Both the position numbers and the translations under genes were made by a program. Below, piece after piece: positions 1-64,000 of a stretch of DNA of 64,000 nt (positions are counted from its first letter, which is position 1; every line of letters starts with the position of its first letter). A model generated the notes under the pieces. It saw only the letters and a list, made by a program, of their open reading frames with translations. It ran no database searches and had not been told where the DNA came from. The stretch comes from Natronomonas salsuginis (GTDB taxonomy: Archaea; Halobacteriota; Halobacteria; Halobacteriales; Haloarculaceae). The stretch is taken from the NCBI RefSeq assembly GCF_005239135.1, contig NZ_QKNX01000001.1, forward strand, positions 806,001 through 870,000, given 5' to 3'.

Positions 1-280
1 CTTCGAAGATCTGCATTTCGTCCCCCGAGAGAGTCGGCTCGATCGCGTAGTACTTCATGTCGCGGCCGACGTCACCGTAGATGTGACAGTATATCGGCCC
101 CCCGACCGGGTAGAGAACGTTCGGCCGATTCGTCTCGTACTCGCCGTCAGCCTCCTCTATGAACAGGGGAAACTCCCCGGTTATCTGTTTGAATTTCTTC
201 AGATGCTCCCAGAGGTGCGGTCTGTTTGCCGCGGCCTGTCTGAGTTCGTCGGACGGTTGGGCTGTTCCATGTTCGGTCAT
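1..280 (-). CDS. arlI: Archaellum ATPase ArlI (FlaI), N-terminal part
   Basis: The reverse strand starts MTEHGTAQPSDELRQAAANR and stays open for 93 codons to the window edge. It includes the stretches GEFPLFIEEADGEYETNRPN and YPVGGPIYCHIYGDVGRDMK, typical of the N-terminal region of archaellum/type IV secretion-type ATPases. The ATPase core with its Walker motifs lies outside the window. In the family, ArlI powers archaellum assembly and rotation together with ArlH and the membrane platform ArlJ. The ATG sits two bases after the arlH stop, so the two are surely co-transcribed. Identity rests on the N-terminus and the neighbours. Confidence 0.85.
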   Translation of the reverse strand, partial: MTEHGTAQPSDELRQAAANRPHLWEHLKKFKQITGEFPLFIEEADGEYETNRPNVLYPVGGPIYCHIYGDVGRDMKYYAIEPTLSGDEMQIFE

Positions 281-282
281 TA

Positions 283-1038
283 TCAGGCGACACTTCGACT
301 TTCGATGACGATTCCGGTACCCGATCTAACGGAGTAGCCGATCGAATCACCCACCTGCTCGCCCATTCCCGCGAACCGCTTGACCGAGATCTGTCGCCGA
401 ACGTCGTTGCCGACTTCGACCATCTCCAGTTCGAAGAACACGTCCGCGATCGCTCGAAACGGTCCGATCGCATCACCGTCGACGGTCGAGGGATCGACCG
501 TCAGGACGATGATCTTCCCCTCGGAGATCATGTCGCGGAAAAAGGAGATGATCTCCAGTGCGGCTTGTCGCTCCTCGTTTTTGCGGATCAACGCCTCGAA
601 CGTCGGGTCGTTTCGAAGGATCGCATCGAAGGTATCGATAACGACCACGTCGGCCATCCACATCGTCTTTGCTTCCATCAGTCTGGTGAGGAGATCCATT
701 CGATTCTCCTCGCCACCACCGGAGAGGACGCCACCGGTATCGAGGTTGGCGTGGAGAAACAACAGCCGCTCGTTGAGGATGTGGTCGACGACGTCGTACG
801 ACAGCGAGTTCATCTGGTCGAGGAAGCCCCCGATGGTCAGTTCCGTCGAGAGGACACTCACGCTCGTCTCCTCCTGGCAGAATCCGTAGGCCATCCGCTG
901 AGAGATCGCGCTCTTCCCGGCACCGTAATCACCCTCCATGAGGACGATACTTCCGCGCGGAATCCCCCCGCCGAGCTCTTTGTTCAGTCGGTCGTGATCG
1001 TCGAGTCCGAGCGATCGTATGTTTCGTGTATTTTGCAT
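283..1038 (-). CDS. arlH: Archaellum regulatory ATPase ArlH (FlaH)
   Basis: This 251-residue RecA-fold protein has a Walker A motif GDYGAGKS near residue 38 and a Walker B stretch VVVIDTFD near residue 130. The length is normal for ArlH/FlaH. In the family it binds ATP without strong turnover, forms a ring with ArlI under the membrane platform, and gates assembly and switching. It lies between arlCE upstream (9-bp gap) and arlI downstream (2-bp gap). In the haloarchaeal clusters I know, arlF and arlG stand between arlCE and arlH; here they are absent from that position. Confidence 0.93.
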   Translation of the reverse strand: MQNTRNIRSLGLDDHDRLNKELGGGIPRGSIVLMEGDYGAGKSAISQRMAYGFCQEETSVSVLSTELTIGGFLDQMNSLSYDVVDHILNERLLFLHANLDTGGVLSGGGEENRMDLLTRLMEAKTMWMADVVVIDTFDAILRNDPTFEALIRKNEERQAALEIISFFRDMISEGKIIVLTVDPSTVDGDAIGPFRAIADVFFELEMVEVGNDVRRQISVKRFAGMGEQVGDSIGYSVRSGTGIVIESRSVA

Positions 1039-1047
1039 GATGTCGCG

Positions 1048-2601
1048 TCACTCAACGTTGTCGTCGCGCCAGTCGAATCCCCCGGCGTTCCGTTCGTCGT
1101 GCTCGGAGCGATCCGGTGGACAGTGTCGCATGATTCGGGGGTCATCCGATCCGTCGATCTCACGCCCGCCGTCGGATTCGACTTCCCGGTTCGCAGGCTC
1201 TCGTCCGCTCGGATCGAACGATCGTTCGGCATACCTCCCACTTCGCCCCATACCGCTTCTCGCGTGAGGTCCCCCTCGATCGGTTCGCTCGTCGAAGGCG
1301 ACCATCCCCATGTCCGGGTTCGCGATACGGCTGATGTATCGGAGGCTCGCGTTGTGGTGTTCTACAGTCAACGAGGACTGCGGGTCGGGGGCAGCCTCGA
1401 CTCCGCCACCGAAGCCGTTCAAAAACGTCTGCAGCGCGTCGGCGGCCACAGTGTCGATCCACTCTATAGTCTCGTAGTACGCGATCGTTCGAGCCGCCCC
1501 GTCGACGCCAGCCTCTTCGACGAGGAATTCGAGCCAGTCCATGACGACGATATCGGCGGCGTACCCCGACGGCAACGCTTCGAGGTAGGGCTTCCCGCCG
1601 TCGATCGGCGAATCGGTACCGACCGTCGACGAGTCCGCTTCGTCGTCGATAGCGTCAATACCTCCCTCGTCATCGTCGGTGGCGTCGATATCTCCCTCGT
1701 CATTGTCGGTGGCGTCGATATCTCCCTCGTCATTACGGTCATCGAGATTCGGATCGGGGTCGGAGGCCGATGTATCGAAATCCGAATTATCCTCACCGAT
1801 TTCCGGATCGTCCGTTTCAGTATCGTCCAGCTCGTCAGCGTCCGTTGCCGCTTCGTCGTCCCACTCAGCCTCCCCTGAATCGTATTCCGCTTTGAGTTCC
1901 TCGAAGGACTTTCCGCCGTCTTCGCTTTCATCATCCTCGAACTCTTCGTCGAAGTCATCTTCAAAATCCCCGTCGAAGTCGTCCTCCAGTTCGTCGTCGA
2001 ACCCCCCGTCATCGTCGAAATCATCGAAGTCATCAAAGTCGTCCTCCTCCCCGTCCTCGAAATCCTCGTCGAAGAACTCGTCTGCGCTCGCATCCGCGAC
2101 CGAGCTGTCGATCTCCGATTCCTCCTCGTCGTCGCCAAACAGCCCCATCGAGCCGTCACCGATCGTTCCGCTGCCGAAGCCATCGCCCATGTCGCTCTCG
2201 TCGATGAAAGGGTTCACGCCGCGCGTCACCATCTCGTACACCTCGAGCAGCTTTCGGACGTTCTCCTCGACGTTACCGACCGACTCGCTTATCTGCTCGT
2301 TCTCGCTTTTGACCGTGTTGACCGTCGAAGATAGCGACGCGACTTCGTTTTCGAGTTCGTCGATCCGGTTGTCGACCTCCGCCGACGTCGCTGCGCCCCC
2401 ACCGTCCATGTCGTCGAATCCCATGTCGTCGCCCATCAACTCATCATCATCACCCATCAGATCGTCCCCGTCACCCATCAGATCGTCCCCGTCACCCATC
2501 AGATCGTCGCCGTCGTCGAAGAGCCCACCGTCCATGTCGTCGACGTCGCTCTCTCCGGGATCATCGTCGTCATCGCCGCCGCCGAGTAGATTATCGATCA
2601 T
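1048..2601 (-). CDS. arlCE: Archaellum motor-associated protein ArlCE (FlaC/FlaE fusion)
   Basis: This 517-residue, very acidic protein has a low-complexity Asp-rich head, then a FlaC-like helix region (about residues 75-140, ending KLLEVYEMVTRGVNPFIDES). A roughly 180-residue Asp/Glu linker follows, then a FlaE-type domain near residues 335-430 (KPYLEALPSGYAADIVVMDW through LRYISRIANPDMGMVAFDER). In haloarchaea ArlCE links the archaellum motor to the chemotaxis adaptor CheF. A further Arg-rich tail of about 80 residues after the FlaE domain is unusual and has no recognisable fold. The acidic parts are built from in-frame tandem repeats. It is first in the arlCE-arlH-arlI run. Confidence 0.9.
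   Translation of the reverse strand: MIDNLLGGGDDDDDPGESDVDDMDGGLFDDGDDLMGDGDDLMGDGDDLMGDDDELMGDDMGFDDMDGGGAATSAEVDNRIDELENEVASLSSTVNTVKSENEQISESVGNVEENVRKLLEVYEMVTRGVNPFIDESDMGDGFGSGTIGDGSMGLFGDDEEESEIDSSVADASADEFFDEDFEDGEEDDFDDFDDFDDDGGFDDELEDDFDGDFEDDFDEEFEDDESEDGGKSFEELKAEYDSGEAEWDDEAATDADELDDTETDDPEIGEDNSDFDTSASDPDPNLDDRNDEGDIDATDNDEGDIDATDDDEGGIDAIDDEADSSTVGTDSPIDGGKPYLEALPSGYAADIVVMDWLEFLVEEAGVDGAARTIAYYETIEWIDTVAADALQTFLNGFGGGVEAAPDPQSSLTVEHHNASLRYISRIANPDMGMVAFDERTDRGGPHARSGMGRSGRYAERSFDPSGREPANREVESDGGREIDGSDDPRIMRHCPPDRSEHDERNAGGFDWRDDNVE
1651..1735. repeat. 30-bp tandem repeat inside arlCE
   Basis: Two near-identical 30-bp units (1675-1704 and 1705-1734), preceded by a diverged third copy, encode the repeated peptide DEGDIDATDN/D in the acidic linker. 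The unit length is a multiple of three, so copy-number changes keep the frame. This points to expansion by slippage rather than an external insertion. Confidence 0.8.
2451..2510. repeat. 21-bp tandem repeat inside arlCE
   Basis: Three consecutive 21-bp units encode the peptide repeat GDGDDLM near the N-terminus of ArlCE, with further degenerate copies on both sides. Units are in frame and nearly identical at the nucleotide level, indicating recent duplication. Confidence 0.85.
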
Positions 2602-2881
2602 TGTGAGTTCCTCGTGTAGCCCGGGCCGGTTCGGTTCTGTGCCGATACCACCCCGTGGACGACGCCCGCGTCGGGGATCCCGACGGGGGAGGGTCGCCCA
2701 TGGCCGTGCTGCTTTCGCGTACGTCCATATCCACTAATTAAGTTTGGGGCGTTTCGGCGCCCGTGTCGCCGATGAAATCGAAGTTAGACAGGGCTGCAGT
2801 ATGCCGATTTATCGGTGCAATCGGCGAACTCCGTCGACCGTCTTACTGCGGCCCAAGCGTATAAATCGACACGGTGATCGC
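2602..2881. other. Intergenic region upstream of arlCE
   Basis: No convincing gene is visible. On the minus strand, AT-rich TATA-like strings occur near 2736-2745 (AACTTAATTA), 2814-2825 (ACCGATAAATCGG) and 2858-2866 (ATTTATACG). Any of them could drive the archaellum genes, leaving a leader of 80 bases or more. A 45-codon minus-strand ORF beginning MDVRESSTAM exists here but has neither a well-placed promoter nor a known match. Confidence 0.4.
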
Positions 2882-3109
2882 TCAATGTCTGAACAGTTGG
2901 ACTGTCTCGTCGCTCCTGACGAAACAGAACCGCGAGCCGTCGTTCTCCGGGAACGAGACGGTCCGCCGCGTGGTGGCGAACATCCGCACGAACTGCGCGC
3001 CACACGCGGGACAGTCGACGCCGTCACGGTTTTCGAACAGCGTTCCGTCGCCGTCGTCGGTGAGCTGTTTGAGTCGATGGCGCTCGGCGTGAATGTCGAG
3101 CGCCGTCAT
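2882..3109 (-). CDS. Small zinc-binding-type protein of the archaellum region (DUF7385-like)
   Basis: A 75-residue protein, MTALDIHAERHRLKQLTDDG..., has one CPAC pair and ends in CFVRSDETVQLFRH. The pattern matches, from memory, a haloarchaeal family seen beside archaellum and chemotaxis genes (DUF7385). No function is known. Its ATG overlaps the stop of the upstream membrane-protein gene in an ATGA arrangement, so the two are translationally coupled. A single CxxC needs a partner for a full zinc site, so dimerisation or another ligand is possible. Confidence 0.75.
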   Translation of the reverse strand: MTALDIHAERHRLKQLTDDGDGTLFENRDGVDCPACGAQFVRMFATTRRTVSFPENDGSRFCFVRSDETVQLFRH

Positions 3110-3966
3110 CTACGGGGGTCCTCTCGACGGTCGGTCGTGTCTTCGCGCCCCCATCCTGCGTGGTCGAGAATGACGTGATCCGTCGGTGGCCGTCGCCGGT
3201 AGACGACGAGCCACCCGAGCGCACCGACGGCCCACACGCCGAGCGACAGCGCCGCAAAGCTCCCCTTCGCGATCGCGCCCGTGATCGCGTGAATTCGTCC
3301 GACGCCACCGACGAGCGTCCCGATGAAGATCCCGACGACGAGGGGCCAAAGCAACGACTCGGCCCCCGGCCGAAACAGCAACACCAGCGCCGTGACGGCG
3401 ACGGGGTACGTCACGAGCGCGGTCCGGAACTGATTCTTGAACGGTCGGCTCTCGGGGCGGGGAACGAGGATGATTCCGGCAGCGACGATCGCAGTAAGAC
3501 CGGCGGTACCCGCAAAGAGGACCGCTGCCCCCTCCCGAGCGAGGATCGGCGCGTACAGTTCCGTCACCGACGTGCTCGTGGCGACCGGCTCCCGCGCTAG
3601 CATCCAGACGAAATAAAACGCCGTGAGCCAGGTCAGGACGACGGTATCGAGGAGATACTCGACGGTCAATCCCGTCAGCCCGATCTGGAGGATTCGGTGT
3701 GCGAGCGCGAGCGACGAAAACAGCGCGTACGCCGTGAACATGAGCGTCAACCAATCGCCGCCCACGATGACGTCGCCGAGTCGACCGCTGACGGTGCCGA
3801 CGACGTAGTACCCCAACCACAGGTACGGAACCGCCACGAGCATCGTCGCCGTGCTCCGTCCGGGGGCCGACACGAGCGCCGAGAGGAGCGCCCGGCCACC
3901 CGCTCGAACCGACGGTACCCGTCCGAATCGCTCGGAGGTCTCGTCGGTTGCCGATCCCGTCGCCAT
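3106..3966 (-). CDS. Seven-helix membrane protein, archaellum-cluster associated
   Basis: The protein has 286 residues with about seven hydrophobic helices (around residues 42-62, 75-97, 105-125, 145-168, 185-202, 205-230, 238-258), short loops, and a charged Arg/Asp-rich C-terminus. The hydrophilic N-terminus carries no signal peptide. I do not recognise a functional family. The coupled small protein downstream and the nearby arl genes suggest membership of the haloarchaeal 'flagella cluster protein' group, but this is inference from context. Confidence 0.7.
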   Translation of the reverse strand: MATGSATDETSERFGRVPSVRAGGRALLSALVSAPGRSTATMLVAVPYLWLGYYVVGTVSGRLGDVIVGGDWLTLMFTAYALFSSLALAHRILQIGLTGLTVEYLLDTVVLTWLTAFYFVWMLAREPVATSTSVTELYAPILAREGAAVLFAGTAGLTAIVAAGIILVPRPESRPFKNQFRTALVTYPVAVTALVLLFRPGAESLLWPLVVGIFIGTLVGGVGRIHAITGAIAKGSFAALSLGVWAVGALGWLVVYRRRPPTDHVILDHAGWGREDTTDRREDPRR

Positions 3967-4284
3967 ACCCGTAGTACCGAAGACCCGGTGATAGCGGTTT
4001 GGGTCGTTTCAGCCGCGGAAACGGTAGATGCGGGCGAACCAATCGAGCTTAGATCGATGGGTACACCGGGACGGTGCGACAAGTGCGCGTATGGACGGAC
4101 GCCGCGACTGGGTCTCGGTCGACGGCGGACCGCGAGTTGGGACGGTCACAGAGCACACGTACACGCTGAAGACCGGCGCACCGCTGCTGGCGGTCGAGCT
4201 GGACGAGTCGGTCGGCGGAACGGAATCGATCGTGGTAGTCGCGACCGGACGTTCCCTGGCACCACGACGATCGCCTGCACCCGA
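3967..4284. other. Gap between membrane-protein gene and coaBC
   Basis: This 318-bp stretch holds the start of a possible broken plus-strand gene (described separately) and presumably the promoter of the minus-strand membrane-protein gene. No RNA gene or repeat was seen. Confidence 0.4.
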
Positions 4285-4332
4285 TCACGCCAACTCGTCG
4301 GCCAGCGCGTCCGCGATCCGCTCGCCGATAGC
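4091..4332 (+). pseudogene. Possible small frameshifted gene
   Basis: From ATG 4091 the frame reads MDGRRDWVSVDGGPRVGTVT and on to ESIVVVATG with haloarchaeal codon use, then runs without a stop into antisense of coaBC. A one-base shift near 4235 gives the more natural continuation DVPWHHDDRLHPITPTRR and a stop near 4330. This looks like either a small gene with a recent frameshift or a sequencing error. The product is not recognised. Confidence 0.3.
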
Positions 4333-5439
4333 CTCCTTGTCGCCCTCGTGTTCGGCGACATCGTCGGCTGAAACGAACAACACGCGCGTCCGATCCGATC
4401 CCATGACGCTGGCGTCGTTGGCGACGACGAACGTCAATTCGGCGCGGTCGAGCGTCTTTCTGGCCTGCTCGATCATCGCGTCGTCGCCGCTGGTCTCGAG
4501 TTTGAACCCGACGATCGGGAGCTCCGGATGTTCGGTTCGGATCGTGTCGATTAGCTTCGGCGTCGGTTCGAGATCGAGCGTGAGTTCCCGCCCGGAGCGG
4601 ATCTTCTCGGCCGCGGTGTCGACCGTGTAATCGCCGATCGCGGCTGCCGACACGAGCGCGTCAGCCCCGTCCTCGACCGCCGACCGCACGGCGTCGAGCA
4701 TCTCGGTCGCGCTCTCGACGGCGATCGTGTCGGCGTACGGCACCGCCGCGCCGTCGTGGACGAGCGTCACGTCCGCGCCGCGGACGTAGCAGGCCTTCGC
4801 CACCGCCCGTCCGGTGCGTCCCGAGGCCCGGTTCGAGAGCACGCGAACCGGATCGACCGCCTCGGTCGTCGCACCGCTGGTCACGACGACGCGCTTCCCG
4901 GCGAGCGGTCGTATGCCCACCGCCCGCGCGACGTCGAGCACCATCGCCCCCTCGGTCGCGATCTTGGCCTTCCCCTCCTCGATCCGCGGCTCGACGAACG
5001 CGACGTCCCACGACTCCAGGCGCTCGATCGCCTCCAGGACGCCCGGATGGTCGTACATGGGTTCGTGCATCGCCGGGGCGACGACGACTGGCACGTCGGC
5101 CCCGAGCGCCGTCGTCGCCGTCGTGGTCACAGGGGTGTCGTCCACGGCGGCGGCGACCTTCCCAATCGTGTTCGCGGTCGAGGGGGCGAGCAAGAGGACG
5201 TCGGCCCAGCCGTCGTAGCCGCACAGCTCGACGTGTTCGACCGAGCCGGTGATCTCGGTGACGACCGGGTTCTCGGTCGCGAACTCCAGCGACCACGGGT
5301 GGATGATCCCCCGTGCAGCGTCCGTCATCACGGCCCGAACCTCGGCGCCCTGCCGCCGGAGTTCGTGGGCCAACTCGACCGTCTTGACCGCCGCGATGGA
5401 ACCCGACACGCCCAAGGCGACGTTTGTGCCCGCGAGCAT
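4285..5439 (-). CDS. coaBC: CoaBC: phosphopantothenoylcysteine decarboxylase / phosphopantothenate-cysteine ligase
   Basis: This bifunctional coenzyme A biosynthesis enzyme has 384 residues from the chosen start. The N-terminal flavoprotein half begins MLAGTNVALGVSGSIAAVKT and includes LLAPSTANTIGKVA, the FMN/substrate loop of the CoaC family. The C-terminal half begins near GKRVVVTSGATTEAVDPVR, with NRASGRTGRAVAKACYVRGA and AAIGDYTV of the CTP-dependent CoaB ligase. A longer ORF starts upstream at 5517, but a TATA-like TTTTTAAC lies 23-30 bases before the ATG used here, fitting a leaderless start. It is divergent from the mscS gene. Confidence 0.93.
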   Translation of the reverse strand: MLAGTNVALGVSGSIAAVKTVELAHELRRQGAEVRAVMTDAARGIIHPWSLEFATENPVVTEITGSVEHVELCGYDGWADVLLLAPSTANTIGKVAAAVDDTPVTTTATTALGADVPVVVAPAMHEPMYDHPGVLEAIERLESWDVAFVEPRIEEGKAKIATEGAMVLDVARAVGIRPLAGKRVVVTSGATTEAVDPVRVLSNRASGRTGRAVAKACYVRGADVTLVHDGAAVPYADTIAVESATEMLDAVRSAVEDGADALVSAAAIGDYTVDTAAEKIRSGRELTLDLEPTPKLIDTIRTEHPELPIVGFKLETSGDDAMIEQARKTLDRAELTFVVANDASVMGSDRTRVLFVSADDVAEHEGDKEAIGERIADALADELA

Positions 5440-5461
5440 CGATGGGGGTTCGATGCCCCCG

Positions 5462-5469
5462 GTTAAAAA
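5462..5469 (-). promoter_or_regulatory. TATA box of coaBC
   Basis: TTTTTAAC on the minus strand is centred about 26 bases before the coaBC ATG, the spacing of leaderless haloarchaeal transcripts. It supports the short start. Confidence 0.55.
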
Positions 5470-5498
5470 CCATCGTGACTGCGGTCGGCGGTGGGTTA

Positions 5499-5506
5499 CT
5501 TTTATA
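5499..5506 (+). promoter_or_regulatory. TATA box of the MscS gene
   Basis: CTTTTATA is centred about 25 bases before the ATG at 5528, predicting a leaderless message. It decides against the longer upstream reading of this frame. Confidence 0.65.
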
Positions 5507-5527
5507 GGTGCGTTCAAACCTCAGTAC

Positions 5528-6415
5528 ATGATCGGCCAGAGTTTCCCGCCCGACTGGCTCGCGGGCATCCTATCGGCGTACGATCAGGTGTTGTCGGAGC
5601 TGTTCTGGTTCGTCGTGGGGTTTGGGATCATCTACTTCGTCGGCCAGGTGTTTCTCATCCCGTTCGCCACCCGAGTGGTCAGATCGCGCAACCGAAACAA
5701 CCCCACAATCGAGACGGCCACGAAAACGTACTTTCGGGTGGTCGTGATCGGATTCGCGACGCTGACGGGCATCATCGCCGCCGGTTACGGACGGGTGCTC
5801 TCGGAGTCGGCGGTCATCATCGCGGCACTCACGTTCGTCCTCGGGATCGCCGGACAGCAGGTGTTCGGATCGCTCATTAGCGGGATGTTCCTCGTCGCCG
5901 ACCCGGATTTCAACGTGGGCGACTGGATCGAGTGGCCGGGCGGGGAGGGGACCGTCGAAGCGGTCGACTTCCGCGTCACCAGAGTGCGAACGCCGGATCA
6001 CGAGACCGTCTCGGTACCCAACACGGAGCTCACGAGCAACGCGATCACCCGACCCTACGGACGCGATCGGTATCGGATTACGGAGCGGGTGTACGTCGCT
6101 TACTACGAAGATACCGAGCGGGCGCTGCTGGAGCTCCAGCGGGTCGCGATCGACCACGAGTCGATCCTCGACGAGCCAGCGCCGAACGCGCGGATTCTCG
6201 AACTCGGGGAGAACGCGATCACGGTGCAGGCGGCGTTTTGGATCGGGGATCCGCGACGCAGAGACGTCCCCGTGGTTCGCTCCGACTTCCGCCGAGCGGT
6301 GAAGCATCGGTTCGACGAGGAAGGAATCACGATCGCACCCCCCTCTGCGCAGTTGCTCTCCGGGGAAGTCACCGTGGCGGATAGCGCGACAGAGTCACCG
6401 CCCCCGGACGGGTAG
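5528..6415 (+). CDS. MscS-family mechanosensitive ion channel
   Basis: This 295-residue protein has three N-terminal membrane helices (about 24-46, 72-92, 100-135). The pore-lining third helix runs SAVIIAALTFVLGIAGQQVF, then the beta domain signature GMFLVADPDFNVGDWIEWPG follows, with VSVPNTELTSNAITRPYGRD. The alpha-beta C-terminal domain ends near residue 275. These features place it in the small-conductance mechanosensitive channel family, which releases solutes on hypo-osmotic shock. The start was chosen by the TATA box 25 bases upstream. Confidence 0.93.
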   Translation: MIGQSFPPDWLAGILSAYDQVLSELFWFVVGFGIIYFVGQVFLIPFATRVVRSRNRNNPTIETATKTYFRVVVIGFATLTGIIAAGYGRVLSESAVIIAALTFVLGIAGQQVFGSLISGMFLVADPDFNVGDWIEWPGGEGTVEAVDFRVTRVRTPDHETVSVPNTELTSNAITRPYGRDRYRITERVYVAYYEDTERALLELQRVAIDHESILDEPAPNARILELGENAITVQAAFWIGDPRRRDVPVVRSDFRRAVKHRFDEEGITIAPPSAQLLSGEVTVADSATESPPPDG

Positions 6416-6444
6416 TGAGCGCTGAGAACCCGCGGTGGCCCGAC

Positions 6445-6963
6445 TCAACGCGTCTCGATCCGCAACTCGACGTCGCGCTCTTCGCCTTCGAGATCGGCCA
6501 CCACCCGCCGGACGATCCGTTCGGCCTCCGCGCGGATCTTCGGTTTGATCTTCTCGACGACCCAGCCGAGCGAGACGAATCGCGGGAGGTCGACGATTCC
6601 GTCGTCGGTCGAACCGGGGGCGTACTCGACGACAAAGGTTACCTCGGTTTCGACCTCCTCGGCTTCGCCGTCGGTGTCCACGAGCGGTTTGACGAGCCAC
6701 CGGCCAGCGGCGTCGATATCTTTCGTTACTCCCCACTCGATGCGGTTCGGCGAGTCGACTTCGGTGACCTTCGAGCGAGCGGTGTACGTGAGTTTCCACC
6801 ACGCGAACGTGAGTTCGTACTCGGTGCCCGGCCCGCCATCGCCGAACTGTCTGACCGATCGGAGATGCTCCGAGTAGTTCGCATAGCGGCGGAAGGCCAA
6901 CAGGAACTCATAGACCTCCTCGGGCGGCACGTAGACGACGGTACTGACTTCGACTCGCTCCAC
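6445..6963 (-). CDS. SRPBCC (START-like) family protein
   Basis: A 172-residue protein begins MERVEVSTVVYVPPEEVYEF, the standard opening of polyketide-cyclase/START-like folds, then alternates beta strands (YELTFAWWKLTYTARSKVTE, RIEWGVTKDI) and ends in a long C-terminal helix with IKPKIRAEAERIVRRVVADL. Such proteins form a hydrophobic ligand cavity; the ligand is unknown here. It is convergent with the mscS gene and divergent from moeA. Confidence 0.85.
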   Translation of the reverse strand: MERVEVSTVVYVPPEEVYEFLLAFRRYANYSEHLRSVRQFGDGGPGTEYELTFAWWKLTYTARSKVTEVDSPNRIEWGVTKDIDAAGRWLVKPLVDTDGEAEEVETEVTFVVEYAPGSTDDGIVDLPRFVSLGWVVEKIKPKIRAEAERIVRRVVADLEGEERDVELRIETR

Positions 6964-7152
6964 ACGGTCACGTGGTGTGGAGGTGTGGTAAGCTTTCGGC
7001 CGCGGAGTGACGGACCTGCGGCGTGCGAAGACAGCCGACTCTCTGTCTGATGACGGGAGGCAGTATCTTCGTGTGTCAGGTGCGACGAAGACGAGGGAGA
7101 GCGGACGCGGCTGGAACTGACCCTTTTTGCCGACGGAGCACCGAGTGAACCT

Positions 7153-8373
7153 ATGACGGATCTACGCACAGCAGGGTTCAAAGAGCGGACCCGGGTGGCC
7201 GACGCCCGCGAGTCGCTGCTCGATGTCCCGCCGATCGATCGGACCGAGCGGCTCTCGTTGTCCGTGGCGGATGGCCGCGTGATCGCGGAGCCGGTCGACG
7301 CGCTCCGAGACGTTCCACATTATGCCCGCGCGGCGATGGACGGGTGGGCCGTCCGCGCCGAGGACACCTTCGGCGCGTCGGGTCGCTCACCCGCGATCGT
7401 TCGCCCTGACGAGACGATCGGCCCAGGCCGGGCCGTCCGCGTCCACACGGGGAGTGAACTGCCGGACGGCGCGGACGCGGTCGTGATGATCGAGGAGACC
7501 GAACGGGTCGGCGACGAGTTGGAGGTGTTCGACGCCGTCGGCGAGGGCGAAAACGTCGCCCCGGTCGGCGAGGACGTCGAGGCCGGCCAGCGGCTCTACG
7601 AACCGGGACATTTACTCCGGCCCTCGGACCTCGGCCTGCTGAAGGGGACCGGCATCGACACCGTCGAGGTCGCTGCGCTCCCGGAGGTCGCCGTCATCCC
7701 GACGGGCGAGGAGCTCGTGCAGGCCGATCCCGACCCCGGCGAGGTCGTCGAGACCAACCGGTTTACCATCTCCCGGCTCGCCGAGCGATGGGGTGCCGAC
7801 GTGACGCGGCGCGGGATCGTCACCGACGACCGCGACGCGCTCCGGGCAGCGATCCAGCGAGATCTCGTCCGCGACGTCGTCGTCACGACCGGCGGCTCCT
7901 CGGTCGGCGAGCGCGATCTCATCCCCGAGGTCGTCGAGGATCTCGGCGAGGTGTTCGTCCACGGCGTCGCCCTGAAGCCGGGGCATCCGGTTGCGTTGGG
8001 CCGCGTCGAGGGCATCACCGTCGTCATGCTCCCCGGCTATCCGGTCGCCGCCATCATCAACGCCGTCCAGTTCCTCCGGCCGCTGATCAAACACCTCGGT
8101 GGGACCGATCCGGAGCCGTTACCGACGCGGGAGGCGACGCTCGCACGGAAGATCCGCAGCGAACCGGGCGTTCGGACGTTCGTGCGCGTCACGCTCGAAG
8201 CGGGCGACGATGCGGACGGGACGCGCTTCAAAGCCACCCCGACGCGCGCCAGCGGCTCCGGCGTTCTCTCGAGCGTCGCCCTCGCGGATGGATGGGTCGT
8301 CGTCGAGGAGAGTCGGGAGGGGATTCCGGCGGGCGAGACCGTCGCAGTCGAAAACTGGGAGTACAATGGATAG
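7153..8373 (+). CDS. moeA: MoeA-type molybdopterin molybdotransferase
   Basis: The protein has 406 residues with full MoeA architecture. The N-terminal domain contains VPHYARAAMDGWAVRAEDTF, the conserved region inserting Mo into adenylylated molybdopterin. PTGEELV follows, then the MoCF-binding core VVVTTGGSSVGERDLIPEVV and VALKPGHPVALG with the LPGYPVA loop, and a C-terminal beta domain. It acts in the last step of molybdenum cofactor synthesis. Its stop overlaps the start of a second moeA by 8 bp, so the pair is one unit. Confidence 0.94.
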   Translation: MTDLRTAGFKERTRVADARESLLDVPPIDRTERLSLSVADGRVIAEPVDALRDVPHYARAAMDGWAVRAEDTFGASGRSPAIVRPDETIGPGRAVRVHTGSELPDGADAVVMIEETERVGDELEVFDAVGEGENVAPVGEDVEAGQRLYEPGHLLRPSDLGLLKGTGIDTVEVAALPEVAVIPTGEELVQADPDPGEVVETNRFTISRLAERWGADVTRRGIVTDDRDALRAAIQRDLVRDVVVTTGGSSVGERDLIPEVVEDLGEVFVHGVALKPGHPVALGRVEGITVVMLPGYPVAAIINAVQFLRPLIKHLGGTDPEPLPTREATLARKIRSEPGVRTFVRVTLEAGDDADGTRFKATPTRASGSGVLSSVALADGWVVVEESREGIPAGETVAVENWEYNG

Positions 8374-10246
8374 AAAACAGTTTCGCGACCTCGCTGAGCC
8401 CGAGGCGGCCCGGGAGGCGATCGCCTCGCTGGACCTCGAATCCGACGCCGAAACAGTCCCGCTCCGGGAAGCCCGCGGTCGCATCCTCGCCGAACGGGTT
8501 GACGCCAACCTCGACGTGCCCGGCTTCGATCGAGCGAGCGTCGACGGTTACGCGCTCAAAGCGGCCGACACGTTCGGTGCCGACGAGGCCGATCCGGCCG
8601 AATTGAGGTGTATCGGCGAGGTCCACGCGGGGGTAGAACCGACCGTCGACGTCGGTCCCGGCGAGTGCGCGGAGATCTCCACGGGGGCCGTCCTGCCGCC
8701 GGGCGCGGACGCAGTCGTGATGGTGGAACGGACGGACAGCGCCGCTGACGGCGAGACGATCCTCGTCAGAACGTCGCTCGCGCCCGGCGATCGCGTCATG
8801 TTCGCGGGGGCTGACATCGCCGCCGGCGAGCGCGCGCTCGGGCCGGGGACGACGATCACGCCGCGAGAGATCGGACTGCTGTCGGCGATCGGGGTCGAGT
8901 CGGTGCCGGTCCGCGGGCGGCCGACCGTCGGGATCGTTTCGACGGGCGACGAACTCGTCCGTCCCGGCAACCCGCTCGATAGCGCCGCCGGACAGATATA
9001 CGATGTCAACAGCTACACGACCGCGACCGCGGTCGAGGACGCCGGCGGCGAGGCGCGACTATACCCCCACGCAGGCGATGATTACGACGCGATGGAGGCG
9101 ACGCTCCGCGAGGCGGCCGCGGAGTGCGATCTCGTCCTCTCGTCGGGGTCGACCTCGGCGTCGGCGGTCGACGTCATCTACCGCGTCGTCGAGGAGACGG
9201 GCGAACTCCTCCTCCACGGGGTCGCGGTCAAGCCCGGCAAACCGATGCTCGTGGGGCGGCTCAACGGGAGCGCCTACGTCGGGCTGCCGGGGTATCCGGT
9301 CTCGGCGCTGACGATCTTTCAGGCATTCGTCGCCCCGGCGATCAGGCGGGCGGCGGGCGTCCCCGAGCCCGAGACGGCGACGGTCGAGGGGCGGATGGCC
9401 CACCGCGAGCGGTACAGCGAGGGTCGGCTCAGATACATGCCCGTCGGGCTCGTCATGGACGGCGACGGCGAGACGCTCGTCTACCCGGTCGACAAGGGCA
9501 GCGGCGCGACGACGAGCCTCGTCGAAGCCGATGGAATCGTCTCCGTCCCGCCGGACGTCGAGTACTTGGATGTCGGTGAGCGCGTCGATGTGCAACTCTT
9601 CTCGCCCGACGTTCGCCCACCGACCGTCTTCGGCGCGGGCGAGGACGACCCGGCGCTGTCGCGACTGCTCGATCGCGTCGACCGGCCGCGCTATCTCGCG
9701 ATCGGCAGCCGGCAAGGGCGCAGACGGCTCCGGGACGGCGTCACCGACGTGGCGGTCGTGACGGGCGAATCGCTTCCCGACGGAACCGAACTGGGCAGTT
9801 GGAGCCGCGAGTGGGGGCTGGTCGTTCCCGCCGGCAATCCCGACGGGATCGACGGCCTCGCAGCCCTCGTAGACGGCGACGTGCGGTTCGTCAACCGGAC
9901 GACCGACGCCGGACTGCGCTCGACGCTCGACGCGGCGCTCGACGATCTCGCGGCCGAGCGCGGCGTCGACCGACGCGAACTGACCGACGCGATCGGCGGT
10001 TACGGGATCGCTGTTCGAGCGCACGAATCGCCACCCAGAAAGGTTCTGGCGGGGGATGCGGACGCCGGGTTGGGACTGCGCGCGACTGCCGAAACGCTCG
10101 GGATGGGGTTCGTCCCCTGCGGAACCGAACGCGTCACCGTCGTCGCCGACGAGACGCGGGCGGACAAAGACGGCGTGAAGGGACTCGCCGCGGCGATCGA
10201 GAGGAACGACGCGATCTTCGAGTCGCTGGCCGGCTATCGGCGGTGA
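8366..10246 (+). CDS. moeA: MoeA with C-terminal periplasmic-binding-protein-like domain
   Basis: The protein has 626 residues. Residues 1-400 are a second MoeA (VPGFDRASVDGYALKAADTF, STGDELVRPGN, DLVLSSGSTSASAVDVIYRV, VKPGKPMLVGRLNG, GLPGYPVSALT). Residues about 410-626 form a LysR/PBP-like domain (PRYLAIGSRQGRRRLRDGVT, VAVVTGESLPDG, WGLVVPAGNPDGIDGLAALV), as in archaeal MoeA2 proteins, where it is thought to bind molybdate or tungstate. The start ATG lies inside the end of the first moeA (8-bp overlap). Substitution GSTS for GGTS/GGSS in the core loop is a small departure. Two MoeAs may divide molybdenum and tungsten insertion. Confidence 0.92.
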   Translation: MDRKQFRDLAEPEAAREAIASLDLESDAETVPLREARGRILAERVDANLDVPGFDRASVDGYALKAADTFGADEADPAELRCIGEVHAGVEPTVDVGPGECAEISTGAVLPPGADAVVMVERTDSAADGETILVRTSLAPGDRVMFAGADIAAGERALGPGTTITPREIGLLSAIGVESVPVRGRPTVGIVSTGDELVRPGNPLDSAAGQIYDVNSYTTATAVEDAGGEARLYPHAGDDYDAMEATLREAAAECDLVLSSGSTSASAVDVIYRVVEETGELLLHGVAVKPGKPMLVGRLNGSAYVGLPGYPVSALTIFQAFVAPAIRRAAGVPEPETATVEGRMAHRERYSEGRLRYMPVGLVMDGDGETLVYPVDKGSGATTSLVEADGIVSVPPDVEYLDVGERVDVQLFSPDVRPPTVFGAGEDDPALSRLLDRVDRPRYLAIGSRQGRRRLRDGVTDVAVVTGESLPDGTELGSWSREWGLVVPAGNPDGIDGLAALVDGDVRFVNRTTDAGLRSTLDAALDDLAAERGVDRRELTDAIGGYGIAVRAHESPPRKVLAGDADAGLGLRATAETLGMGFVPCGTERVTVVADETRADKDGVKGLAAAIERNDAIFESLAGYRR

Positions 10247-10264
10247 CCGACCCGGACGCGACGA

Positions 10265-10564
10265 TCAGGGCCCCGACCCGGTCACGGCCGCGAACCGTTC
10301 GGCGTCGAACTGGATGCCGCCGGCCGTTTCGACGAGCGGATCGGATCGGAGTCGCTTGATTCGACCGAAGGGAAGCCGAACAACGGCGAATCCCGAGCGG
10401 TGATGCAACAGCAGCCGATCCGGCGCGCCGATGTCGGCGAGCAGTCGGACCATGAACACCTCGTGATCAACCTCCGGGCGACGCTTCACGAAGACGTATC
10501 CCTCGGCGTCGGACGGCGGTCCCTCGACGGAGACGGTCGCGCCGAACGCTTGGGCCATATCCAT
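10265..10564 (-). CDS. Unassigned 99-residue protein, last gene of the 10.3-13.4 kb operon
   Basis: MDMAQAFGATVSVEGPPSDA opens a small alpha/beta protein with a charged centre (VFVKRRPEVDHEVFMVRLLA) and a strand-rich second half (LLLHHRSGFAVVRLPFGRIK). No membrane segment, metal ligands or known domain were seen. The ATG used here is two bases after the stop of the preceding gene; an ORF extension upstream would overlap that gene. Function unknown. Its place as last gene of a tightly packed five-gene operon is the main clue. Confidence 0.7.
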   Translation of the reverse strand: MDMAQAFGATVSVEGPPSDAEGYVFVKRRPEVDHEVFMVRLLADIGAPDRLLLHHRSGFAVVRLPFGRIKRLRSDPLVETAGGIQFDAERFAAVTGSGP

Positions 10565-10566
10565 CG

Positions 10567-11823
10567 CTACGCCACCAGCCGCTTGGCCTGTTCGAGCCAC
10601 CCCTCGGCACGACTTTCGGACGCCTTCGTGAGCCGAGCGATCGATTCGGGATCGAGGCGGACGAACTCGCCAACGGACCGAACGTCGGCGTCCGCCAGCC
10701 GCCCAGCGTACGTCGGCCCGATCCCATGGATCGCCTCGACGGACAACTCGTTTCGCCGCGCTTCATCGATCCGTTCGGTGAGCGGTTCGATCGGTTCCGG
10801 AGACAGACCGAGCGCATCGGCGAGCTCCTCGGGTGAGCGCTCGGCGATCCCGCCGAGATCGTTGATGCCGACATCGCGAAGCCGGGCCGCGAACTCGGTT
10901 TCGGGATCGAGCCGACCGCGCTCGACGGCCCGCTTGAACGCCGACAGCAGATCGGCATCCTCGCCGACGACGGGCTCGTCACGGCGCTCGATTGGCGTGC
11001 CGTTCTCGATATCCTCGTCACCGTCCTGCGGTCGCTCCTCCGTCGTCTCGGATGCGTTCGGTTCGGGCGCTGAGCCGTCATCGGACTCGCCGCCGTCGCT
11101 GGGCTCGCCGACGACTGTCAGGTCGATCGGCGAACCGGGCGGGGCGACCGCCAGCGGCTTGGGGAACTGGTCGACGATCGTGCCGACGGCGAGGCGTGGA
11201 TCGTCGACGACCGTGATCTCGCCGACGTCGAAGCCGGCCGCCGTCAGTCGGCGAGCCGCGACGTCGTGCGACGTGCCCACGAGGTCCGGAATGTCGACGT
11301 ACCCAGGATCGTCGGATCGGTCGGACGCGTCGCTACGGATCGTGAACGACAGTTGGCTGAGGTTTTCGGTCGCGGACCGCTCGTCGAGCGACGGGAGGTA
11401 AAAGCGAACGTCGCCGTCCGACTCGGTGACGTTCGCCTTTAGCGTGACGTCGATATCGCCGATCGAGAGGCCGCGGTGACCGATGTCGGCGTCGAGCCCG
11501 TCGAACGCGGATTCGAAGCTCGAGAACAGTCGCTTCGGCTCGATCGCCGGTCGCTCGGCCCGCAATTCGTCGAGGCGATCGCGGAGTTCGGACCGCTCGG
11601 ATTCGAGCTGTGAGAGGCGGTCCGCGAGCGTGTCACGCTCGCTGCGGAGTTCGAGGACGCCGCGCTGAAGGTCCGTAATCACTCGTTCGCGCTGGATGAC
11701 GGCACGTTCGATCGCCGCCCGTTCGGCGAGGTCGAGCTTTTGTGTTTCGAGGTACGGAAGCTCCTCGACGGTGAACGCCGACTCGTCGAGGGCGAGATCG
11801 CGGGTTCGGAGATCCCACGTCAT
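10567..11823 (-). CDS. Coiled-coil / PASTA / helix-hairpin-helix protein of the unassigned operon
   Basis: This 418-residue soluble protein opens with a short region, followed by a coiled coil (28-92, heptads in RGVLELRSERDTLADRLSQL), a beta-rich segment (115-165, GLSIGDIDVTLKANV) resembling the beta region of its neighbours, and a PASTA-like repeat at 176-240 (VDIPDLVGTSHDVAARRLTA, then VGTIVDQFPKPLAVAPPGS). An acidic linker (241-290) leads to two helix-hairpin-helix-like modules (about 312-355 and 363-410, with VEAIHGIGPTYAGRLADADV). PASTA domains usually sit outside the membrane, yet there is no signal peptide or membrane helix. Start and stop overlap both neighbours closely. The combination is not one I recognise; a scaffold or DNA-linked structural role is only inference. 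Confidence 0.8.
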   Translation of the reverse strand: MTWDLRTRDLALDESAFTVEELPYLETQKLDLAERAAIERAVIQRERVITDLQRGVLELRSERDTLADRLSQLESERSELRDRLDELRAERPAIEPKRLFSSFESAFDGLDADIGHRGLSIGDIDVTLKANVTESDGDVRFYLPSLDERSATENLSQLSFTIRSDASDRSDDPGYVDIPDLVGTSHDVAARRLTAAGFDVGEITVVDDPRLAVGTIVDQFPKPLAVAPPGSPIDLTVVGEPSDGGESDDGSAPEPNASETTEERPQDGDEDIENGTPIERRDEPVVGEDADLLSAFKRAVERGRLDPETEFAARLRDVGINDLGGIAERSPEELADALGLSPEPIEPLTERIDEARRNELSVEAIHGIGPTYAGRLADADVRSVGEFVRLDPESIARLTKASESRAEGWLEQAKRLVA

Positions 11824-12239
11824 GGCTCGGTGCGTTCCGGTCCGGGGCCGGTCGGATCGATCCGTTCGGGGACGCTCGGCGCGAGCCGGAACCGAACGTC
11901 ACTCGCGATCTCCGCATTCACATCATGGGCCGACCGGGTTCGCGGCGAGAGCGGGGCCGCGTTGAGTCTCGGTCGATATCCGCGGACTGTGCCCCGGTCG
12001 TCGGTGATCTCTTCCCCCTCGATCGAGACGGTGATTCGGAGGTCCGCTTCGACTTCCGAGAACCGGAGCCACGAAGCGTCGACTGCGTAGTCGAGTTCGT
12101 CGTCGGCGAGGGCGCGTTCGAGGTCCCGCTGGACCCGCGCCGACCGTCGATCGAGCGCCTCCTGACTCTCGGCGACCGAGAAGGCGACGCTGCGGACGAG
12201 TTCGGAGAGCGGCCGCGAGAGCCACCGTTCGGTCGCCAT
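11820..12239 (-). CDS. Unassigned paralogue C of the operon (139 aa)
   Basis: The protein opens MATERWLSRPLSELVRSVAF, continues SVAESQEALDRRSARVQRDL and has a core WLRFSEVEADLRITVSIEGE. It shares with the two upstream proteins the order 'P-L-x-E helix, Ala-rich AE/DxQxxLD helix, F-S-E-A/V beta strand', but is shorter and lacks the central Tyr-Gln-Phe. The C-terminus is Pro-rich. The ATG overlaps the stop of the upstream gene (ATGA) and its own stop overlaps the next start, indicating coupled translation. No named family was recognised. Confidence 0.75.
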   Translation of the reverse strand: MATERWLSRPLSELVRSVAFSVAESQEALDRRSARVQRDLERALADDELDYAVDASWLRFSEVEADLRITVSIEGEEITDDRGTVRGYRPRLNAAPLSPRTRSAHDVNAEIASDVRFRLAPSVPERIDPTGPGPERTEP

Positions 12240-12778
12240 CAGGACTCACCGCCGTCGTCTCTCGATTCGGCCGGCTGGAGACCGATCGGGACCGGGACCG
12301 GCTGCAAAACGGCGCGTATCTGTGCATTCGCGGTCACGTTTCGGTCGAACTTTCGCTGTTCTGTGAGTTCGTAGGTCCCCGCCCGAAGGCCGAGTTCCCG
12401 GCCGCTCGATTCGGAGTCGGTCGTCTCCGCTTCGGTAACGCTGATGTCGAGTCCGATATCGATCGTCGCCTCCGAGAACTGATACCGCGTCGGGGTAAAA
12501 CCGAGATCGAGCAAAGACCTCGACTCGGCCGGTGCGGCGTCCGTGCGCACGCGTCCCTCACCGTCGATTCGGCGCGTGAGCTGTGGGACGACGTCGACTT
12601 CCGTCTCGGCGAGCGTCTCCAGAACCTCGGCGGTCGAGAGATCGAGCTTCGCCTGCGCGGTCGCGACGCTCTCGGCCAGCAGATAGAGCATATCGTCGAA
12701 CGGCAACTCTCGCTCCGGACGGACCGGTTTTCGGGACGGGACGCCGCGTGTGCGGAGATCGCGTGGTCTGATCGGCAT
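12239..12778 (-). CDS. Unassigned paralogue B of the operon (179 aa)
   Basis: After a basic Pro/Arg-rich head (MPIRPRDLRTRGVPSRKPVR) the protein carries FDDMLYLLAESVATAQAKLD, LETLAETEVDVVPQLTRRID and the hallmark SLLDLGFTPTRYQFSEATID, then beta strands ending QIRAVLQPVPVPIGLQPAES. It aligns along most of its length with the first gene of the operon. A GTG start 27 bases upstream (12805) is possible. The ATG was preferred because a purine-rich GGGAGGGGG precedes it by about 14 bases. Soluble; no cysteines; no known domain. Confidence 0.75.
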   Translation of the reverse strand: MPIRPRDLRTRGVPSRKPVRPERELPFDDMLYLLAESVATAQAKLDLSTAEVLETLAETEVDVVPQLTRRIDGEGRVRTDAAPAESRSLLDLGFTPTRYQFSEATIDIGLDISVTEAETTDSESSGRELGLRAGTYELTEQRKFDRNVTANAQIRAVLQPVPVPIGLQPAESRDDGGES

Positions 12779-12829
12779 CTCAGGCGGCGGGCCCCCTCCC
12801 GGCACGGCGAGCGTAGTGTGACATAGCGG

Positions 12830-13345
12830 TCACTCGTCCGTCGATCGGTTGTCCACGGTCTCCACTTCGGGGAAGAGATACGGCGGTGGTGGTACCGGGA
12901 CCATCGTCGTGTTGAGGCGGCTCGTCCCGTGGACCTCCTTGCCGAACTTCCGGTTGTGGCTCACGTCGACGTCGATTCGGGCGCTCCACAGACCGAATCC
13001 GACGCTCCCACCCGTGCTGACGTCGATGCTCGTCTCGGTTTCGGTCGTCGTCTTGATGTCCATCTCGACCTCGATCGTCGCCTCCGAGAACTGATAGAAC
13101 GTCGGAAACAGGCCGGCCTGCAGGAGCGAGACGTCGATCGGCTCGGCGGCGGAGTAGTCGACGCTTCCGTCGGCGCTGATGGTCCGGGTGATCGCCGGGA
13201 CGACTTCGATCTCGGTTTCGGCGAGCGTCTTCGCGACCTCGACTGAGTTCATATCCAGTTGGTGTTGGGCGTCGGCGATTCCGGCACCCAACTTCGCGAC
13301 CATCTCCGGAAGCGGTACGTCCAACAACTCCTGTCCTACTGACAT
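12830..13345 (-). CDS. Unassigned paralogue A, first gene of the operon (171 aa)
   Basis: The protein begins MSVGQELLDVPLPEMVAKLG, then GAGIADAQHQLDMNSVEVAK, EVVPAITRTISADGSVDYSA and the hallmark SLLQAGLFPTFYQFSEATIE followed by VEMDIKTTTETETSIDVSTG. Beta strands alternate with Thr/Glu-rich turns, and the C-terminus is Pro-rich (TTMVPVPPPPYLFPEVETVD). I recall bacterial proteins of unknown function with a similar 'LLELGFxPTFYQF' core but cannot name the family. The TATA box 26 bases before the ATG makes this the promoter-proximal gene of a leaderless operon of five. Confidence 0.78.
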   Translation of the reverse strand: MSVGQELLDVPLPEMVAKLGAGIADAQHQLDMNSVEVAKTLAETEIEVVPAITRTISADGSVDYSAAEPIDVSLLQAGLFPTFYQFSEATIEVEMDIKTTTETETSIDVSTGGSVGFGLWSARIDVDVSHNRKFGKEVHGTSRLNTTMVPVPPPPYLFPEVETVDNRSTDE

Positions 13346-13366
13346 TCGTGAATGTACACCAAGGTA

Positions 13367-13375
13367 CTATATATT
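13367..13375 (-). promoter_or_regulatory. TATA box of the unassigned five-gene operon
   Basis: AATATATAG on the minus strand is centred 26 bases before the first ATG of the operon. It is the only strong TATA element between this operon and the divergent gene starting at 13461. Confidence 0.65.
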
Positions 13376-13460
13376 CGTAGCTGAACCTGCTCCGGGGCCG
13401 ACAGATACGGGGGAGTCGGCTTCGGATCGGTTATCCCGACGGCGCGCATCGATCCACCCA

Positions 13461-14189
13461 ATGACGCTACTGTCGGAACTGGATCTCGATGCCGCGGACG
13501 TCGCGGCCGTCACCGAACGACGGGACGAACTGCTCGCCGCAATCAAAGATCACGCCGGGCAGATCGCCTACAACGTCGCGCGCATCGAAGGCGGTGACTA
13601 CGGCCGACGATCGTTCTCGACCGATCGGGGCGAGTGGACGGTCAAATACGAGGCGGGCGACATCGAATTCGTCCGCTACGATCCCCGCGGCGGTGGCGAG
13701 ACGTACGTCGTCTCGACGCAGTCGCCGGCCGAACCGGAGGCGCTGGCGCGCGCGCTCGAAGATTACGCGCCGTTCGTCGCGGCGTACAACGACTACGTGG
13801 CCTCGCTCGACGGCGTCCTCGACGGTGTGGACGCGGATTTCCCGAGCGTCGAATCGACCGGATCGGTCGTCGCCGAGCGCAACCGCATCGTCGATCGGAT
13901 CGAGGCGTGCTGCGATCAGATGGCTGGCGAACTCTACCGCTACGAGGGGACCGACTACGGGACCTTCGCCGCCCGCGTCGATGCGACACGGTGGGAGCTG
14001 AAGCGCGAGCGAGATACGGTGTCGTACCTCCGGGCGGGCGGCTCAGGTGGCGTCTATCTGCTCTCGCAGTACGGGCCGCCGTCGGCGACCGACGTCCGGG
14101 AGTACGCGTCGCGCTTTTCGGGATTCGTCGACGCCTACAACGACCACGTCGCCGAGTTGGAACTCGATCTGGAACGGATCGAGCTGTGA
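13461..14189 (+). CDS. Unassigned protein with two tandem homologous halves
   Basis: This 242-residue acidic soluble protein has an N-half (RDELLAAIKDHAGQIAYNVA, EGGDYGRRSFSTDRGEWTVK, ETYVVSTQSP, YAPFVAAYNDYVASLDGVL) that aligns clearly with its C-half (RNRIVDRIEACCDQMAGELY, EGTDYGTFAARVDATRWELK, GVYLLSQYGP, FSGFVDAYNDHVAELELDL). It is thus an internal duplication of a roughly 115-residue alpha/beta module, probably a pseudo-dimer. No domain name is recognised. The ATG is used in preference to a longer frame that would read through the divergent operon promoter. Confidence 0.75.
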   Translation: MTLLSELDLDAADVAAVTERRDELLAAIKDHAGQIAYNVARIEGGDYGRRSFSTDRGEWTVKYEAGDIEFVRYDPRGGGETYVVSTQSPAEPEALARALEDYAPFVAAYNDYVASLDGVLDGVDADFPSVESTGSVVAERNRIVDRIEACCDQMAGELYRYEGTDYGTFAARVDATRWELKRERDTVSYLRAGGSGGVYLLSQYGPPSATDVREYASRFSGFVDAYNDHVAELELDLERIEL

Positions 14190-14259
14190 TCGATTTTCGG
14201 CGTTGGAACGCGGGGATGAGACGACAACGGATATAAACGCCGACGCCGTTCGGCGGCGT

Positions 14260-14685
14260 ATGCGACGGTTCTCTCGGCGCCCGTTCCGGATCGCCGACTC
14301 CGCCCAACAGATCGTCGGCGGCTTCCTGCTCGCTGGACCGTTCGTCGTCACGGAGGAGGTGTGGGTGCTCGCGGAGAACATGTCGACCGTCCAGACGCTC
14401 GTGACCGTCATGATCGTGTTCGGCGTCGGTTACGCCGCGCTGTACAAGGCGGCCGGCCGGGACCCCGACGACGAGTTCGACGTCGGCGGCATCCCGGCGC
14501 GGTTCCTCTCGTTGATGTTGGTCGCCTACGGGGCCGTCATCGTTCTGGCGCTCGCGTTCGGCGCCCCGGGGACGTTCCTCGCAGCCCTCTCCGGGCTCGA
14601 ACGGCTGGTGGTCACGGCGAAAGCGATCGCGGTTGGGTCGGTGTTCAGCGTCGTGGGGGCGGCGACGGCCGACTCGGTGTTCTGA
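14260..14685 (+). CDS. DUF2391-type integral membrane protein
   Basis: This 141-residue protein has four hydrophobic segments (about 15-35, 42-62, 82-103, 115-138) and the opening FRIADSAQQIVGGFLLAGPF, typical of the DUF2391/TIGR02587 membrane family. Function unknown. A TATA box GATATAAAC is centred 26 bases before the ATG, predicting a leaderless message and fixing the start well inside a longer open frame. Confidence 0.82.
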   Translation: MRRFSRRPFRIADSAQQIVGGFLLAGPFVVTEEVWVLAENMSTVQTLVTVMIVFGVGYAALYKAAGRDPDDEFDVGGIPARFLSLMLVAYGAVIVLALAFGAPGTFLAALSGLERLVVTAKAIAVGSVFSVVGAATADSVF

Positions 14686-14831
14686 TCGACGGCCGTCGGG
14701 CGCGCGCGTCGGACGGGTCGAACCGGTAGTACCGGTTCGACGGTTACCGTTTTATCGGCCGATTCGTCGACGACCTAACATTGTGAGCTATATGCCACAT
14801 GTTTATTACCAGCAGGGCGGTAGACGACGGT

Positions 14832-16049
14832 ATGTTATCGTACGACGATTCACCCGAGGCCGTCGAGTTGGCCGAGCGGGCCCACGAACTGATGGAAGAG
14901 GTCGTCCTCCCGAAGGAACGCGAGCTAAAGGGCGGCATGTCAGTCTCCGAGGGGACGATCGAGGAACTCCGGGACGCGGCGCGCGACTACGGCGTGTACT
15001 GTCCGCAGATCTCCGAGGAGTACGGCGGGATGGGGTACAGTTTCCGCGACGCGTTACCGCTGTTCGAGGAGGCCGGCCGCAGCATCCTCGGCGAGGAGGC
15101 GATGCACGTCGACGCGCCCGACGAGGGGAACATGCACACGCTCGAACTCCTCGGAACGGAGCTGCAAAAGGAGCAGTACCTGAAACCGCTCGTCGAGGGT
15201 AAGCTCGTCTCCGGATTCTGCATGACCGAACCGATGCAGGGCGGCGGCTCCGACCCCAAAATGTTGCAGACGACCGCCGAGAAGGACGGCGACGATTGGG
15301 TCATCAACGGCCACAAGTGGTGGACGACGAACGGCATCCGCGCCGATTTTCTCCTCGTGTTCGCCCGCACCGATCAGGAGGCCCATCCCTACGATGGCTG
15401 TTCGATGTTCATCGTCCCCGCGGAGGCCGATGGGGTCGAAGTCGTCAGAAACATTCCGCACATGGGCGCGGCGATCGACGTTCACGGCCACGCCGAGATC
15501 ACGTTCGACGACGTCCGCATCCCCGAAGAGCACCTCCTCGGTGAGGAGGGCAAGGGCTTCACGCACGTCCAACAGCGGCTCGGCCCCGCTCGCCTGACCC
15601 ACTGCATGCGCTACTCCGGGATGGCACAGCGCTCGCTCGACATCGCCAAGGCGTACATGTCCGAGCGGGAAGCGTTCGGCACGCCGATCGCCGACAAGCA
15701 GGCCCCGCGACACGAGATCGCCAACCGGCGAACCGAGCTCGCGGCGGCGCGAGCGCTCGTCCGGCAGGTCGCCGACGAGATCGACGCCGGTGGCGAGGCA
15801 CGCGTCGGCGTCTCGATGGCGAAGACGTTCACCGCGAACGCCACTCAGGAAGCCATCGACACCGCCCTCCAGTTCTGCGGCGGCAACGGGATCGCAAAAG
15901 ACCTACCGATCTCGGACTTCTACGAGCGCGTCCGCCAGTTCCGCCTCGTCGACGGCGCGGACGAGGTTCACCGACACGTCATCGCCCGTGACGCCTTCGA
16001 GGACGTCGACGAAGCCGAGCTCGAAGCGATCACGCGCTTCCGCGAATAG
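14832..16049 (+). CDS. acd: Acyl-CoA dehydrogenase
   Basis: This 405-residue flavoprotein has the helix-beta-helix layout of acyl-CoA dehydrogenases: N-terminal helices with GVYCPQISEEYGGMGYSFRD, the FAD/substrate signature CMTEPMQGGGSDPKMLQTTA, WWTTNGIRADFLLVFART, and the C-terminal helical domain ending FCGGNGIAKDLPISDFYERV with FRLVDGADEVHRHVIARDAF. It oxidises an acyl-CoA thioester to the enoyl-CoA; the chain length preferred is unknown. GTTTATTACC lies 27 bases before this ATG and decides the start over one 11 codons upstream. Confidence 0.93.
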   Translation: MLSYDDSPEAVELAERAHELMEEVVLPKERELKGGMSVSEGTIEELRDAARDYGVYCPQISEEYGGMGYSFRDALPLFEEAGRSILGEEAMHVDAPDEGNMHTLELLGTELQKEQYLKPLVEGKLVSGFCMTEPMQGGGSDPKMLQTTAEKDGDDWVINGHKWWTTNGIRADFLLVFARTDQEAHPYDGCSMFIVPAEADGVEVVRNIPHMGAAIDVHGHAEITFDDVRIPEEHLLGEEGKGFTHVQQRLGPARLTHCMRYSGMAQRSLDIAKAYMSEREAFGTPIADKQAPRHEIANRRTELAAARALVRQVADEIDAGGEARVGVSMAKTFTANATQEAIDTALQFCGGNGIAKDLPISDFYERVRQFRLVDGADEVHRHVIARDAFEDVDEAELEAITRFRE

Positions 16050-16124
16050 CGCCGGGCAGCGACGACGTACAGTGCGACGGTCACCGAACCTCGGATTTTT
16101 ATCCTCAGTCGCATCAGACGGTGT

Positions 16125-17885
16125 ATGCGAAACGTCAAGATCGTCTCCACGCTCGGACCCGCCTCCGACGATCGAGCCACGATCCGTCGCCTCGCAGACG
16201 CGGGGATGTCCGTCGCCCGGCTGAACGCGAGCCACGGCACCCCGGCCGGTCGCAGAGCGCTCGTCGCGGACGTGCGTTCGGTGGACGAGGGGACCGACAC
16301 GCCGCTCGCGGTCATGCTCGACCTGCGTGGCCCAGAGGTCAGGACGGCCGAGACGGACGCCCCGACCGAGTTCGCGTCCGGAACCGCCGTCGAGTTCGTC
16401 GAGGGAACGACGGTCTCCCCGGAGCGAATCGGTCTCAGCCACTCGATCGCCGCCGTCGAACCGGGGGACACGGTGCTCTTGGACGACGGTCGGATCGAGA
16501 CGACCGTCGAGCGCGTCGACGGCGAGACAGTCCTCGCGCGCGTCGATTCGAGCGGCGAGCTTGGTTCGCGGTCGGGTGTGACGACGCGAGGCGTCGACCT
16601 CGACCTCGAACTCATCGGCCCCGAAGACGAGGCGAGCCTCCGACTCGCCGCCGAGGAGGGCGTCGATCTCGTCGCAGCGTCGTTCGTCCGCGACGGCGAC
16701 GACGTCTACGAGATCGCGGACGCACTGGAGCAATTCGGCGCGCCGGACACGCCGGTGATCGCGAAGATCGAGCGCGCGGCGGCGATCGACAACATCGACG
16801 GGATCGTCGACGCGGCGAACGGTGTCATGGTCGCCCGTGGCGACCTCGGCGTCGAGTGTCCGCTGGAGGACGTGCCGATCATCCAGAAGCGAATCATCCG
16901 GCGGTGCGTGGACGCCGGGATACCGGTCATCACGGCGACCGAGATGCTCGAGTCGATGATCAGGTCGCGGCGGCCGACGCGAGCTGAGGCCTCGGACGTA
17001 GCCAACGCAGTCTTCGACGGAACCGACGCCGTGATGCTCTCCGGCGAGACCGCTGTCGGGGAACACCCCGTCGAGGCGGTCGAGACGATGGCGGCGATCG
17101 CCGAGCGGATCGAGGAGAGCGGCGAGTACGCTGACACGCGTGACAGCCGAGTCCCGGCGGCCGATCGGGGCGTCAGAACCGACGCCGTCGCTCGCTCCGC
17201 GCGCTACCTCGCGAGCGACGTGGGCGCGAGCGCGATCGTCGCCGTTTCCGAATCGGGGTACACCGCCCGCAAGGCCGCGAAGTTCCGGCCGTCGGTGCCG
17301 ATCGTCGCTGCGACGCCCAACGACGACGTGCGGCGACAGCTCGCCGTCTCGTGGGGGATCGACGCGCGCTATGCGGCGTACGCGGCCGACGCGGACGAGA
17401 TCATCGAGACGGCGGTCGAAAGCGCGGTCGACGCCGGCGTCGCGGCGAGCGGCGACACGATCGTCGTTCTCGCCGGAATGATGAGCGAGTTCCCGGAGGC
17501 GGACGTGGCGAACACGCTGAAGGTACACGTCGTCGCCGAGACGATCGCGACGGGCCGGGCGGTCGTCGCCGGACAGGTGGCGGCCCCAATCGTCAGGAGC
17601 GAACGGGGCGAGTTGAGCGAGATCTCCGGAGGGTCGATCCTCGTCCTCCCTGCCGACTTCGAGGGGGAGTTCGACGGCGACGTGTCGAAGATCGCGGGCA
17701 TCGTCGCAGCCGACTCCGGATTGACCGGCTATCCGGCGATCGTCGCCCGCGAGCTGGGCGTCCCGATGGTCTCAGGCGTCACCGTACCGGCGACGACCGA
17801 GGACGGGGCGGTCGTCACCGTCGACGGCGAACGGGGCGTGGTATACGAGGGCGACGTGACCGGACGCGCACGCCGAACGGAGTGA
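16125..17885 (+). CDS. pyk: Pyruvate kinase with C-terminal PEP-utiliser-type domain
   Basis: The protein has 586 residues. MRNVKIVSTLGPASDDRATI and MSVARLNASHG open the TIM barrel; the active-site stretch is VIAKIERAAAIDNIDGIVDA, followed by MVARGDLGVECPLEDVPIIQ and TATEMLESMIRSRRPTRAEA. The allosteric C domain is near 345-470 (SESGYTARKAAKFRPSVPIV). A further roughly 100-residue swivelling domain (GGSILVLPADFEGEFDGDVS, SGLTGYPAIVARELGVPMVS) is common to archaeal and Bacillus-type enzymes. It makes pyruvate and ATP from PEP and ADP in glycolysis. TTTTTATCC sits 25 bases before the ATG. Confidence 0.96.
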   Translation: MRNVKIVSTLGPASDDRATIRRLADAGMSVARLNASHGTPAGRRALVADVRSVDEGTDTPLAVMLDLRGPEVRTAETDAPTEFASGTAVEFVEGTTVSPERIGLSHSIAAVEPGDTVLLDDGRIETTVERVDGETVLARVDSSGELGSRSGVTTRGVDLDLELIGPEDEASLRLAAEEGVDLVAASFVRDGDDVYEIADALEQFGAPDTPVIAKIERAAAIDNIDGIVDAANGVMVARGDLGVECPLEDVPIIQKRIIRRCVDAGIPVITATEMLESMIRSRRPTRAEASDVANAVFDGTDAVMLSGETAVGEHPVEAVETMAAIAERIEESGEYADTRDSRVPAADRGVRTDAVARSARYLASDVGASAIVAVSESGYTARKAAKFRPSVPIVAATPNDDVRRQLAVSWGIDARYAAYAADADEIIETAVESAVDAGVAASGDTIVVLAGMMSEFPEADVANTLKVHVVAETIATGRAVVAGQVAAPIVRSERGELSEISGGSILVLPADFEGEFDGDVSKIAGIVAADSGLTGYPAIVARELGVPMVSGVTVPATTEDGAVVTVDGERGVVYEGDVTGRARRTE

Positions 17886-17891
17886 CGCGCG

Positions 17892-18764
17892 TCACAGAAC
17901 CCGCTGGAGGGCGGCGACGACCGCATCGACATCCTCGATTTCGGTGCGATCGCATCGGTACGCCGGTCGCCAGCGACGTTCGAGTCGGAGTTCGTCGTCT
18001 GTGAGCCGGTAGCCGACGATTCGATCCCACGGGAGGAACCGTCGGCCGATCGGCGGAACGATCTCGAGGCCGAACGCGTGGGCGCGGAAGGTGTCGTCTC
18101 GGACGATCGCCCCGACGGTCGCAGCGCTCGTGCCCACGAGGAGGTTGCCGCCCGCGCCGACGATCGGATGGTCGAAGAACGACCCCACGATCGCGAGTGT
18201 GACCCCGAGCGCGAACCCGAGACCGCCGACCACGGAGTGGCGGCGACGCGCCCGCGGTGCGGTCTTGGCTCGCCAGGCCGCCAGCGGTTCCCGGTCGTCG
18301 CAGATCGCCGCGACGTATCGGCTCCGAGCCATCATCGCGAGCAGCAGCCCGGTGAAAAACGATCCCGTGCCGCCGAAGAGCGCGCCCCCGACGCCCGAGG
18401 ACGGGGTGTGGAAAACGGGTGCTCCGACGACGAGCGCGGCGAAACAGCCGACGGGAACGGCCGCGAAACCATACCGGGCCGCGGTCGAGCCGAGGCGTTC
18501 GGGGACACCTCGCCAGCGGCCGATGGCGTACCACCCGAGGACGGCGACGACCGAGAAGACCGCAAGCGTGAGCGGATAGAGCCGGTCCATACCGGCGATT
18601 CCGGTCGTCGACGCGACGGACGGCGTGAATCCGACGGCGATGACGCTGAGGTGAACCCCGAACGCGGACCGAAAGTCGGCGTCCGGGCGAGCCACGATGG
18701 ACGGGGACGGCGGTCCTGATTCGGACGTCGGGCGATCGAGCGCGCGCTCCGGGCGGGAGGACAT
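17892..18764 (-). CDS. Membrane protein with C-terminal PH-like domain
   Basis: The protein has 290 residues. About six hydrophobic helices lie between residues 40 and 215, including LYPLTLAVFSVVAVLGWYAI and FAAVPVGCFAALVVGAPVF. The soluble C-terminus, with GLEIVPPIGRRFLPWDRIVG and YRLTDDELRLERRWRPAYRC, has the 'sets the reference for W-D-R-I' pattern of bacterial PH-like (YdbT/YcxB-type) domains. Function unknown. The ATG was chosen over a longer N-terminal extension that would overlap the divergent hsp20 promoter. Confidence 0.72.
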   Translation of the reverse strand: MSSRPERALDRPTSESGPPSPSIVARPDADFRSAFGVHLSVIAVGFTPSVASTTGIAGMDRLYPLTLAVFSVVAVLGWYAIGRWRGVPERLGSTAARYGFAAVPVGCFAALVVGAPVFHTPSSGVGGALFGGTGSFFTGLLLAMMARSRYVAAICDDREPLAAWRAKTAPRARRRHSVVGGLGFALGVTLAIVGSFFDHPIVGAGGNLLVGTSAATVGAIVRDDTFRAHAFGLEIVPPIGRRFLPWDRIVGYRLTDDELRLERRWRPAYRCDRTEIEDVDAVVAALQRVL

Positions 18765-18888
18765 ATGGATACGCCTCGGGCCGGTCGGAACATGGGTGTT
18801 GTGGCGGTGGAGGGATCGCCACCGCACGAGACAGCGCTCGATGACCGGCATCGGGGGCTTTAACGCGCTTGCGCTCGTACCGCGGCAC

Positions 18889-19236
18889 ATGCAACTGCGC
18901 GAGGCGCTCGACGATCTCCCGGAGACGGTGTTCGCCGATCTGTTGGAGGACGACGACGCCTACCTCCTCATCGTCGACCTGCCGGGGGCGACCGCCGAAA
19001 CGGTCGATATCACGGTCGACGGTGGGCGGCTGACGATCGAGGCCCGACGCGAAAAGGCCGTTCCGAAGGGATTCCGGTACGTTTCCGAGGAGCGTGACCT
19101 CTTTCTCGACGCCGAACTGCCGCTCCCGAGCGACGCGACGGGGGCCGACGCCGAGGGACGGATCGAGCGCGGGGTACTGACGCTCACCCTTCCGAAATCG
19201 TCCGCCGACGGCGGGATGAAGATCCCCATCTCGTGA
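18889..19236 (+). CDS. Hsp20/alpha-crystallin family chaperone
   Basis: This 115-residue protein has one alpha-crystallin domain: AYLLIVDLPGATAETVDITV, GGRLTIEARREKAVPKGFRY, LPLPSDATGADAEGRIERGV and the end motif LTLTLPK. The N-terminal arm is short, and the IxI-like tail KIPIS lets subunits oligomerise. Small heat-shock proteins hold unfolding clients. A TATA-like GCTTTAAC lies 28 bases upstream of the ATG. Confidence 0.9.
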   Translation: MQLREALDDLPETVFADLLEDDDAYLLIVDLPGATAETVDITVDGGRLTIEARREKAVPKGFRYVSEERDLFLDAELPLPSDATGADAEGRIERGVLTLTLPKSSADGGMKIPIS

Positions 19237-19284
19237 CGGGAGCGATCGGTCACCGATGACACGTCCGTACGAGGGTCGTAGCTG

Positions 19285-20940
19285 ATGTTTCGAGCCTACC
19301 GACGGTTCGTCGTCGTCGCCTACCAGTTCCTGCCGCTGCTGCTCGCCTACGCCCGGGATCGAAAACGATTCGTGTTTTTCGGCGGGCGTCGACAGGTCTC
19401 CTCCGAGGTCAGACGGGCGCGTGCGCGGTCGCTGCTGAGTTCGCTGTTGACGCTGGGACCCACGTTCATCAAACTCGGCCAACTGCTCTCGACGCGACCC
19501 GACGTGTTGCCCTCAGAGTACATCGACGAGTTCGAACGCCTCCAAGACGACGTCCCGCCGGCACGGTGGGACGCGGCGAAGGCCGTCGTCGAGGCCGATC
19601 TCGGGCCGGTCGACGAGGTGTTCGAGACGTTCGACGACGAGGCGATAAGCGGCGCGAGCCTCGGGCAGGTCTACGTCGCCAGCGTCGACGGCGAAAAGGT
19701 GGCGGTGAAGGTCAGACGGCCGGGGGTCGAACCGCTCGTCGAAGCCGACCTGCGAGTCGTTCGGTGGTCGCTGCCGATCCTCATGCGATTCGTCGGGCAG
19801 GCGCGCTCGTTCTCGTTGGAGACGATCGCCGACGAATTCGAGCGGACGATCCGCGAGGAGATGGATTACCGGCGGGAGCGGGAGATGCTGGTCGAGATCC
19901 GTGAGAACTTCGCCGACAACGAGCGGATTCGTGTCCCGGCGGCCATCCCGGAGCTCTCCAGCCAGCGAGTACTGACGATGGAGTACGTCGAGGGCACGAA
20001 GATCTCCGACGTCGAGGACCTCGACGGGCTGGGGATCGACCGGACGGAACTCGCCGAGACGCTACAGCGGTCGTACCTACAGATGATCGTCCAAGACGGC
20101 GTCTTTCACGCCGACCCGCATCCGGGGAATCTCGCGGTCAGAGACGATGGCACGATCGTCTTCTACGACTTCGGCATGTCGGGTCGCGTCGATCCGTTCA
20201 TCCAGGAGAAGATCATCGAGTTCTACATGGCCATCGCGGCGCAGGACACCGATGCGATCCTCGATGCGCTCATCGAGATGGGCACACTCAGCCCGGAAGC
20301 CGATCGTGACGTGATGGCGAACATCATGGAGCTGGCCATCGCTGATGCCCGCGGCGAGGACATCGAGCAGTATCGCGTCCAACAGATCATCGAGCAGGTC
20401 GAGGATACGATCTACGATTTCCCGCTCCGGTTGCCGCCCAACCTCGCGTTGGTCCTGCGCGTCGCAACGGTCGTCGAGGGAGTCTGCGTCACGCTCGATT
20501 CGAACTTCGATTTCATCTCCGTGGCGACCGGCTATCTCCGCGAGGAGGGGCTAATTGAGCAGAGCGCCCGCGATTTCGTCGCCGACCGGGCCGACGAGGT
20601 CCGACAGTTCGGCGAGTCGCTCGTCCGCGTCCCGCCGAAACTCGAATCGACGCTCGACGACCTCGACCGCGGCAACGTCACGCTCAAAGTGGAGTTCGAA
20701 CCCGACGAGCGGACGTTCGACGTGTTGGCCAAGCGCCTCGTTCTCGCGGCGCTGTTGACGGCGGCACTCATTTCGGCGTCAGTGCTGTACGCCTTCGCGA
20801 CGACGACGACCGCCGCCGTCGCGCTCGCGCTCGCGACGCTGTTCGGGGTGTCGCTTTGGCGGTCGTTCCGACGGCGTCGGCAGGGGATCGACGCCCAGCC
20901 GCAGTTCACGAGACAGCGGCTTCGAGAGCGCGAAAAGTGA
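19285..20940 (+). CDS. ABC1/AarF (UbiB) family protein kinase-like protein
   Basis: The protein has 551 residues. The family-specific KxGQ motif appears as LGPTFIKLGQLLSTRPDVLP, the Ala-rich nucleotide loop as SGASLGQVYVASVDGEKVAV, and the catalytic region as FHADPHPGNLAVRDDG with DFGMSGRV. Two C-terminal hydrophobic helices (about 487-525) anchor it in the membrane. Relatives support isoprenoid-quinone and membrane-lipid metabolism as atypical ATPases/kinases; the target here is unknown. Preceded by the hsp20 gene at 48 bp. Confidence 0.92.
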   Translation: MFRAYRRFVVVAYQFLPLLLAYARDRKRFVFFGGRRQVSSEVRRARARSLLSSLLTLGPTFIKLGQLLSTRPDVLPSEYIDEFERLQDDVPPARWDAAKAVVEADLGPVDEVFETFDDEAISGASLGQVYVASVDGEKVAVKVRRPGVEPLVEADLRVVRWSLPILMRFVGQARSFSLETIADEFERTIREEMDYRREREMLVEIRENFADNERIRVPAAIPELSSQRVLTMEYVEGTKISDVEDLDGLGIDRTELAETLQRSYLQMIVQDGVFHADPHPGNLAVRDDGTIVFYDFGMSGRVDPFIQEKIIEFYMAIAAQDTDAILDALIEMGTLSPEADRDVMANIMELAIADARGEDIEQYRVQQIIEQVEDTIYDFPLRLPPNLALVLRVATVVEGVCVTLDSNFDFISVATGYLREEGLIEQSARDFVADRADEVRQFGESLVRVPPKLESTLDDLDRGNVTLKVEFEPDERTFDVLAKRLVLAALLTAALISASVLYAFATTTTAAVALALATLFGVSLWRSFRRRRQGIDAQPQFTRQRLREREK

Positions 20941-20964
20941 CCGGTTCGATCGCCCGCGCAGCGA

Positions 20965-22809
20965 TCAGTTAACTTTCAGCTCTGTTCCCTGCTCTTGGGC
21001 GCTGATGAGAACGTCCTCCAGCGATTTGTCGACGGGTTCGTTGAATAGGAGCACGTCGATGGGGAGCGTCGGCGCGCCGTCGACGAGGTCCTCCATGATG
21101 ACCAGCCGTTCGCGGGCGCGGGACATCCCAACGTAGAACACCCGGCGCTCGTTGTCGGTCATCGTCGGCACCGGATCGGAGCGCTTCGTGAACGGCTCCG
21201 CACCCGGAACGGCCTCGGGGTCCTCGACGGAGGCCGCCATCTGCTCGACCACCTTCTCCGTGAGATCCGTCGCGATGAAGACGTGATCGGCTTCCCGGCC
21301 CTTCGCGGAGTGGATCGTCCCGACGCGGACGCGGTTCGGATCCATCCCGCGGTACTTGCCGCCGAAGTAGGCATCGACGGAGCGCTCCTGGAAGTTCGAG
21401 ACGCGAGTGAGCATGTCGGCGGCCGACCGCGGTCCCGGCGCGAACGGGGCGTGCTCGTCGAGGAAGCCGGGGGCGACTTCGAGATCCGTGAGGTCCTCGA
21501 CGCTCTCGCGGTCCTGCAGCGCGTCGAGGGCGTCGAAATAGTCGTCACGCTCGCCCGTCCCGAACGCGCTGTCGGCGAGCATTTCGCCGAGTCGCCGGGC
21601 CTGAAGGCCGTGGATCGGCTCGCTCTCGTCCAGCGACTCGATCGCGGTGACGTAATCTCGCAGTCGGTCGGTCCACATCCGCTGATCCGTCAGGGAGGTG
21701 AAGGGGATCCCCTCGCCGATGAACTCGTCCATGAACTGGAACATCTGATAGCGGGCGCGGAACAGACACATGATGCTCCCGTCCTCGTCCTCTTCGAGCG
21801 TCATCCGGACGTTACGCACGAGGTCGCGCATCGACGGCGACCGAACCGCGTCGACAGAGCCGCCCTCCTTGCGCGGCTTGAGATCCTTGTCCTGCCGCTT
21901 CTCGATGTGGCTGATCTGGGTGTTGACGACGTTCAGGATGCGGGATGGGAGTCGGTAGCTGTTCGGGAGGATAACGTCGTTGTCGACCTCCTCGTCCAAC
22001 AGGAGGTTCGGGTCGGCCCCTTGCCACGCGTAGACGACCTGATCGTCGTCGCCCGCGATGAGCACGGACGCCATGTGCGGTTTCCACTCCTGATAGACGC
22101 CGTACTGCAGCGTCGTGATGTCCTGAAACTCGTCGATGACGAGGTGATCGACGCTCGGCAACAGCGAGCGTTGCTGGACGCGTTCGAGCATGTCGGCGAA
22201 ACCGACGACCCCTTCCTCGCCCTTGTAGGTGCGCCAGCCGCGGATCGCCTCGGGGATATCGATCCGGTCGTCGTCGCTCGGCCACGTGGGCGTGTACTTG
22301 TTGCCGGTCTGGGCGCGCTCGTCGATCTCCGGCGGCAGTCGGATCTCCTCCTCGTTCCACTTGAACGGCACGTCGTACCAGTCGGCGACGTCCCGCTCGG
22401 TCCGTTGGAGCCACTGGGAGGTCGCGATGATCTTGTTCCCAAGCGTCGTCGATCGGGCCGAGCGACGGTGGGCGGCCTTGTTCTCGTCCTCGAACTCGAT
22501 GCCGTACTGTTCGCAGAACTCCGCTTTGTGTTTCTCGCCCACGACGTCGCCTCGCGAGAGGTTCAACAGTTCGTAGGCTTTCGCGTGCATCGTACAAACG
22601 TTGCCGCGAAGTGACTTCGGCGACCGACCGAGCCGTTCGCCGAGGCGGTCGCGGACCTCGGCGGCCGCGGCGCGGGTGTACGAGACGATGAGGATATCGT
22701 TCATCTCGACCCCGTCGTCCAACATGCCGTCGACGCGGTCGAGCAACGCCGTCGTCTTCCCGCTCCCCGGACCCCCAAAGAGTCGTGTTACGTGCGTGGG
22801 CGTAGCCAT
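20965..22809 (-). CDS. UvrD/Rep-like superfamily 1 helicase
   Basis: The protein has 614 residues. Motif I is LFGGPGSGKTTALLDRVDGM, Ia ILIVSYTRAAAAEV, II HLVIDEFQDITTLQYGVYQE, III IAGDDDQVVYAWQGADPN, IV LPNSYRLPSRILNVVN, V VGTIHSAKGREADHVFIATD, and VI RRVFYVGMSRARERLVI. All helicase motifs are intact. Two SF1A domains are present and the accessory 1B/2B insertions are reduced relative to bacterial UvrD (about 720 residues). Likely a 3'-5' DNA repair helicase. CTATTTATAG lies 27 bases before the ATG used, against an ORF start 42 codons upstream. Confidence 0.93.
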   Translation of the reverse strand: MATPTHVTRLFGGPGSGKTTALLDRVDGMLDDGVEMNDILIVSYTRAAAAEVRDRLGERLGRSPKSLRGNVCTMHAKAYELLNLSRGDVVGEKHKAEFCEQYGIEFEDENKAAHRRSARSTTLGNKIIATSQWLQRTERDVADWYDVPFKWNEEEIRLPPEIDERAQTGNKYTPTWPSDDDRIDIPEAIRGWRTYKGEEGVVGFADMLERVQQRSLLPSVDHLVIDEFQDITTLQYGVYQEWKPHMASVLIAGDDDQVVYAWQGADPNLLLDEEVDNDVILPNSYRLPSRILNVVNTQISHIEKRQDKDLKPRKEGGSVDAVRSPSMRDLVRNVRMTLEEDEDGSIMCLFRARYQMFQFMDEFIGEGIPFTSLTDQRMWTDRLRDYVTAIESLDESEPIHGLQARRLGEMLADSAFGTGERDDYFDALDALQDRESVEDLTDLEVAPGFLDEHAPFAPGPRSAADMLTRVSNFQERSVDAYFGGKYRGMDPNRVRVGTIHSAKGREADHVFIATDLTEKVVEQMAASVEDPEAVPGAEPFTKRSDPVPTMTDNERRVFYVGMSRARERLVIMEDLVDGAPTLPIDVLLFNEPVDKSLEDVLISAQEQGTELKVN

Positions 22810-22832
22810 TGTTCGCGTAATGCCGCCCGCAA

Positions 22833-22842
22833 CTATAAATAG
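22833..22842 (-). promoter_or_regulatory. TATA box of the helicase gene
   Basis: The perfect palindrome-like CTATTTATAG is centred 28 bases upstream of the helicase ATG and sets that start as leaderless. Confidence 0.65.
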
Positions 22843-22862
22843 CCGGTTTGCATTCGAGGTGA

Positions 22863-23030
22863 TCAGTTCGGGTGCCAGCCGCAGACCGAACACGTCACCG
22901 CGTCGAGTCCGTGAAGGCCGCCACAGTCCGGACACCGTTTTTTGTTATAATCGCGCTCCCACGACGGCGTCTCGGTCTCGTGGCCCCGTTCGTCCAGGAA
23001 CTCGTCGAAAATGTCGTTCGCGGTCGCCAT
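22863..23030 (-). CDS. Small zinc-finger protein (HVO_0416-like)
   Basis: A 55-residue protein reads MATANDIFDEFLDERGHETE, then WERDYNKKRCPDCGGLHGL and ends VTCSVCGWHPN. Two CxxC pairs 15 residues apart form one zinc ribbon. The ending 'CxVCGWxP' matches, from memory, a haloarchaeal zinc-finger family named after Haloferax HVO_0416. Role unknown; many such micro-proteins affect biofilm, motility or stress in Haloferax. It lies directly upstream of the helicase on the same strand, with its own gap containing the helicase promoter. Confidence 0.8.
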   Translation of the reverse strand: MATANDIFDEFLDERGHETETPSWERDYNKKRCPDCGGLHGLDAVTCSVCGWHPN

Positions 23031-23289
23031 ACGAATATCACTTCGAGGACATCGGTACTAAGCTTTGTGGTATATTGTGTCACGGTGGGCTGTGTCGTGG
23101 CACTCAGTAGTTGAGACAGGTCGTTTTAATCCATGTGCCACTAGCAGGAGTCTGCTACATCTCCTGTTTGGAGATCCTCTACAAGTATTACGTCCTGTCA
23201 TAATACGAATTATCTGTATACGAAACAATCGAATAAAACCATGTTACGGCGAAAATTAGCCAGATCGCCCGACGTCATAGCTACACTGT
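23031..23289. other. AT-rich spacer at the edge of the signalling island
   Basis: No ORF with coding character was found. Two short inverted repeats (CAGGAG/CTCCTG at about 23145-23168 and TCTCC/GGAGA at about 23160-23174) lie beyond the 3' end of the minus-strand kinase and could act in termination. Base composition changes here from the GC-rich core to the AT-richer accessory region. Confidence 0.4.
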
Positions 23290-25821
23290 TCACTCGCGGC
23301 AATGTGTGTGAACACCATTTGGTGTCACAGTGACACTAACGGTGTCGACTGCAAAGGTAATTTCAAAGTCGTCGTCTAGCGAATTAACAACTCGTTCCAA
23401 TGCTTCCGGATCAACATACTGGTGCAACGGGGTACTGTCCAAGTCCACATCCTGTTCATCGAGTGCTTCGCAGAGTTCTATCACCGTTTTTTCATCCGAG
23501 GGGGGAGGTGTGCTGCGGTCATACTCTTGGCTATCCCCATTGTTTCCTCCAACTCGTTCATAGCTAGCAGACCCGGCACCGCTGACGCCGGTAATTTCGA
23601 AGCGAACACCACCCGCTTCACTCTCGGTAACCTGGATGTTCCACCCGTGCGCACCGACGATCTGGTCGACGATGCTCAAGCCGAACCCGGTTCCTGCGTT
23701 CGCCGTCGAATACCCGGCATCGAAGATCTGACTTCGATCCTCCTCGGGGATTCCAGGCCCATCATCCGCTACATAGAACCCGCCGTCCAGTTCGCCGACC
23801 GTCACCGTGACATCCGGGCCGCCGTGTTCGACCGCGTTTCGCATCAGGTTCTCGAACACCTGTTTCAGCCGACTCGCATCCCCTTGGATTGAAGTTCCAC
23901 TATCGATCTCGACCACGAGAGAGGCGCTCGTTGTTTCGACAGTGGCCCAACAGTTCTCGACCAGTGCCGCAAGTTCGATGGACTCGAAATCAGTGATCGT
24001 TTCTCCCTGGCGAGCCAGCGTCAGTAGATCGTCGATTAGCGCCCCCATTCGATCGAGGGCCCCCTCGACGTGCGATAGCTCCGTGCTCTCACACTCGTCT
24101 TTGGCAAGCTGAAGCCGTCCGTCGGCCACATTGAGTGGATTGCGAAGGTCGTGGGAGACGACGCTTGCGAACTCGTCGAGACGATCGTTCTGGCGTCGTA
24201 GCTCCTGGATGTGTTCTTTCCGGTCGGTGATGTCTCGCTGCGTCCCCAGATACCGGATGAGGTTGCCATCGGCGTCGTACACCGGCGCGACGCTTAGTTC
24301 GTTCCAGAACAGCGTCCCGTCCTTCCGGTAGTTGCGGAGTTCGACGGTGATCGGTTTTTCGCTGTCGATCGCCTCTCGCAACCGATCTACAGTTTCGGGA
24401 TCGGTATCGTCGCCCTGTAGAAACCGACAGTTCCGGCCGAGCGCTTCCGCTTCTGTGTAGCCCGTGAGGTCTTCGAACGCCTCGTTGACGTACACCATCG
24501 GGCTGTCCTCTTTGTGCGGATCAGTCAGGATGAGTGGCGAATGAGCGTTGTCGATCGCTGTCTGGAGAGTCTCTAGTTCGCGCTTGGTGGCTCGTTGCTC
24601 GGTAATGTCGCTGTTGACGGCGACGAAGTGGGTAATCGCTCCGGACTCGTCGGTCACCGGGGCGATCGTTTGGTCAATGGTGTAGTGTTCGCCATCTTTT
24701 CGTTGATTGATCACCTCGCCGCGCCAGACGTGGCCAGTGGCAATAGTCTCCCACAGATCTTCGTAGAACGCCTGATCGTGTTCACCTGACTGAAGAATTT
24801 GCGGGTTCTCCCCGATCGCTTCCTCGGCTGAGTACCCTGTCTTTTCTTCGAAGGCCGGATTGACCCATTCGATGATGCCGTCGAGATCGGTGAAATACAT
24901 GACATGTCCGGAGGATTCGACGGCACGCTGGAACTTTCGGAGTTGCTGTTCGCGTTCTTTGCGCCCGGTAATCTCTGTGATGAAGCCGACGACTCGGGTG
25001 ACTTCGCCGTCGTCAGTATGGATCGGCTTTCCTTGGACGTATACCCAGCGTTGGTAGTCCTCGCTTTCATTGACTCGATGTTCAATTTCAACGGTCTGCC
25101 CGTCTCGAAGCCGTTCGACGGCCTGTGCCACGCGCTGTCGTTCTTCGGGGTGAGTTGCCTCGAGAAAACACAATGGATCGTCGCGGAGTCGGTCTATGGG
25201 GATACCGTAGAGTTCCTCGAAAGCGGAGTTGATGAATATCACGTCGTCCATATCCGCGGTGAAGATCCAGAGTATGTTCGTGGTCTCCTCAGCGAGTTCT
25301 ATGAGCCAGCGTTCGATTCTGCTGGCGCGTTGCTCCGACCGGCGCTGAGCAACGGCGTTGTCGATCCGGTTAGCCAGAAGTTCGTACTGTTCTGTGCCCG
25401 TCCCTTTTTGTAAGTAGTCGGTCACTCCCTTCGAGATGGCCCTGCTTGCGACTTTTTCAGATCCTTTGCCAGTGTACAATATAAACGGGACATCAGGATG
25501 CGTCTCGCGTACCTGTTCGAGAAACTCGATACCGTTGAGACCGGGCATATCGTAGTCGGAGACGATGCAATCGATCTCGGTCGTTTCGAGATAGTCGAGC
25601 GCTTCTTCGGCATCGAGTTTTTTGTGGATCGACAACAGATCGTGATTCTTTTCGAGAAACGTGGCAGACAAATCTAAGATGCTCTCGTCGTCATCCACGT
25701 GGAGAACGTCGATTTGGTCAGCTTCGTCAGCTACCCCTATGCACAAGGTAGATCTAGCATCCTCTCGTTGTACTTGCTGGTAGTTTTTTGTATCAAATTG
25801 GATTGTACTTGAGTCAGTCAT
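23290..25821 (-). CDS. REC-PAS-PAS-LOV histidine kinase with HalOD1 tail
   Basis: The 843-residue cytosolic sensor has, in order: receiver domain 37-160 (LHVDDDES, phospho-acceptor Asp89 in IVSDYDMPG, TGKGSEKVA); PAS 165-290; PAS 295-410; a third PAS at 416-535 with the flavin-binding LOV signature GRNCRFLQG (Cys465) and NYRKDGTLFWNELSVAPVYD; HisKA with His557 in VVSHDLRNPLNV; HATPase (FENLMRNAVEHGG, DDGPGIPEED, GTGFGLSIVDQI); and a C-terminal HalOD1-type segment (DSTPLHQYVDPEALERVVNS, ITFAVDTVSVTVTPNGV). The Cys in the LOV loop implies a blue-light photoadduct. HalOD1 is an archaeal output domain of unknown biochemistry. Neighbours are chemotaxis-type transducers. Confidence 0.9.
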   Translation of the reverse strand: MTDSSTIQFDTKNYQQVQREDARSTLCIGVADEADQIDVLHVDDDESILDLSATFLEKNHDLLSIHKKLDAEEALDYLETTEIDCIVSDYDMPGLNGIEFLEQVRETHPDVPFILYTGKGSEKVASRAISKGVTDYLQKGTGTEQYELLANRIDNAVAQRRSEQRASRIERWLIELAEETTNILWIFTADMDDVIFINSAFEELYGIPIDRLRDDPLCFLEATHPEERQRVAQAVERLRDGQTVEIEHRVNESEDYQRWVYVQGKPIHTDDGEVTRVVGFITEITGRKEREQQLRKFQRAVESSGHVMYFTDLDGIIEWVNPAFEEKTGYSAEEAIGENPQILQSGEHDQAFYEDLWETIATGHVWRGEVINQRKDGEHYTIDQTIAPVTDESGAITHFVAVNSDITEQRATKRELETLQTAIDNAHSPLILTDPHKEDSPMVYVNEAFEDLTGYTEAEALGRNCRFLQGDDTDPETVDRLREAIDSEKPITVELRNYRKDGTLFWNELSVAPVYDADGNLIRYLGTQRDITDRKEHIQELRRQNDRLDEFASVVSHDLRNPLNVADGRLQLAKDECESTELSHVEGALDRMGALIDDLLTLARQGETITDFESIELAALVENCWATVETTSASLVVEIDSGTSIQGDASRLKQVFENLMRNAVEHGGPDVTVTVGELDGGFYVADDGPGIPEEDRSQIFDAGYSTANAGTGFGLSIVDQIVGAHGWNIQVTESEAGGVRFEITGVSGAGSASYERVGGNNGDSQEYDRSTPPPSDEKTVIELCEALDEQDVDLDSTPLHQYVDPEALERVVNSLDDDFEITFAVDTVSVTVTPNGVHTHCRE

Positions 25822-25902
25822 TCTTGCGTATTATTTGCTGATGTGTTGTCGCACTGCTTTGTCGTTCATCCTGCGGAGTGGATATTCGCCGCTTATCGCC
25901 TC

Positions 25903-27279
25903 TTATTGGTCGTCAGTCTGTGCCGGTGGTCGATTTTCGCCGCCGTCCGTCGCACTGACCGGCTGCGTCGCACTCGATGCGTCGGTTGGTACTGAATCGA
26001 CTGTTGCCGTAGTATCGAGTTCGAATGCTGCGACCTGCTCGCGGAGCGTCTCCGCCGCCGTCGAGAGCTGTTCTGCAGTCGAGGCATCCGAGAGGTTCGA
26101 CAGGTGTTCGGCCGTTTGTGCGACCTCCGACAGCGACGAGGTTTGCTCTTCAGTGGCCGCCGAAACCGTGCTCGCTTCGGTCGCGGCCTGATCGCTCACG
26201 CTCGCTACCTCTTCAACCGTCGAAACGACCTCCTCGGTCGAGGCGGCCTGATCGTCGGTCGCGTTGCTGATCTCCTGAACCCCCGATTCGGCCTCGTCGA
26301 CCGCCTGTGCGATCTCGTCGAACATCTCGATCGCGTCCTCGATCGTCTCTGAGCCCCGATCAACGCGTTCGGTCATCGTCTCCATCCCTTCGACCGTCTC
26401 GGCCGTCGTCGACTGGATGTCGTCGATCTGGGATTCGATCTCGCCCGTGGCCTCCCCGACCTCCTCGGCGAGTCCTTTGATCTCCTCGGCGACGACGGCG
26501 AACCCTTCGCCAGCTTCGCCGGCGCGGGCTGCCTCGATCGAGGCGTTCAGCGCGAGCAGGTTCGTTTGCTCGGCAATACTGGTGATGAGATCGACAATCT
26601 CGTTTATTTCGGTGATTTTGTCGTCCAACGTTTTGACCTGTGTGGCCGCTTTCTCCGCTTGCGATTCAATAGCGGTAATCTCCTCGGTCGCTTCCGAGGC
26701 CTCCTTTTGGCCCTCCCGACTCCGCTCGACAGCGTTCCGTGTGGTCATCCCCACCTCCTCGGCCGAGGAGGCGATCTCCTCGACGGCCGCAGACAGGTCG
26801 TTCATCTCGTTGGCCACGCGCTGGAGGTCGTCACTTTGCTCGTCGGCACCGGCGCTGATCTCCTCGACAGATCTTGCGACGTCCTCGCTTGCCTGTTGGA
26901 GTTCTTCGACGGATGTCGCGACTTCGGCGCTCGCGTCGTCGAGTTCGGTCGCGGTCGTTGCCGTCTCGTCGCTGGCTTCAGCGACCTCCTCGGTGATCCG
27001 CTGGACGGTCACGAGGCTCTCGTTGAGCTGGCCGATTCCAGCGTCGAGCGAGACCAGTATCTGACCATAGTTGCCGGGCTTGTCGGTGTCGATATCCTGA
27101 TCCAGCTGGCCGTTTTGGAGGCTCTCGCTGGCCGTCCGTATCTCCTCGAACCCGTCGGCTGCGTTGTCCGTTATCGTGATCTCGAACCGAGAATTGTGTC
27201 GTTCCAGAAACGTCTTTACGAGGTCCGTAACGTCCGGCTCGCCGTCGAGATGAAGTATTCTAATCCGTGCTTGCTCCAT
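25903..27279 (-). CDS. Soluble methyl-accepting transducer with a truncated receiver at the N-terminus
   Basis: The protein has 458 residues and no membrane helix. Residues 1-48 ([40 protein letters not shown]) match the first half of a receiver domain, but the part with the phospho-Asp is missing. The frame passes straight into a HAMP/transducer linker ([31 protein letters not shown]). The signalling domain is complete, with the hairpin tip [20 protein letters not shown] and Glu/Gln-rich methylation helices. The Pro/Thr-rich tail ends in [10 protein letters not shown]. The start was chosen by analogy to other receivers; an ATG at 27306 is also possible. Confidence 0.85.
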
Positions 27280-27389
27280 CCGCTTACCCCATTTTATATG
27301 TGTCATTAGTGCCGTAGGTCCCGGAATACAAACCGACAAACGAGCCAGTAGCGACGGGAGGTGAGCGGACATGGTAGGGTGAGTTCTTT

Positions 27390-29312
27390 TCACTCCGTTG
27401 AGTGGCCGCCATCAGCTTGAGCTGGTGGCCTGGATAATGACCCCGTTGGCGGCTGTTGTGTGTTCGTAGACCTAGCCCGGCTCCTCACAGTGTTATTTGC
27501 GTTGTGATCAGCTGTTGTGGTGAATACGGCGACCTGTTCCGAGAGTTCAGTCGCCATATCGGCCAGTTTCCCGACATCAGCCGTAGTCTCATCTAAAGAG
27601 TCTACCTGCCCAGCAGTTTTCTCGGCAACATCAGTCGACTCACGAGCGGTTGACTGACTCGTTTTCGAAACGTCATCAACCATCGATGCGATCTCCTCTG
27701 CAGACGCGGCTTGGTCGTCAGTCGCGTTACTGATCTCGGTGATCCCACTTTCCGCTTCTTCGATTGCCGCGGCGATATCGTCGAACATACTGATCGTGCC
27801 GTCGATCGTCTCTGCGCCCGTCTGGACACGACCACTCATATCCTCAATGCTCGCAACCGTCTCATTCGTCACCGCTTGCGCGGTTTCGATGCGTTGCTCA
27901 ATCTCATCGGTCGCATCAGCGGCTTCTTCAGCCAATCCTTTGACTTCGTTCGCGACGATCGCAAACCCGTCGCCGTTAGTGTCGGCTCTGGCGGCCTCGA
28001 TCGAGGCGTTCAACGCGAGAATGTTGGTTTGCTCGGTTATGTCACTGATCATGTCAGCTATCTCACCAATTTGGTCCATCTGTTCGTTCAGTGCCGTGAT
28101 CTCCTCTGCAACATCGTTTGTCTGGGATTTGATGGCCGCAATCTCTGCTGTAGCATCACTAGCGTGTTCACGCCCTGTGTCTCCGAGGTCAACGGCGGTA
28201 CTGGCCGTTGCTGCAACTTCTTCCGACGACGAGGCGATCTCTTCAACCGTAGCCGACAAGTCACCGATCTCATCAGCAACAGTTTGCAGTTGCTCATCCT
28301 GTTCTTCAGCGCGCGTCGCAACATCCGATACGGACCGTTTAACATCAGTGCTTGTTTGTTTGATCTCCGTCGATCGATCGGCGACATCGGCGCTGGCGAT
28401 TGAGACGGTATCGGCGAACGATTGGATATCGAGCACTGTCTGTTCGAAGTCGTCGATCATGTCGTTAAACGCCCGTGCAATGGATGCCATTGCGTCGTTG
28501 TCAACGGAGTCATCCAACCGTTGTGTAAGATCTCCATCAGCGCAGGCCACCATCGCAGACTGGAACTCGCTGGCAGTCGCCTCTAACTCGTTGTTTAATA
28601 CAGTCATCTCCTCTTTTTGTCGGGCAACTTCCTGTTGTTTGTTCTCGGTGAGTTGTTTTGCCTCCTCGACTTCGTCGAGTTTCTCTTGAATTTTTTCGCG
28701 GGCCTGTTGACGCTGGATGGCCAGCGACTGCCAGAGGAACGTGATCGTAGTAGCGAGCATCAAGACACCGACCGCATGGATTCCCCCCCAGACGACGGGG
28801 TTGGCCATAGCTGCCTGGTGATTGTAGACGGTGAACCATTCGATGAGGCCAAACACGCTGTGTTGGATTGCGACGTAGCCGATTGTGATACCGAAGGGCA
28901 CCCAGTCTTCATAGAGCGCAACCACTCCGACCCCGATGAAATACAAAAAGTGTGCTTCGATAAAGCCACCAGTAAAATATGCAAGAACGGAGCCGAGTGT
29001 CATAAACGCGAGCGCGGCAAGAGCGGATCGCGCTCGGCGCGGAAGCAATGGGACTGCAGCCGTAAGCAGTAACCCCAGAATAAGACCAGTTCCGGCAACC
29101 GAGTGTACAAGCGGGATTGCTGGAAGTTCAGCGCCAGTAACGGACTGGACGCCAGTTAGCCTGCTGACGGCGAACACAAACGGCACAAGTGCCGTGGTAA
29201 AAACCAGGATCCCTCGATGGCGTTTAGTGAACGATTCGTCAGGGATTTCGGTGCCGTTCGGTGTATTCTCGATGTACCGAGCGATCGCAGATAGTGTCTC
29301 TTTCGTAGACAT
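27390..29312 (-). CDS. Six-helix membrane methyl-accepting chemotaxis transducer
   Basis: The protein has 640 residues. About six membrane helices lie between residues 35 and 205, including [17 protein letters not shown], a motif also found in bacterial 6TM taxis receptors and cyclases. A coiled linker with a HAMP-like region follows ([40 protein letters not shown]), then a full transducer domain with tip [20 protein letters not shown]. The tail repeats the [10 protein letters not shown] ending of its neighbour, so the two share recent ancestry at the C-terminus. The signal is unknown. CTTTATCA at 29338-29345 is about 29 bases before the ATG. Confidence 0.9.
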
Positions 29313-29337
29313 CTACATACTACCGCTAACATGAATC

Positions 29338-29345
29338 TGATAAAG
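29338..29345 (-). promoter_or_regulatory. TATA box of the six-helix transducer
   Basis: CTTTATCA on the minus strand is centred 29 bases before the ATG. The surrounding 195-bp spacer is very AT-rich and otherwise shows no gene. Confidence 0.45.
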
Positions 29346-29508
29346 ACATTGCCTCGATTATATCGTGTAATTAACTAAGGCGAAATCATACAAACATTAA
29401 AAACTATTCGGTACGTTATGTTTATATATAGGATTATCTGAGCGAGTATTGTACTTATAACGCAATTTAATTTATAAACATTGGTATGCTCCGCCGGTAA
29501 GAAGGGTG

Positions 29509-29703
29509 TTATTCCGAGCCGAGTTGTCTAGCTGTCTCTGCAATCTCGTGTATTTGCGCGGTTTGCTCTTCGTTCGCTGCGGCAATGGTCTCGACTTCTT
29601 CGGCTACCTCATCGAGATCGGCAACTAGCGCGTCGACCATGCTTGCAACTTCCTCTGTTGTCGCCGCCTGATGGTCCGTTGCGTCAGATACCTCCTGGAT
29701 CCC
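29509..29703 (-). pseudogene. Remnant of a methyl-accepting transducer
   Basis: IQEVSDATDHQAATTEEVAS, VADLDEVAEEVETIAAANEE and QIHEIAETARQLGSE match the last methylation helix of haloarchaeal transducers. The region upstream (toward 29766) is unrelated sequence, and the usual C-terminal extension is cut after about ten residues. Only about 65 homologous codons remain, so this is a dead fragment, not a small functional gene. Confidence 0.75.
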
Positions 29704-29766
29704 TTGTGCAAATCGTAAACAGTTATTCCACGGGTCGACCGTACTACCCGAAACCAGGCCGTTCAA

Positions 29767-30058
29767 GCCCTACCGTCTTGTCAGGTTTAGAGACGCTTGT
29801 AGTACTTTGTTGCAACAAATCGGGAGCCACCTGCAGAGCGCTTCTTTTTATCATCTATATACATCAGCGTGACCTCCGCCTCTCGGTTCAGTTATCAACC
29901 GTAGCGTGTCCAGTTCGTCAGACCCTTACCGCTTCTCGACGAGATGGACCAACAGTATCCATATCAAAATTGACAAATGGTGCTTTATTGAAAATAGAAG
30001 ACAGCAACGAGATTACTATTCCGTAACGGTTTGAGGAAATGAGGTCGAGAAGACAATT
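29767..30058. other. AT-rich gap between transducer remnant and IS5 pseudogene
   Basis: No coding frame or RNA was recognised. The stretch is probably debris of the same insertions and deletions that broke both neighbours. I searched the flanks of the transposase pseudogene by eye for terminal inverted repeats and found none that are convincing. Confidence 0.35.
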
Positions 30059-30870
30059 ATGGGCGTCGCTTTACTCGACCTCGTTGAGACAGCACTACGT
30101 GTAGCCAAACAAGCGTTGGGGAAACGAGCGGGCAAGCCCGACTCGGGTGGGCTTGCCCACGAGGCTCACATCGTCGCACACTGTGTTCGCAAGGAAGGGG
30201 AACCTACGTCGAACTCGTTGATCGAATGAGTCTCATGCCAGCTGTGTGCGACCGCCTCGGCGTCCACCCGGACGCGCCGCCTGATCCAACCACGTTCCAC
30301 CACCCCTTCGACCGTTACGCGATGTACATCTGGTGGGCGTCGCTGCGCGGAGATGCGCAGCAACACCCGCAGTCTGGTCCCGCCGCACTGGACAGCACGT
30401 TTTTCCAACGCAACCAAGCCTCGCGGTACTACCGCCAGCGGCGCGGACAGAACGTGAAAACGGTCAAACCAACAATACTGACTGATACAGAGTCGCTGGC
30501 GGTACTGGACGCGCATTGCTGTGTCGAGCGTGAACACGACACGAAGGCTGGCCCACGGGTCGTCCGCCGGAACGCGGACGACCTGCGGGCCGTGGCTGCC
30601 GACAATGGCTTCCAAAACTGACACACCGAGTACGAGATCGCTGCACTGGACATCAAGTACCTCGTTCACTACCGCGGTTCAACACCGAAAGCAACCGCGA
30701 ATAACGCACTTATCCGGGCGAAAGGCTACACACAGCGGTGGATGTCCGAGACATCCTACTCGACGGTCAGGCGAACGCAGGACTCCACCCTGCGTTCGCG
30801 ATTCTGGTACCGACAATTCCGTGAAATCGTCCTTGTGTTCACCCTCAACAATCTCAAGGAGCTCGCCAAA
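30059..30870 (+). pseudogene. IS5-type (ISH) transposase, frameshifted and interrupted
   Basis: The N-terminus MGVALLDLVETALRVAKQAL runs to a stop at 30229 in one frame. The homologous reading continues one frame over as YVELVDRMSLMPAVCDRLGV, giving a frameshift near 30205. It carries the DDE catalytic start ALDSTFFQRNQASRYYRQRR, a nonsense codon TGA at 30619-30621, and then the terminal YRQFREIVLVFTLNNLKEL. One frameshift plus one nonsense make it inactive. The 3' limit is approximate, as the open frame runs on to 31068 into unrelated sequence. Confidence 0.8.
30130..30158. repeat. 10-bp perfect inverted repeat in the IS5 pseudogene
   Basis: GGGCAAGCCC and GGGCTTGCCC are separated by nine bases and could form a strong hairpin. 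It lies in frame in the N-terminal part of the transposase and may be an insertion, since this segment is variable among such transposases. Confidence 0.6.
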
Positions 30871-31104
30871 ACGTTATCATCCCACTGCCGTACCGCATTT
30901 TCAATAGAGCAGGGAAATCAGTTCCTCAAAGCTTTATGCCGTTATGTTTCCCACCTTGTTCAGTTTCGACCAGTCCCGGACGACTTCACAGGGATCCAAC
31001 TCAGGACACGCTGTCGGTATGCGAATCCCATCCATTCGGCAGTATCTCACGTGAAAATCAGGTCATAAATCCTATACTGCACGCTAGCATTGGCTGACGT
31101 ATAT

Positions 31105-34100
31105 ATGACAGAAGCGTCTGGGATCTCAGTTCTTCACGTTGATGATGATCCCGCCTTCGCGGATCTGACGGTCGAGATGCTCTCAGAACACGAGGCTCAA
31201 TTTACCGTCGAGACAGCGATAAACGCCAGTGAGGGACTGGATCGACTTGCCGCAAATAGCTTCGACTGTATCGTGAGCGACTACGAGATGCCCGGCCAGA
31301 ACGGTATCGAGTTCCTCGAAACCGTACGCGAAAAGTACCTCAACCTGCCATTTATATTGTATACTGGCAAAGGGAGCGAAACGGTTGCGAGCGATGCGAT
31401 CGCTGCCGGTGTGACGGACTACCTACAAAAAGAATCCGGGACGAGCCAGTATACCGTCCTCGCTAATAAAATTCGCAATGCTGTCGAGGGATACCGCCAA
31501 CAGGAGCGTGCCAAAGCGACTCGCAATCGCTTGCGCCAGATCATCGATCTGCTTCCACAGTTCGTCTTCGTCAAAGACGAGGCCGGCGAGTTCTTGCTAG
31601 CAAACGAGGCTACTGCTGAGGCGTACGGGACAACCGTCGGCAATCTTGAGGGAGCCACAGATGCCGACTTCGCCGACTCCAAGGCCGAAATTGAACAGTT
31701 CCGTGCCGATGATCAGGCCGTCATCGAATCCGGCAAGCCCAAGTACATTCCCGAGGAGTCGCTGACGACCGCAGACGGTGAAACACGGCTCTTAGAAACG
31801 ACGAAGATCCCCTACGACCCGGTTGAGACAGACGGTGACGCTGTGCTCGGTGTCTCGATGGATATTACCGAGCGTAAAAAGCGTGAGAATATGCTCCAGC
31901 AGTACCAGTATGCGTATGAATCAGCCCTCAGCGGGATTGCACAAGTAGATCTTGACGGCGAATTAACCGATGTGAACCCTGCATTTCTCGATATGTGGGG
32001 GTACGATGATGAAGACGATGTGATCGGACGTTCAGCCATAGATCTGTGGGAGAATCCTGAGCAGGCACGGTCTGTGCTGGAGACGGTCAAAGAACTGGGA
32101 CGTTGGGAAGGTGAACTCGAAGCCGTCCGGGCAGATGGGTCAACGTTCTACGCCAGAGGAGTGAACAGCCACCTGACAAACAGCGACGGTACCCCGGTCG
32201 GAGTGGTGTCATCTTTTTTTGATATTACTGAGCGTAGAGAGCGGGAGCGCGAAATTCAGAAACTCACAGAGCGACTCGACCTTGCTGTCGGGGGTGCCAA
32301 TCTGGGGATTTGGGACTGGGATATGACTACAGATGGGGTGGAGTTCAACGAGCAGTGGGCCGAACTGCTCGGTTACTCTCTCGACGAGATTGAGCCGCGT
32401 CTTGAGGCATGGGAAACACGCGTACATTCCGACGACCTCGACGGCGTTGAGGAGGCCCTTGAGAGACACATCGCAGGCGAGGCCGAGTACTACGACACGG
32501 AGCACCGGATGCAGACTGCCGACGGTGACTACAGGTGGATCCGAGACATCGGGCAGGTCGTCGAGCGAGGCGAAGACGGCGAGCCGGCTCGGGCCGTCGG
32601 CATCCACCTCGATATCGACGACCGCAAGACGTACGAACAACAACTGAAAGAAGAGCGGGATATGTTCACACAGGGTCCCGCAGTCGTCTTCAACTGGCGA
32701 GAAGCGGAGGGATGGCCTGTCGAGCACGTCTCGGAGAACGTCGAGGACGTACTCGGGTACACGGCCGAACAGTTCCAGTCGGGAGCCGTAGCTTACGCGG
32801 ACGTCATCCACGATCAGGACCGCGAGCGGGTATTTGAGGAAGTCGCCGAACACAGCGACAGAGAGACCGACCAGTTCAACCACGAACCGTATCGCATTGT
32901 TGCCCCTGATGGAACCGTTCGGTGGGTACTCGATCACACGAAAAACGTCCGGAAGGACGGTGAGATTACCCATCGGTTAGGATACCTCGTTGACATCACC
33001 GAGCGCAAAGAACGGCAAAAGGAGCTTCGTCGGACAAACACCATCCTCCGAACGATAGTCGAAAACCTGCCGATGGGCGTGCTCGTCGAAGATGCTGAAC
33101 GCGACATACTCATGGCAAATGACCTGTTGGGGGAGACGTTTGGCAGACCGATCGGCGGTGATGAACTCACTGGGCGTGACTGCGCCGCGACGGCTGAAGA
33201 ACTCAAGGACCTGTTCGCCGATCCTGAGGGATTTATTGAAGGGGTTACCGGACGGATCGAACGGAGAGAGCCGGCTCAAAACGAGGAACTCCCCCTGGCA
33301 GACGGTCGTGTGCTCGAACGCGATTACGTGCCGTACACCCTGCCCGAGGGCGAGGCACACCTGTGGCTATATCGTGATGTAACAGAACGCAAGCAGCGAA
33401 AGCAGGAACTTGACCGGAGCCGCCAGTTCCTACAAGAGACACAAGAAGTCGCACAGATCGGTGGATGGGAATATAACGTGCAGTCTGAGTCGCTGCGGTG
33501 GTCAGACGAAGTGTATCGGATCCACGGACTGCCACCGGATGCCGATGTGAGAATTGAAGACGCCATCGAGTTCTATCATCCCGACGATAGAGACACGATT
33601 CGGGATGCTGTTGACCGTCTAACATCCGAGGGCGAACCGTATGACGTGGAATTGCGGATCGTCACAGTCGACGACGACGTGCGCTGGGTTCGCGCGCTCG
33701 GAGAACCGGTATATGAGGATGATGAACTCATCGCCGTTCAAGGGACGTTTCAGGACATCACCGAGCGCAAGGAGCGCGAGCAGGAGCTTCGAATGGTCCG
33801 CGAACGGTTCGAGCGGTTCGCGAGCAACGTTGAGGACGCGTTTTTCCTGTTGCCGACCGACTACTCCGAAACCGAGTACGTGAATCCGGCAGTGGAAACG
33901 ATCTACGGGATCACCCCGGAAGAGGCATACGACGACTCAATGGCATGGCTCCGACACGTCCATCCCGACGACAAGGACGAGTTACTTGCGGAGATGGAAG
34001 CCCAGCAGGACGAAACGTCCGACTGGTCACGCGAACAGGAGTTTCGTATCGACCACCCCGACCGTGGTGTGCGGTGGGTGCAGGCACGCCTCGACGCGAT

Positions 34101-35256
34101 TACTGGCGAGAACGGCGACTCGTCGCAGCTCACCGGTGTTTCAACCGACATTACCGAACAGATAAAACACGAACAGCAACTGGAACACAAAACTGAGGAA
34201 CTGGAGCAACTGGCGACGAAATACGAAACCCAGTACCGAACACTGTTTGAGGAGGCCCCGGTGATGACGATTCTCACGCGATCCGAGGACGGCCGACCGA
34301 TCATCGATGACTGTAACAGCCAGTTCGTCGAGACCCTTGGATACGATGCGGATACAATAATCGGCAGTGAACTCGCGGAGTTCTACACACCCGAATATGC
34401 TGAAAGACTGCAATCGGAGGGGTACAGCCAGGCACTTGACGGACAGTTTACCAGAGAGAGACGCGAGCTACTAACTATCGACGGTGAGGTCATCGAAGCG
34501 CTTCTGCGTGCGGTTCCGCGCCGGAGGACCGACGGCGAGATCATCGGAACGGTAGCGATGTATATCGACATCAGCGAACGTGAGTCGGTCAGGCGTGCGA
34601 ACGAGCGGCTCGAAGAGTTCACGAGCGTTGTCTCACACGATCTCCGAAACCCGCTGAACGTTGCCACCGGGCGGCTCGAACTGGCAGCCGAGGAGTGCGA
34701 CAGCGATCACCTCGGCGACCTCGAAGATGCGCTTGACCGGATGGAGGCGCTGATCGATGAGCTCCTAACGCTAGCCCGGGAAGGCAAAGAGGTGACCGAC
34801 GCTCAGCCGGTCGACCTCGCTATGATAGCCGACGAGTGCTGGGAGAACGTCGAGACGAATCAGGCAAGAGTAATCACTACTATCGATCGAGGCGTTCGGG
34901 CAGACAGAAGTCGCCTCAAACAGGTGTTTGAGAACCTGTTTCGGAACGCAGTCGAACACGGCGGGACGGACGTGACTGTGACGGTTGGGGGACTAGACGA
35001 CGGGTTCTACATCGAGGACGATGGTCCAGGGATTCCGTCCGACGAGCGCGATGCTGTCTTCGAGGCCGGCTACTCGAAGTCGACTGACGGAACCGGGTTC
35101 GGACTGCGTATCGTCGAACAGATCGTCACTGCCCACGATTGGCACATTCGTGTTACAGATGGGGCGGACGACGGAACACGGTTTGAGATTACGAATGTTG
35201 AGTTCGTCGATGCACAGGCCTCTGTACTAAGCAAGTACCAAGTAGAAGATAACTAA
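31105..35256 (+). CDS. Giant receiver-PAS(x8) histidine kinase
   Basis: The cytosolic protein has 1383 residues. A receiver domain at about 5-125 (SVLHVDDDPAFADLTVEMLS, IVSDYEMPGQNG) is followed by eight PAS-type modules, each closing with a D-I-T/S-E/D-R-K/R/E motif (first LLPQFVFVKDEAGEFLLANE; last PVMTILTRSEDGRPIIDDCN). HisKA has His1178 in VVSHDLRNPLNV and HATPase has NLFRNAVEHGG, DDGPGIPSDE and GTGFGLRIVEQI. None of the PAS modules has a LOV cysteine motif. Receiver and kinase ends are close paralogues of the LOV kinase at 23-26 kb. ATG was preferred to a TTG five codons upstream; TATA candidates are CATAAATCC and CCTATACT at about 31063-31078. Confidence 0.9.
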   Translation: MTEASGISVLHVDDDPAFADLTVEMLSEHEAQFTVETAINASEGLDRLAANSFDCIVSDYEMPGQNGIEFLETVREKYLNLPFILYTGKGSETVASDAIAAGVTDYLQKESGTSQYTVLANKIRNAVEGYRQQERAKATRNRLRQIIDLLPQFVFVKDEAGEFLLANEATAEAYGTTVGNLEGATDADFADSKAEIEQFRADDQAVIESGKPKYIPEESLTTADGETRLLETTKIPYDPVETDGDAVLGVSMDITERKKRENMLQQYQYAYESALSGIAQVDLDGELTDVNPAFLDMWGYDDEDDVIGRSAIDLWENPEQARSVLETVKELGRWEGELEAVRADGSTFYARGVNSHLTNSDGTPVGVVSSFFDITERREREREIQKLTERLDLAVGGANLGIWDWDMTTDGVEFNEQWAELLGYSLDEIEPRLEAWETRVHSDDLDGVEEALERHIAGEAEYYDTEHRMQTADGDYRWIRDIGQVVERGEDGEPARAVGIHLDIDDRKTYEQQLKEERDMFTQGPAVVFNWREAEGWPVEHVSENVEDVLGYTAEQFQSGAVAYADVIHDQDRERVFEEVAEHSDRETDQFNHEPYRIVAPDGTVRWVLDHTKNVRKDGEITHRLGYLVDITERKERQKELRRTNTILRTIVENLPMGVLVEDAERDILMANDLLGETFGRPIGGDELTGRDCAATAEELKDLFADPEGFIEGVTGRIERREPAQNEELPLADGRVLERDYVPYTLPEGEAHLWLYRDVTERKQRKQELDRSRQFLQETQEVAQIGGWEYNVQSESLRWSDEVYRIHGLPPDADVRIEDAIEFYHPDDRDTIRDAVDRLTSEGEPYDVELRIVTVDDDVRWVRALGEPVYEDDELIAVQGTFQDITERKEREQELRMVRERFERFASNVEDAFFLLPTDYSETEYVNPAVETIYGITPEEAYDDSMAWLRHVHPDDKDELLAEMEAQQDETSDWSREQEFRIDHPDRGVRWVQARLDAITGENGDSSQLTGVSTDITEQIKHEQQLEHKTEELEQLATKYETQYRTLFEEAPVMTILTRSEDGRPIIDDCNSQFVETLGYDADTIIGSELAEFYTPEYAERLQSEGYSQALDGQFTRERRELLTIDGEVIEALLRAVPRRRTDGEIIGTVAMYIDISERESVRRANERLEEFTSVVSHDLRNPLNVATGRLELAAEECDSDHLGDLEDALDRMEALIDELLTLAREGKEVTDAQPVDLAMIADECWENVETNQARVITTIDRGVRADRSRLKQVFENLFRNAVEHGGTDVTVTVGGLDDGFYIEDDGPGIPSDERDAVFEAGYSKSTDGTGFGLRIVEQIVTAHDWHIRVTDGADDGTRFEITNVEFVDAQASVLSKYQVEDN

Positions 35257-35264
35257 AATAAGAT

Positions 35265-35281
35265 GGCACTGTCTAGTTAAG
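35265..35281 (+). repeat. Left terminal inverted repeat of the IS6-type element
   Basis: GGCACTGTCTAGTTAAG is an exact reverse complement of the right end and starts eight bases after the kinase stop codon. Confidence 0.9.
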
Positions 35282-35320
35282 CCAGTTTGAGAAGTGAGCA
35301 GATCAATGGTTTAAGTGTTC

Positions 35321-36057
35321 ATGCTCAACGAAGAACTGCTCAGAGAGACGTCAGAAACCACGAATCTTGAATGTTGGGAGCGAGAGCGGACGGCGACGTT
35401 CACAAGAGCGGAGCTCTTGTGCAGCCCATCAGAACGCAAAGCGTTCTGAGGACGCCCGTCAGGGCGTTCGCCGTCCGGCTCCACACGACTGGTTGTTCTC
35501 TCAGAGAGACATAAGAAATTCTTCGACTCTTCGGCGTGGAACGCTCTCATCAAGCGATCTGGCAATGGGTTCATCAGGTCGCTGATAGCGTTCCCGACCC
35601 GCCTGAGGCGAAGCCGACGCGGGTCGCCGTCGACGAAACCGCTGTCAACATTAACGGCGAGCTGTGTTGGGTGTATGCTGCAATAGACTTTGACTCAAAG
35701 CTTATTATTGATGCTGAATTGTTTGGACGCCATGGCACTGACCCGGCGGCTGCGTTTCTTCATCGCCTTGCCGAGAAACACGATCTCTCCGAGACCGTGT
35801 TTCTCGTCGACGGCTTCGGTTATGAGACTGCACTTGCCCGGTTAGGGCTGAGCGGTCGGCGGAATTATACCGACCGAAACCTCATCGAAACGTGGTTTCA
35901 AACTCTGAAACAACGTATCGACCGCTTCTATCACTCGTGGGTGGGCAGTCAGCGGAGCGTTCGAAAATGTATTGAACAGTTCGTACACTATTACAACCGC
36001 CAACGGCCGCATCAATCACTCGAAAATCGAACACCAGCTGAAAAAATCCTTAACTAG
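35321..36057 (+). pseudogene. IS6-family transposase, broken by an insert and a nonsense codon
   Basis: MLNEELLRETSETTNLECWE begins the gene. After TATFTRA a 56-bp insert shifts the frame. The reading resumes as FAVRLHTTGCSLRET, hits TAA at 35512-35514, and goes on ILRLFGVERSHQAIWQWVHQ with the DDE catalytic core (VAVDETAVNINGELCWVYAA, FLVDGFGYETALARLGLSG, YYNRQRPHQSLENRTPAEKI). The 3' half alone forms a 173-residue ORF from GTG 35536, but it lacks the DNA-binding part, so it is not expected to transpose by itself. Confidence 0.85.
35384..35481. repeat. Cloverleaf-like palindromic element in the IS6 transposase
   Basis: Three perfect hairpins stand in a row: ACAAGAGC/GCTCTTGT with a GGA loop (35402-35420), TCAGAACGC/GCGTTCTGA with AAA (35429-35449), and ACGCCC/GGGCGT with GTCA (35452-35467). 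They are enclosed by an outer stem GGACGGCGA/TCGCCGTCC (35388-35396 and 35468-35476). The inserted part relative to an intact transposase frame is 35411-35466 (56 bp), possibly 53 bp plus a GCG duplication. Confidence 0.75.
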
Positions 36058-36065
36058 ACAGTGCC
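36049..36065 (-). repeat. Right terminal inverted repeat of the IS6-type element
   Basis: CTTAACTAGACAGTGCC is the exact reverse complement of the left end. It overlaps the end of the transposase frame and supplies the stop codon of the truncated HTH gene read from the other strand. Confidence 0.9.
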
Positions 36066-36392
36066 CTCTCCAGCAAGTTGGTATATTTCGGACCAATCAG
36101 GACTTACCCGATAAACCCCTTCCATGGTGGCTTTGACCAAGGCTCCGAGCCGTTGCTCATTGCCCCGTTCCGCGTTGTGTTTTTCTACCGGGTGCCACCA
36201 GACACGACCGCGAGCTCCGACTTTCTTTGTCTCCAACACATCATCTTCGACGAGCGTCTCGAGTCTGTTGTAGATCGTTCGGTTAGTACAGTCGAATTTT
36301 GTGGCGACCTCAGGCGTCGTAAACGGTGTGCCAGGCGGCCCAAGCGCCTCGAACACGTCCCGAACCTGTGTGAGAGATGGAGCTGAGCTCAT
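36054..36392 (-). pseudogene. HTH-PAS regulator truncated by the IS6-type element
   Basis: MSSAPSLTQVRDVFEALGPP and FTTPEVATKFDCTNRTIYNR with VLETKKVGARGRVWWHPVEK form the winged-helix N-terminus typical of haloarchaeal PAS/bacterio-opsin-activator-like regulators or sensor kinases. A PAS domain starts at RLGALVKATMEGVYRVSPDW and is cut after about 25 residues at the IS end, where GTV-stop is read from the IS repeat. The missing part would hold the rest of PAS and the output domain. Confidence 0.8.
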
Positions 36393-36498
36393 ACGTTATG
36401 CTGTTCGTGAAGACACATAGTATTTCTCTTGATAGAAATGAAGTGGCTTGTCGCAGTCCCCGTACCGGCCAGGTGGATGGGCTCTTGACGATTGTGTT

Positions 36499-36990
36499 AT
36501 GAGGGTCTCGTTGTGTCCTTGGCTCTCGACTCTGGTCAAAGAACTCCACGGATGGGCACACGAAACAGCACTAGTTGGCCACCTCAGGAACCGTCCTGAA
36601 CTCTGTGGGCACCTGGAGTTCGAGACGATCCCGGACCAATCGACACTGTGGCGGAACTGGCACGAGCGGTTCACCGCCGATCTCAAGGAGACGGTCGAGA
36701 CGGGGGCTCAAACGATTCTCACCAAAGCCCAGAATACGACCACGTGCGTCGGACAGCGATCACTCGTCTCTCAGTAGACGGTGAGCAACGGCAGTTGCTT
36801 GAGGTAACTATCTCTGAGTGGACGCGTGGGTGCCAAATCGCCACTGACATCGCGTGGGACAAATGCAACACGAAGAGCGACGTACAACCCCTCGCCTACG
36901 ACGATGTGCGCGAACACACCGGCCTCGGGAGGCAGCACGCGATCCACGCCACTCATCGGGGTGAGCGAAGCAGGGTGAGGTAGTTGACCT
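36499..36990 (+). pseudogene. Fragment of a haloarchaeal transposase
   Basis: MRVSLCPWLSTLVKELHGWA, HLRNRPELCGHLEFETIPDQ and STLWRNWHERFTADLKETVE match the N-terminus of a transposase group common in haloarchaea; the IS family name is uncertain. The frame ends at 36777. The next piece (SVDGEQRQLLEVT onward) is in another frame and does not restore a catalytic domain. No terminal repeats were seen. Confidence 0.6.
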
Positions 36991-37045
36991 GGGCGTAGCA
37001 CTCTGGATACCGGCGGCTTTTATCAGAGGCGATCGTACAGGTGCC

Positions 37046-37705
37046 ATGGACGCTTCGGAGGAGCTACCGCTCGTACACGTCAGCCGTTCGGGGACCGTCG
37101 AGTCGAACGCACCCGCTGTCGTGTTGGTCCACGGCCGCGGCACGAACGAACGGGATCTCCTGTCGATCGGAGCGCAACTCCCGGAGGAACTGCACGTGCT
37201 GAGCGTTCGAGCGCCCAATTCGATGGGCGGCCCGAACAGCTACACGTGGTACGACCTCGACCTCTCGGCGGGCGGGTTACATGCCAGCCAGCCCGATCCT
37301 AACGGCTTCCGCCGAAGCCTCGATCTCCTCCACGAGTTCGTCGAGGCGGCGACGGCGCGCTACGACCTCGATCCCGACCGGATCGGTCTGTTGGGCTTCA
37401 GTCAGGGCGCGATCACGAGCATGTCGGCGCTGCTCGAACGTCCCGAGGCGTATCGGTGGGTCGTCGCGCTCAACGGCTATCTCGCCGAATCACACGAGGG
37501 CGACGTTGAGAAGGCCGCCGGCAAACCAGTCTTCATCGGCTGCGGCTCGATGGATCAGGTCATCCCGCCGGTCCGCGCCGAGCGAGCCGCCGAACTGCTC
37601 GAATCCGGCGGTTCGGACGTCCGCTTCGAGACGTACAGCGTGGGGCACGGAACGATACCCGACGAGATCACCGACGTGGTGGCGTGGCTCGAGGGATGGA
37701 TCTAA
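37046..37705 (+). CDS. Alpha/beta hydrolase, phospholipase/carboxylesterase type
   Basis: The protein has 219 residues. VVLVHGRGTNERDLLSIGAQ holds the oxyanion HGxG-type loop, GLLGFSQGAITSMSALLERP the nucleophile elbow (Ser in GFSQG), GCGSMDQVIPP the acid Asp, and YSVGHGTIPDEI the catalytic His. All four elements of the Abhydrolase_2 fold are present. Substrate unknown, probably a small ester or lysophospholipid. GCTTTTATC lies 26 bases before the ATG. It marks the return to GC-rich core sequence after the IS region. Confidence 0.92.
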   Translation: MDASEELPLVHVSRSGTVESNAPAVVLVHGRGTNERDLLSIGAQLPEELHVLSVRAPNSMGGPNSYTWYDLDLSAGGLHASQPDPNGFRRSLDLLHEFVEAATARYDLDPDRIGLLGFSQGAITSMSALLERPEAYRWVVALNGYLAESHEGDVEKAAGKPVFIGCGSMDQVIPPVRAERAAELLESGGSDVRFETYSVGHGTIPDEITDVVAWLEGWI

Positions 37706-37795
37706 AGCGGCCGACGTACCGGGGGAGCGTTGGCTCCGATCGCAGCCGCGGTCGGTACCGGATGAACTTTATCGGCTTCGGTAGCAATCCGTCGC

Positions 37796-38170
37796 ATGGA
37801 ACCCGACCCGGATCCATCGCGTTTTCGCGATCTCATGCTCGACTCGGAGCCCGGCTTCGAGGAGGTGCTTCGGTGCGTCTTCGGCATACAGGACCACGAA
37901 GCGCGGCTGTATCTCGAACTCCTGAACGCCCCCGACAGCACCGTCGCGGAGCTCGCGGAGACCGTCGATCGCGATCGGAGCAACGTCAACCGTGGACTCA
38001 CGACGCTCATGGAGAAACACCTCGTCGATCGCCGCCGTCGACTACTCGACAGCGGTGGACACGTCTATCAGTATCGAGCGACCGCGCCGGAGGAGGCCCG
38101 CGAACTGATGCACGAGACGCTGAACGAGTGGGCCGCCTACGTCCACGAGCGGATCGACGAGTTCCCGTGA
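37796..38170 (+). CDS. HTH transcriptional regulator (TrmB/MarR-like winged helix)
   Basis: This 124-residue protein has helix-turn-helix NAPDSTVAELAETVDRDRSN with the recognition helix VNRGLTTLMEKHLVDRRRRL, the wing SGGHVYQYRAT and a C-terminal dimer helix. A Cys in VLRCVFGIQ lies before the HTH. No effector domain is present, so DNA binding may be modulated by dimerisation or a partner. AACTTTATC is 26 bases before the ATG. Confidence 0.85.
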   Translation: MEPDPDPSRFRDLMLDSEPGFEEVLRCVFGIQDHEARLYLELLNAPDSTVAELAETVDRDRSNVNRGLTTLMEKHLVDRRRRLLDSGGHVYQYRATAPEEARELMHETLNEWAAYVHERIDEFP

Positions 38171-38189
38171 TCGACGGGATCGAGCGCGA

Positions 38190-38357
38190 TCACGCGGACG
38201 AGGAGAGTTCGACAGCCGTGTCCGATTGGATCCACGCGCTTGGGTTGTCCGCTCGATAGATGACGATCTCGCCGGTTTCGAGCGTCAACTCGACGTACTC
38301 GCCACCCTGTTGGGGCGGGCTGTCACCGTCAGGATCGTTTTCGAGTGGTGCGGACAT
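38190..38357 (-). CDS. Small haloarchaeal protein (DUF7331-like)
   Basis: The 55-residue protein begins MSAPLENDPDGDSPPQQGGE and contains YVELTLETGEIVIYRADNPS followed by AWIQSDTAVELSSSA. The Y-V-E-L-x-L/E-x-G-E and D-N-P-x-A-W-I-x-S-D pattern matches, from memory, a widespread haloarchaeal family of unknown function (DUF7331). It is encoded opposite the HTH gene and convergent with it. Confidence 0.78.
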   Translation of the reverse strand: MSAPLENDPDGDSPPQQGGEYVELTLETGEIVIYRADNPSAWIQSDTAVELSSSA

Positions 38358-38453
38358 TGCGGATCACGGGCGAAGTCGCCATACACGGAACAGTTCGGCT
38401 GCTTGGTTGATAAACGTTATCATGACCCATTCGTGTTTAAACAGCGACGGAAT

Positions 38454-38471
38454 CCCGGCCTTTAGGCCGGG
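38454..38471 (+). repeat. Perfect CCCGGCC/GGCCGGG hairpin
   Basis: A 7-bp stem with a TTTA loop, set in GAATCCCGGCC...GGCCGGGCGGGAATCA. It resembles the right-end hairpin of haloarchaeal IS200/IS605 (tnpB-type) elements; no tnpA or tnpB is nearby. It could also simply act as a terminator. Confidence 0.6.
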
Positions 38472-38511
38472 CGGGAATCAAATAAAGTAGCAGCGGCTCC
38501 TTGCGTGAGGC

Positions 38512-38757
38512 ATGAACGAATCGACCGTCATCGAGCCGGGCGAACGAACCGCCGAGGAACTACTCTCCGGACTGCAAGCCGGCAAGCGATTCATCGTCCA
38601 AACGGAGGTGTTGGGCTCGCTCGAAGAGCTAACGCTGCGATTCGACGGCGAGATCTACTACTGTGATTCACCGACGATTCTGCACAAACACACTGACGCC
38701 GAGGAGATGCGCGAGTGCATCGAGAATCTCGGCTTCGCGCGCGACGATCCGAACTGA
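38512..38757 (+). CDS. Unassigned small haloarchaeal protein (81 aa)
   Basis: MNESTVIEPGERTAEELLSG is followed by GKRFIVQTEVLGSLEELTLR, FDGEIYYCDSPTILHKHTDA and EEMRECIENLGFA. It is an acidic alpha/beta protein with two Cys and no CxxC. The family looks conserved in haloarchaea but I cannot name it. CAAATAAAG lies about 29 bases upstream of the ATG, giving a leaderless start just after the hairpin. Confidence 0.72.
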   Translation: MNESTVIEPGERTAEELLSGLQAGKRFIVQTEVLGSLEELTLRFDGEIYYCDSPTILHKHTDAEEMRECIENLGFARDDPN

Positions 38758-38828
38758 CGGTCGCCGACCGTTCGACGTGACGAGCCGAAAGCGGCCCCTT
38801 TTTGCGACTCGGCTACGGACGATACACA

Positions 38829-40088
38829 ATGGCAGACCTCGCACTTCCCGACGCACCTGACGCGCCCGGCGTGGCAGACGACGGCGTGTGGCTCCACTGT
38901 ATCGAGTGTGGGCGCGATCACGCGCCGTTCGACGACATCATCTACACCTGCCCGGACTGCGGTGGGCTCCTCGAGGCGCGATACGACCGATACCCGACGT
39001 TCGACGGGTTTGACGGACGCGGCGTCTGGCGGTACAACGTGGCGTTGCCGTTCGAGGCGGGTGTCACGCTTCCCGAAGGAGACACGCCGCTACACCGGGT
39101 CCCGCGCCTCCGCGAGTCGATCGGGGTTCGGAACCTCCGGATCAAACACGAGGGCATGAACCCGACTGGCTCGTTCAAGGACCGCGGGATGACGGTCGGC
39201 GTTCGCGTGGCCGAGGAACTCGGCGTCGATCGGCTGGCATGCGCGTCGACCGGGAACACCTCCGCCGCGCTCGCCGCCTACGGCGCGCGGGCGGGTCTGC
39301 AGACGCTCGTGTTGTTGCCCGCCGGGAAGGTCGCCGCGGGCAAGATCGCCCAAGCGAGCCTCCACGGGGCACGAATCCTCGAAGTCGACGGCAACTTCGA
39401 CGCGTGTCTCGACATCGTCCAGGGCCTCGCCGATCGGGGCGAAGCGTATCTCCTCAACTCGCTAAACCCGTTCCGATTGGAGGGCCAAAAGACGATCGGG
39501 CTCGAGATACTCGAGGCGTTCCGCGACGACCACGGTCGGTTCCCCGACCGGATCGTCCTCCCGGTCGGTAACGCCGGCAACACCGCCGCACTGTACAAGT
39601 GCTTCCGCGAACTGGTCGCCGGGGGCGACCTCGCCGAAGAGGACGTGCCGAAGCTGACCGGCGTGCAGGCGGAGGGTGCCGCACCGATGGTTGAGGCCAT
39701 CGAGGAGGGCCTCGAGGACACGCGCCGCTGGGAGCACGTCGAGACGATCGCGACCGCGATCCGGATCGGCAACCCGGTGAACGCGCCGAAGGCGCTGCCG
39801 GGCATCCGCGCGACCGGCGGCACGGCGGTCTCCGTTTCCGATTCGGGGATCACGGCCGCCCAGCGCGACCTCGCCGAGGAGGGCGTCGGCGTCGAGCCGG
39901 CCTCGGCGGCCTCGGTCGCCGGCCTCCGAAAGCTCCGCGAGGAGGGCGTCGTCGACGCCGACGAGGACGTCGTCTGTCTCACCACCGGCCACCTGCTGAA
40001 GGACCCCGACGCCGCCGCCGCGGCCGGCAGCGATCCCGAACCGGTGGCCAACAGCACCGAAGCGGTCCTCGAACATCTCGCCGAGTGA
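38829..40088 (+). CDS. thrC: Threonine synthase
   Basis: This 419-residue PLP enzyme has an N-terminal zinc ribbon LHCIECGRDHAPFDDIIYTC PDC, followed by the PLP-lysine segment MNPTGSFKDRGMTVGVRVAE. It also shows ACASTGNTSAALAAYGARAG, VLPVGNAGNTAALYKCFREL, VQAEGAAPMVEAIEEG and GVEPASAASVAGLRKLREEG. It converts O-phosphohomoserine to threonine. CCTTTTTGCG is about 28 bases before the ATG chosen here. Confidence 0.94.
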   Translation: MADLALPDAPDAPGVADDGVWLHCIECGRDHAPFDDIIYTCPDCGGLLEARYDRYPTFDGFDGRGVWRYNVALPFEAGVTLPEGDTPLHRVPRLRESIGVRNLRIKHEGMNPTGSFKDRGMTVGVRVAEELGVDRLACASTGNTSAALAAYGARAGLQTLVLLPAGKVAAGKIAQASLHGARILEVDGNFDACLDIVQGLADRGEAYLLNSLNPFRLEGQKTIGLEILEAFRDDHGRFPDRIVLPVGNAGNTAALYKCFRELVAGGDLAEEDVPKLTGVQAEGAAPMVEAIEEGLEDTRRWEHVETIATAIRIGNPVNAPKALPGIRATGGTAVSVSDSGITAAQRDLAEEGVGVEPASAASVAGLRKLREEGVVDADEDVVCLTTGHLLKDPDAAAAAGSDPEPVANSTEAVLEHLAE

Positions 40089-40140
40089 GGAACCTCCCGC
40101 GACCACAACGCACTTCGCGGTCGATCCCGCAGGGTCGGAC

Positions 40141-40542
40141 GTGAGGCCAACCCGCCGAGACGTCTGTACGCTCGCCGCCGCCGCGGTCGCCGGATGCGTG
40201 TCCGATCCCGGCGCGAGCTGTCGCGGGGCGACCGTCCGGGTGTCGATGCGCCCGATATCGTCCGCCGAGTCGCCGCTGTTGCTCGATCCCGCGTCGCTGT
40301 CGGCGGAGGCCGTCGTCGTCGCCGAGACCGCGATTGAGGACGAACACGTCGAACGCTGCGTATCGTGGGAACCCGGTCGGAACGAAACCGGGCCGTCGAC
40401 GGGGCTGGCAGAGTTGGGCGATCGAATTGAATCGCACGCAGGCGTCGACCTAACGACCGACGAGCACGTCGAACTCGACGTCCGGTTCCGGGGCGAGACG
40501 TACCTGCTCAGCCTCGACGTCGAATCCGGCGAGACGACGTAA
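40141..40542 (+). CDS. Predicted Tat-exported lipoprotein of unknown function
   Basis: A GTG start gives MRPTRRDVCTLAAAAVAGC: a twin-arginine, a short Ala-rich hydrophobic run and a lipobox-type AGC, the usual form of haloarchaeal lipoproteins. The mature part has about 115 residues, is acidic and shows beta strands, with LSAEAVVVAETAIEDEHVER and VELDVRFRGETYLLSLDVES. Three Cys remain after the lipobox region, of which one or two could pair. It lies 52 bp after thrC; no functional link is evident. Confidence 0.75.
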   Translation: MRPTRRDVCTLAAAAVAGCVSDPGASCRGATVRVSMRPISSAESPLLLDPASLSAEAVVVAETAIEDEHVERCVSWEPGRNETGPSTGLAELGDRIESHAGVDLTTDEHVELDVRFRGETYLLSLDVESGETT

Positions 40543-40584
40543 CCCTCGATAGATTCTTTCCCTCGGGGGTGGTACGGTGGCACA

Positions 40585-41094
40585 ATGGATCGACTCCGAG
40601 CGTACGTGCGCTCGATACGCGCGGAGCTCAAGGGGGAGCTGGAGGCCTCCCTCGACGGCGAGTACACCCCACAGCAGGTCGCCGGCAGTTTCGCGCTGGG
40701 CGTCTTCATCACCGCGCTCCCGACGCTCGGAACAGGGTTTCTGCTGTTCGTCCTCATCGCGTACCTGTTTTCGGGCGTCTCGAAACTCGCGCTCTTCTCG
40801 TCGGTGATCGTGTTGAACCCGGCGGTGAAGTGGGGCGTCTACGGGACGAGTTTCTGGCTCGGATCGGTGCTCCTCGGCCCCGTCGACGGCGTGAGTCGCT
40901 CGGAGCTGTCACTGTCGCTGTCGGCCGCACCGGAGGTCGTCGCTCGGCTCCTCCTCGGCAACCTGATTCTCGCGGTGCTCTTCACCGTGGCCGGCTACGC
41001 CGCCGCTTATCGGTTGACGGCGGCCTATCGGCGTCGAAGCAAAGAGATAGGGGTCGTAGAAGGGGCGCTCGGACGGGTGCGGAACCGCCCGTAG
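40585..41094 (+). CDS. DUF2062 membrane protein
   Basis: The protein has 169 residues with a charged N-terminal helix, then YTPQQVAGSFALGVFITALP, the hallmark start of DUF2062, and LIAYLFSGVSKLALFSSVIV, LNPAVKWGVYGTSFWLGSVL and a C-terminal helix pair (LLLGNLILAVLFTVAGYAAA). About four membrane helices are present. Function unknown; some relatives sit by glycosyltransferases, but nothing of that kind is near here. Confidence 0.88.
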   Translation: MDRLRAYVRSIRAELKGELEASLDGEYTPQQVAGSFALGVFITALPTLGTGFLLFVLIAYLFSGVSKLALFSSVIVLNPAVKWGVYGTSFWLGSVLLGPVDGVSRSELSLSLSAAPEVVARLLLGNLILAVLFTVAGYAAAYRLTAAYRRRSKEIGVVEGALGRVRNRP

Positions 41095-41123
41095 CGGATC
41101 GATACCGCGCTCGAAGGGGGCGG

Positions 41124-41339
41124 TTACAGGTCGGCGTCGGTGTAGATACCAACGAGCATCGTCGCGAGTGCGACCGCGCCGATCGCGAGCAGCGCGAGGC
41201 CGAGGTAGCCGATGCTCCGGGTCATCACGTCCGGGTTCGTCCCCGTCTCGCCGAGCGTGACGGCGGCGGCCCACACGAGAACGGCCGCAAAGAGACTCGC
41301 AGCACCCGTTTTTCCGTACGTCGAAGTGTTCTCTGACAT
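41124..41339 (-). CDS. Small two-helix membrane protein
   Basis: This 71-residue protein has helices at about 13-30 (AASLFAAVLVWAAAVTLGET) and 43-65 (IGYLGLALLAIGAVALATML). The soluble head is MSENTSTYGKT. It is not recognised as a named family. It stands alone between two plus-strand genes. Confidence 0.65.
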   Translation of the reverse strand: MSENTSTYGKTGAASLFAAVLVWAAAVTLGETGTNPDVMTRSIGYLGLALLAIGAVALATMLVGIYTDADL

Positions 41340-41436
41340 GTCGTATCGGCGCTACGCACGGGGGGTACGTGATTATTGCGTCTCGGCTCGGACGGAAAGC
41401 GTTTTGCCCGGCTGACCGATCAGATATCCATACGAC

Positions 41437-42879
41437 GTGTCCTCCGTACCGAATCCGATCCGGCTGGGAATCCTCTGGATCGGCCTCGCGCTCGCTCGCG
41501 TCGGACTCGTCACCGAAGCGCGCGCACGGCGGACCACGGAGCTCGCGTGGCCCCGAATCGTCACGGGCATCGCCCGGATGTCGAAGAACGCAGTCGACGT
41601 CGCGATGGTCGGCGTCGCGGTCGGATCGTCAGCCATTGCCGGCGTCGGGATCGCCGGGCCGTTCTGGGGGCTCGCCTTCGCCGTCGGCGGCGGCGTCGCG
41701 GGCGGGACGATCGCACTGGTCAGCCAGCGCTACGGGGCGGACGCACGCGACGACCTCGGATTGGCGGTCCGATCGAGCGCGCTGCTCGTCGTCGCGGCGT
41801 CGATTCCAGTCACGGTGGGGTTCTGGCGGTTCGGACCGGCGCTCATCGGGCTGTTGAGCAGCGATCCCGCGGTGGTCGACGCCGGGGGATCGTACCTCCG
41901 CGTCGTCGCCTTCGGGATCCCGTTCGCGGGACTCAATCTGGTCGCGAGCCGAACGCTCGTCGGCTGTGACGACGCGTACACCGCGATGCAACTCCGCGCC
42001 GGCGGAGCGGCGGTAAACGTCGCGTTGAACGCCGTGTTGATCTTCGGATTCGGGATGGGTGTCGTCGGTGCGGCGCTCGGGACCATCCTCTCGAACGTCT
42101 TCGTGACGACGGCGTTCGCCATCGGGCTCACCGCCGGCCGGTTCCCTGGAGCCGGGGCGTTTCCGGTCACGATCGATCCGGCCGAGACGTACGTCGACCC
42201 CGCGACCGTCGCGGACCTCGTCGCGATCGGGCTGCCGGTCATGGGCCGCAACCTCGTGTGGACCGTCGCGGAGTTCCCGATGTTCGCGATCCTCGACGTC
42301 TTCGGCCGTGACGTGGTCTCCGCGTTCGTCATCGCCCGCCGCATCTGGGGGCTGATGAACACCCCCGGCTGGGGGTTCGGCCTCGCCTCGTCGAGCCTCG
42401 TGGGCCAAGAGCTCGGCGTCGGCTCGGAGGCAACCGCCGAGGCGTACGGCCGCGAGATCATCCGGTTCTCCGTCGCGGTATACGCCATCTCGGCGGCGCT
42501 CGTCTTCGCCTTCGCCGACCCGATCGTCGCGCTGTTCGTCGACGATCCGACCGCTCCGGCCGTGCCGATCGCGATCGATCTCGTCCGGGTCGCCTGCGGT
42601 GCGATCGTGTTTCAGGGCGTCTCCGGCGGGGCATCGGGGCCGCTGAACGCGGCCGGCGACACCCGCTGGCCGTTCGCGAGCCAGGCCGTCGGCGCGTTCG
42701 GGGCGTCGATCCCGCTCGTCTATCTCGGTGCGACCACGCCGCTGGGGATCTACGGACTGTATCTCGCCTTCTTCGCCGAGACGTCGATCCCGGCCGCGCT
42801 GAACTACTATCGGTTCCGAACCGGCATCTGGAAGCGCGTCAGCCGCGGGTACCGTCCCGAATCGGCGGTCGGTGAGTGA
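41437..42879 (+). CDS. MATE-family multidrug/cation efflux transporter
   Basis: This 480-residue protein has about twelve membrane helices in two pseudo-repeats. MATE signatures include MSKNAVDVAMVGVAVGSSAI, GGTIALVSQRYGADARDDLG, FGIPFAGLNLVASRTLVGCD, and the second-half equivalents SSLVGQELGVGSEATAEAYG and FQGVSGGASGPLNAAGDTRW. It starts with GTG. It likely exports cationic compounds using a Na+ or H+ gradient. Confidence 0.93.
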   Translation: MSSVPNPIRLGILWIGLALARVGLVTEARARRTTELAWPRIVTGIARMSKNAVDVAMVGVAVGSSAIAGVGIAGPFWGLAFAVGGGVAGGTIALVSQRYGADARDDLGLAVRSSALLVVAASIPVTVGFWRFGPALIGLLSSDPAVVDAGGSYLRVVAFGIPFAGLNLVASRTLVGCDDAYTAMQLRAGGAAVNVALNAVLIFGFGMGVVGAALGTILSNVFVTTAFAIGLTAGRFPGAGAFPVTIDPAETYVDPATVADLVAIGLPVMGRNLVWTVAEFPMFAILDVFGRDVVSAFVIARRIWGLMNTPGWGFGLASSSLVGQELGVGSEATAEAYGREIIRFSVAVYAISAALVFAFADPIVALFVDDPTAPAVPIAIDLVRVACGAIVFQGVSGGASGPLNAAGDTRWPFASQAVGAFGASIPLVYLGATTPLGIYGLYLAFFAETSIPAALNYYRFRTGIWKRVSRGYRPESAVGE

Positions 42880-42908
42880 CCGATCCTCGCCGGTGGACAC
42901 AGCCACAA

Positions 42909-42940
42909 TGGTCATAGCGCCCGGTGGTCATACTGTGACC
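42909..42940 (+). promoter_or_regulatory. Repeat-containing upstream site, possible operator
   Basis: TGGTCATA occurs twice (42909-42916 and 42925-42932), 16 bp apart. GGTCA at 42926-42930 also pairs with TGACC at 42936-42940 as an inverted repeat, directly before the ATG of the FtsZ-like gene. No clear TATA box was seen at the expected distance. Confidence 0.35.
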
Positions 42941-43798
42941 ATGACGACCGACGAGGAGCTGCGACTCGCCGTCGACGCGCTCGGGGAGTCGATACTCGTC
43001 GTCGGATACGGATCGGCCGGCCGGACGGCGACAACTCGGGTCGCCGACGGCGACCTGCCGGCGACGGATGCCGCGGAGACGCCGGACGCGGTCATCGTCG
43101 CGGCCGACGGGTCCGCCGTCGACGCGAACGCCGCGGTCGAACTCCCCGAGACACCGACTGCCCCCATGTGCCTCGCGGCAGTGACGGTCCCGAATCGACC
43201 GAGTGCGGGCGAACAGGCCGCACTCGACGCGATCGCAGAACGCGTCGACGCGACCATCGTGGCGACCGGAAGCGGCGTTGTCGATTTGACCGCGGCTGTC
43301 GGAGCGCTCGTGTCGATCGTCCGCGAGTCTGGGATCGTCAACATCGATCTCGCGGATGCACAGACGGTGTTTCGGTCGGTACGGACGGGAGCGCTCTGCG
43401 TCGGGGAGAGCTCGATCGGCGATCCGGCGACGGCGGTCGAAAACGCGTTCGGAACGCTGGCGGCCGGGATCGAGACTGATCCGGCCAGGGGTGTCCTCGT
43501 CGATCTGGTGGGGCCGCCCGGCATGTCCGTCGCGGACATCAGCGAGGCGGTCTCGACGGTTCGAGCACACGTCGGACCGAACGCGCACGTCATCTGGGGC
43601 GGCTCGATCGACGACTCGATGGCGGACGGAATCCGCGCCAGACTGGTGCTCGCGGGGGTGAAAAACGGCCGCGTTGCGCCTGGCGATCGCTGTCCGCGGT
43701 GTGGGTCGGCGCTGTCGACGTACACGCTCGGTGAGCGGACGATACCATCGTGTGAGTCGTGCGGCTTCGCCGGCGTCTCCGTTCGGTTACGGGATTAG
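42941..43798 (+). CDS. Divergent FtsZ/tubulin-superfamily protein with C-terminal zinc ribbon
   Basis: The protein has 285 residues. The start ESILVVGYGSAGRTATTRVA matches the first strand and GxGxxG loop of FtsZ. SGIVNIDLADAQTVFRSVRT corresponds to the FtsZ 'GLINxDFADVxTVM' region; ESSIGDPATAVENAFGTLAA, GVLVDLVGPPGMSVADISEA and AHVIWGGSIDDSMADGIRAR match the C-terminal FtsZ sandwich. The central GTP-binding signature (GGGTGTG) and surrounding helices are missing. The last 45 residues add CPRCGS and CESCGF, a zinc ribbon. It probably no longer turns over GTP. The ATG was chosen over an upstream frame that overlaps the MATE gene end. Confidence 0.8.
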   Translation: MTTDEELRLAVDALGESILVVGYGSAGRTATTRVADGDLPATDAAETPDAVIVAADGSAVDANAAVELPETPTAPMCLAAVTVPNRPSAGEQAALDAIAERVDATIVATGSGVVDLTAAVGALVSIVRESGIVNIDLADAQTVFRSVRTGALCVGESSIGDPATAVENAFGTLAAGIETDPARGVLVDLVGPPGMSVADISEAVSTVRAHVGPNAHVIWGGSIDDSMADGIRARLVLAGVKNGRVAPGDRCPRCGSALSTYTLGERTIPSCESCGFAGVSVRLRD

Positions 43799-43977
43799 CG
43801 ACGATCCGTCGGCGACCCGTCTCGGCGGTGTGCGAGTCGTTCGGCGACGATCGAGGGGACCGGCGTCCGACAGTACGCGCAGTACCAGAGCCGACCCGTC
43901 ACGGTCGATTCGCGGTGGAGGTCGTCGACGGAGCCGAGGGAGGCCCCACAGCCGTCGCACGTGTAAGGGGCTGCCAT
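43795..43977 (-). CDS. Small CxxC zinc-finger protein (60 aa)
   Basis: MAAPYTCDGCGASLGSVDDL and TGRLWYCAYCRTPVPSIVAE give two CxxC pairs 21 residues apart, a complete zinc ribbon. The C-terminus is basic (LAHRRDGSPTDRR). Function unknown; DNA, RNA or protein binding are all open. Its stop codon overlaps the stop of the FtsZ-like gene from the other strand. Confidence 0.75.
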   Translation of the reverse strand: MAAPYTCDGCGASLGSVDDLHRESTVTGRLWYCAYCRTPVPSIVAERLAHRRDGSPTDRR

Positions 43978-44092
43978 ACGGCAGCTTTGACCTGCAACTG
44001 CACAAGACCGTCGGCACGAGCCGCGGGCGATGTGAGTCTAGACGGGTCGGCGATAGCAGACCATTTACGCCGAGGGGGTGAACGCGCAGTCG

Positions 44093-45304
44093 ATGGGACG
44101 ACGACCGACGAGGATCGAGAACGCGGCCCTGTTATCGGTGGGCGGGATCGGGTACGGCGCGCTGTTGTTCGTGTGGTTTTCGCTGCCCGCGTACCTCGGA
44201 CCGATCATCGATGCGCTGGGGCTGAGCGGGACGCAGGCGGGCGTGCTGGCCGGCGCGATTCCGCTCACCTACATCCCGCTCGGCCTGCTGAGCGGGCTCG
44301 TCATCGACCGCGTCGGCGCGCGTGTCGGGATCGGCGTTGGCGTCGCGCTCGCGGGGCTCGGACAGCTCGGCCGAGCGAGCGCCCCCGACTTCCCGAGCAT
44401 GCTCGCGTTCACGCTGTTGATGGGCGTCGGGGCGACGGGGCTGACGTTCGGGCTGCCGAAGCTCGCCGCCGAACTGTATCCGACCGAACTCGTCGGGCGG
44501 GCGGCCTCGGTCTACCTCGTCGCCTCCTACGCGGGCAGCGCGAGCACGTTCGCGCTTGGGCGACCGGTGATCGGTCCCGCGCTGGGCGGCTGGCGGCCGC
44601 TGTTCCTCGCGAGCGGCGCGGCGACCGTCGCGCTCGCCGTCGCGTGGGCGCTGCTCGCGTGGGCGATCCCGGCCGGGAGCCACGAGATCGACGGCAGCGG
44701 CGATTTCGCGCTCGGATCGCTCACCGACGACGTTCGCGCGGTGTTCTCCCACCGCGATCTCAGGCTGTTAGTCGTGCTCGGCATGATGTATCTGTTCATC
44801 AACCACGGGCTCCAGGGGTGGCTCGTCACGCTGTTCGAGGCGCGCGGCGTGGATCCGAGTCTCGCCGGCGGCGTGACCGCGATTCTCGTGGCCGGCCAGG
44901 TCGTCGGCGTGCTCGCGATCCCCGCGATCGCCGAGCGGATGGATCGAACGCGAGGGGCCGTGATCGCGTGTGGCTGTGGGGCCGGGATCGGGGTCGGCGG
45001 ACTCTTCTTCGAGCCGTCGATCGCCGTTCTGCTCGCGGCCCCGGTCGCGATCGTCGGGATCGGGATGGGCGGGCTCGCGCCGTTGATCCGGGCGATCCCC
45101 GCTGAACTCGACGGGATTGGGCCCGCGCTGACCGGCACCGCGGTCGGCCTCGTCTTCGCCGTCGGGGAGATCGGCGGTTTCCTCGGCCCGGTGGTCATCG
45201 GGGCGCTTCGGGATGCGACCGGCTCGTTCGCGCCGGGATTGGCGCTCGTGCTGGCCGCGACACTCGTCGCGGCCGGGGCCGGAGCCGCGATGGACGAGTT
45301 GTGA
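44093..45304 (+). CDS. Major facilitator superfamily transporter
   Basis: The protein has 403 residues with twelve membrane helices in two six-helix halves. Loop 2-3 has LSGLVIDRVGARVGIGVGVA, the MFS motif A; FGLPKLAAELYPTELVGRAA and ASYAGSASTFALGRPVIGPA follow. The general shape resembles NarK/CynX-like exporters, but the substrate is not evident. It sits tail to tail with the cobinamide salvage operon, so a role in corrinoid traffic is possible but unsupported. ATTTAC lies about 29 bases before this ATG; a GTG 15 bases upstream is an alternative. Confidence 0.88.
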   Translation: MGRRPTRIENAALLSVGGIGYGALLFVWFSLPAYLGPIIDALGLSGTQAGVLAGAIPLTYIPLGLLSGLVIDRVGARVGIGVGVALAGLGQLGRASAPDFPSMLAFTLLMGVGATGLTFGLPKLAAELYPTELVGRAASVYLVASYAGSASTFALGRPVIGPALGGWRPLFLASGAATVALAVAWALLAWAIPAGSHEIDGSGDFALGSLTDDVRAVFSHRDLRLLVVLGMMYLFINHGLQGWLVTLFEARGVDPSLAGGVTAILVAGQVVGVLAIPAIAERMDRTRGAVIACGCGAGIGVGGLFFEPSIAVLLAAPVAIVGIGMGGLAPLIRAIPAELDGIGPALTGTAVGLVFAVGEIGGFLGPVVIGALRDATGSFAPGLALVLAATLVAAGAGAAMDEL

Positions 45305-45311
45305 GCGGCGC

Positions 45312-46010
45312 TCACGGCTCGAAGACGGTCGCGGATTCCGAGGTGACGATGCCGTACGGCGCGTCGCGGGGGGCGGGCGGGGGGTCGTCCCCGTATCGAG
45401 CGTCCAGCGCGGCCGCGACGGCGTCCCGAACGCAGACGCGCGCCGCGTTCCCGATCTCGGTCGCGCTACCCGCGAACGCCGCACCGCCGGCCCCGGCCGG
45501 ACAACCGACGACGACCGCGTCGCTCGTCGTTCCGGTACAGCCCGCGAGTTCGAGGAGCGTCGCCGTCTTCGCCTCGACGATCGTGCCGAGCAATCCGGCC
45601 AACCCTCCATCGGTGAGCGGTTCGCTCGACCCGACGAGGACGTTGACGGTTCCCGGCTCGACCCCCGAATCAGCCACCGCGGCGGTGGCCGACCGCGGGT
45701 CGTCCGACGCCTCCACTGGAAGCACTGCGGGGTTCGACAACCCCGCCGTCACGACGGCTTCGATCGGACCGAGCCGCGCGCCGCGGGCGTTCGTCTGCCG
45801 AACGCCGGTCAAAAGCGTCGGGCCGACAGGGCGATATCCGAGCCGCTCGGCCGCGTAAGCCGCGAGATCGGTCCGGTCGAATCCCTCCTCGACGGTCAGG
45901 TTGTGGGCGGCAGCGGCGGTGGCGTAGCCGCCGTCGAAGCCGTTCGAGAGCCATCGCGTGTCGGGGCGGCGGAGCGTCAGTCGATCGTCAGTCCGCTCGT
46001 AGGCGAACAT
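45312..46010 (-). CDS. cbiZ: Adenosylcobinamide amidohydrolase CbiZ
   Basis: The protein has 232 residues. TRWLSNGFDGGYATAAAAHN, GVRQTNARGARLGPIEAVVT, AGLSNPAVLPVEA, GTVNVLVGSSEPLTDGGLAG, LAGCTGTTSDAVVVGCPAGA and FAGSATEIGNAARVCVRDAV are the family blocks. It cuts the aminopropanol side chain from adenosylcobinamide to give adenosylcobyric acid, so imported corrinoids can enter the archaeal pathway at CbiB. It is last in the six-gene salvage operon; its ATG overlaps the stop of cobD. Confidence 0.92.
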   Translation of the reverse strand: MFAYERTDDRLTLRRPDTRWLSNGFDGGYATAAAAHNLTVEEGFDRTDLAAYAAERLGYRPVGPTLLTGVRQTNARGARLGPIEAVVTAGLSNPAVLPVEASDDPRSATAAVADSGVEPGTVNVLVGSSEPLTDGGLAGLLGTIVEAKTATLLELAGCTGTTSDAVVVGCPAGAGGAAFAGSATEIGNAARVCVRDAVAAALDARYGDDPPPAPRDAPYGIVTSESATVFEP

Positions 46011-47023
46011 CAGCGCACCTCGTCGAGGACGGCGAACAGCCGCTCGGTCGCGTCGCGATCCCGAACCGCGATTCGAACGTGGCTGTCGAGGCCCCGGAAC
46101 GTCGTCGCGTCGCGGAGGACGACGCCTCGTTCCCGACACGAGGCGAGCAGGTCGGCTGGGGACTCGCCGACGTCGCAAAGGACGAACGGTGCGTCGGAGG
46201 GCAACGCGTCGAATCCGCGGGTGTCGAGCCCCGACCGGAGGAACGCCCGCTCGCGCTCGACGCGCCGTCGAGTTTCTTCGACGAACGCCGAATCCCGCAT
46301 CGCATGTGCGCCCACCGCGGCGGCGGGGCCGCCAAGCGACCACGCCGGCCGGGCCGTCCGGAGGCGGTCGCCGACGACGCCGTCCGCGACCACGAACCCG
46401 GCCCGAAGGCCCGGCAAGCCGAACAGTTTCGTGAGCGAGCGGGCGACGACGACGCCCGGGCGGCCGGCCAACGAGGGCCGATCGGTGAACCCCAAGAACG
46501 CCTCGTCGGCCAAAAGCGTCGTTTCGGCCGCCTCACAGCGATCGGCGAACGCCCGGAGGGCCGCGGTCGGGTAGCACTCGCCGGTCGGATTGTTCGGCGT
46601 GCAGACGATCGCCATCGCGTACTCGGCGGGATCGCGATCGAGGAGCTCGCCGTGAGGGACGACGACCGCCTCGCCGCCCGCCAACTCCACCTCTCGGACG
46701 TACTCCCCGAAGGAGGGCGCGGGCACGAGGACGCGATCGCCGGGCGAAACCGTCACCCCGATCGTGAGGCGGATCGCCGCCAGCCCGCCGGCGGTCGGAA
46801 CGATTTGCTCCGGGTCGCAACCGACGTAATCGGCGGCGGCGGCCCGGAACGCCGGATAGGCGTCGTTCGGGTACGAGCGGGCGTCCTCGAACGCCGCACG
46901 ATAGGCCCGTCGCGTTCCGCCGGGCACGCGCGGATTGATGTTCGCGCTCAGGTCGAGGACGTCAGGATCGTCGCTCGATCCGTGCGGAACGCGTCCCGCC
47001 CCGTCGACGCTGTCAGGATCCAT
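46010..47023 (-). CDS. cobD: Threonine-phosphate decarboxylase-like aminotransferase (CobD)
   Basis: This 337-residue fold-type I PLP protein has LDLSANINPRVPGGTRRAYR, VPTAGGLAAIRLTIGVTVSP, IVCTPNNPTGECYPTAALRA, LADEAFLGFTD, the PLP-lysine site ARSLTKLFGLPGLRAGFVVA, and C-terminal VRIAVRDRDATERLFAVL. By family and context it decarboxylates L-threonine phosphate to aminopropanol phosphate, the substrate added by CbiB. Histidinol-phosphate aminotransferase is the nearest alternative, but the operon argues against it. It overlaps cobY by 11 bp. Confidence 0.88.
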   Translation of the reverse strand: MDPDSVDGAGRVPHGSSDDPDVLDLSANINPRVPGGTRRAYRAAFEDARSYPNDAYPAFRAAAADYVGCDPEQIVPTAGGLAAIRLTIGVTVSPGDRVLVPAPSFGEYVREVELAGGEAVVVPHGELLDRDPAEYAMAIVCTPNNPTGECYPTAALRAFADRCEAAETTLLADEAFLGFTDRPSLAGRPGVVVARSLTKLFGLPGLRAGFVVADGVVGDRLRTARPAWSLGGPAAAVGAHAMRDSAFVEETRRRVERERAFLRSGLDTRGFDALPSDAPFVLCDVGESPADLLASCRERGVVLRDATTFRGLDSHVRIAVRDRDATERLFAVLDEVR

Positions 47024-47603
47024 CCGCCATCGCCTCCCCGTCGAGTATTCGAGCGAACTCGTCGGCGACCGCGGCGTCCGAGGGCCGGTTGACGTTGATC
47101 GCGAGGCGGGCGTCGTAGCTCACGCGGATCGTCTCCGCGTCGTCCTCGCCGACAACGTTCAGCCCGCTCGGCGAGAGCTCGCGACCGCCGTGTGCGCGCG
47201 TCGTATCGACGCCGACGCCGAGTCGGCGTTTGAGTTCGGTCGGAACGCAGACGGTCAGCGCGCCGTCCGCGTACGCGTCGATCGTTCGGTCGATCAGTTC
47301 GGCGGTCACGAGCGGCAGGTCCGAAACGACCGTCAACACCGGCCGGTCGACGCGGTCGAGCGCCGCGGTGAGATCCGTGACGTAGCCGTCACCGTCCGTC
47401 TCGATGATCGGGACCCGGCCGTCCAGCCGCCGGATCGTTTCGGGCGTCAACGGTGACGTGACGGCGTGGGCAGTGTCGATCCGGCTCGTTTCGACCGCGC
47501 GGAGCACGCGGTCGATCATCGGTGCGCCGCCGACCTCGAAGAGCGGCTTCTCGCCGCGGTCGAGGCGCGTCCCCGCGCCGCCGCACATCACCAGAGCGTC
47601 CAC
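47013..47603 (-). CDS. cobY: Adenosylcobinamide-phosphate guanylyltransferase CobY
   Basis: This 196-residue nucleotidyltransferase starts at GTG. VDALVMCGGAGTRLDRGEKP is the GTP-binding loop with the Lys that follows; VGGAPMIDRVLRAVETSRID and LTVVSDLPLVTAELIDRTID carry the metal-binding Asp region. This is the archaeal, non-homologous replacement for bacterial CobU. It activates adenosylcobinamide phosphate with GTP. The start overlaps the end of cobS by 16 bp; upstream in-frame sequence belongs to cobS in another frame. Confidence 0.9.
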   Translation of the reverse strand: MDALVMCGGAGTRLDRGEKPLFEVGGAPMIDRVLRAVETSRIDTAHAVTSPLTPETIRRLDGRVPIIETDGDGYVTDLTAALDRVDRPVLTVVSDLPLVTAELIDRTIDAYADGALTVCVPTELKRRLGVGVDTTRAHGGRELSPSGLNVVGEDDAETIRVSYDARLAINVNRPSDAAVADEFARILDGEAMADGS

Positions 47604-48340
47604 GCGATCACCCCCACGTGCAGCGCGAGGACGCGACCGAGTTCGTTCGTCGCGCCGAAGACGTCGCCGTTGACGCCGCCGAGCGATCGGTTCGCCCACC
47701 GGATCGAGAGAATGGCGACGAGCGGCCCGACTGCGACGGCGGCGAGACCGGCGGGCAACGGCGCAAAAAGCGCGGCCGGGAGCGTGGCGACGATCGGCCC
47801 CAAGAGCACCCCCGAGTCCGCGCGCTCGGTGAACGCCGAGCCGAGCCCCTCGTGCGCCGCGGTTCCGAGGCAGGCGACGGTCGCCATCCCGAGTTTCGCG
47901 CCGGCCTCCGCGGCGACTACGAGGCCGACGGCGGCGAGCGGCGGGAGGGTCGCGAGCGCGAGTCCGGCGAGAACGAGCCCGCCCGCGACGACGACGACTG
48001 CGACGATCGCGCCGACGCCCGTGTCGGTGTCTTTCAATGCGCGCCTCGTCGCGTCCTCGCCGTGTGCGGCCATCGCATCGCCCAGGTCAGCGACGCCGTC
48101 GAGGTGGGGGATGCCGACGAGAACGACGAGAACGAGGAGATAGCCGAACGAAGCCGTTGGGGCGGAAAATCCGAACAAGAACGGCAGTGACGCGATCGCG
48201 CCGACGAGGTATGCGATGATCGGGAACGCGGCCGGGAACGATCGGAACCGGTCCCAGTCGGCCTCCCCGGTCTCGACCGGGAGTCTCGTGAGGAACGCGA
48301 TGCCGCCTCGCACCCCGCCGACGATCGAGCTCAGAGCCAT
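47588..48340 (-). CDS. cobS: Adenosylcobinamide-GDP ribazoletransferase CobS
   Basis: This 250-residue membrane protein has about seven helices. GIAFLTRLPVETGEADWDRF is the conserved N-terminus, and GIPHLDGVADLGDAMAAHGE with DTDTGVGAIVAVVVVAGG the catalytic metal-binding loop (HxDGxxD). It joins adenosylcobinamide-GDP to alpha-ribazole (phosphate) at the membrane, the lower-ligand step. The ATG overlaps cbiB by 10 bp. Confidence 0.93.
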   Translation of the reverse strand: MALSSIVGGVRGGIAFLTRLPVETGEADWDRFRSFPAAFPIIAYLVGAIASLPFLFGFSAPTASFGYLLVLVVLVGIPHLDGVADLGDAMAAHGEDATRRALKDTDTGVGAIVAVVVVAGGLVLAGLALATLPPLAAVGLVVAAEAGAKLGMATVACLGTAAHEGLGSAFTERADSGVLLGPIVATLPAALFAPLPAGLAAVAVGPLVAILSIRWANRSLGGVNGDVFGATNELGRVLALHVGVIAWTLW

Positions 48341-49254
48341 CGCATCACCCCGACGAGGAGGGCGCAGCCGTACGCGGCGATGGCGGCTCGACGGATCGCC
48401 AAGAGCGCGTCGCGCCCGTCGGCGATCGTCGGATAGCTCGAAACATCGTTGAGGACGTACACGCCGGGCTTTTCGAGCCGAACGTTCAGCCCGGCCGCGA
48501 GCGCGCCCATCGGCCACCCGGCGTTCGGGGAAGGTGTGTTGTGCGCGTACCGGCGCGCCCGAAGCGGAGCGTCCGGATCGCCCGCGGCGAGGCCGACGAA
48601 CAGCGCCGAGAGCCGGGACGGGACGAACATGACCAGATCGTCGAGGCGCGCGCTCGCCCACCCAAACGCTCCGGGGTAGCCGAGCATCGAGTCCATGGTG
48701 TTCGCCCCCTTGACGAACGCCGCGCCGGCGGCCGCCGCGGGAATCGAGACGAACGAGAGGGCGACGAACGCCGAGAGCGGCGCGAGGTGGCCATCAGAGA
48801 AGTTCTCCGCGAGACTCTCGACGGCGGCGCTCCGTAGGAGCTCCGGCGTGAGTTCGTCTGCGTTGCGACCCGCGAGCGCGAGAAGCGCGTCCCGGGCGGC
48901 GTCGACGTCCTCGTCGCTCAGTTCGACGACGCGTCGGGCGCTCCCGAGGAGCATCCGCACGCTCGAGGAGATCCACAGGACGAACCCCGCGAGGAGCGCG
49001 CCCGCAAGCGGGAGTACAGCCGTCTCGGCGAGCCGCACGATCCCGTAGGTGACGAGCGCACAGCCGATCGGGACGGCAAGCGCGTACACCGTACCGCTCA
49101 GTTTGGGGGCGCCGAAGCGCTTCGGCTCCAGCCACGCGATCGCGCGCCCGAGGAGCGCGACCGGATGCGCGCGGACCGGCGGCTCGCCGACGGCTGTTTC
49201 GAGGCCGGCGGCGAACCCGACTGCGACGACGAGCGCGAGTCCGGGATCAATCAC
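48331..49254 (-). CDS. cbiB: Adenosylcobinamide-phosphate synthase CbiB
   Basis: This 307-residue membrane protein starts at GTG (GTGA overlap with the HAD gene). Blocks are VGEPPVRAHPVALLGRAIAW, RRVVELSDEDVDAARDALLA, AAVESLAENFSDGHLAPLSA, FVKGANTMDSMLGYPGAFGW, LDDLVMFVPSRLSALFVGLA and SPNAGWPMGALAAGLNVRLE. It attaches aminopropanol phosphate to adenosylcobyric acid. The length agrees with the family. It is encoded between the HAD phosphatase-like gene and cobS. Confidence 0.94.
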   Translation of the reverse strand: MIDPGLALVVAVGFAAGLETAVGEPPVRAHPVALLGRAIAWLEPKRFGAPKLSGTVYALAVPIGCALVTYGIVRLAETAVLPLAGALLAGFVLWISSSVRMLLGSARRVVELSDEDVDAARDALLALAGRNADELTPELLRSAAVESLAENFSDGHLAPLSAFVALSFVSIPAAAAGAAFVKGANTMDSMLGYPGAFGWASARLDDLVMFVPSRLSALFVGLAAGDPDAPLRARRYAHNTPSPNAGWPMGALAAGLNVRLEKPGVYVLNDVSSYPTIADGRDALLAIRRAAIAAYGCALLVGVMRWL

Positions 49255-49871
49255 GGAACGGACTCCAGCGCGGCCGGGAGGTCCGAAAGCGGCGTCTCGG
49301 CGACGTTCACGAACTCGCCGCCCACGGCCTCGATACCGCCGTCGGTTTCGGGGTCGTCGCCGACGTGGACGATCGAATCCGGCTCGACATCGAGTTGCGC
49401 ACCGACGTGTTCGAACATCCTGGCATCCGGTTTTCGCCAGCCGCAGCCGACGCTCGTGACGATCGCGTCGAAGGAGCCGCGGAGCCCCCCGCGATAGAGC
49501 GTCCGGCCGACGAGTTCGGGAACGCTGCAGTTCGAACATAGGGCGACTGGGCCGCGTTCGGCCGCGGCGTCGATGGCCGTGAGCGCGTCCCGGCGTCGCT
49601 CGACCTCGGGGTCGAAGGCGGCGACGACTGCCCGTCGAGGAGCGTTGTTCGGGGCGTCGACGCCCCGAGACGAGAGCGCCGCGGCGACGTGAGCCGGGAG
49701 CGGGACCTCCGCGCCTGCCGGCGCGTCGATGTGGACCTCCCGGTAGGCGTCGCCGAAGTCCGACGGGACCGAGACGCCGCGATCGCGAAGCTCAGCGGCG
49801 ACCGCCGCCGCGGGATCCTCGGGCGTGTCGACCGAGACGAGCGTGTCGAAGAGATCGAACGAAACTGCCAC
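49251..49871 (-). CDS. HAD-family hydrolase, first gene of the cobinamide salvage operon
   Basis: The protein has 206 residues. Motif I is FDLFDTLVSV (nucleophile Asp), motif II ALCSNCSV, motif III the Lys in GCGWRKPDARMFE, and motif IV VHVGDDPETDGGIEAV. All catalytic positions are present, so it is probably an active phosphatase. The pathway needs an alpha-ribazole-5-phosphate or adenosylcobalamin-5-phosphate phosphatase, and no cobC or cobZ is seen in the operon. This gene is the natural candidate (inference). GTG start; a longer frame upstream is possible but would contain the promoter region. Confidence 0.82.
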   Translation of the reverse strand: MAVSFDLFDTLVSVDTPEDPAAAVAAELRDRGVSVPSDFGDAYREVHIDAPAGAEVPLPAHVAAALSSRGVDAPNNAPRRAVVAAFDPEVERRRDALTAIDAAAERGPVALCSNCSVPELVGRTLYRGGLRGSFDAIVTSVGCGWRKPDARMFEHVGAQLDVEPDSIVHVGDDPETDGGIEAVGGEFVNVAETPLSDLPAALESVP

Positions 49872-50174
49872 TGATCGTGCGTACCGACCCCTAGAACTTG
49901 AATCTCGCGGGACCCCGTCGCGAGCGCGTCGGTGGAGTACGGAAATATTGGCCCGTCGTCCCGATCGCGAATTTATATACCCGACGACCATCGTCACCCG
50001 GTTATTTATATATCCAGTTGTGATCCCCACAGAGTATATATCCAGTTACCGCTGCAAGCGTTTATTGATCGATTGCTTCGGACCGCCTGGGACCCCGGGC
50101 GAGATATAAACGGCTGTACGGCTGAGCCGTGGGATTATATCGGTGGAGAACTAACCTCCTCCGGAGGGAGACCA
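49872..50174. promoter_or_regulatory. Divergent promoter region with three TATA-like boxes
   Basis: Between the cobinamide operon and the DUF2892 gene, strong AT-only boxes occur near 49970-49978, 50004-50013 and 50034-50041. The last two are each followed by ATCCAGTT on the plus strand, so a repeat of about 30-bp period is present. On the minus strand the first box reads TATATAAAT and could start the cbi operon with an untranslated leader of about 75 bases. GATATAAAC near 50103-50111 may serve the plus-strand gene. No riboswitch was recognised. Confidence 0.5.
50163..50169 (+). promoter_or_regulatory. Shine-Dalgarno site of the DUF2892 gene
   Basis: GGAGGGA five to six bases before the ATG, one of the few clear SD sequences in the window. 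It indicates a leadered message, agreeing with the distant TATA box. Confidence 0.6.
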
Positions 50175-50417
50175 ATGGAAAAGAACGTCGGTGGATACGA
50201 TAGAATCGGACGGTTCGTGATCGGGGCGATCCTCGTCGTCGTGGGGGTCGCCGGCTACGCCGGGGCGATACCCGTCGCCGTCGGCCCCGCGCCGCAGGCG
50301 CTGACGGCGATCGTCCTCGCGGTGATCGGGGCGGTCCTGCTCATCACCGGATACACACAGCAGTGCGTGATCAATCGGGTACTCGGGGTGAACACCAACA
50401 AGCGCGGGAGCCGGTGA
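50175..50417 (+). CDS. DUF2892 (YgaP-type) membrane protein
   Basis: The 80-residue protein begins MEKNVGGYDRIGRFVIGAIL, the standard DUF2892 opening, with two helices (about 13-33 and 42-62) and the conserved late motif TQQCVINRVLGVNTNK. In rhodanese fusions the same domain anchors the enzyme in the membrane; alone its role is unknown. An SD site fixes the start. Confidence 0.88.
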   Translation: MEKNVGGYDRIGRFVIGAILVVVGVAGYAGAIPVAVGPAPQALTAIVLAVIGAVLLITGYTQQCVINRVLGVNTNKRGSR

Positions 50418-50460
50418 GCCCGTCGGGGCAGTCCGTGACGCCCCGAGGGATCGCCGATCG

Positions 50461-50466
50461 TTTTTT
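50461..50466 (+). terminator. T-tract terminator after the DUF2892 gene
   Basis: Six consecutive T residues follow GC-rich sequence 43 bases after the stop codon, the usual archaeal intrinsic termination signal. Confidence 0.4.
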
Positions 50467-50563
50467 CAACGGCAGGGGCCGCGCGGCCCGTTTATAAAAA
50501 GCCACCCGGTTCGCGGAGGAGTTTATATACTGCGCGGGGATCGCGCCGATCGTCGGTTCGGCT

Positions 50564-52294
50564 TCAGTCCGCGCCTTCGACGACGGAGGCCGTGCAGAAC
50601 CGCGAGAGCTCGAGATCGTCGGCCGCCTCGTCGGCTCGGTCGTAGGGGCGGCCCACGACGATGTTGCCGGCGCGCTGTTTGCCGACGCCGGGGAGCATCC
50701 GGAGCTCGTCCATCGAGGCGGCGTTGACGTCTAGGGGGTACGGGACTCCCGAGACCGACCGGAACCCGTGGTCGGTGACCGCCACGTCGACCGTCCGGCC
50801 GAGTTCACGCTCGCCGGGGAGGCCGACCAACAGCGCGTAGGTGCCGAGTTGGCGGCCGAACGTCTTGCCGTCTTGGTGATACTCGAGGTAGACGTTCGGG
50901 AGGACGGTGCCCGGCGGCGCGACCCGTTGTAACATCGGATTGTCGATCTCCTCTCGGACCTCGCGTTTGTATCGCTTGAACAGCTTCTTGTGATCGCGAG
51001 CGATCTCCGCGCCCGTTTCGGCCATCTCGGTGCCCTCGAAGGACATCACCTGTCGGATGTTGATCCGACGGACCATCAGTCCCTCCTCGTAGACATTTCG
51101 GAGGAACCGCTTGTTGTGCTCGAACGTCTCCGTTCGCTCGCCCGCGAGCCCGTGGACGAGGTTGATTCCCGGCAACAGCTTCGGCAGTCGGTCGGCGTTC
51201 GGATCGAGGGAGGGACCGTACGCGCGCTCACCGTCGGCCGCCTCGTCGGGGCGCCAACCACCCTCCTCATTGACGACCCGGACGGCTTCGAGACACTCCT
51301 CGGCAGTCACGAGCAGGTTGTTCTGCTCTTGAACGACGGGGTCGGCCGATTCCAGCCCGAACGCGGCGGTGTCGCCGGGCGTGTTATGCTCGGCGATGAT
51401 GCGGATCCCCTCGCGGGACAGTTCGGGGTACTCCGTGATCGTGACGGGATTCATGTTGTCGAGATGGAGCGTCCCGAGATCCGGCACCGCCTCGCGAATG
51501 CCGCCGTAGAGCGCGTCGAGCGCGTCGGGGTTCGGCGCCTCCCCGTTCCCACCGTAGGCGAGGATGTCGGCCTGTCGGCCCAGCCGAAAGTGTCTCGCGC
51601 CGTGATCGGAGAGTCGGTCGACCTCGCCGACGACCGAGTCGGGGGCCCGGAAGCTCGGATCGCCGTACATCGGCTCGGTGCAGAACGAGCAGCGGTACGG
51701 ACAGCCCCGCGAGGTCTCGAGCTCGCAGATGAGGTAGTCCGGGTGGTCGGGGTGCTGTTCGATGACGAACGCACCCTTCGAGGCCCATCGGTCCAGTTCG
51801 GCGTTGTCCCGATAGCGGTCCTCGAACCCCTCCAGCCCGCCGTGAACGAGGTCGTAGACCGCAGCCTCGACGTCGGCCATAGCGAGGAAGTCGTAATCGA
51901 GGTTCTGGCGCTTCGTCTCGGTCGCACCCTCGTTGGCCTCGCCGACGCCGAACCGGACCGGCCCGCCCATCACGCTCGTCCCCTCGGCCGCCCACGCGAG
52001 CTCTTTGACCTCGTCGGGTTCGGCGGGCGTGCCCCCGACGTATTTGCCGGGGACGGTCATCCCGCCGACGTACACGAACAGGTCGGCATCGGCCACGTCG
52101 CGCCACTTCGATCGGTCCTCGCGGAGGCCGTCGATGGTGTGGTAGGTGATCGAGTCGGCGGGAACGCCGGCGTCGACGGCTGCGCCGGCCGCAAAGCGCG
52201 GGTACGTCGAGATATACGGCGGAACGCCGAAGTGCGCCGGCTCGTCGACGTAGCCGTCGACGATCGTGACGTCGAGAGCCGCCGGATCTTTCAT
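50564..52294 (-). CDS. Radical SAM protein with C-terminal helix-hairpin-helix
   Basis: The protein has 576 residues. The cluster motif is CPYRCSFC at about residue 197 in ICELETSRGCPYRC, preceded by a B12-binding-like or Rossmann N-domain (VTIVDGYVDEPAHFGVPPYI) and followed by FRLGRQADILAYGG, HLDNMNPVTITEYPELSREG and NTPGDTAAFGLESADPVV of the TIM barrel. The C-terminus has an HhH element (LDVNAASMDELRMLPGVGKQ). The family is conserved in haloarchaea and methanogens without a proven reaction; the HhH suggests nucleic-acid contact. Confidence 0.9.
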   Translation of the reverse strand: MKDPAALDVTIVDGYVDEPAHFGVPPYISTYPRFAAGAAVDAGVPADSITYHTIDGLREDRSKWRDVADADLFVYVGGMTVPGKYVGGTPAEPDEVKELAWAAEGTSVMGGPVRFGVGEANEGATETKRQNLDYDFLAMADVEAAVYDLVHGGLEGFEDRYRDNAELDRWASKGAFVIEQHPDHPDYLICELETSRGCPYRCSFCTEPMYGDPSFRAPDSVVGEVDRLSDHGARHFRLGRQADILAYGGNGEAPNPDALDALYGGIREAVPDLGTLHLDNMNPVTITEYPELSREGIRIIAEHNTPGDTAAFGLESADPVVQEQNNLLVTAEECLEAVRVVNEEGGWRPDEAADGERAYGPSLDPNADRLPKLLPGINLVHGLAGERTETFEHNKRFLRNVYEEGLMVRRINIRQVMSFEGTEMAETGAEIARDHKKLFKRYKREVREEIDNPMLQRVAPPGTVLPNVYLEYHQDGKTFGRQLGTYALLVGLPGERELGRTVDVAVTDHGFRSVSGVPYPLDVNAASMDELRMLPGVGKQRAGNIVVGRPYDRADEAADDLELSRFCTASVVEGAD

Positions 52295-52392
52295 GCGCGA
52301 AGCCAGGGTATCGACGGATAAAACGGATGCGATCGTCTGCGCGAGAGGAGATATCGTCCGAGGAAAGGACGGCTGTCGGTGGAACTCGCCGA

Positions 52393-52590
52393 TCAGTGCG
52401 CGTTCGGGCGGGTGCTGCCGAGGTCGCTCGATCGACCGAGCGTGAACGCGTAGATCACTGTGGCGGCGGCGAGGACGACGGCCCCGACGCCGGCAAAGAG
52501 GATGTCACCGCGGGCTAGGACGAATCCGAAGAACGCACCGATGAACAGTCCGAATCCGATACCCCAAGCCAGTTCGAGTAGTTCGACCAT
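52393..52590 (-). CDS. Small two-helix membrane protein
   Basis: The 65-residue protein begins MVELLELAWGIGFGLFIGAF and continues VLARGDILFAGVGAVVLAAA. Two membrane helices are present, with a polar tail SSDLGSTRPNAH. AT-rich TATATTAAATG lies about 25 bases upstream. Function unknown. Confidence 0.65.
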   Translation of the reverse strand: MVELLELAWGIGFGLFIGAFFGFVLARGDILFAGVGAVVLAAATVIYAFTLGRSSDLGSTRPNAH

Positions 52591-52707
52591 GCCAGACGCT
52601 TTCGGCGGTCATTTAATATAGATTTCGTCTCAGTCGGGGACCGTCGGGTCTGGCGCTACCCGAACATCGCCGGGGAATTGATTAGCGTCTCGCCCGTAGG
52701 GGGACGC

Positions 52708-52866
52708 ATGCCGAAAACGCTCGAAGTCGTCTGTACGCGTGACGCGTGCGATCTCGACATGATGGAACTACACTACCGATACTCGATGCCCGACGGGACC
52801 GGTGTCGAATCGTTCGCCTGCCCGTACTGCGGGGAGAGCGACGGACTGGAGGAGCGACAGGTATGA
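52708..52866 (+). CDS. Small zinc protein (DUF7559-like)
   Basis: The 52-residue protein is MPKTLEVVCTRDACDLDMME, then LHYRYSMPDGTGVESFACPY with CGESDGLEERQV. Four Cys (CxxxxC and CPYC) form a likely zinc site. The pattern recalls a haloarchaeal family (DUF7559) from memory. Its stop overlaps the ATG of the next gene (ATGA), so it is co-translated with the Hsp20-like protein. Confidence 0.75.
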   Translation: MPKTLEVVCTRDACDLDMMELHYRYSMPDGTGVESFACPYCGESDGLEERQV

Positions 52867-53348
52867 TCCGTGAGGTGGGGGCATCGCTGAGTCGAACCGT
52901 CCTCGACGGTGTCGGCCGCGTAATAAGCAGCCTCCAAGAGCATCGGTCGCTGTCCGCCGATCTGCTCGAGAACGACGACGCCTACCTCGCCGTCTTCGAC
53001 GCGCCGGGCGCGGAAGTGACGGACATCGCCGTCAGATTCGAAGACAATACGCTGATCGTACACATCGACCGCTTCAGAGCGTTTCACGACGGATACGAGC
53101 TGGTCTTTCCCGGTCGGGGGCTCTCTCTCGATGGGGCCGTCACCTTCCCGCCGGATGCGGCCGTCGACGCGGACCACGCCGAGGCGACGCTCACCCAGAA
53201 CGGGACCCTTCAGGTGATAATCCCGAAAACCGAAGCGAACGGCGGCGCGAGCGGGGATAACGGCGAATCGATCACGCCCGACGACGAGAGTGAGACGGCG
53301 GACGGGGAAGGGCAGGGGCCGACGGTTGACGCGTCGAACGAGACGTAG
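52863..53348 (+). CDS. Hsp20-like protein
   Basis: The protein has 161 residues. The N-terminus has HRSLSADLLENDDAYLAVFD and APGAEVTDIAVRFEDNTLIV, the alpha-crystallin opening also seen in the other Hsp20 of this window. DAAVDADHAEATLTQNGTLQ and VIIPKTEANG follow as the end motif. The tail is acidic and disordered. Coupling to a tiny zinc protein upstream is unusual. The crystallin beta strands look complete though divergent. Confidence 0.82.
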   Translation: MIREVGASLSRTVLDGVGRVISSLQEHRSLSADLLENDDAYLAVFDAPGAEVTDIAVRFEDNTLIVHIDRFRAFHDGYELVFPGRGLSLDGAVTFPPDAAVDADHAEATLTQNGTLQVIIPKTEANGGASGDNGESITPDDESETADGEGQGPTVDASNET

Positions 53349-53367
53349 CGCGTCCCGCGATTCGGAT

Positions 53368-53637
53368 TCAGACCGCTGCGGGGTCGCCTTTGGCCTGCTT
53401 GACGGTGATCGTCTCGGCGTCGACAGCCTCGGTGTCGAGGCGCATCGGAATGTAATTTCGCTGCTCGAAGTCCTCGCGCTCGTCGGCCGCGCCGACCGTA
53501 CACCACAACTGGACCTCCTCGGGGCCGTGCCACTCACCCTGTCGCGAGATGCCGAAGCAGACGTACTCCTCGCCGTCGTGCTCGATGACAGCACCTTTCC
53601 GGATTCCCGGATCGCCGTGGATGATGAACTTCTTCAT
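53368..53637 (-). CDS. HAH_0734-family protein
   Basis: The 89-residue protein begins MKKFIIHGDPGIRKGAVIEH, then DGEEYVCFGISRQGEWHGPE and WCTVGAADEREDFEQRNYIP. The pattern is the same as the haloarchaeal HAH_0734 family (unknown function). GGTTAAGCG on the plus strand, 27 bases before the ATG, gives a TATA-like CGCTTAACC on the minus strand. It is divergent from rpl44e. Confidence 0.85.
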   Translation of the reverse strand: MKKFIIHGDPGIRKGAVIEHDGEEYVCFGISRQGEWHGPEEVQLWCTVGAADEREDFEQRNYIPMRLDTEAVDAETITVKQAKGDPAAV

Positions 53638-53748
53638 ACCGCCGGGTTCGGACGAACGTGGGTTAAGCGCTTCGCACCGGCACGTGAACGCCGTCGGCGA
53701 TAAAAACCAAACCCGTTTTAACCCACCGTCCACTACCGATCGGTACCT

Positions 53749-54030
53749 ATGGAAATGCCACGCCGGTTTAACACGTACTGCCCGCACTGTCATACCCATC
53801 ACCAACACGAGGTCGAAAAGGTTCGATCCGGGCGCTCCTCGGGGACGAAATGGGACGCTCGCCGGACCCGACGCGGCAAGGCAGTCATCGGTAACGCGGG
53901 GCGCTTCTCGAAGGTGCCTGGCGGAGACAAGCCGACGAAGAAGACGGATCTGAAGTACCGCTGCAGCGAGTGCGGCAAGGCCCACCTTCGACAGGGATGG
54001 CGCGCCGGTCGACTCATCTTCCAGGAGTAA
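53749..54030 (+). CDS. rpl44e: 50S ribosomal protein L44e
   Basis: The 93-residue protein begins [20 protein letters not shown] and contains [20 protein letters not shown] and the second zinc pair [20 protein letters not shown]. Both CxxC pairs of the zinc-binding L44e/L42A family are present. CGTTTTAAC is about 30 bases upstream. It begins the L44e-S27e-aIF2a-Nop10 block conserved in archaea. Confidence 0.97.
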
Positions 54031-54032
54031 TC

Positions 54033-54206
54033 ATGGCGGGAGCATTCATCCGCGTCCGCTGTGACGACTGCGAGAACGAACAAGTGCTGTTCGGGAAAGC
54101 GGCGAGCACCGTCAACTGCGCCGTCTGTGGCTCGACGCTCGCAACCCCGACCGGCGGCGAGGCGATGCTTCACGGCGACGTCGTCGAAGTCGTCGAAGCA
54201 CGGTAA
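54033..54206 (+). CDS. rps27e: 30S ribosomal protein S27e
   Basis: The 57-residue protein is [20 protein letters not shown], then [20 protein letters not shown] with two CxxC pairs, the S27e zinc finger. It starts two bases after the rpl44e stop, thus co-transcribed with it. Confidence 0.97.
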
Positions 54207-54264
54207 GGATCGACCGGCGGGCGACAACGGTGCTTTTATTCTCGTCAGATGGATAGTTCATCGT

Positions 54265-55065
54265 ATGAAATACAGCGGCTGGCCCACCCCCGGTGAACTC
54301 GTCGTCGGACGCGTCGACGAGATCGAGGACTTCGGCGTCTTCGTCGATCTAGAGGAGTACGAGAACAAACGCGGGCTGGTCCACGTCAGTGAGGTCGCTT
54401 CCGGCTGGATCAAGAACGTTCGCGATCACGTGAACGTCGACCAGATGGTCGTCTGTAAGGTGATCGAGGTCGACGAAAGCGCACAGCAGGTCGACCTGTC
54501 GATCAAGGACGTCAATGATCACCAGCGATCCGACAAGATCCAAGACTGGAAGAACGAACAGAAAGCCGACAAGTGGATGGAGATCGCCTTCAGCGAGGGG
54601 ATCGACGACGACGATTTCCGCCGCATCGCCAACGAACTGATCGACAGCCACGGATCGCTGTACGCCGGATTCGAACAGGCGGCCATTCACGGTCCCGAAG
54701 CGCTGGATGGAACCGATCTCGACGATGACGAGATCGACGCGATCGTCGAGACGGCACGCGAGAACGTCTCCGTCCCGTACGTGACGGTGACGGGCTACGT
54801 CGATCTTCGATCGCCCGACAGCGACGGTGTCGAGGATGTCCGCGAGGCGTTGGAGGCCGCCGAAGGCAACGGCGAGATTCCGGAGGAGATCGATCTCGAA
54901 GTGACGTACGTCGGCGCACCCGAGTATCGAATCCGCGTGCAGGCACCGAACTACAAGACCGCAGAGGACGAGCTCGAAGCGAGCGCCGGACGCGCTCGCG
55001 AGGCGATCGGGGCCACGGGGGGCTCCGCCGAGTTCCACCGCGAACGACGAACCGACGAGGAGTAG
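54265..55065 (+). CDS. Translation initiation factor aIF2 alpha subunit
   Basis: This 266-residue protein has an N-terminal S1 domain ([60 protein letters not shown]), a helical middle ([20 protein letters not shown]) and a C-terminal alpha/beta domain ([40 protein letters not shown]). It is part of aIF2 carrying initiator tRNA to the ribosome. CTTTTATTC lies 28 bases before the ATG, so it also has its own promoter within the block. Confidence 0.97.
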
Positions 55066-55069
55066 ACGG

Positions 55070-55252
55070 ATGGTCAGATCCGATATCCGCGTCTGTTCGG
55101 CGTGGCGAGACGAACACGAGCGTCCGGTGTACACGCTCTCGGACCGGTGTCCGGAGTGTGGTGCGACCGCGACGAACAGCGCGCCGGCCCGGTTCAACCC
55201 GAACGATCCCTACGGCGAGTACCGGCGGCGAGCGCGTCGGCGCCGCGCGTAG
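55070..55252 (+). CDS. nop10: Nop10 (H/ACA RNP component)
   Basis: The 60-residue protein is MVRSDIRVCSAWRDEHERPV, YTLSDRCPECGATATNSAPA, RFNPNDPYGEYRRRARRRRA. It shows the zinc ribbon and the PxRFxPxDxYxxYRR signature of Nop10, which supports Cbf5 in pseudouridylation guided by H/ACA RNAs. The gene starts four bases after the aIF2a stop. Confidence 0.95.
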   Translation: MVRSDIRVCSAWRDEHERPVYTLSDRCPECGATATNSAPARFNPNDPYGEYRRRARRRRA

Positions 55253-55322
55253 GCGGTCGCGGATCGGGATTCGGGGGCGTGTATCGCCGTGTTCTTATGT
55301 CGGTGGCTGCCCAGTGGACGCT

Positions 55323-56072
55323 ATGGACGAGTTCGATATCGACCGACCAGCCGATCCCGAGTTGGATGCCCCCGTACTGATAGAGGGATTGCCCGGCGTC
55401 GGCCACGTCGGAAAGCTCGCCGCGGAGCACTTACTCGAGGAGTTCGACGCCGAGTTGGTTCGGCGAATCCACTCCGAGCACTTCCCGCCACAGGTCACGA
55501 TCGAGGACGGGCGAACGCGACTCGCCTGCGCCGAGGTGTACGCGATCCGGGACGCCGAGCGGGATCTGCTCGTGTTGACCGGCGATCATCAAGCGGGCGA
55601 CGGGCCGGGCCACTACCGGCTCACCGAGGCGGTTCTCGATGTCGCGGCCGCGTTCGACGTCGAGCGCATCTACGCGCTCGGCGGCGTCCCGACGGGTGAG
55701 TTGGTCGACGAACCCGACGTGGTCGGCGCGGCGACCACAGACGAACTCATCGAGGAGCTCGAAGCCGTCGACGTCGAGTTTCGCGAGAACGAGCCAGCGG
55801 GCGGGATCGTCGGCGTCTCCGGACTCCTGCTCGGACTCGGCGAGCGACGCGGCTTCGAGGCCGCCTGCCTTATGGGCGAAACGAGCGGCTATCTCGTCGA
55901 TCCGAAGAGCGCCCGAGTCGTGCTGGAAGTGCTCGAATCGGCCGTTCCGTTCGAAATCGGCTACGACTCGCTCTCCGAACGCGCCGAGGAGATGGAGGAG
56001 GTCGTCAAGCGGATCCGGCAGATGGAGCAGGGTCCGACCCCGACCGAGGAGGACCTGAGGTATATCGGATGA
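55323..56072 (+). CDS. PAC2-family proteasome assembly chaperone-like protein
   Basis: The protein has 249 residues. DAPVLIEGLPGVGHVGKLAA is the family start, then VYAIRDAERDLLVLTGDHQA, IYALGGVPTGELVDEPDVVG, VGVSGLLLGLGERRGFEAAC and LMGETSGYLVDPKSARVVLE. These match the archaeal PbaB/PAC2 fold; some members assist proteasome assembly, others are untested. GTTCTTATGTC is about 28 bases before the ATG, so a separate promoter is likely despite the closeness to nop10. Confidence 0.92.
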   Translation: MDEFDIDRPADPELDAPVLIEGLPGVGHVGKLAAEHLLEEFDAELVRRIHSEHFPPQVTIEDGRTRLACAEVYAIRDAERDLLVLTGDHQAGDGPGHYRLTEAVLDVAAAFDVERIYALGGVPTGELVDEPDVVGAATTDELIEELEAVDVEFRENEPAGGIVGVSGLLLGLGERRGFEAACLMGETSGYLVDPKSARVVLEVLESAVPFEIGYDSLSERAEEMEEVVKRIRQMEQGPTPTEEDLRYIG

Positions 56073-56284
56073 GTCGCGTCCCGATCACCGACGCGGTCGT
56101 CGAACAGCTCCGAGACGTGCTCAACGCCGATCTGCTCGACCACGAACACAACCACATGGGCGCGGGATTCGCGGCGCAGGATCTGGGTCACGAGGAGCTG
56201 GCGCAGTTTATCTACGAGGCCGACGCGTCGACGTACTACGAGGCGCTCGAGCGGGCTCGGTCGCGGTCCGACGATTCCGAGTAG
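56069..56284 (+). CDS. Unassigned 71-residue protein
   Basis: MSRVPITDAVVEQLRDVLNA, DLLDHEHNHMGAGFAAQDLG, HEELAQFIYEADASTYYEAL: an all-helical acidic protein with a His-rich DHEHNHMG turn that might bind a metal. Its ATG overlaps the PAC2 stop (ATGA). I do not recognise the family; conservation next to PAC2 in haloarchaea would need a search. Confidence 0.75.
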   Translation: MSRVPITDAVVEQLRDVLNADLLDHEHNHMGAGFAAQDLGHEELAQFIYEADASTYYEALERARSRSDDSE

Positions 56285-56333
56285 GGCAACGATTCCAACA
56301 GAGACAAGTCGCTCGTTTCCGTCCGCGAATACA

Positions 56334-57170
56334 ATGAGCGTACTCCGCGACGACATCGAACGGCTGCAGCGACGCTACGACGACGGCCTGAGCGCCGCCG
56401 AGATTGGGACCGACGAACTCGACCTCCTCGACGAGTTTCTCGACGCGCTCGAGGCCGGGGAGATCCGCGCCGCCGAGAAACGCGATGGCGAGTGGGTCGC
56501 GAACGGCTGGGTCAAGCAGGGGATCTTGTTGAACTTCGGACTCAGAAACATCGAGACGCACGTCCACGGCGGCGTCGAATATCACGACGTTCTCCCGCTC
56601 CGAGACACCGCGGACCTCCCCGAGCGCGGCACTCGAAACACGCCGAACGGGACCGTCGTCCGCCGCGGGGCGTACGTCGGCGGCGACGCCATCCTGATGA
56701 GCCCCGCGTTCGTCAACATCGGCGCGCACGTCGGCGACGGCACGCTGGTCGATTCGTGTGATACCGTCGGCTCGGCCGCACAAATCGGCGACAACGTCAA
56801 ACTGGGCGCGAACACGCTCATCGGTGGCGTCCTCGAACCGGTCGAGGCCGCGCCCGTCGTCGTCGAGGACGGCGTCTCGCTGGGTGCCGGCTGTCGGGTC
56901 ACCTCCGGATTCGTCGTCGGCGAGGGGAGCATCGTCGGCGAGAACACGCTCCTCACGCCGCGGATCCCGGTGTACGATCTGGTCGGGGAGGAGATCATCT
57001 ACGGCGAACTCCCGCCGGAACGGCGGGCGTTCAGCCGCTTCGTCGAATCGAGCGTCAGCGAACACGACCTCTTCGACGGCGGCGCGTACAAACCGGCCGT
57101 CGTCGCGACCGACGTCGAGGCCGAGACGCTCGAAGCGACCGAGCGCGAGGCCGCGCTGCGGGATAACTGA
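56334..57170 (+). CDS. dapD: Tetrahydrodipicolinate N-succinyltransferase DapD
   Basis: The protein has 278 residues. An N-terminal helical part (RRYDDGLSAAEIGTDELDLL) is followed by a left-handed beta helix of hexapeptides: RGAYVGGDAILMSPAFVNIG, AHVGDGTLVDSCDTVGSAAQ, NVKLGANTLIGGVLEPVEAA, EDGVSLGAGCRVTSGFVVGE and SIVGENTLLTPRIPVYDL. The blocks agree with DapD, which adds succinyl-CoA to tetrahydrodipicolinate in lysine and diaminopimelate synthesis. Other dap genes are not in the window. Confidence 0.93.
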   Translation: MSVLRDDIERLQRRYDDGLSAAEIGTDELDLLDEFLDALEAGEIRAAEKRDGEWVANGWVKQGILLNFGLRNIETHVHGGVEYHDVLPLRDTADLPERGTRNTPNGTVVRRGAYVGGDAILMSPAFVNIGAHVGDGTLVDSCDTVGSAAQIGDNVKLGANTLIGGVLEPVEAAPVVVEDGVSLGAGCRVTSGFVVGEGSIVGENTLLTPRIPVYDLVGEEIIYGELPPERRAFSRFVESSVSEHDLFDGGAYKPAVVATDVEAETLEATEREAALRDN

Positions 57171-57196
57171 GCCGGGGAGTCTCAATGTCTTAGAAG

Positions 57197-57393
57197 CGCG
57201 GGTGGATTCGAACCACGGTCGCTCCACTCCGTTTCGCTCCCTGCTTCGAATCCGCTGGGCGTATTTGCCGCTCGCGGAGTTGCTCGCGGCAAAATAGTCC
57301 CGGGCGGATTCGAACCGCGGGGACTCGAATCCTCTCGTCCTCTGGGCTCGAACCGCCGAGGATATCTGCTGCTCACGAATATGTTCGCAGCAG
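57197..57393. repeat. Tandem tRNA-Gln 3'-end units (integration scars)
   Basis: Two units of about 100 bp lie directly beyond the 3' end of the tRNA-Gln. Each starts with a T-arm-like string (GGATTCGAACC) and ends with a hairpin (TTTGCCGC/GCGGCAAA at 57264-57271 and 57286-57293; CTGCTGC/GCAGCAG at 57366-57372 and 57387-57393). An exact 26-bp copy of the tRNA 3' end is at 57293-57318, 101 bp from the original at 57394-57419. Repeated att-type recombination at a tRNA gene is the likely origin. Confidence 0.75.
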
Positions 57394-57395
57394 AA

Positions 57396-57468
57396 TAGTC
57401 CCGGGCGGATTCGAACCGCCGTCAACGGCTCCAAAGGCCGCTATGATTGGCCACTACACCACGGGACT
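57396..57468 (-). tRNA. tRNA-Gln (anticodon TTG)
   Basis: The reverse strand folds as a cloverleaf: acceptor AGTCCCG/CGGGACT, D-arm with GGTGTAGTGGCCAATC, anticodon loop CTTTGGA giving TTG, and T-arm GGCGGTTCGAATCCGCC. Discriminator base is A. The CCA is not encoded. No intron is seen. Downstream sequence holds copies of its 3' end. Confidence 0.95.
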
Positions 57469-57519
57469 GCAATCGTCGCTACACCCCACCGGCACAATAG
57501 GCTTACTCTTTGTCGCCGT

Positions 57520-57957
57520 TCAGTCGGCGGGTTCGGAGGGGAGTTCGAGTTCCAACAGCCCGCAGGCGTCCGTCTGGGCGTCGAAACAGTCGGGACAGCA
57601 ATCGTGCCGGTCGATGATGGTGTCGAGTCGTTCGGCGACCGTCTCGTCGATCACGCTCTCGAGTTGGCGGGCCTCGGTCTGGAACTCCTCGACCTCGAGG
57701 ACCTCCCAGAGGAACCGCTCGATGATGCAGTACGTCTGGAGCGCGTCGCGCGCTTGGGCGATCCCCTCGTCGGTCAGCGAGACGCCCTTGTACTTCTCGT
57801 GCTCGGCGAGCTCCCGATCTTCGAGCTTACCGATCATCTCGTTTGCACTCGCCGGACTGATGCCGAGGTTGTCGGCGATCGATCCGGTGGAGGCCGGGCC
57901 GTCCTCCTGCTGTTGAACGAGATATATCGTCTTGAGATACTGTGCCTGCGTGTTCAT
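57520..57957 (-). CDS. DtxR/SirR-family metal-dependent transcriptional regulator
   Basis: The protein has 145 residues. HTH DGPASTGSIADNLGISPASA with NEMIGKLEDRELAEHEKYKG, then DEGIAQARDALQTYCIIERF and the metal-binding and dimerisation domain with LEVEEFQTEARQLESVIDET. A C-terminal CCPDCFDAQTDACGLLELEL adds a four-Cys site as in haloarchaeal SirR. It represses metal uptake or iron genes when Fe or Mn is bound. Its ATG overlaps the ferritin-like gene stop (ATGA). Confidence 0.92.
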   Translation of the reverse strand: MNTQAQYLKTIYLVQQQEDGPASTGSIADNLGISPASANEMIGKLEDRELAEHEKYKGVSLTDEGIAQARDALQTYCIIERFLWEVLEVEEFQTEARQLESVIDETVAERLDTIIDRHDCCPDCFDAQTDACGLLELELPSEPAD

Positions 57958-58439
57958 TCTCGTCGCTCCATGAGTTCGGTCACTTCTTCAACCCCTTCTC
58001 GTTCATCTTCGCGAATCTCCCGAAGGACGTTCAGCAATCGTTCGCGCTCGATCGTAAATTCGACCTCGGAGCCTTCGATGGCCGTGATCAGGTCGTCGTA
58101 GAACTTGTACGCCGTCTCCTCGTTGCAGAGCTGATCGTACAGCACGCCATCGAAGTCGGTGTCGGACTCGTAGCGGGCCGCGACGAGCATCTCGATCTCC
58201 TCGTAGGCGACCGGCTCGACGTCGAGTTCGTCGACGAGCGATTCGAGCCGCCGTCGGTGCTCGGCGGATTCGGTAGCAGCGCCCTCGAGCAACGCGACGG
58301 TCTCCGGATCGAGCTCATCGTCGCCGAGCGTCTCGTGATGTTTGTTCGCACGGGCCTCGACGACCTCCTCGAGCACCATCCCGATCTGGAGGAGTCGCGC
58401 GAGTTGGTGATCCGACGCGACCGGATGGGTGAGGCTCAC
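57954..58439 (-). CDS. Ferritin-like helical protein
   Basis: This 161-residue four-helix protein starts from GTG: LLQIGMVLEEVVEARANKHH, LEGAATESAEHRRRLESLVD, YEEIEMLVAARYESDTDFDG, and LCNEETAYKFYDDLITAIEG. Glu and His residues spaced ExxH (EEVVEARANKHH, ESAEHRRR) fit a ferritin-like diiron protein. The GTG is preceded by a good SD (GGAGGGA at 58447-58453) and by a TATA box (GCTTATACC at about 58488-58496), so a long upstream frame is rejected. It is probably an iron store or sensor partner of the regulator. Confidence 0.8.
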   Translation of the reverse strand: MSLTHPVASDHQLARLLQIGMVLEEVVEARANKHHETLGDDELDPETVALLEGAATESAEHRRRLESLVDELDVEPVAYEEIEMLVAARYESDTDFDGVLYDQLCNEETAYKFYDDLITAIEGSEVEFTIERERLLNVLREIREDEREGVEEVTELMERRE

Positions 58440-58446
58440 GTCGGAA

Positions 58447-58453
58447 GTCCCTC
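58447..58453 (-). promoter_or_regulatory. Shine-Dalgarno site deciding the GTG start of the ferritin-like gene
   Basis: GGAGGGA on the minus strand ends seven bases before GTG 58439. With the TATA element near 58491 the transcript would start near 58466, leaving about 27 bases of leader that includes this site. Confidence 0.65.
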
Positions 58454-58548
58454 CGGAACAGCCATACCGATGCTTCGGGGAGCCACGGGTATAAGCGTAC
58501 CCGTCGGCATCGGCCCGAAAAAGGCGTGGTCGTTCGATCTGAGTCCCG

Positions 58549-59766
58549 TTACTCGCGCGCTTGGAGTCGATCCTGGATGCGTCCCTGCAGGTCCTCTCGG
58601 AGTTCATCGACCTCGATCTCCTCGAGTATCGGCACGTAGAACCCCTCGACAAGCATGTTTCTCGCGATCCGCTCGTTGAGGCCGCGGGAGATCATGTAGA
58701 ACATGTCGGTCTCGGAGACCTGGCCGACTGTTGCGCTGTGGGACGCCTCGGTGTCGTGGTTGTTGATGATGAGCTTTGGCGACGCGTCGGCCTCGCTCTC
58801 GTCGGAGAGCATAAGCGTGTTCTCACGCTGGTAGGAGCTGGTGTCCCACGCGTCCCGACCGACGTGCTGAACGCCCTCGTAGACGGAGCGAGCTTCGTCG
58901 TCGATGACGCCGCGGGTGACGAGGTCGGCCGTGGTGTGCTCGGCGTTGTGCCACACGCGGGCGTCGATGTCGAAGTGTTGATCATCGTGGCCGTAGAACG
59001 CCCCCGTGATCTTCGACTCCGAGGAGTCGCCGTTTAGGTGGCTCTCGACGGAGGACTTCGTGAGATGCGAACCGACATTGCACTCGATCCAGTTGGCCGT
59101 CGCGTAGGTGTCGATATCGGCCTCCCGGAGCGAGTAGACGTACGTCGTCTCGTCGAGGTCCTGAAGGTTCCCGAACTGGACGTAGCTGTTCTCGGCGGCA
59201 GCGATCTCGGTGATTCCGCTGTAGTAGCGATTGCCATCGACGGAGCTACCGGACTCCTGTCGTTCGAGGATCGTCACCGACGAGGATTCCTCGGCGACGA
59301 CGAGCGTGTAGTTGAACAGCGACCGGGAGTTCATCGTCGTCCGGATCGTCACGTCCTCGGCGTCGACACCCTCGGGGACGTGGACGACCGTACCGGTGGT
59401 AAACAGCGCCGTCGAGAGCGCCGTCAGGTAGTTCGTCTGCGGATCGACGACGCTCCCGAAGTGCTCCTCGATCAGCTCGCCGTGGGTGTCGAGCGCCTCG
59501 GCGAACGGGAGGACCTCGATACCCTCGGGACCAACCTGATCCTTCTCTTCGGCCGCTTCGAGCGGATCGACGAGGCGCTCGAAGTCGAGCGCGTCGAGGT
59601 TCGTCCACTTCTGGCTGGGCGTCTGGATGACGTCCGGGAAGCCGAGGTCGTCGAGCGCAGAGAGCGCGTCGAGACGCGTTTCGAGGAGCCACTCCGGCTC
59701 GTCGAGTTGCTCGGAGATCTGTTTGACCGTCGCCTCGTCGATGGATGCGTGTACCTGCGTGCTCAT
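58549..59766 (-). CDS. sufD: Fe-S assembly scaffold component SufD
   Basis: The protein has 405 residues. ISEQLDEPEWLLETRLDALS at the N-terminus is shared with SufB. The beta-helix core has VVHVPEGVDAEDVTIRTTMN, TLVVAEESSSVTILERQESG and LNGDSSESKITGAFYGHDDQ, and the C-terminal helices PKLIINNHDTEASHSATVGQ and MISRGLNERIARNMLVEGFY. Together with SufB it forms the scaffold fed by SufC. It is last in sufC-sufB-sufD, one base after sufB. Confidence 0.95.
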   Translation of the reverse strand: MSTQVHASIDEATVKQISEQLDEPEWLLETRLDALSALDDLGFPDVIQTPSQKWTNLDALDFERLVDPLEAAEEKDQVGPEGIEVLPFAEALDTHGELIEEHFGSVVDPQTNYLTALSTALFTTGTVVHVPEGVDAEDVTIRTTMNSRSLFNYTLVVAEESSSVTILERQESGSSVDGNRYYSGITEIAAAENSYVQFGNLQDLDETTYVYSLREADIDTYATANWIECNVGSHLTKSSVESHLNGDSSESKITGAFYGHDDQHFDIDARVWHNAEHTTADLVTRGVIDDEARSVYEGVQHVGRDAWDTSSYQRENTLMLSDESEADASPKLIINNHDTEASHSATVGQVSETDMFYMISRGLNERIARNMLVEGFYVPILEEIEVDELREDLQGRIQDRLQARE

Positions 59767-59767
59767 G

Positions 59768-61195
59768 TTATCCGAGCGAGCCCTCCATTTCGAGCTCGAT
59801 GAGTCGGTTCAGTTCGACCGCGTACTCGATCGGCAGTTCCTCCGTGATCGGCTCGATGAAGCCGGCGACGATCATCTGCTTTGCGTCGTCGTCGTCCAGT
59901 CCGCGCGACTGGAGGTAGAAGATGTCCTCGTCGCCGATCTTGCCGACGGTCGCCTCGTGGGCGACGTCGACCTTCGACTCCTCAATCTCCATGTACGGCA
60001 TCGTGTCGGAGGTCGACTCGTTGTCGAACATCAGCGCGTCGCACTCGACGGCCGTCGAGGAGTTCTCGGCACCGTCTGCGATGTGGACGAGTCCGCGGTA
60101 GTTGGTGCGACCCCCGTCCTTCGAGATGGACTTAGACTCGATCGTCGATTTCGTGTTCGGCGCGTTGTGATACACCTTCGCACCAGTGTCGATGTTTTGG
60201 CCCTCGCCCGCGAAGGCGATGGTGATGTGGTTGTCCGTCGCACCGGGGCCCTTCAAAATCGTCGATGGGTACAGCATAGTCGCTTTCGACCCCATCGACC
60301 CGGAGATCCACTCCATCGTCGCGTCCTTCTCGGCGATCGCGCGTTTGGTGTTCAGGTTGTAGGTGTTTTTCGACCAGTTCTGCACCGTCGAGTACTGGAC
60401 GTGGGCACCCTCCTTGACGAACACCTCGACGCCGCCGGAGTGGAGGTTGAACGCCGAGTATTTTGGAGCCGAACAGCCCTCGATGTAGTGCATCTCGGAG
60501 TTCTCCTCGGCGATGATGAGCGTGTGTTCGAACTGGCCCATCCCCTCGGAGTTCATCCGGAAGTACGCCTGGACCGGCATGTCGACCGTCGTGTCCTCAG
60601 GGACGTAGACGAACGAGCCGCCCGACCAGATCGCTCCGTGCAGCGCGGCGAACTTGTTGTCGGATGGGGGAACGCACTTCGTCATGAAGTACTCGCGGAC
60701 GAGCTCTTCGTGCTCTTGGACGGCCTTGTCCATGTCACAGAAGATGACGCCCTTCTCCTCCCACTGTTCTTGCATGTTCTGGTAGACGATCTCGGACTCG
60801 TACTGCGCGCCGACGCCCGAGAGCGCGTTCTTCTCCGCCTCCGGGATGCCGAGCTTGTCGAAGGTGTCCTTGATCTCCTCAGGGAGGTCCTCCCAGCTCT
60901 CCGCACCGCCGCGGGTCTCGATGTCGGGTCGAATGTATGGGACGATCTCGTCGACATCGACCTCTGAGAGATCCGGCTGACCGGGCCAGTCGGTCGGCAT
61001 CGGCATCTGTTGGAACTGTTCGAGCGCGCGAAGGCGGCGCTCCAGCATCCACTCCGGTTCGTCTTTGTCCTCGGAGATGACGCGGATTGTCTCCTCGGTG
61101 AGACCCTTCTCGGTCTTGAACGCGGAGGACTCCTTTTTCTTGAACTCGAATCGGGCCTCGGTGTCGGTTTCTTGTAGGTGTTCTTCGGAACTCAT
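59768..61195 (-). CDS. sufB: Fe-S assembly scaffold SufB
   Basis: The protein has 475 residues. RVISEDKDEPEWMLERRLRA, GTWSGGSFVYVP-type strands (AIWSGGSFVYVPEDTTVDMP), TLIIAEENSEMHYIEGCSAP with the conserved Cys, and VECDALMFDNESTSDTMPYM, then VAHEATVGKIGDEDIFYLQS are all family blocks. It builds nascent Fe-S clusters with SufC and SufD. The 51-bp gap to sufC suggests one transcript. Confidence 0.97.
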   Translation of the reverse strand: MSSEEHLQETDTEARFEFKKKESSAFKTEKGLTEETIRVISEDKDEPEWMLERRLRALEQFQQMPMPTDWPGQPDLSEVDVDEIVPYIRPDIETRGGAESWEDLPEEIKDTFDKLGIPEAEKNALSGVGAQYESEIVYQNMQEQWEEKGVIFCDMDKAVQEHEELVREYFMTKCVPPSDNKFAALHGAIWSGGSFVYVPEDTTVDMPVQAYFRMNSEGMGQFEHTLIIAEENSEMHYIEGCSAPKYSAFNLHSGGVEVFVKEGAHVQYSTVQNWSKNTYNLNTKRAIAEKDATMEWISGSMGSKATMLYPSTILKGPGATDNHITIAFAGEGQNIDTGAKVYHNAPNTKSTIESKSISKDGGRTNYRGLVHIADGAENSSTAVECDALMFDNESTSDTMPYMEIEESKVDVAHEATVGKIGDEDIFYLQSRGLDDDDAKQMIVAGFIEPITEELPIEYAVELNRLIELEMEGSLG

Positions 61196-61246
61196 TGGTT
61201 GTAATTACGTCTGTGTGTTTATAGGGTTGTGCGTAACGGTGAGCGG

Positions 61247-62152
61247 TTACGCGGTTTCGTACACTTCCTCGCGGACCCAGTCGTAGCCCTTGTCCTCGAG
61301 CTCTTCGGCGAGGCTCGCGTCGCCGCTTTTGGCGATCTTGCCGTCGAGCATCACGTGGACGTGGTCGGGTTCGACGTAGTCGAGGACTCGCTGATAGTGG
61401 GTGATCTGGAGGATCCCGGTGCCCTGTTCGTCGCGAAGGGCGTTGATCCCGTCGGAGACGTCCTGCAGTCGGTCGATGTCCAGCCCGGAGTCGATCTCGT
61501 CGAGCACCGCGATCGAGGGTTCGAGAATCGCCGCTTGGAGGACCTCGTTCTGTTTCTTTTCGCCGCCGGAGAAGCCGGCGTTGAGATAGCGGTGGGCGAA
61601 CTTCTCGTCCATGTCGAGGATCTCCATCTTCTCCTGAAGGATCCCCTGGAACTCCGCGACGCCGACCTCGCCGTCGTCTACGTTGCCCTCCATCGGTGAG
61701 GTGTCGTAGCCGGCCTCCTCGACTTCGTCGTCGCCGTCCTCGCCCTCGAAGAGCTCCTCGCGCTCCTCCAGTTTGGCGTTGAGCGCCGTCCGGAGGAAGT
61801 TCACCATCGTGACGCCCTCGATCTCGGCGGGGTACTGGAAGCCGAGGAAGATGCCGAGCGCGGCGCGCTCGTTGGGTTCGAGCTCCAGCAGATTCCAGGT
61901 GAGCTGGTCGTCGTCGATGTCGACGCCCTCGAACTCGTCTTCCTCGATGTGGAGGAGCACCTCGCCGTCGGTTACCTCGTAGGCGGGGTGACCGGCAATG
62001 ATCTTTGCCGTCGTGGACTTTCCGGAGCCGTTCGGCCCCATTAGGGCGTGTATTTCCCCGGAGTTGACCTCGAGGTTAACACCGTGGAGGATCTCCTCAC
62101 CGCCCTCTTCAGCGACCGATGCGTGCAGGTTTTTGATTTCTAACGTGGCCAT
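61247..62152 (-). CDS. sufC: Fe-S assembly ATPase SufC
   Basis: The protein has 301 residues. Walker A is GPNGSGKSTTAKIIAGHPAY, signature FSGGEKKQNEVLQAAILEP, Walker B IAVLDEIDSGLDIDRLQDV; the His switch is in ILQITHYQRVL. An acidic insertion of about 30 residues (EDGDDEVEEAGYDTSPMEGN) between the Walker A and signature halves is typical of haloarchaeal SufC. It drives the SufBD scaffold with ATP. First gene of the operon. Confidence 0.97.
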   Translation of the reverse strand: MATLEIKNLHASVAEEGGEEILHGVNLEVNSGEIHALMGPNGSGKSTTAKIIAGHPAYEVTDGEVLLHIEEDEFEGVDIDDDQLTWNLLELEPNERAALGIFLGFQYPAEIEGVTMVNFLRTALNAKLEEREELFEGEDGDDEVEEAGYDTSPMEGNVDDGEVGVAEFQGILQEKMEILDMDEKFAHRYLNAGFSGGEKKQNEVLQAAILEPSIAVLDEIDSGLDIDRLQDVSDGINALRDEQGTGILQITHYQRVLDYVEPDHVHVMLDGKIAKSGDASLAEELEDKGYDWVREEVYETA

Positions 62153-62186
62153 AGGATCGTCTACCCCAATATGGTGTCGTGAAGTG

Positions 62187-62194
62187 CATAATAG
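62187..62194 (-). promoter_or_regulatory. Probable TATA box of the suf operon
   Basis: CTATTATG on the minus strand, about 38 bases before the sufC ATG, gives a short leader. The whole 62153-62295 spacer is AT-rich and also includes a run of T residues after the polymerase gene. Confidence 0.4.
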
Positions 62195-62295
62195 TTTCGA
62201 GTTACACGTGATTTGCCTTTTTGATTCACAAAATATTTTTCGCGTCGGAAGCTATCACGTGTCGATCGAGTGGAACGAATCGGAGCGGCGCGGCC

Positions 62296-64000
62296 TCACA
62301 TGAAGCTCTCGAGTCCGGTTTGCTCCTGACCGCTTTCGACCTCGTCCCACGAGATGTCGAGCGCTTCGAGGATACGGGCGATGGGTCCCTTCAGGGTCTT
62401 GTCGAGCATCGTCTCGTAGTCGACCTCGAAGGCGTCGGGAACCTGGTCCTCGAACTCGAAGCAGATGACCGCGTCGCCGCTTTCGGCCTCCCGTCGAAAC
62501 TCCCCGTAGAGCGAATCGGTCGACGGGTCAAGCTCCATCTCGGATTCCAGCTCGCGGAAGAACGACGAGTGAACGTTCTTGAGATAGAGCCGCTTGGGTT
62601 TCGAGCCCCGCCTGAAGTTCGTCCCGAGAAACCGGTTCGCGTACTTCGCCCCCCGGACCTGCGCCGTGTCGGTGTCGTAGTTCTCGAGCTTTTTCCCGAT
62701 CCCGCCGGGGATGCCGATCTCGTCGAGGCTCACGTCACCCGACCCGACCCGCTCTATGACCTCGTGGACGTACGTTTTGATCTCGTCGGGATCCTCGCCG
62801 GTGACGATCATCTCGAGAACCTGCTTTTGCACCTCCTTCGTGATCGGCGCGATGTCCGAGCGCTTGTACTCGAAGCCGGTGATGTCGATGTCGTCGACGT
62901 CTTTGCCCTCCTTCCAGATGATGTGGCCGGCGTATCGCTTCTTCTTGCCCGCCTGGAAGAATCGCTGGTAGAGCTTCTCGAACTCGATCTGGAACCGGTG
63001 GCTCTCGGCGTTGAGGTCGGCGGCGAACTCGTCGTAGGCGTCGTTGATGTGCGACTCGATCTCGAAGGACTGCTCGATCGCCTCGGCTTTGGAGATCTCG
63101 CCGCCGAGCTCGAGCATGATGGAATCGGTGTCGCCATACGTCACCTCCCTATCAAGTTCGTCCGCGGCCCGCTCGGTGAACTCGATGACCTCGCGACCGG
63201 TCGCGGTGACGGCCGCGCCCATCTCCTTGTCGTACAGGCGAAACCGATCCCATCCAAGAACGCCGTACAGGGAGTTCATGATGACCTTCACGGCCGCTTG
63301 CTGGCGGTCGTACGTGTCGTACGCGTCGGAGCCGGGGTCGTGTTCGTTCCGCAGCCCCTTCTTCCGCTCTCGCTCGGCCAACAGCTCGTCGACCATCTTT
63401 CGGATCATGCCGTCCGGTTCCTTCCGGAAGTGCGTCCCGTTGGGCGCGCGATACGTCTCGCCGTCGTAGGCGTCGGGGTCGACCTTCGTCTCCGGGGAGG
63501 CGTTAATCGTGACCATGCACATCGGGTAGAGGCTCTTCAGGTCGAGCACGCTGACCATCTCCTTGACCCCGGAGATCGGATCGAACACCGCGCCGCCCTC
63601 GTACTCCTCGCTCTCCTGTTGACCCTTCGAGGGGAGGGCGAACTGCCCGTGGATCTCGTGGAGGACGTACATATCGACGGCGTCACCGGGCGTCGTCGCG
63701 TCCTCGAGCTTGCAGCCGACGAACGTCGCGACCTCCTCCCAGAAGGGGATGATGTTCTGCTTGCGATCCAACTCGACGCACAGTTCGACGTCGCGGAGGT
63801 TGTACTCGAGCAGCTGTTCTGGGTCGTCCCCCCAGAGGTCGCCGATGTCGCCCGGATACCGCTCTTTGCCGACGCCGAGCTCCTCCTCGCCGACGGCGTC
63901 GAGGCGGTACGAATCGAGTTCGGAGAACTGGGTGCGCTGGTACGCGTAGAGGAGGTCGAAAACGACCCGTCCCTTGATGTTCGGCCCGCCCCATCCCGAG
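62296..64000 (-). CDS. polB: Family B DNA polymerase, C-terminal part
   Basis: The frame is open to the window edge, so only the C-terminal 567 codons are seen. It contains the exonuclease III motif (YNLRD), polymerase motif A in SVLDLKSLYPMCMVTINASP, motif B in KVIMNSLYGVLGWDRF, and motif C as EVTYGDTDSIMLEL. KKRYAGHIIWKEG and the thumb follow. None of these sites is split by an intein, a common event in haloarchaeal polB genes. This is the chromosomal replicative/repair PolB type. Confidence 0.95.
   Translation of the reverse strand, partial: SGWGGPNIKGRVVFDLLYAYQRTQFSELDSYRLDAVGEEELGVGKERYPGDIGDLWGDDPEQLLEYNLRDVELCVELDRKQNIIPFWEEVATFVGCKLEDATTPGDAVDMYVLHEIHGQFALPSKGQQESEEYEGGAVFDPISGVKEMVSVLDLKSLYPMCMVTINASPETKVDPDAYDGETYRAPNGTHFRKEPDGMIRKMVDELLAERERKKGLRNEHDPGSDAYDTYDRQQAAVKVIMNSLYGVLGWDRFRLYDKEMGAAVTATGREVIEFTERAADELDREVTYGDTDSIMLELGGEISKAEAIEQSFEIESHINDAYDEFAADLNAESHRFQIEFEKLYQRFFQAGKKKRYAGHIIWKEGKDVDDIDITGFEYKRSDIAPITKEVQKQVLEMIVTGEDPDEIKTYVHEVIERVGSGDVSLDEIGIPGGIGKKLENYDTDTAQVRGAKYANRFLGTNFRRGSKPKRLYLKNVHSSFFRELESEMELDPSTDSLYGEFRREAESGDAVICFEFEDQVPDAFEVDYETMLDKTLKGPIARILEALDISWDEVESGQEQTGLESFM

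Follow-up and report, generated by a model that had tools for sequence, protein, structure and literature searches.

A cassette of five tightly packed genes, A to E, was found on the minus strand at 10265–13345 of the 64,000-nucleotide stretch of Natronomonas salsuginis DNA analysed here (the window). One molecular assembly was considered probable because the five genes recurred as a unit in other genomes and four of the five proteins shared a core domain. We put at about even (roughly 0.5) the chance that the cassette encodes an obligate hetero-oligomeric scaffold or adaptor assembly of the cytosol, which is self-contained and spread horizontally.

In the window, gene A (12830–13345, 171 aa) was followed by its paralogue B (12239–12778, 179 aa), by C (11820–12239, 139 aa), a shorter paralogue of A and B, by D (10567–11823, 418 aa), with a coiled coil, a beta core, a PASTA domain and a helix-hairpin-helix (HhH), and by E (10265–10564, 99 aa), with a propeptide-like fold. 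The gaps at the A–B and D–E junctions were 51 bp and 2 bp, and the B–C and C–D junctions overlapped in TGATG and ATGA, respectively. The ATG at 12778 as the start of gene B was common to the Natronomonas relatives and is a likelier start than the GTG of a longer frame from 12805. A TATA box, AATATATAG (13368–13375, minus strand), was read directly from the sequence. The centre of this TATA-like element was 27 bases upstream of the gene A ATG, a position that fits a leaderless haloarchaeal transcript and makes a leaderless promoter likely. Base-by-base conservation of the element was absent in relatives, where A/T-rich upstream stretches were usual. The sequence-only reading of a single TATA box ahead of five packed genes was thus borne out.

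A single scan with A across 84,980 prokaryote genomes gave 45 loci. They came from haloarchaea, one methanonatronarchaeon and roughly a dozen bacterial phyla, including Chlorobiota, Cyanobacteriota, Pseudomonadota, Chloroflexota, Thermomicrobiota, Bacillota, Gemmatimonadota, Acidobacteriota, Thermodesulfobacteriota, Kiritimatiellota and Campylobacterota, which bore out an earlier suspicion that the YQF core marked a wider, undescribed system with bacterial members. A was the most conserved subunit, with 53–89% identity to the window copy across archaea and bacteria. A locus was regarded as complete when all five genes were called by profile (n = 30). The genes lay on one strand in 30/30 complete loci, with mostly small gaps, and four orders were observed: E-A-B-C-D in 22 loci (bacteria), A-B-C-D-E in five (archaea), A-E-B-C-D in two and C-D-E-A-B in one. 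Three of these orders were cyclic permutations of one another. Beyond the 30, three extra loci had the order C-(D)-E-A-B, with a D too divergent for the profile. A check of gene order in other genomes had been proposed, and linkage was kept in haloarchaea and bacteria. Such linkage of A–E would equally suit a pathway without a stable complex. No family, whether of proteases, of defence proteins or of any other kind, recurred among 92 flanking proteins of the cassette loci, which suggests that the five genes suffice on their own.

The cassette is rare and patchy. A or B matched in 26 of 391 haloarchaeal genomes, and strong scores for E were obtained in 18 of 381, exactly the 18 with intact A. 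In seven haloarchaea the set was reduced and included only one A/B-like protein; strict A-plus-B stoichiometry is therefore not universal. No A or B match was found in 298 other Pseudomonadota genomes, and a single-protein search gave none in 56 further genomes from the family to which N. salsuginis belongs, although a match in a congener (G202) was found later. The cassette was absent from 50,697 phage records and, by a scan with two peptide patterns, from 2.9 million viral contigs. A phage or virus origin was discarded in view of these results and of the PHROGs matches, which were only marginal or due to the coiled coil. The presence of Chlorobium, Pseudanabaena and Halorubrum among the carriers suggested a link to gas vesicles, which was rejected since 14 of 16 cassette genomes were without PF00741 (gvpA-type). 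A link to phototrophy was also rejected, because Clostridia, Desulfonatronospira and Sulfurimonadaceae were seen by inspection to be among the carriers.

In the tree of A, the archaea stood apart from the bacteria, and a single archaeal clade was not rejected (p-AU 0.45). Bacterial phyla were mixed; for example, Gemmatimonadales grouped with Gammaproteobacteria and Kiritimatiellota with Dehalococcoidia. This mixing points to horizontal transfer, by which the cassette would have spread as an accessory trait. Binning errors in metagenome-assembled genomes are a possible cause of some of the mixed-phylum placements. A, B, C and E had correlated evolutionary distances (Spearman 0.54–0.80; Mantel, 0 of 2000 permutations), and these mirror-tree correlations partly reflect shared ancestry.

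The partial paralogy of A, B and C and their common helix, proposed earlier from the letters of the window, were confirmed. The helix motif was read in all three proteins (IADAQHQLD in A, VATAQAKLD in B and VAESQEALD in C). With profiles built from relatives, hhalign gave E-values of 1e-43 for A and B, 4e-16 for C and B, and 4e-10 for C and A, and bacterial C matched haloarchaeal C at 3e-7; reversed-profile controls for the comparisons among A, B and C gave 0.002 or worse. The similarity is far above chance and marks A, B and C as genuine paralogues. The core of D was common to archaea and bacteria (4e-7) and resembled bacterial C (5e-4), and no relationship of E to A–D was detected by profile comparison. 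Judged from the profiles, four of the five cassette proteins (A–D) carry one domain type. In this domain an N-terminal helix is followed by a strand of the FSEATIEVxMDI type, more strands and a final strand near VPVP, an ending that was clear in A–C.

The conserved part of D consisted of the beta core related to A–C and the coiled coil. The coiled coil, PASTA and HhH domains attributed to D by the sequence-only reading were all present in the window protein (Pfam: PASTA 4e-9, HHH_5 2e-10), but PASTA and HhH turned out to be archaeal only. They are appended modules, missing by eye from bacterial D, and have no kinase or exported context.

A and B are remote relatives of DUF2589 (PF11655). Profile–profile comparison of A with this family gave an E-value of 2.2e-8 over 161 columns, with a reversed control of 0.05. 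A, B and C of the window did not match PF11655 at the Pfam cut-off; among the relatives of B and A the best members reached 0.00027 and 0.0056, respectively, and no PF11655 match was found in the N. salsuginis genome. In Archaeoglobi and some Halorubrum, a pair of DUF2589 genes was followed in the operon by the gene of another helix-strand protein, and profile comparison of this third protein gave 7e-6 with C and 4e-7 with the D core. Two adjacent paralogues and a third protein of helix and strands parallel A-B-C of the cassette, and a Gly-aromatic hairpin tip was common to A (GFGLWS) and DUF2589 (GWGWGS). However, A and B fell below the Pfam cut-off for the family, and neither an E-like protein nor a coiled-coil D was recognised in the DUF2589 operons. 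Remote kinship of A–D with DUF2589 is supported by these profile comparisons. DUF2589 has one expression note in the literature (PMC3949148).

Kinship of A–D with Trypco2 (trypsin-co-occurring domain 2, PF19631) is provisional. Bacterial C, and bacterial C only, aligned with Trypco2 at full length over the whole core (7e-5 and 5e-4, reversed 0.1, with a set of five Trypco2 sequences), and in both a helix precedes antiparallel strands, with an L-x-P motif at their end. Members of A and C gave weak matches to PF19631; A of the window scored 16.3 bits, under the Pfam cut-off of 24.2, and no Trypco2 match was found in the N. salsuginis genome. Trypco2 was named for its proximity to trypsin-like peptidases in conflict systems (PMC7159879), and a sensor or adaptor role has been proposed for Trypco2 in VMAP ternary systems. 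Together with the patchy distribution and cross-phylum transfer of the cassette, this resemblance would suit a conflict or defence module in which Trypco2-like proteins act as sensors or adaptors without a linked protease effector. We regard such a module as unlikely. Trypco2 is a single domain of ~78 residues adjoining trypsin-like peptidases, whereas the cassette is four-fold paralogous and contains no peptidase, nuclease, TIR or other effector. Neither trypsin-like peptidases nor VMAP/MoxR partners recurred among the 92 flanking proteins, and defence neighbours were likewise not recurrent. PADLOC profiles of anti-phage systems gave only PASTA, coiled-coil or marginal matches, and A is unusually well conserved, unlike a fast-evolving arms-race component.

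The view of A as a subunit buried in an oligomer is based on its poor fold in isolation, its conserved but low-confidence tip and its amphipathic strand. The AlphaFold2 model of A was of moderate confidence only (pLDDT 69, pTM 0.48). It had a helix of 32 residues, short strands and a pair of 20-residue strands (83–102 and 133–151), corresponding to a long N-terminal helix, a beta meander and a beta-hairpin that is long and amphipathic and has a conserved tip. The tip motif, GF.xWS...HNRKFGKEVxGTS, was modelled with low confidence, yet its conservation was 0.77, and N131–V138 were invariant or nearly so. The tip probably becomes ordered only within a complex. The ascending strand at 84–117 alternated between hydrophobic and polar residues (shuffle p 0.002–0.02), with p = 0.02 for residues 84–100 and p = 0.002 for residues 104–117, the latter being significant in all sequences. 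Foldseek found nothing under E 0.6 for the model among solved folds, and no significant solved relatives were obtained for A, B or DUF2589. SRF/MADS cores were considered as a fold match and set aside, since the best Z by VIA-align was 3.5 and uninformative.

The same strand pattern, the long paired strands of the model and the Gly-aromatic tip found also in DUF2589 proteins could be read as those of a membrane-inserting assembly, with an oligomeric beta barrel or membrane anchor built from the amphipathic hairpins that A, B and DUF2589 have. This is improbable: no signal peptide or transmembrane segment was apparent by eye, the hairpins of C and the D core were shorter, and matches to pore proteins were weak (E above 1) and merely reflected long hairpins.

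Protein E had been described simply as small; it is indeed of 99 aa, but not merely small, as it has a fold like that of subtilisin propeptides. Its AlphaFold2 model (pLDDT 85.6) showed a beta-alpha-beta-beta-alpha-beta topology, for which subtilisin propeptides (Inhibitor_I9-like) were the best structural group, with Z about 7–8. The ferredoxin-like fold class is common, so the structural match alone would be weak evidence. Two independent sequence tests agreed with it: subtilisin propeptides made up 8/9 of the sequence-profile matches of E in the PDB (E 0.5–1.3), and in 381 genomes all six non-cassette matches to the E profile were N-terminal to a Peptidase_S8 domain. Common ancestry of E with subtilisin propeptides is thus likely rather than proven. 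E shares the fold of Inhibitor_I9 (PF05922) and differs from it in being stand-alone and in having a conserved N-terminal FGA and C-terminal DxxR(F/Y). None of 30 E members matched PF05922 at the Pfam cut-off, and no PF05922 match was found in the N. salsuginis genome.

The modelled propeptide fold and the restriction of its non-cassette profile matches to subtilase propeptides would be expected of a protease-regulation module, in which E would serve as a stand-alone inhibitor or chaperone of subtilisin, with A–D as its targets or partners. We consider this very unlikely. No Peptidase_S8 was found in the N. salsuginis genome (99.94% complete) or in another cassette carrier, Rhodoferax OV413, no protease family recurred beside the cassette, and a conserved helix with DxxR follows the last strand of E at the position of the inhibitory tail of propeptides. 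Inhibition of an endogenous subtilase by E is unlikely, because the near-complete genome contains no subtilase and the DxxR helix replaces the free tail.

No enzyme, transporter or known regulator had been recognised among the five proteins from the letters alone, and family scans likewise detected no catalytic family in any of them. A, B, C and E gave no Pfam match above cut-off, and the NCBIfam scan of the cassette proteins returned nothing of value; no strong match of A–C to a characterised family was obtained in Pfam, NCBIfam, PADLOC or PHROGs. All five orthologues on a public Sphaerotilus plasmid were annotated as hypothetical proteins. In the open-licence literature, DUF2589 and Trypco2 were mentioned and nothing was found on the cassette. 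No described system matches it, although it may later prove to be a variant of something familiar.

For the scaffold or adaptor assembly that we favour, the physical complex, the roles of D and E and the physiological task are inferred. A, B, C and the D core would be paralogous subunits, each with an N-terminal helix and antiparallel strands ending near L/V-x-P-V-P, and would most likely co-assemble through the long amphipathic hairpins and the helices. The coiled coil of D may bridge or tether the subunits, and in archaeal D the PASTA and HhH domains may add a binding function. E might cap or regulate the assembly through exposed beta edges, rather than by protease inhibition. The whole would act as a scaffold or adaptor and not as an enzyme.

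A bolder reading, held only tentatively, is that the cassette is an undescribed self-assembling machine of archaea and bacteria, in which a helix-plus-hairpin fold used four times is under the control of a captured protease-propeptide domain, with the DUF2589 operons as a sister system and Trypco2 as a minimal relative. If this is true, DUF2589, Trypco2 and the cassette would form one superfamily of assembly modules. Remote lineages of archaea and bacteria have kept the five genes inseparable, with A 53–89% identical across them, which points to a definite function in common. Direct tests are feasible, since the cassette occurs in culturable hosts (Halorubrum, Natronomonas, Rhodoferax and Sphaerotilus). 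Through the resemblance to DUF2589 and Trypco2, three unexplained groups are joined, and a structure or phenotype solved for one of them would shed light on the others.

Profile searches of haloarchaeal genomes revealed a reduced variant of the cassette: in seven genomes only a B-like match was found and the match to A was absent. The gene content of the variant was read in three of these seven, at the extracted loci L096 (4283-6637), L097 (6048-8536) and L098 (4232-6453). All three encoded one A/B-like protein with a glycine-rich tip, followed by C and D. In L096 and L097, D carried two PASTA-like repeats, recognized by eye, as well as an HhH. An E-like gene was detected in L097 and, with a weak signal, in L098.

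Irregular copies of A and B were also observed. In one genome (G538, contig C1, 979769-980773) the A match was split into three pieces covering residues 1-22, 21-118 and 118-171, reflecting either a copy in decay or assembly errors. In Halorubrum sp. Hd13 no B was recognized in the interval between A and C (L010, 6519-7206), for which a frameshift, loss or wrong ORF choice are alternative explanations.

Within the window, the two moeA-type genes in succession at 7153-10246, the second carrying a fused PBP-like domain, were convergent toward gene E. The KaiC-family ATPase (FlaH-like by eye) and the FlaC/Arch_fla_DE fusion at 283-2601 on the minus strand belong to an archaellum cluster. The divergent neighbour of A (13462-14189, plus strand), which by eye consists of two similar halves, gave zero matches in a Pfam scan and did not co-travel with the cassette.

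Over all 30 complete loci, three of the four cassette orders (A-B-C-D-E, E-A-B-C-D and C-D-E-A-B) were cyclic permutations of one another, a pattern that either tandem duplication and subsequent partial loss or a circular intermediate would produce. In Archaeoglobi and two Halorubrum-family genomes (L050-L069, L103 and L104), two paralogues of DUF2589, a remote relative of A and B, formed an operon with a third helix-strand protein, and this operon resembles a sister of the cassette.
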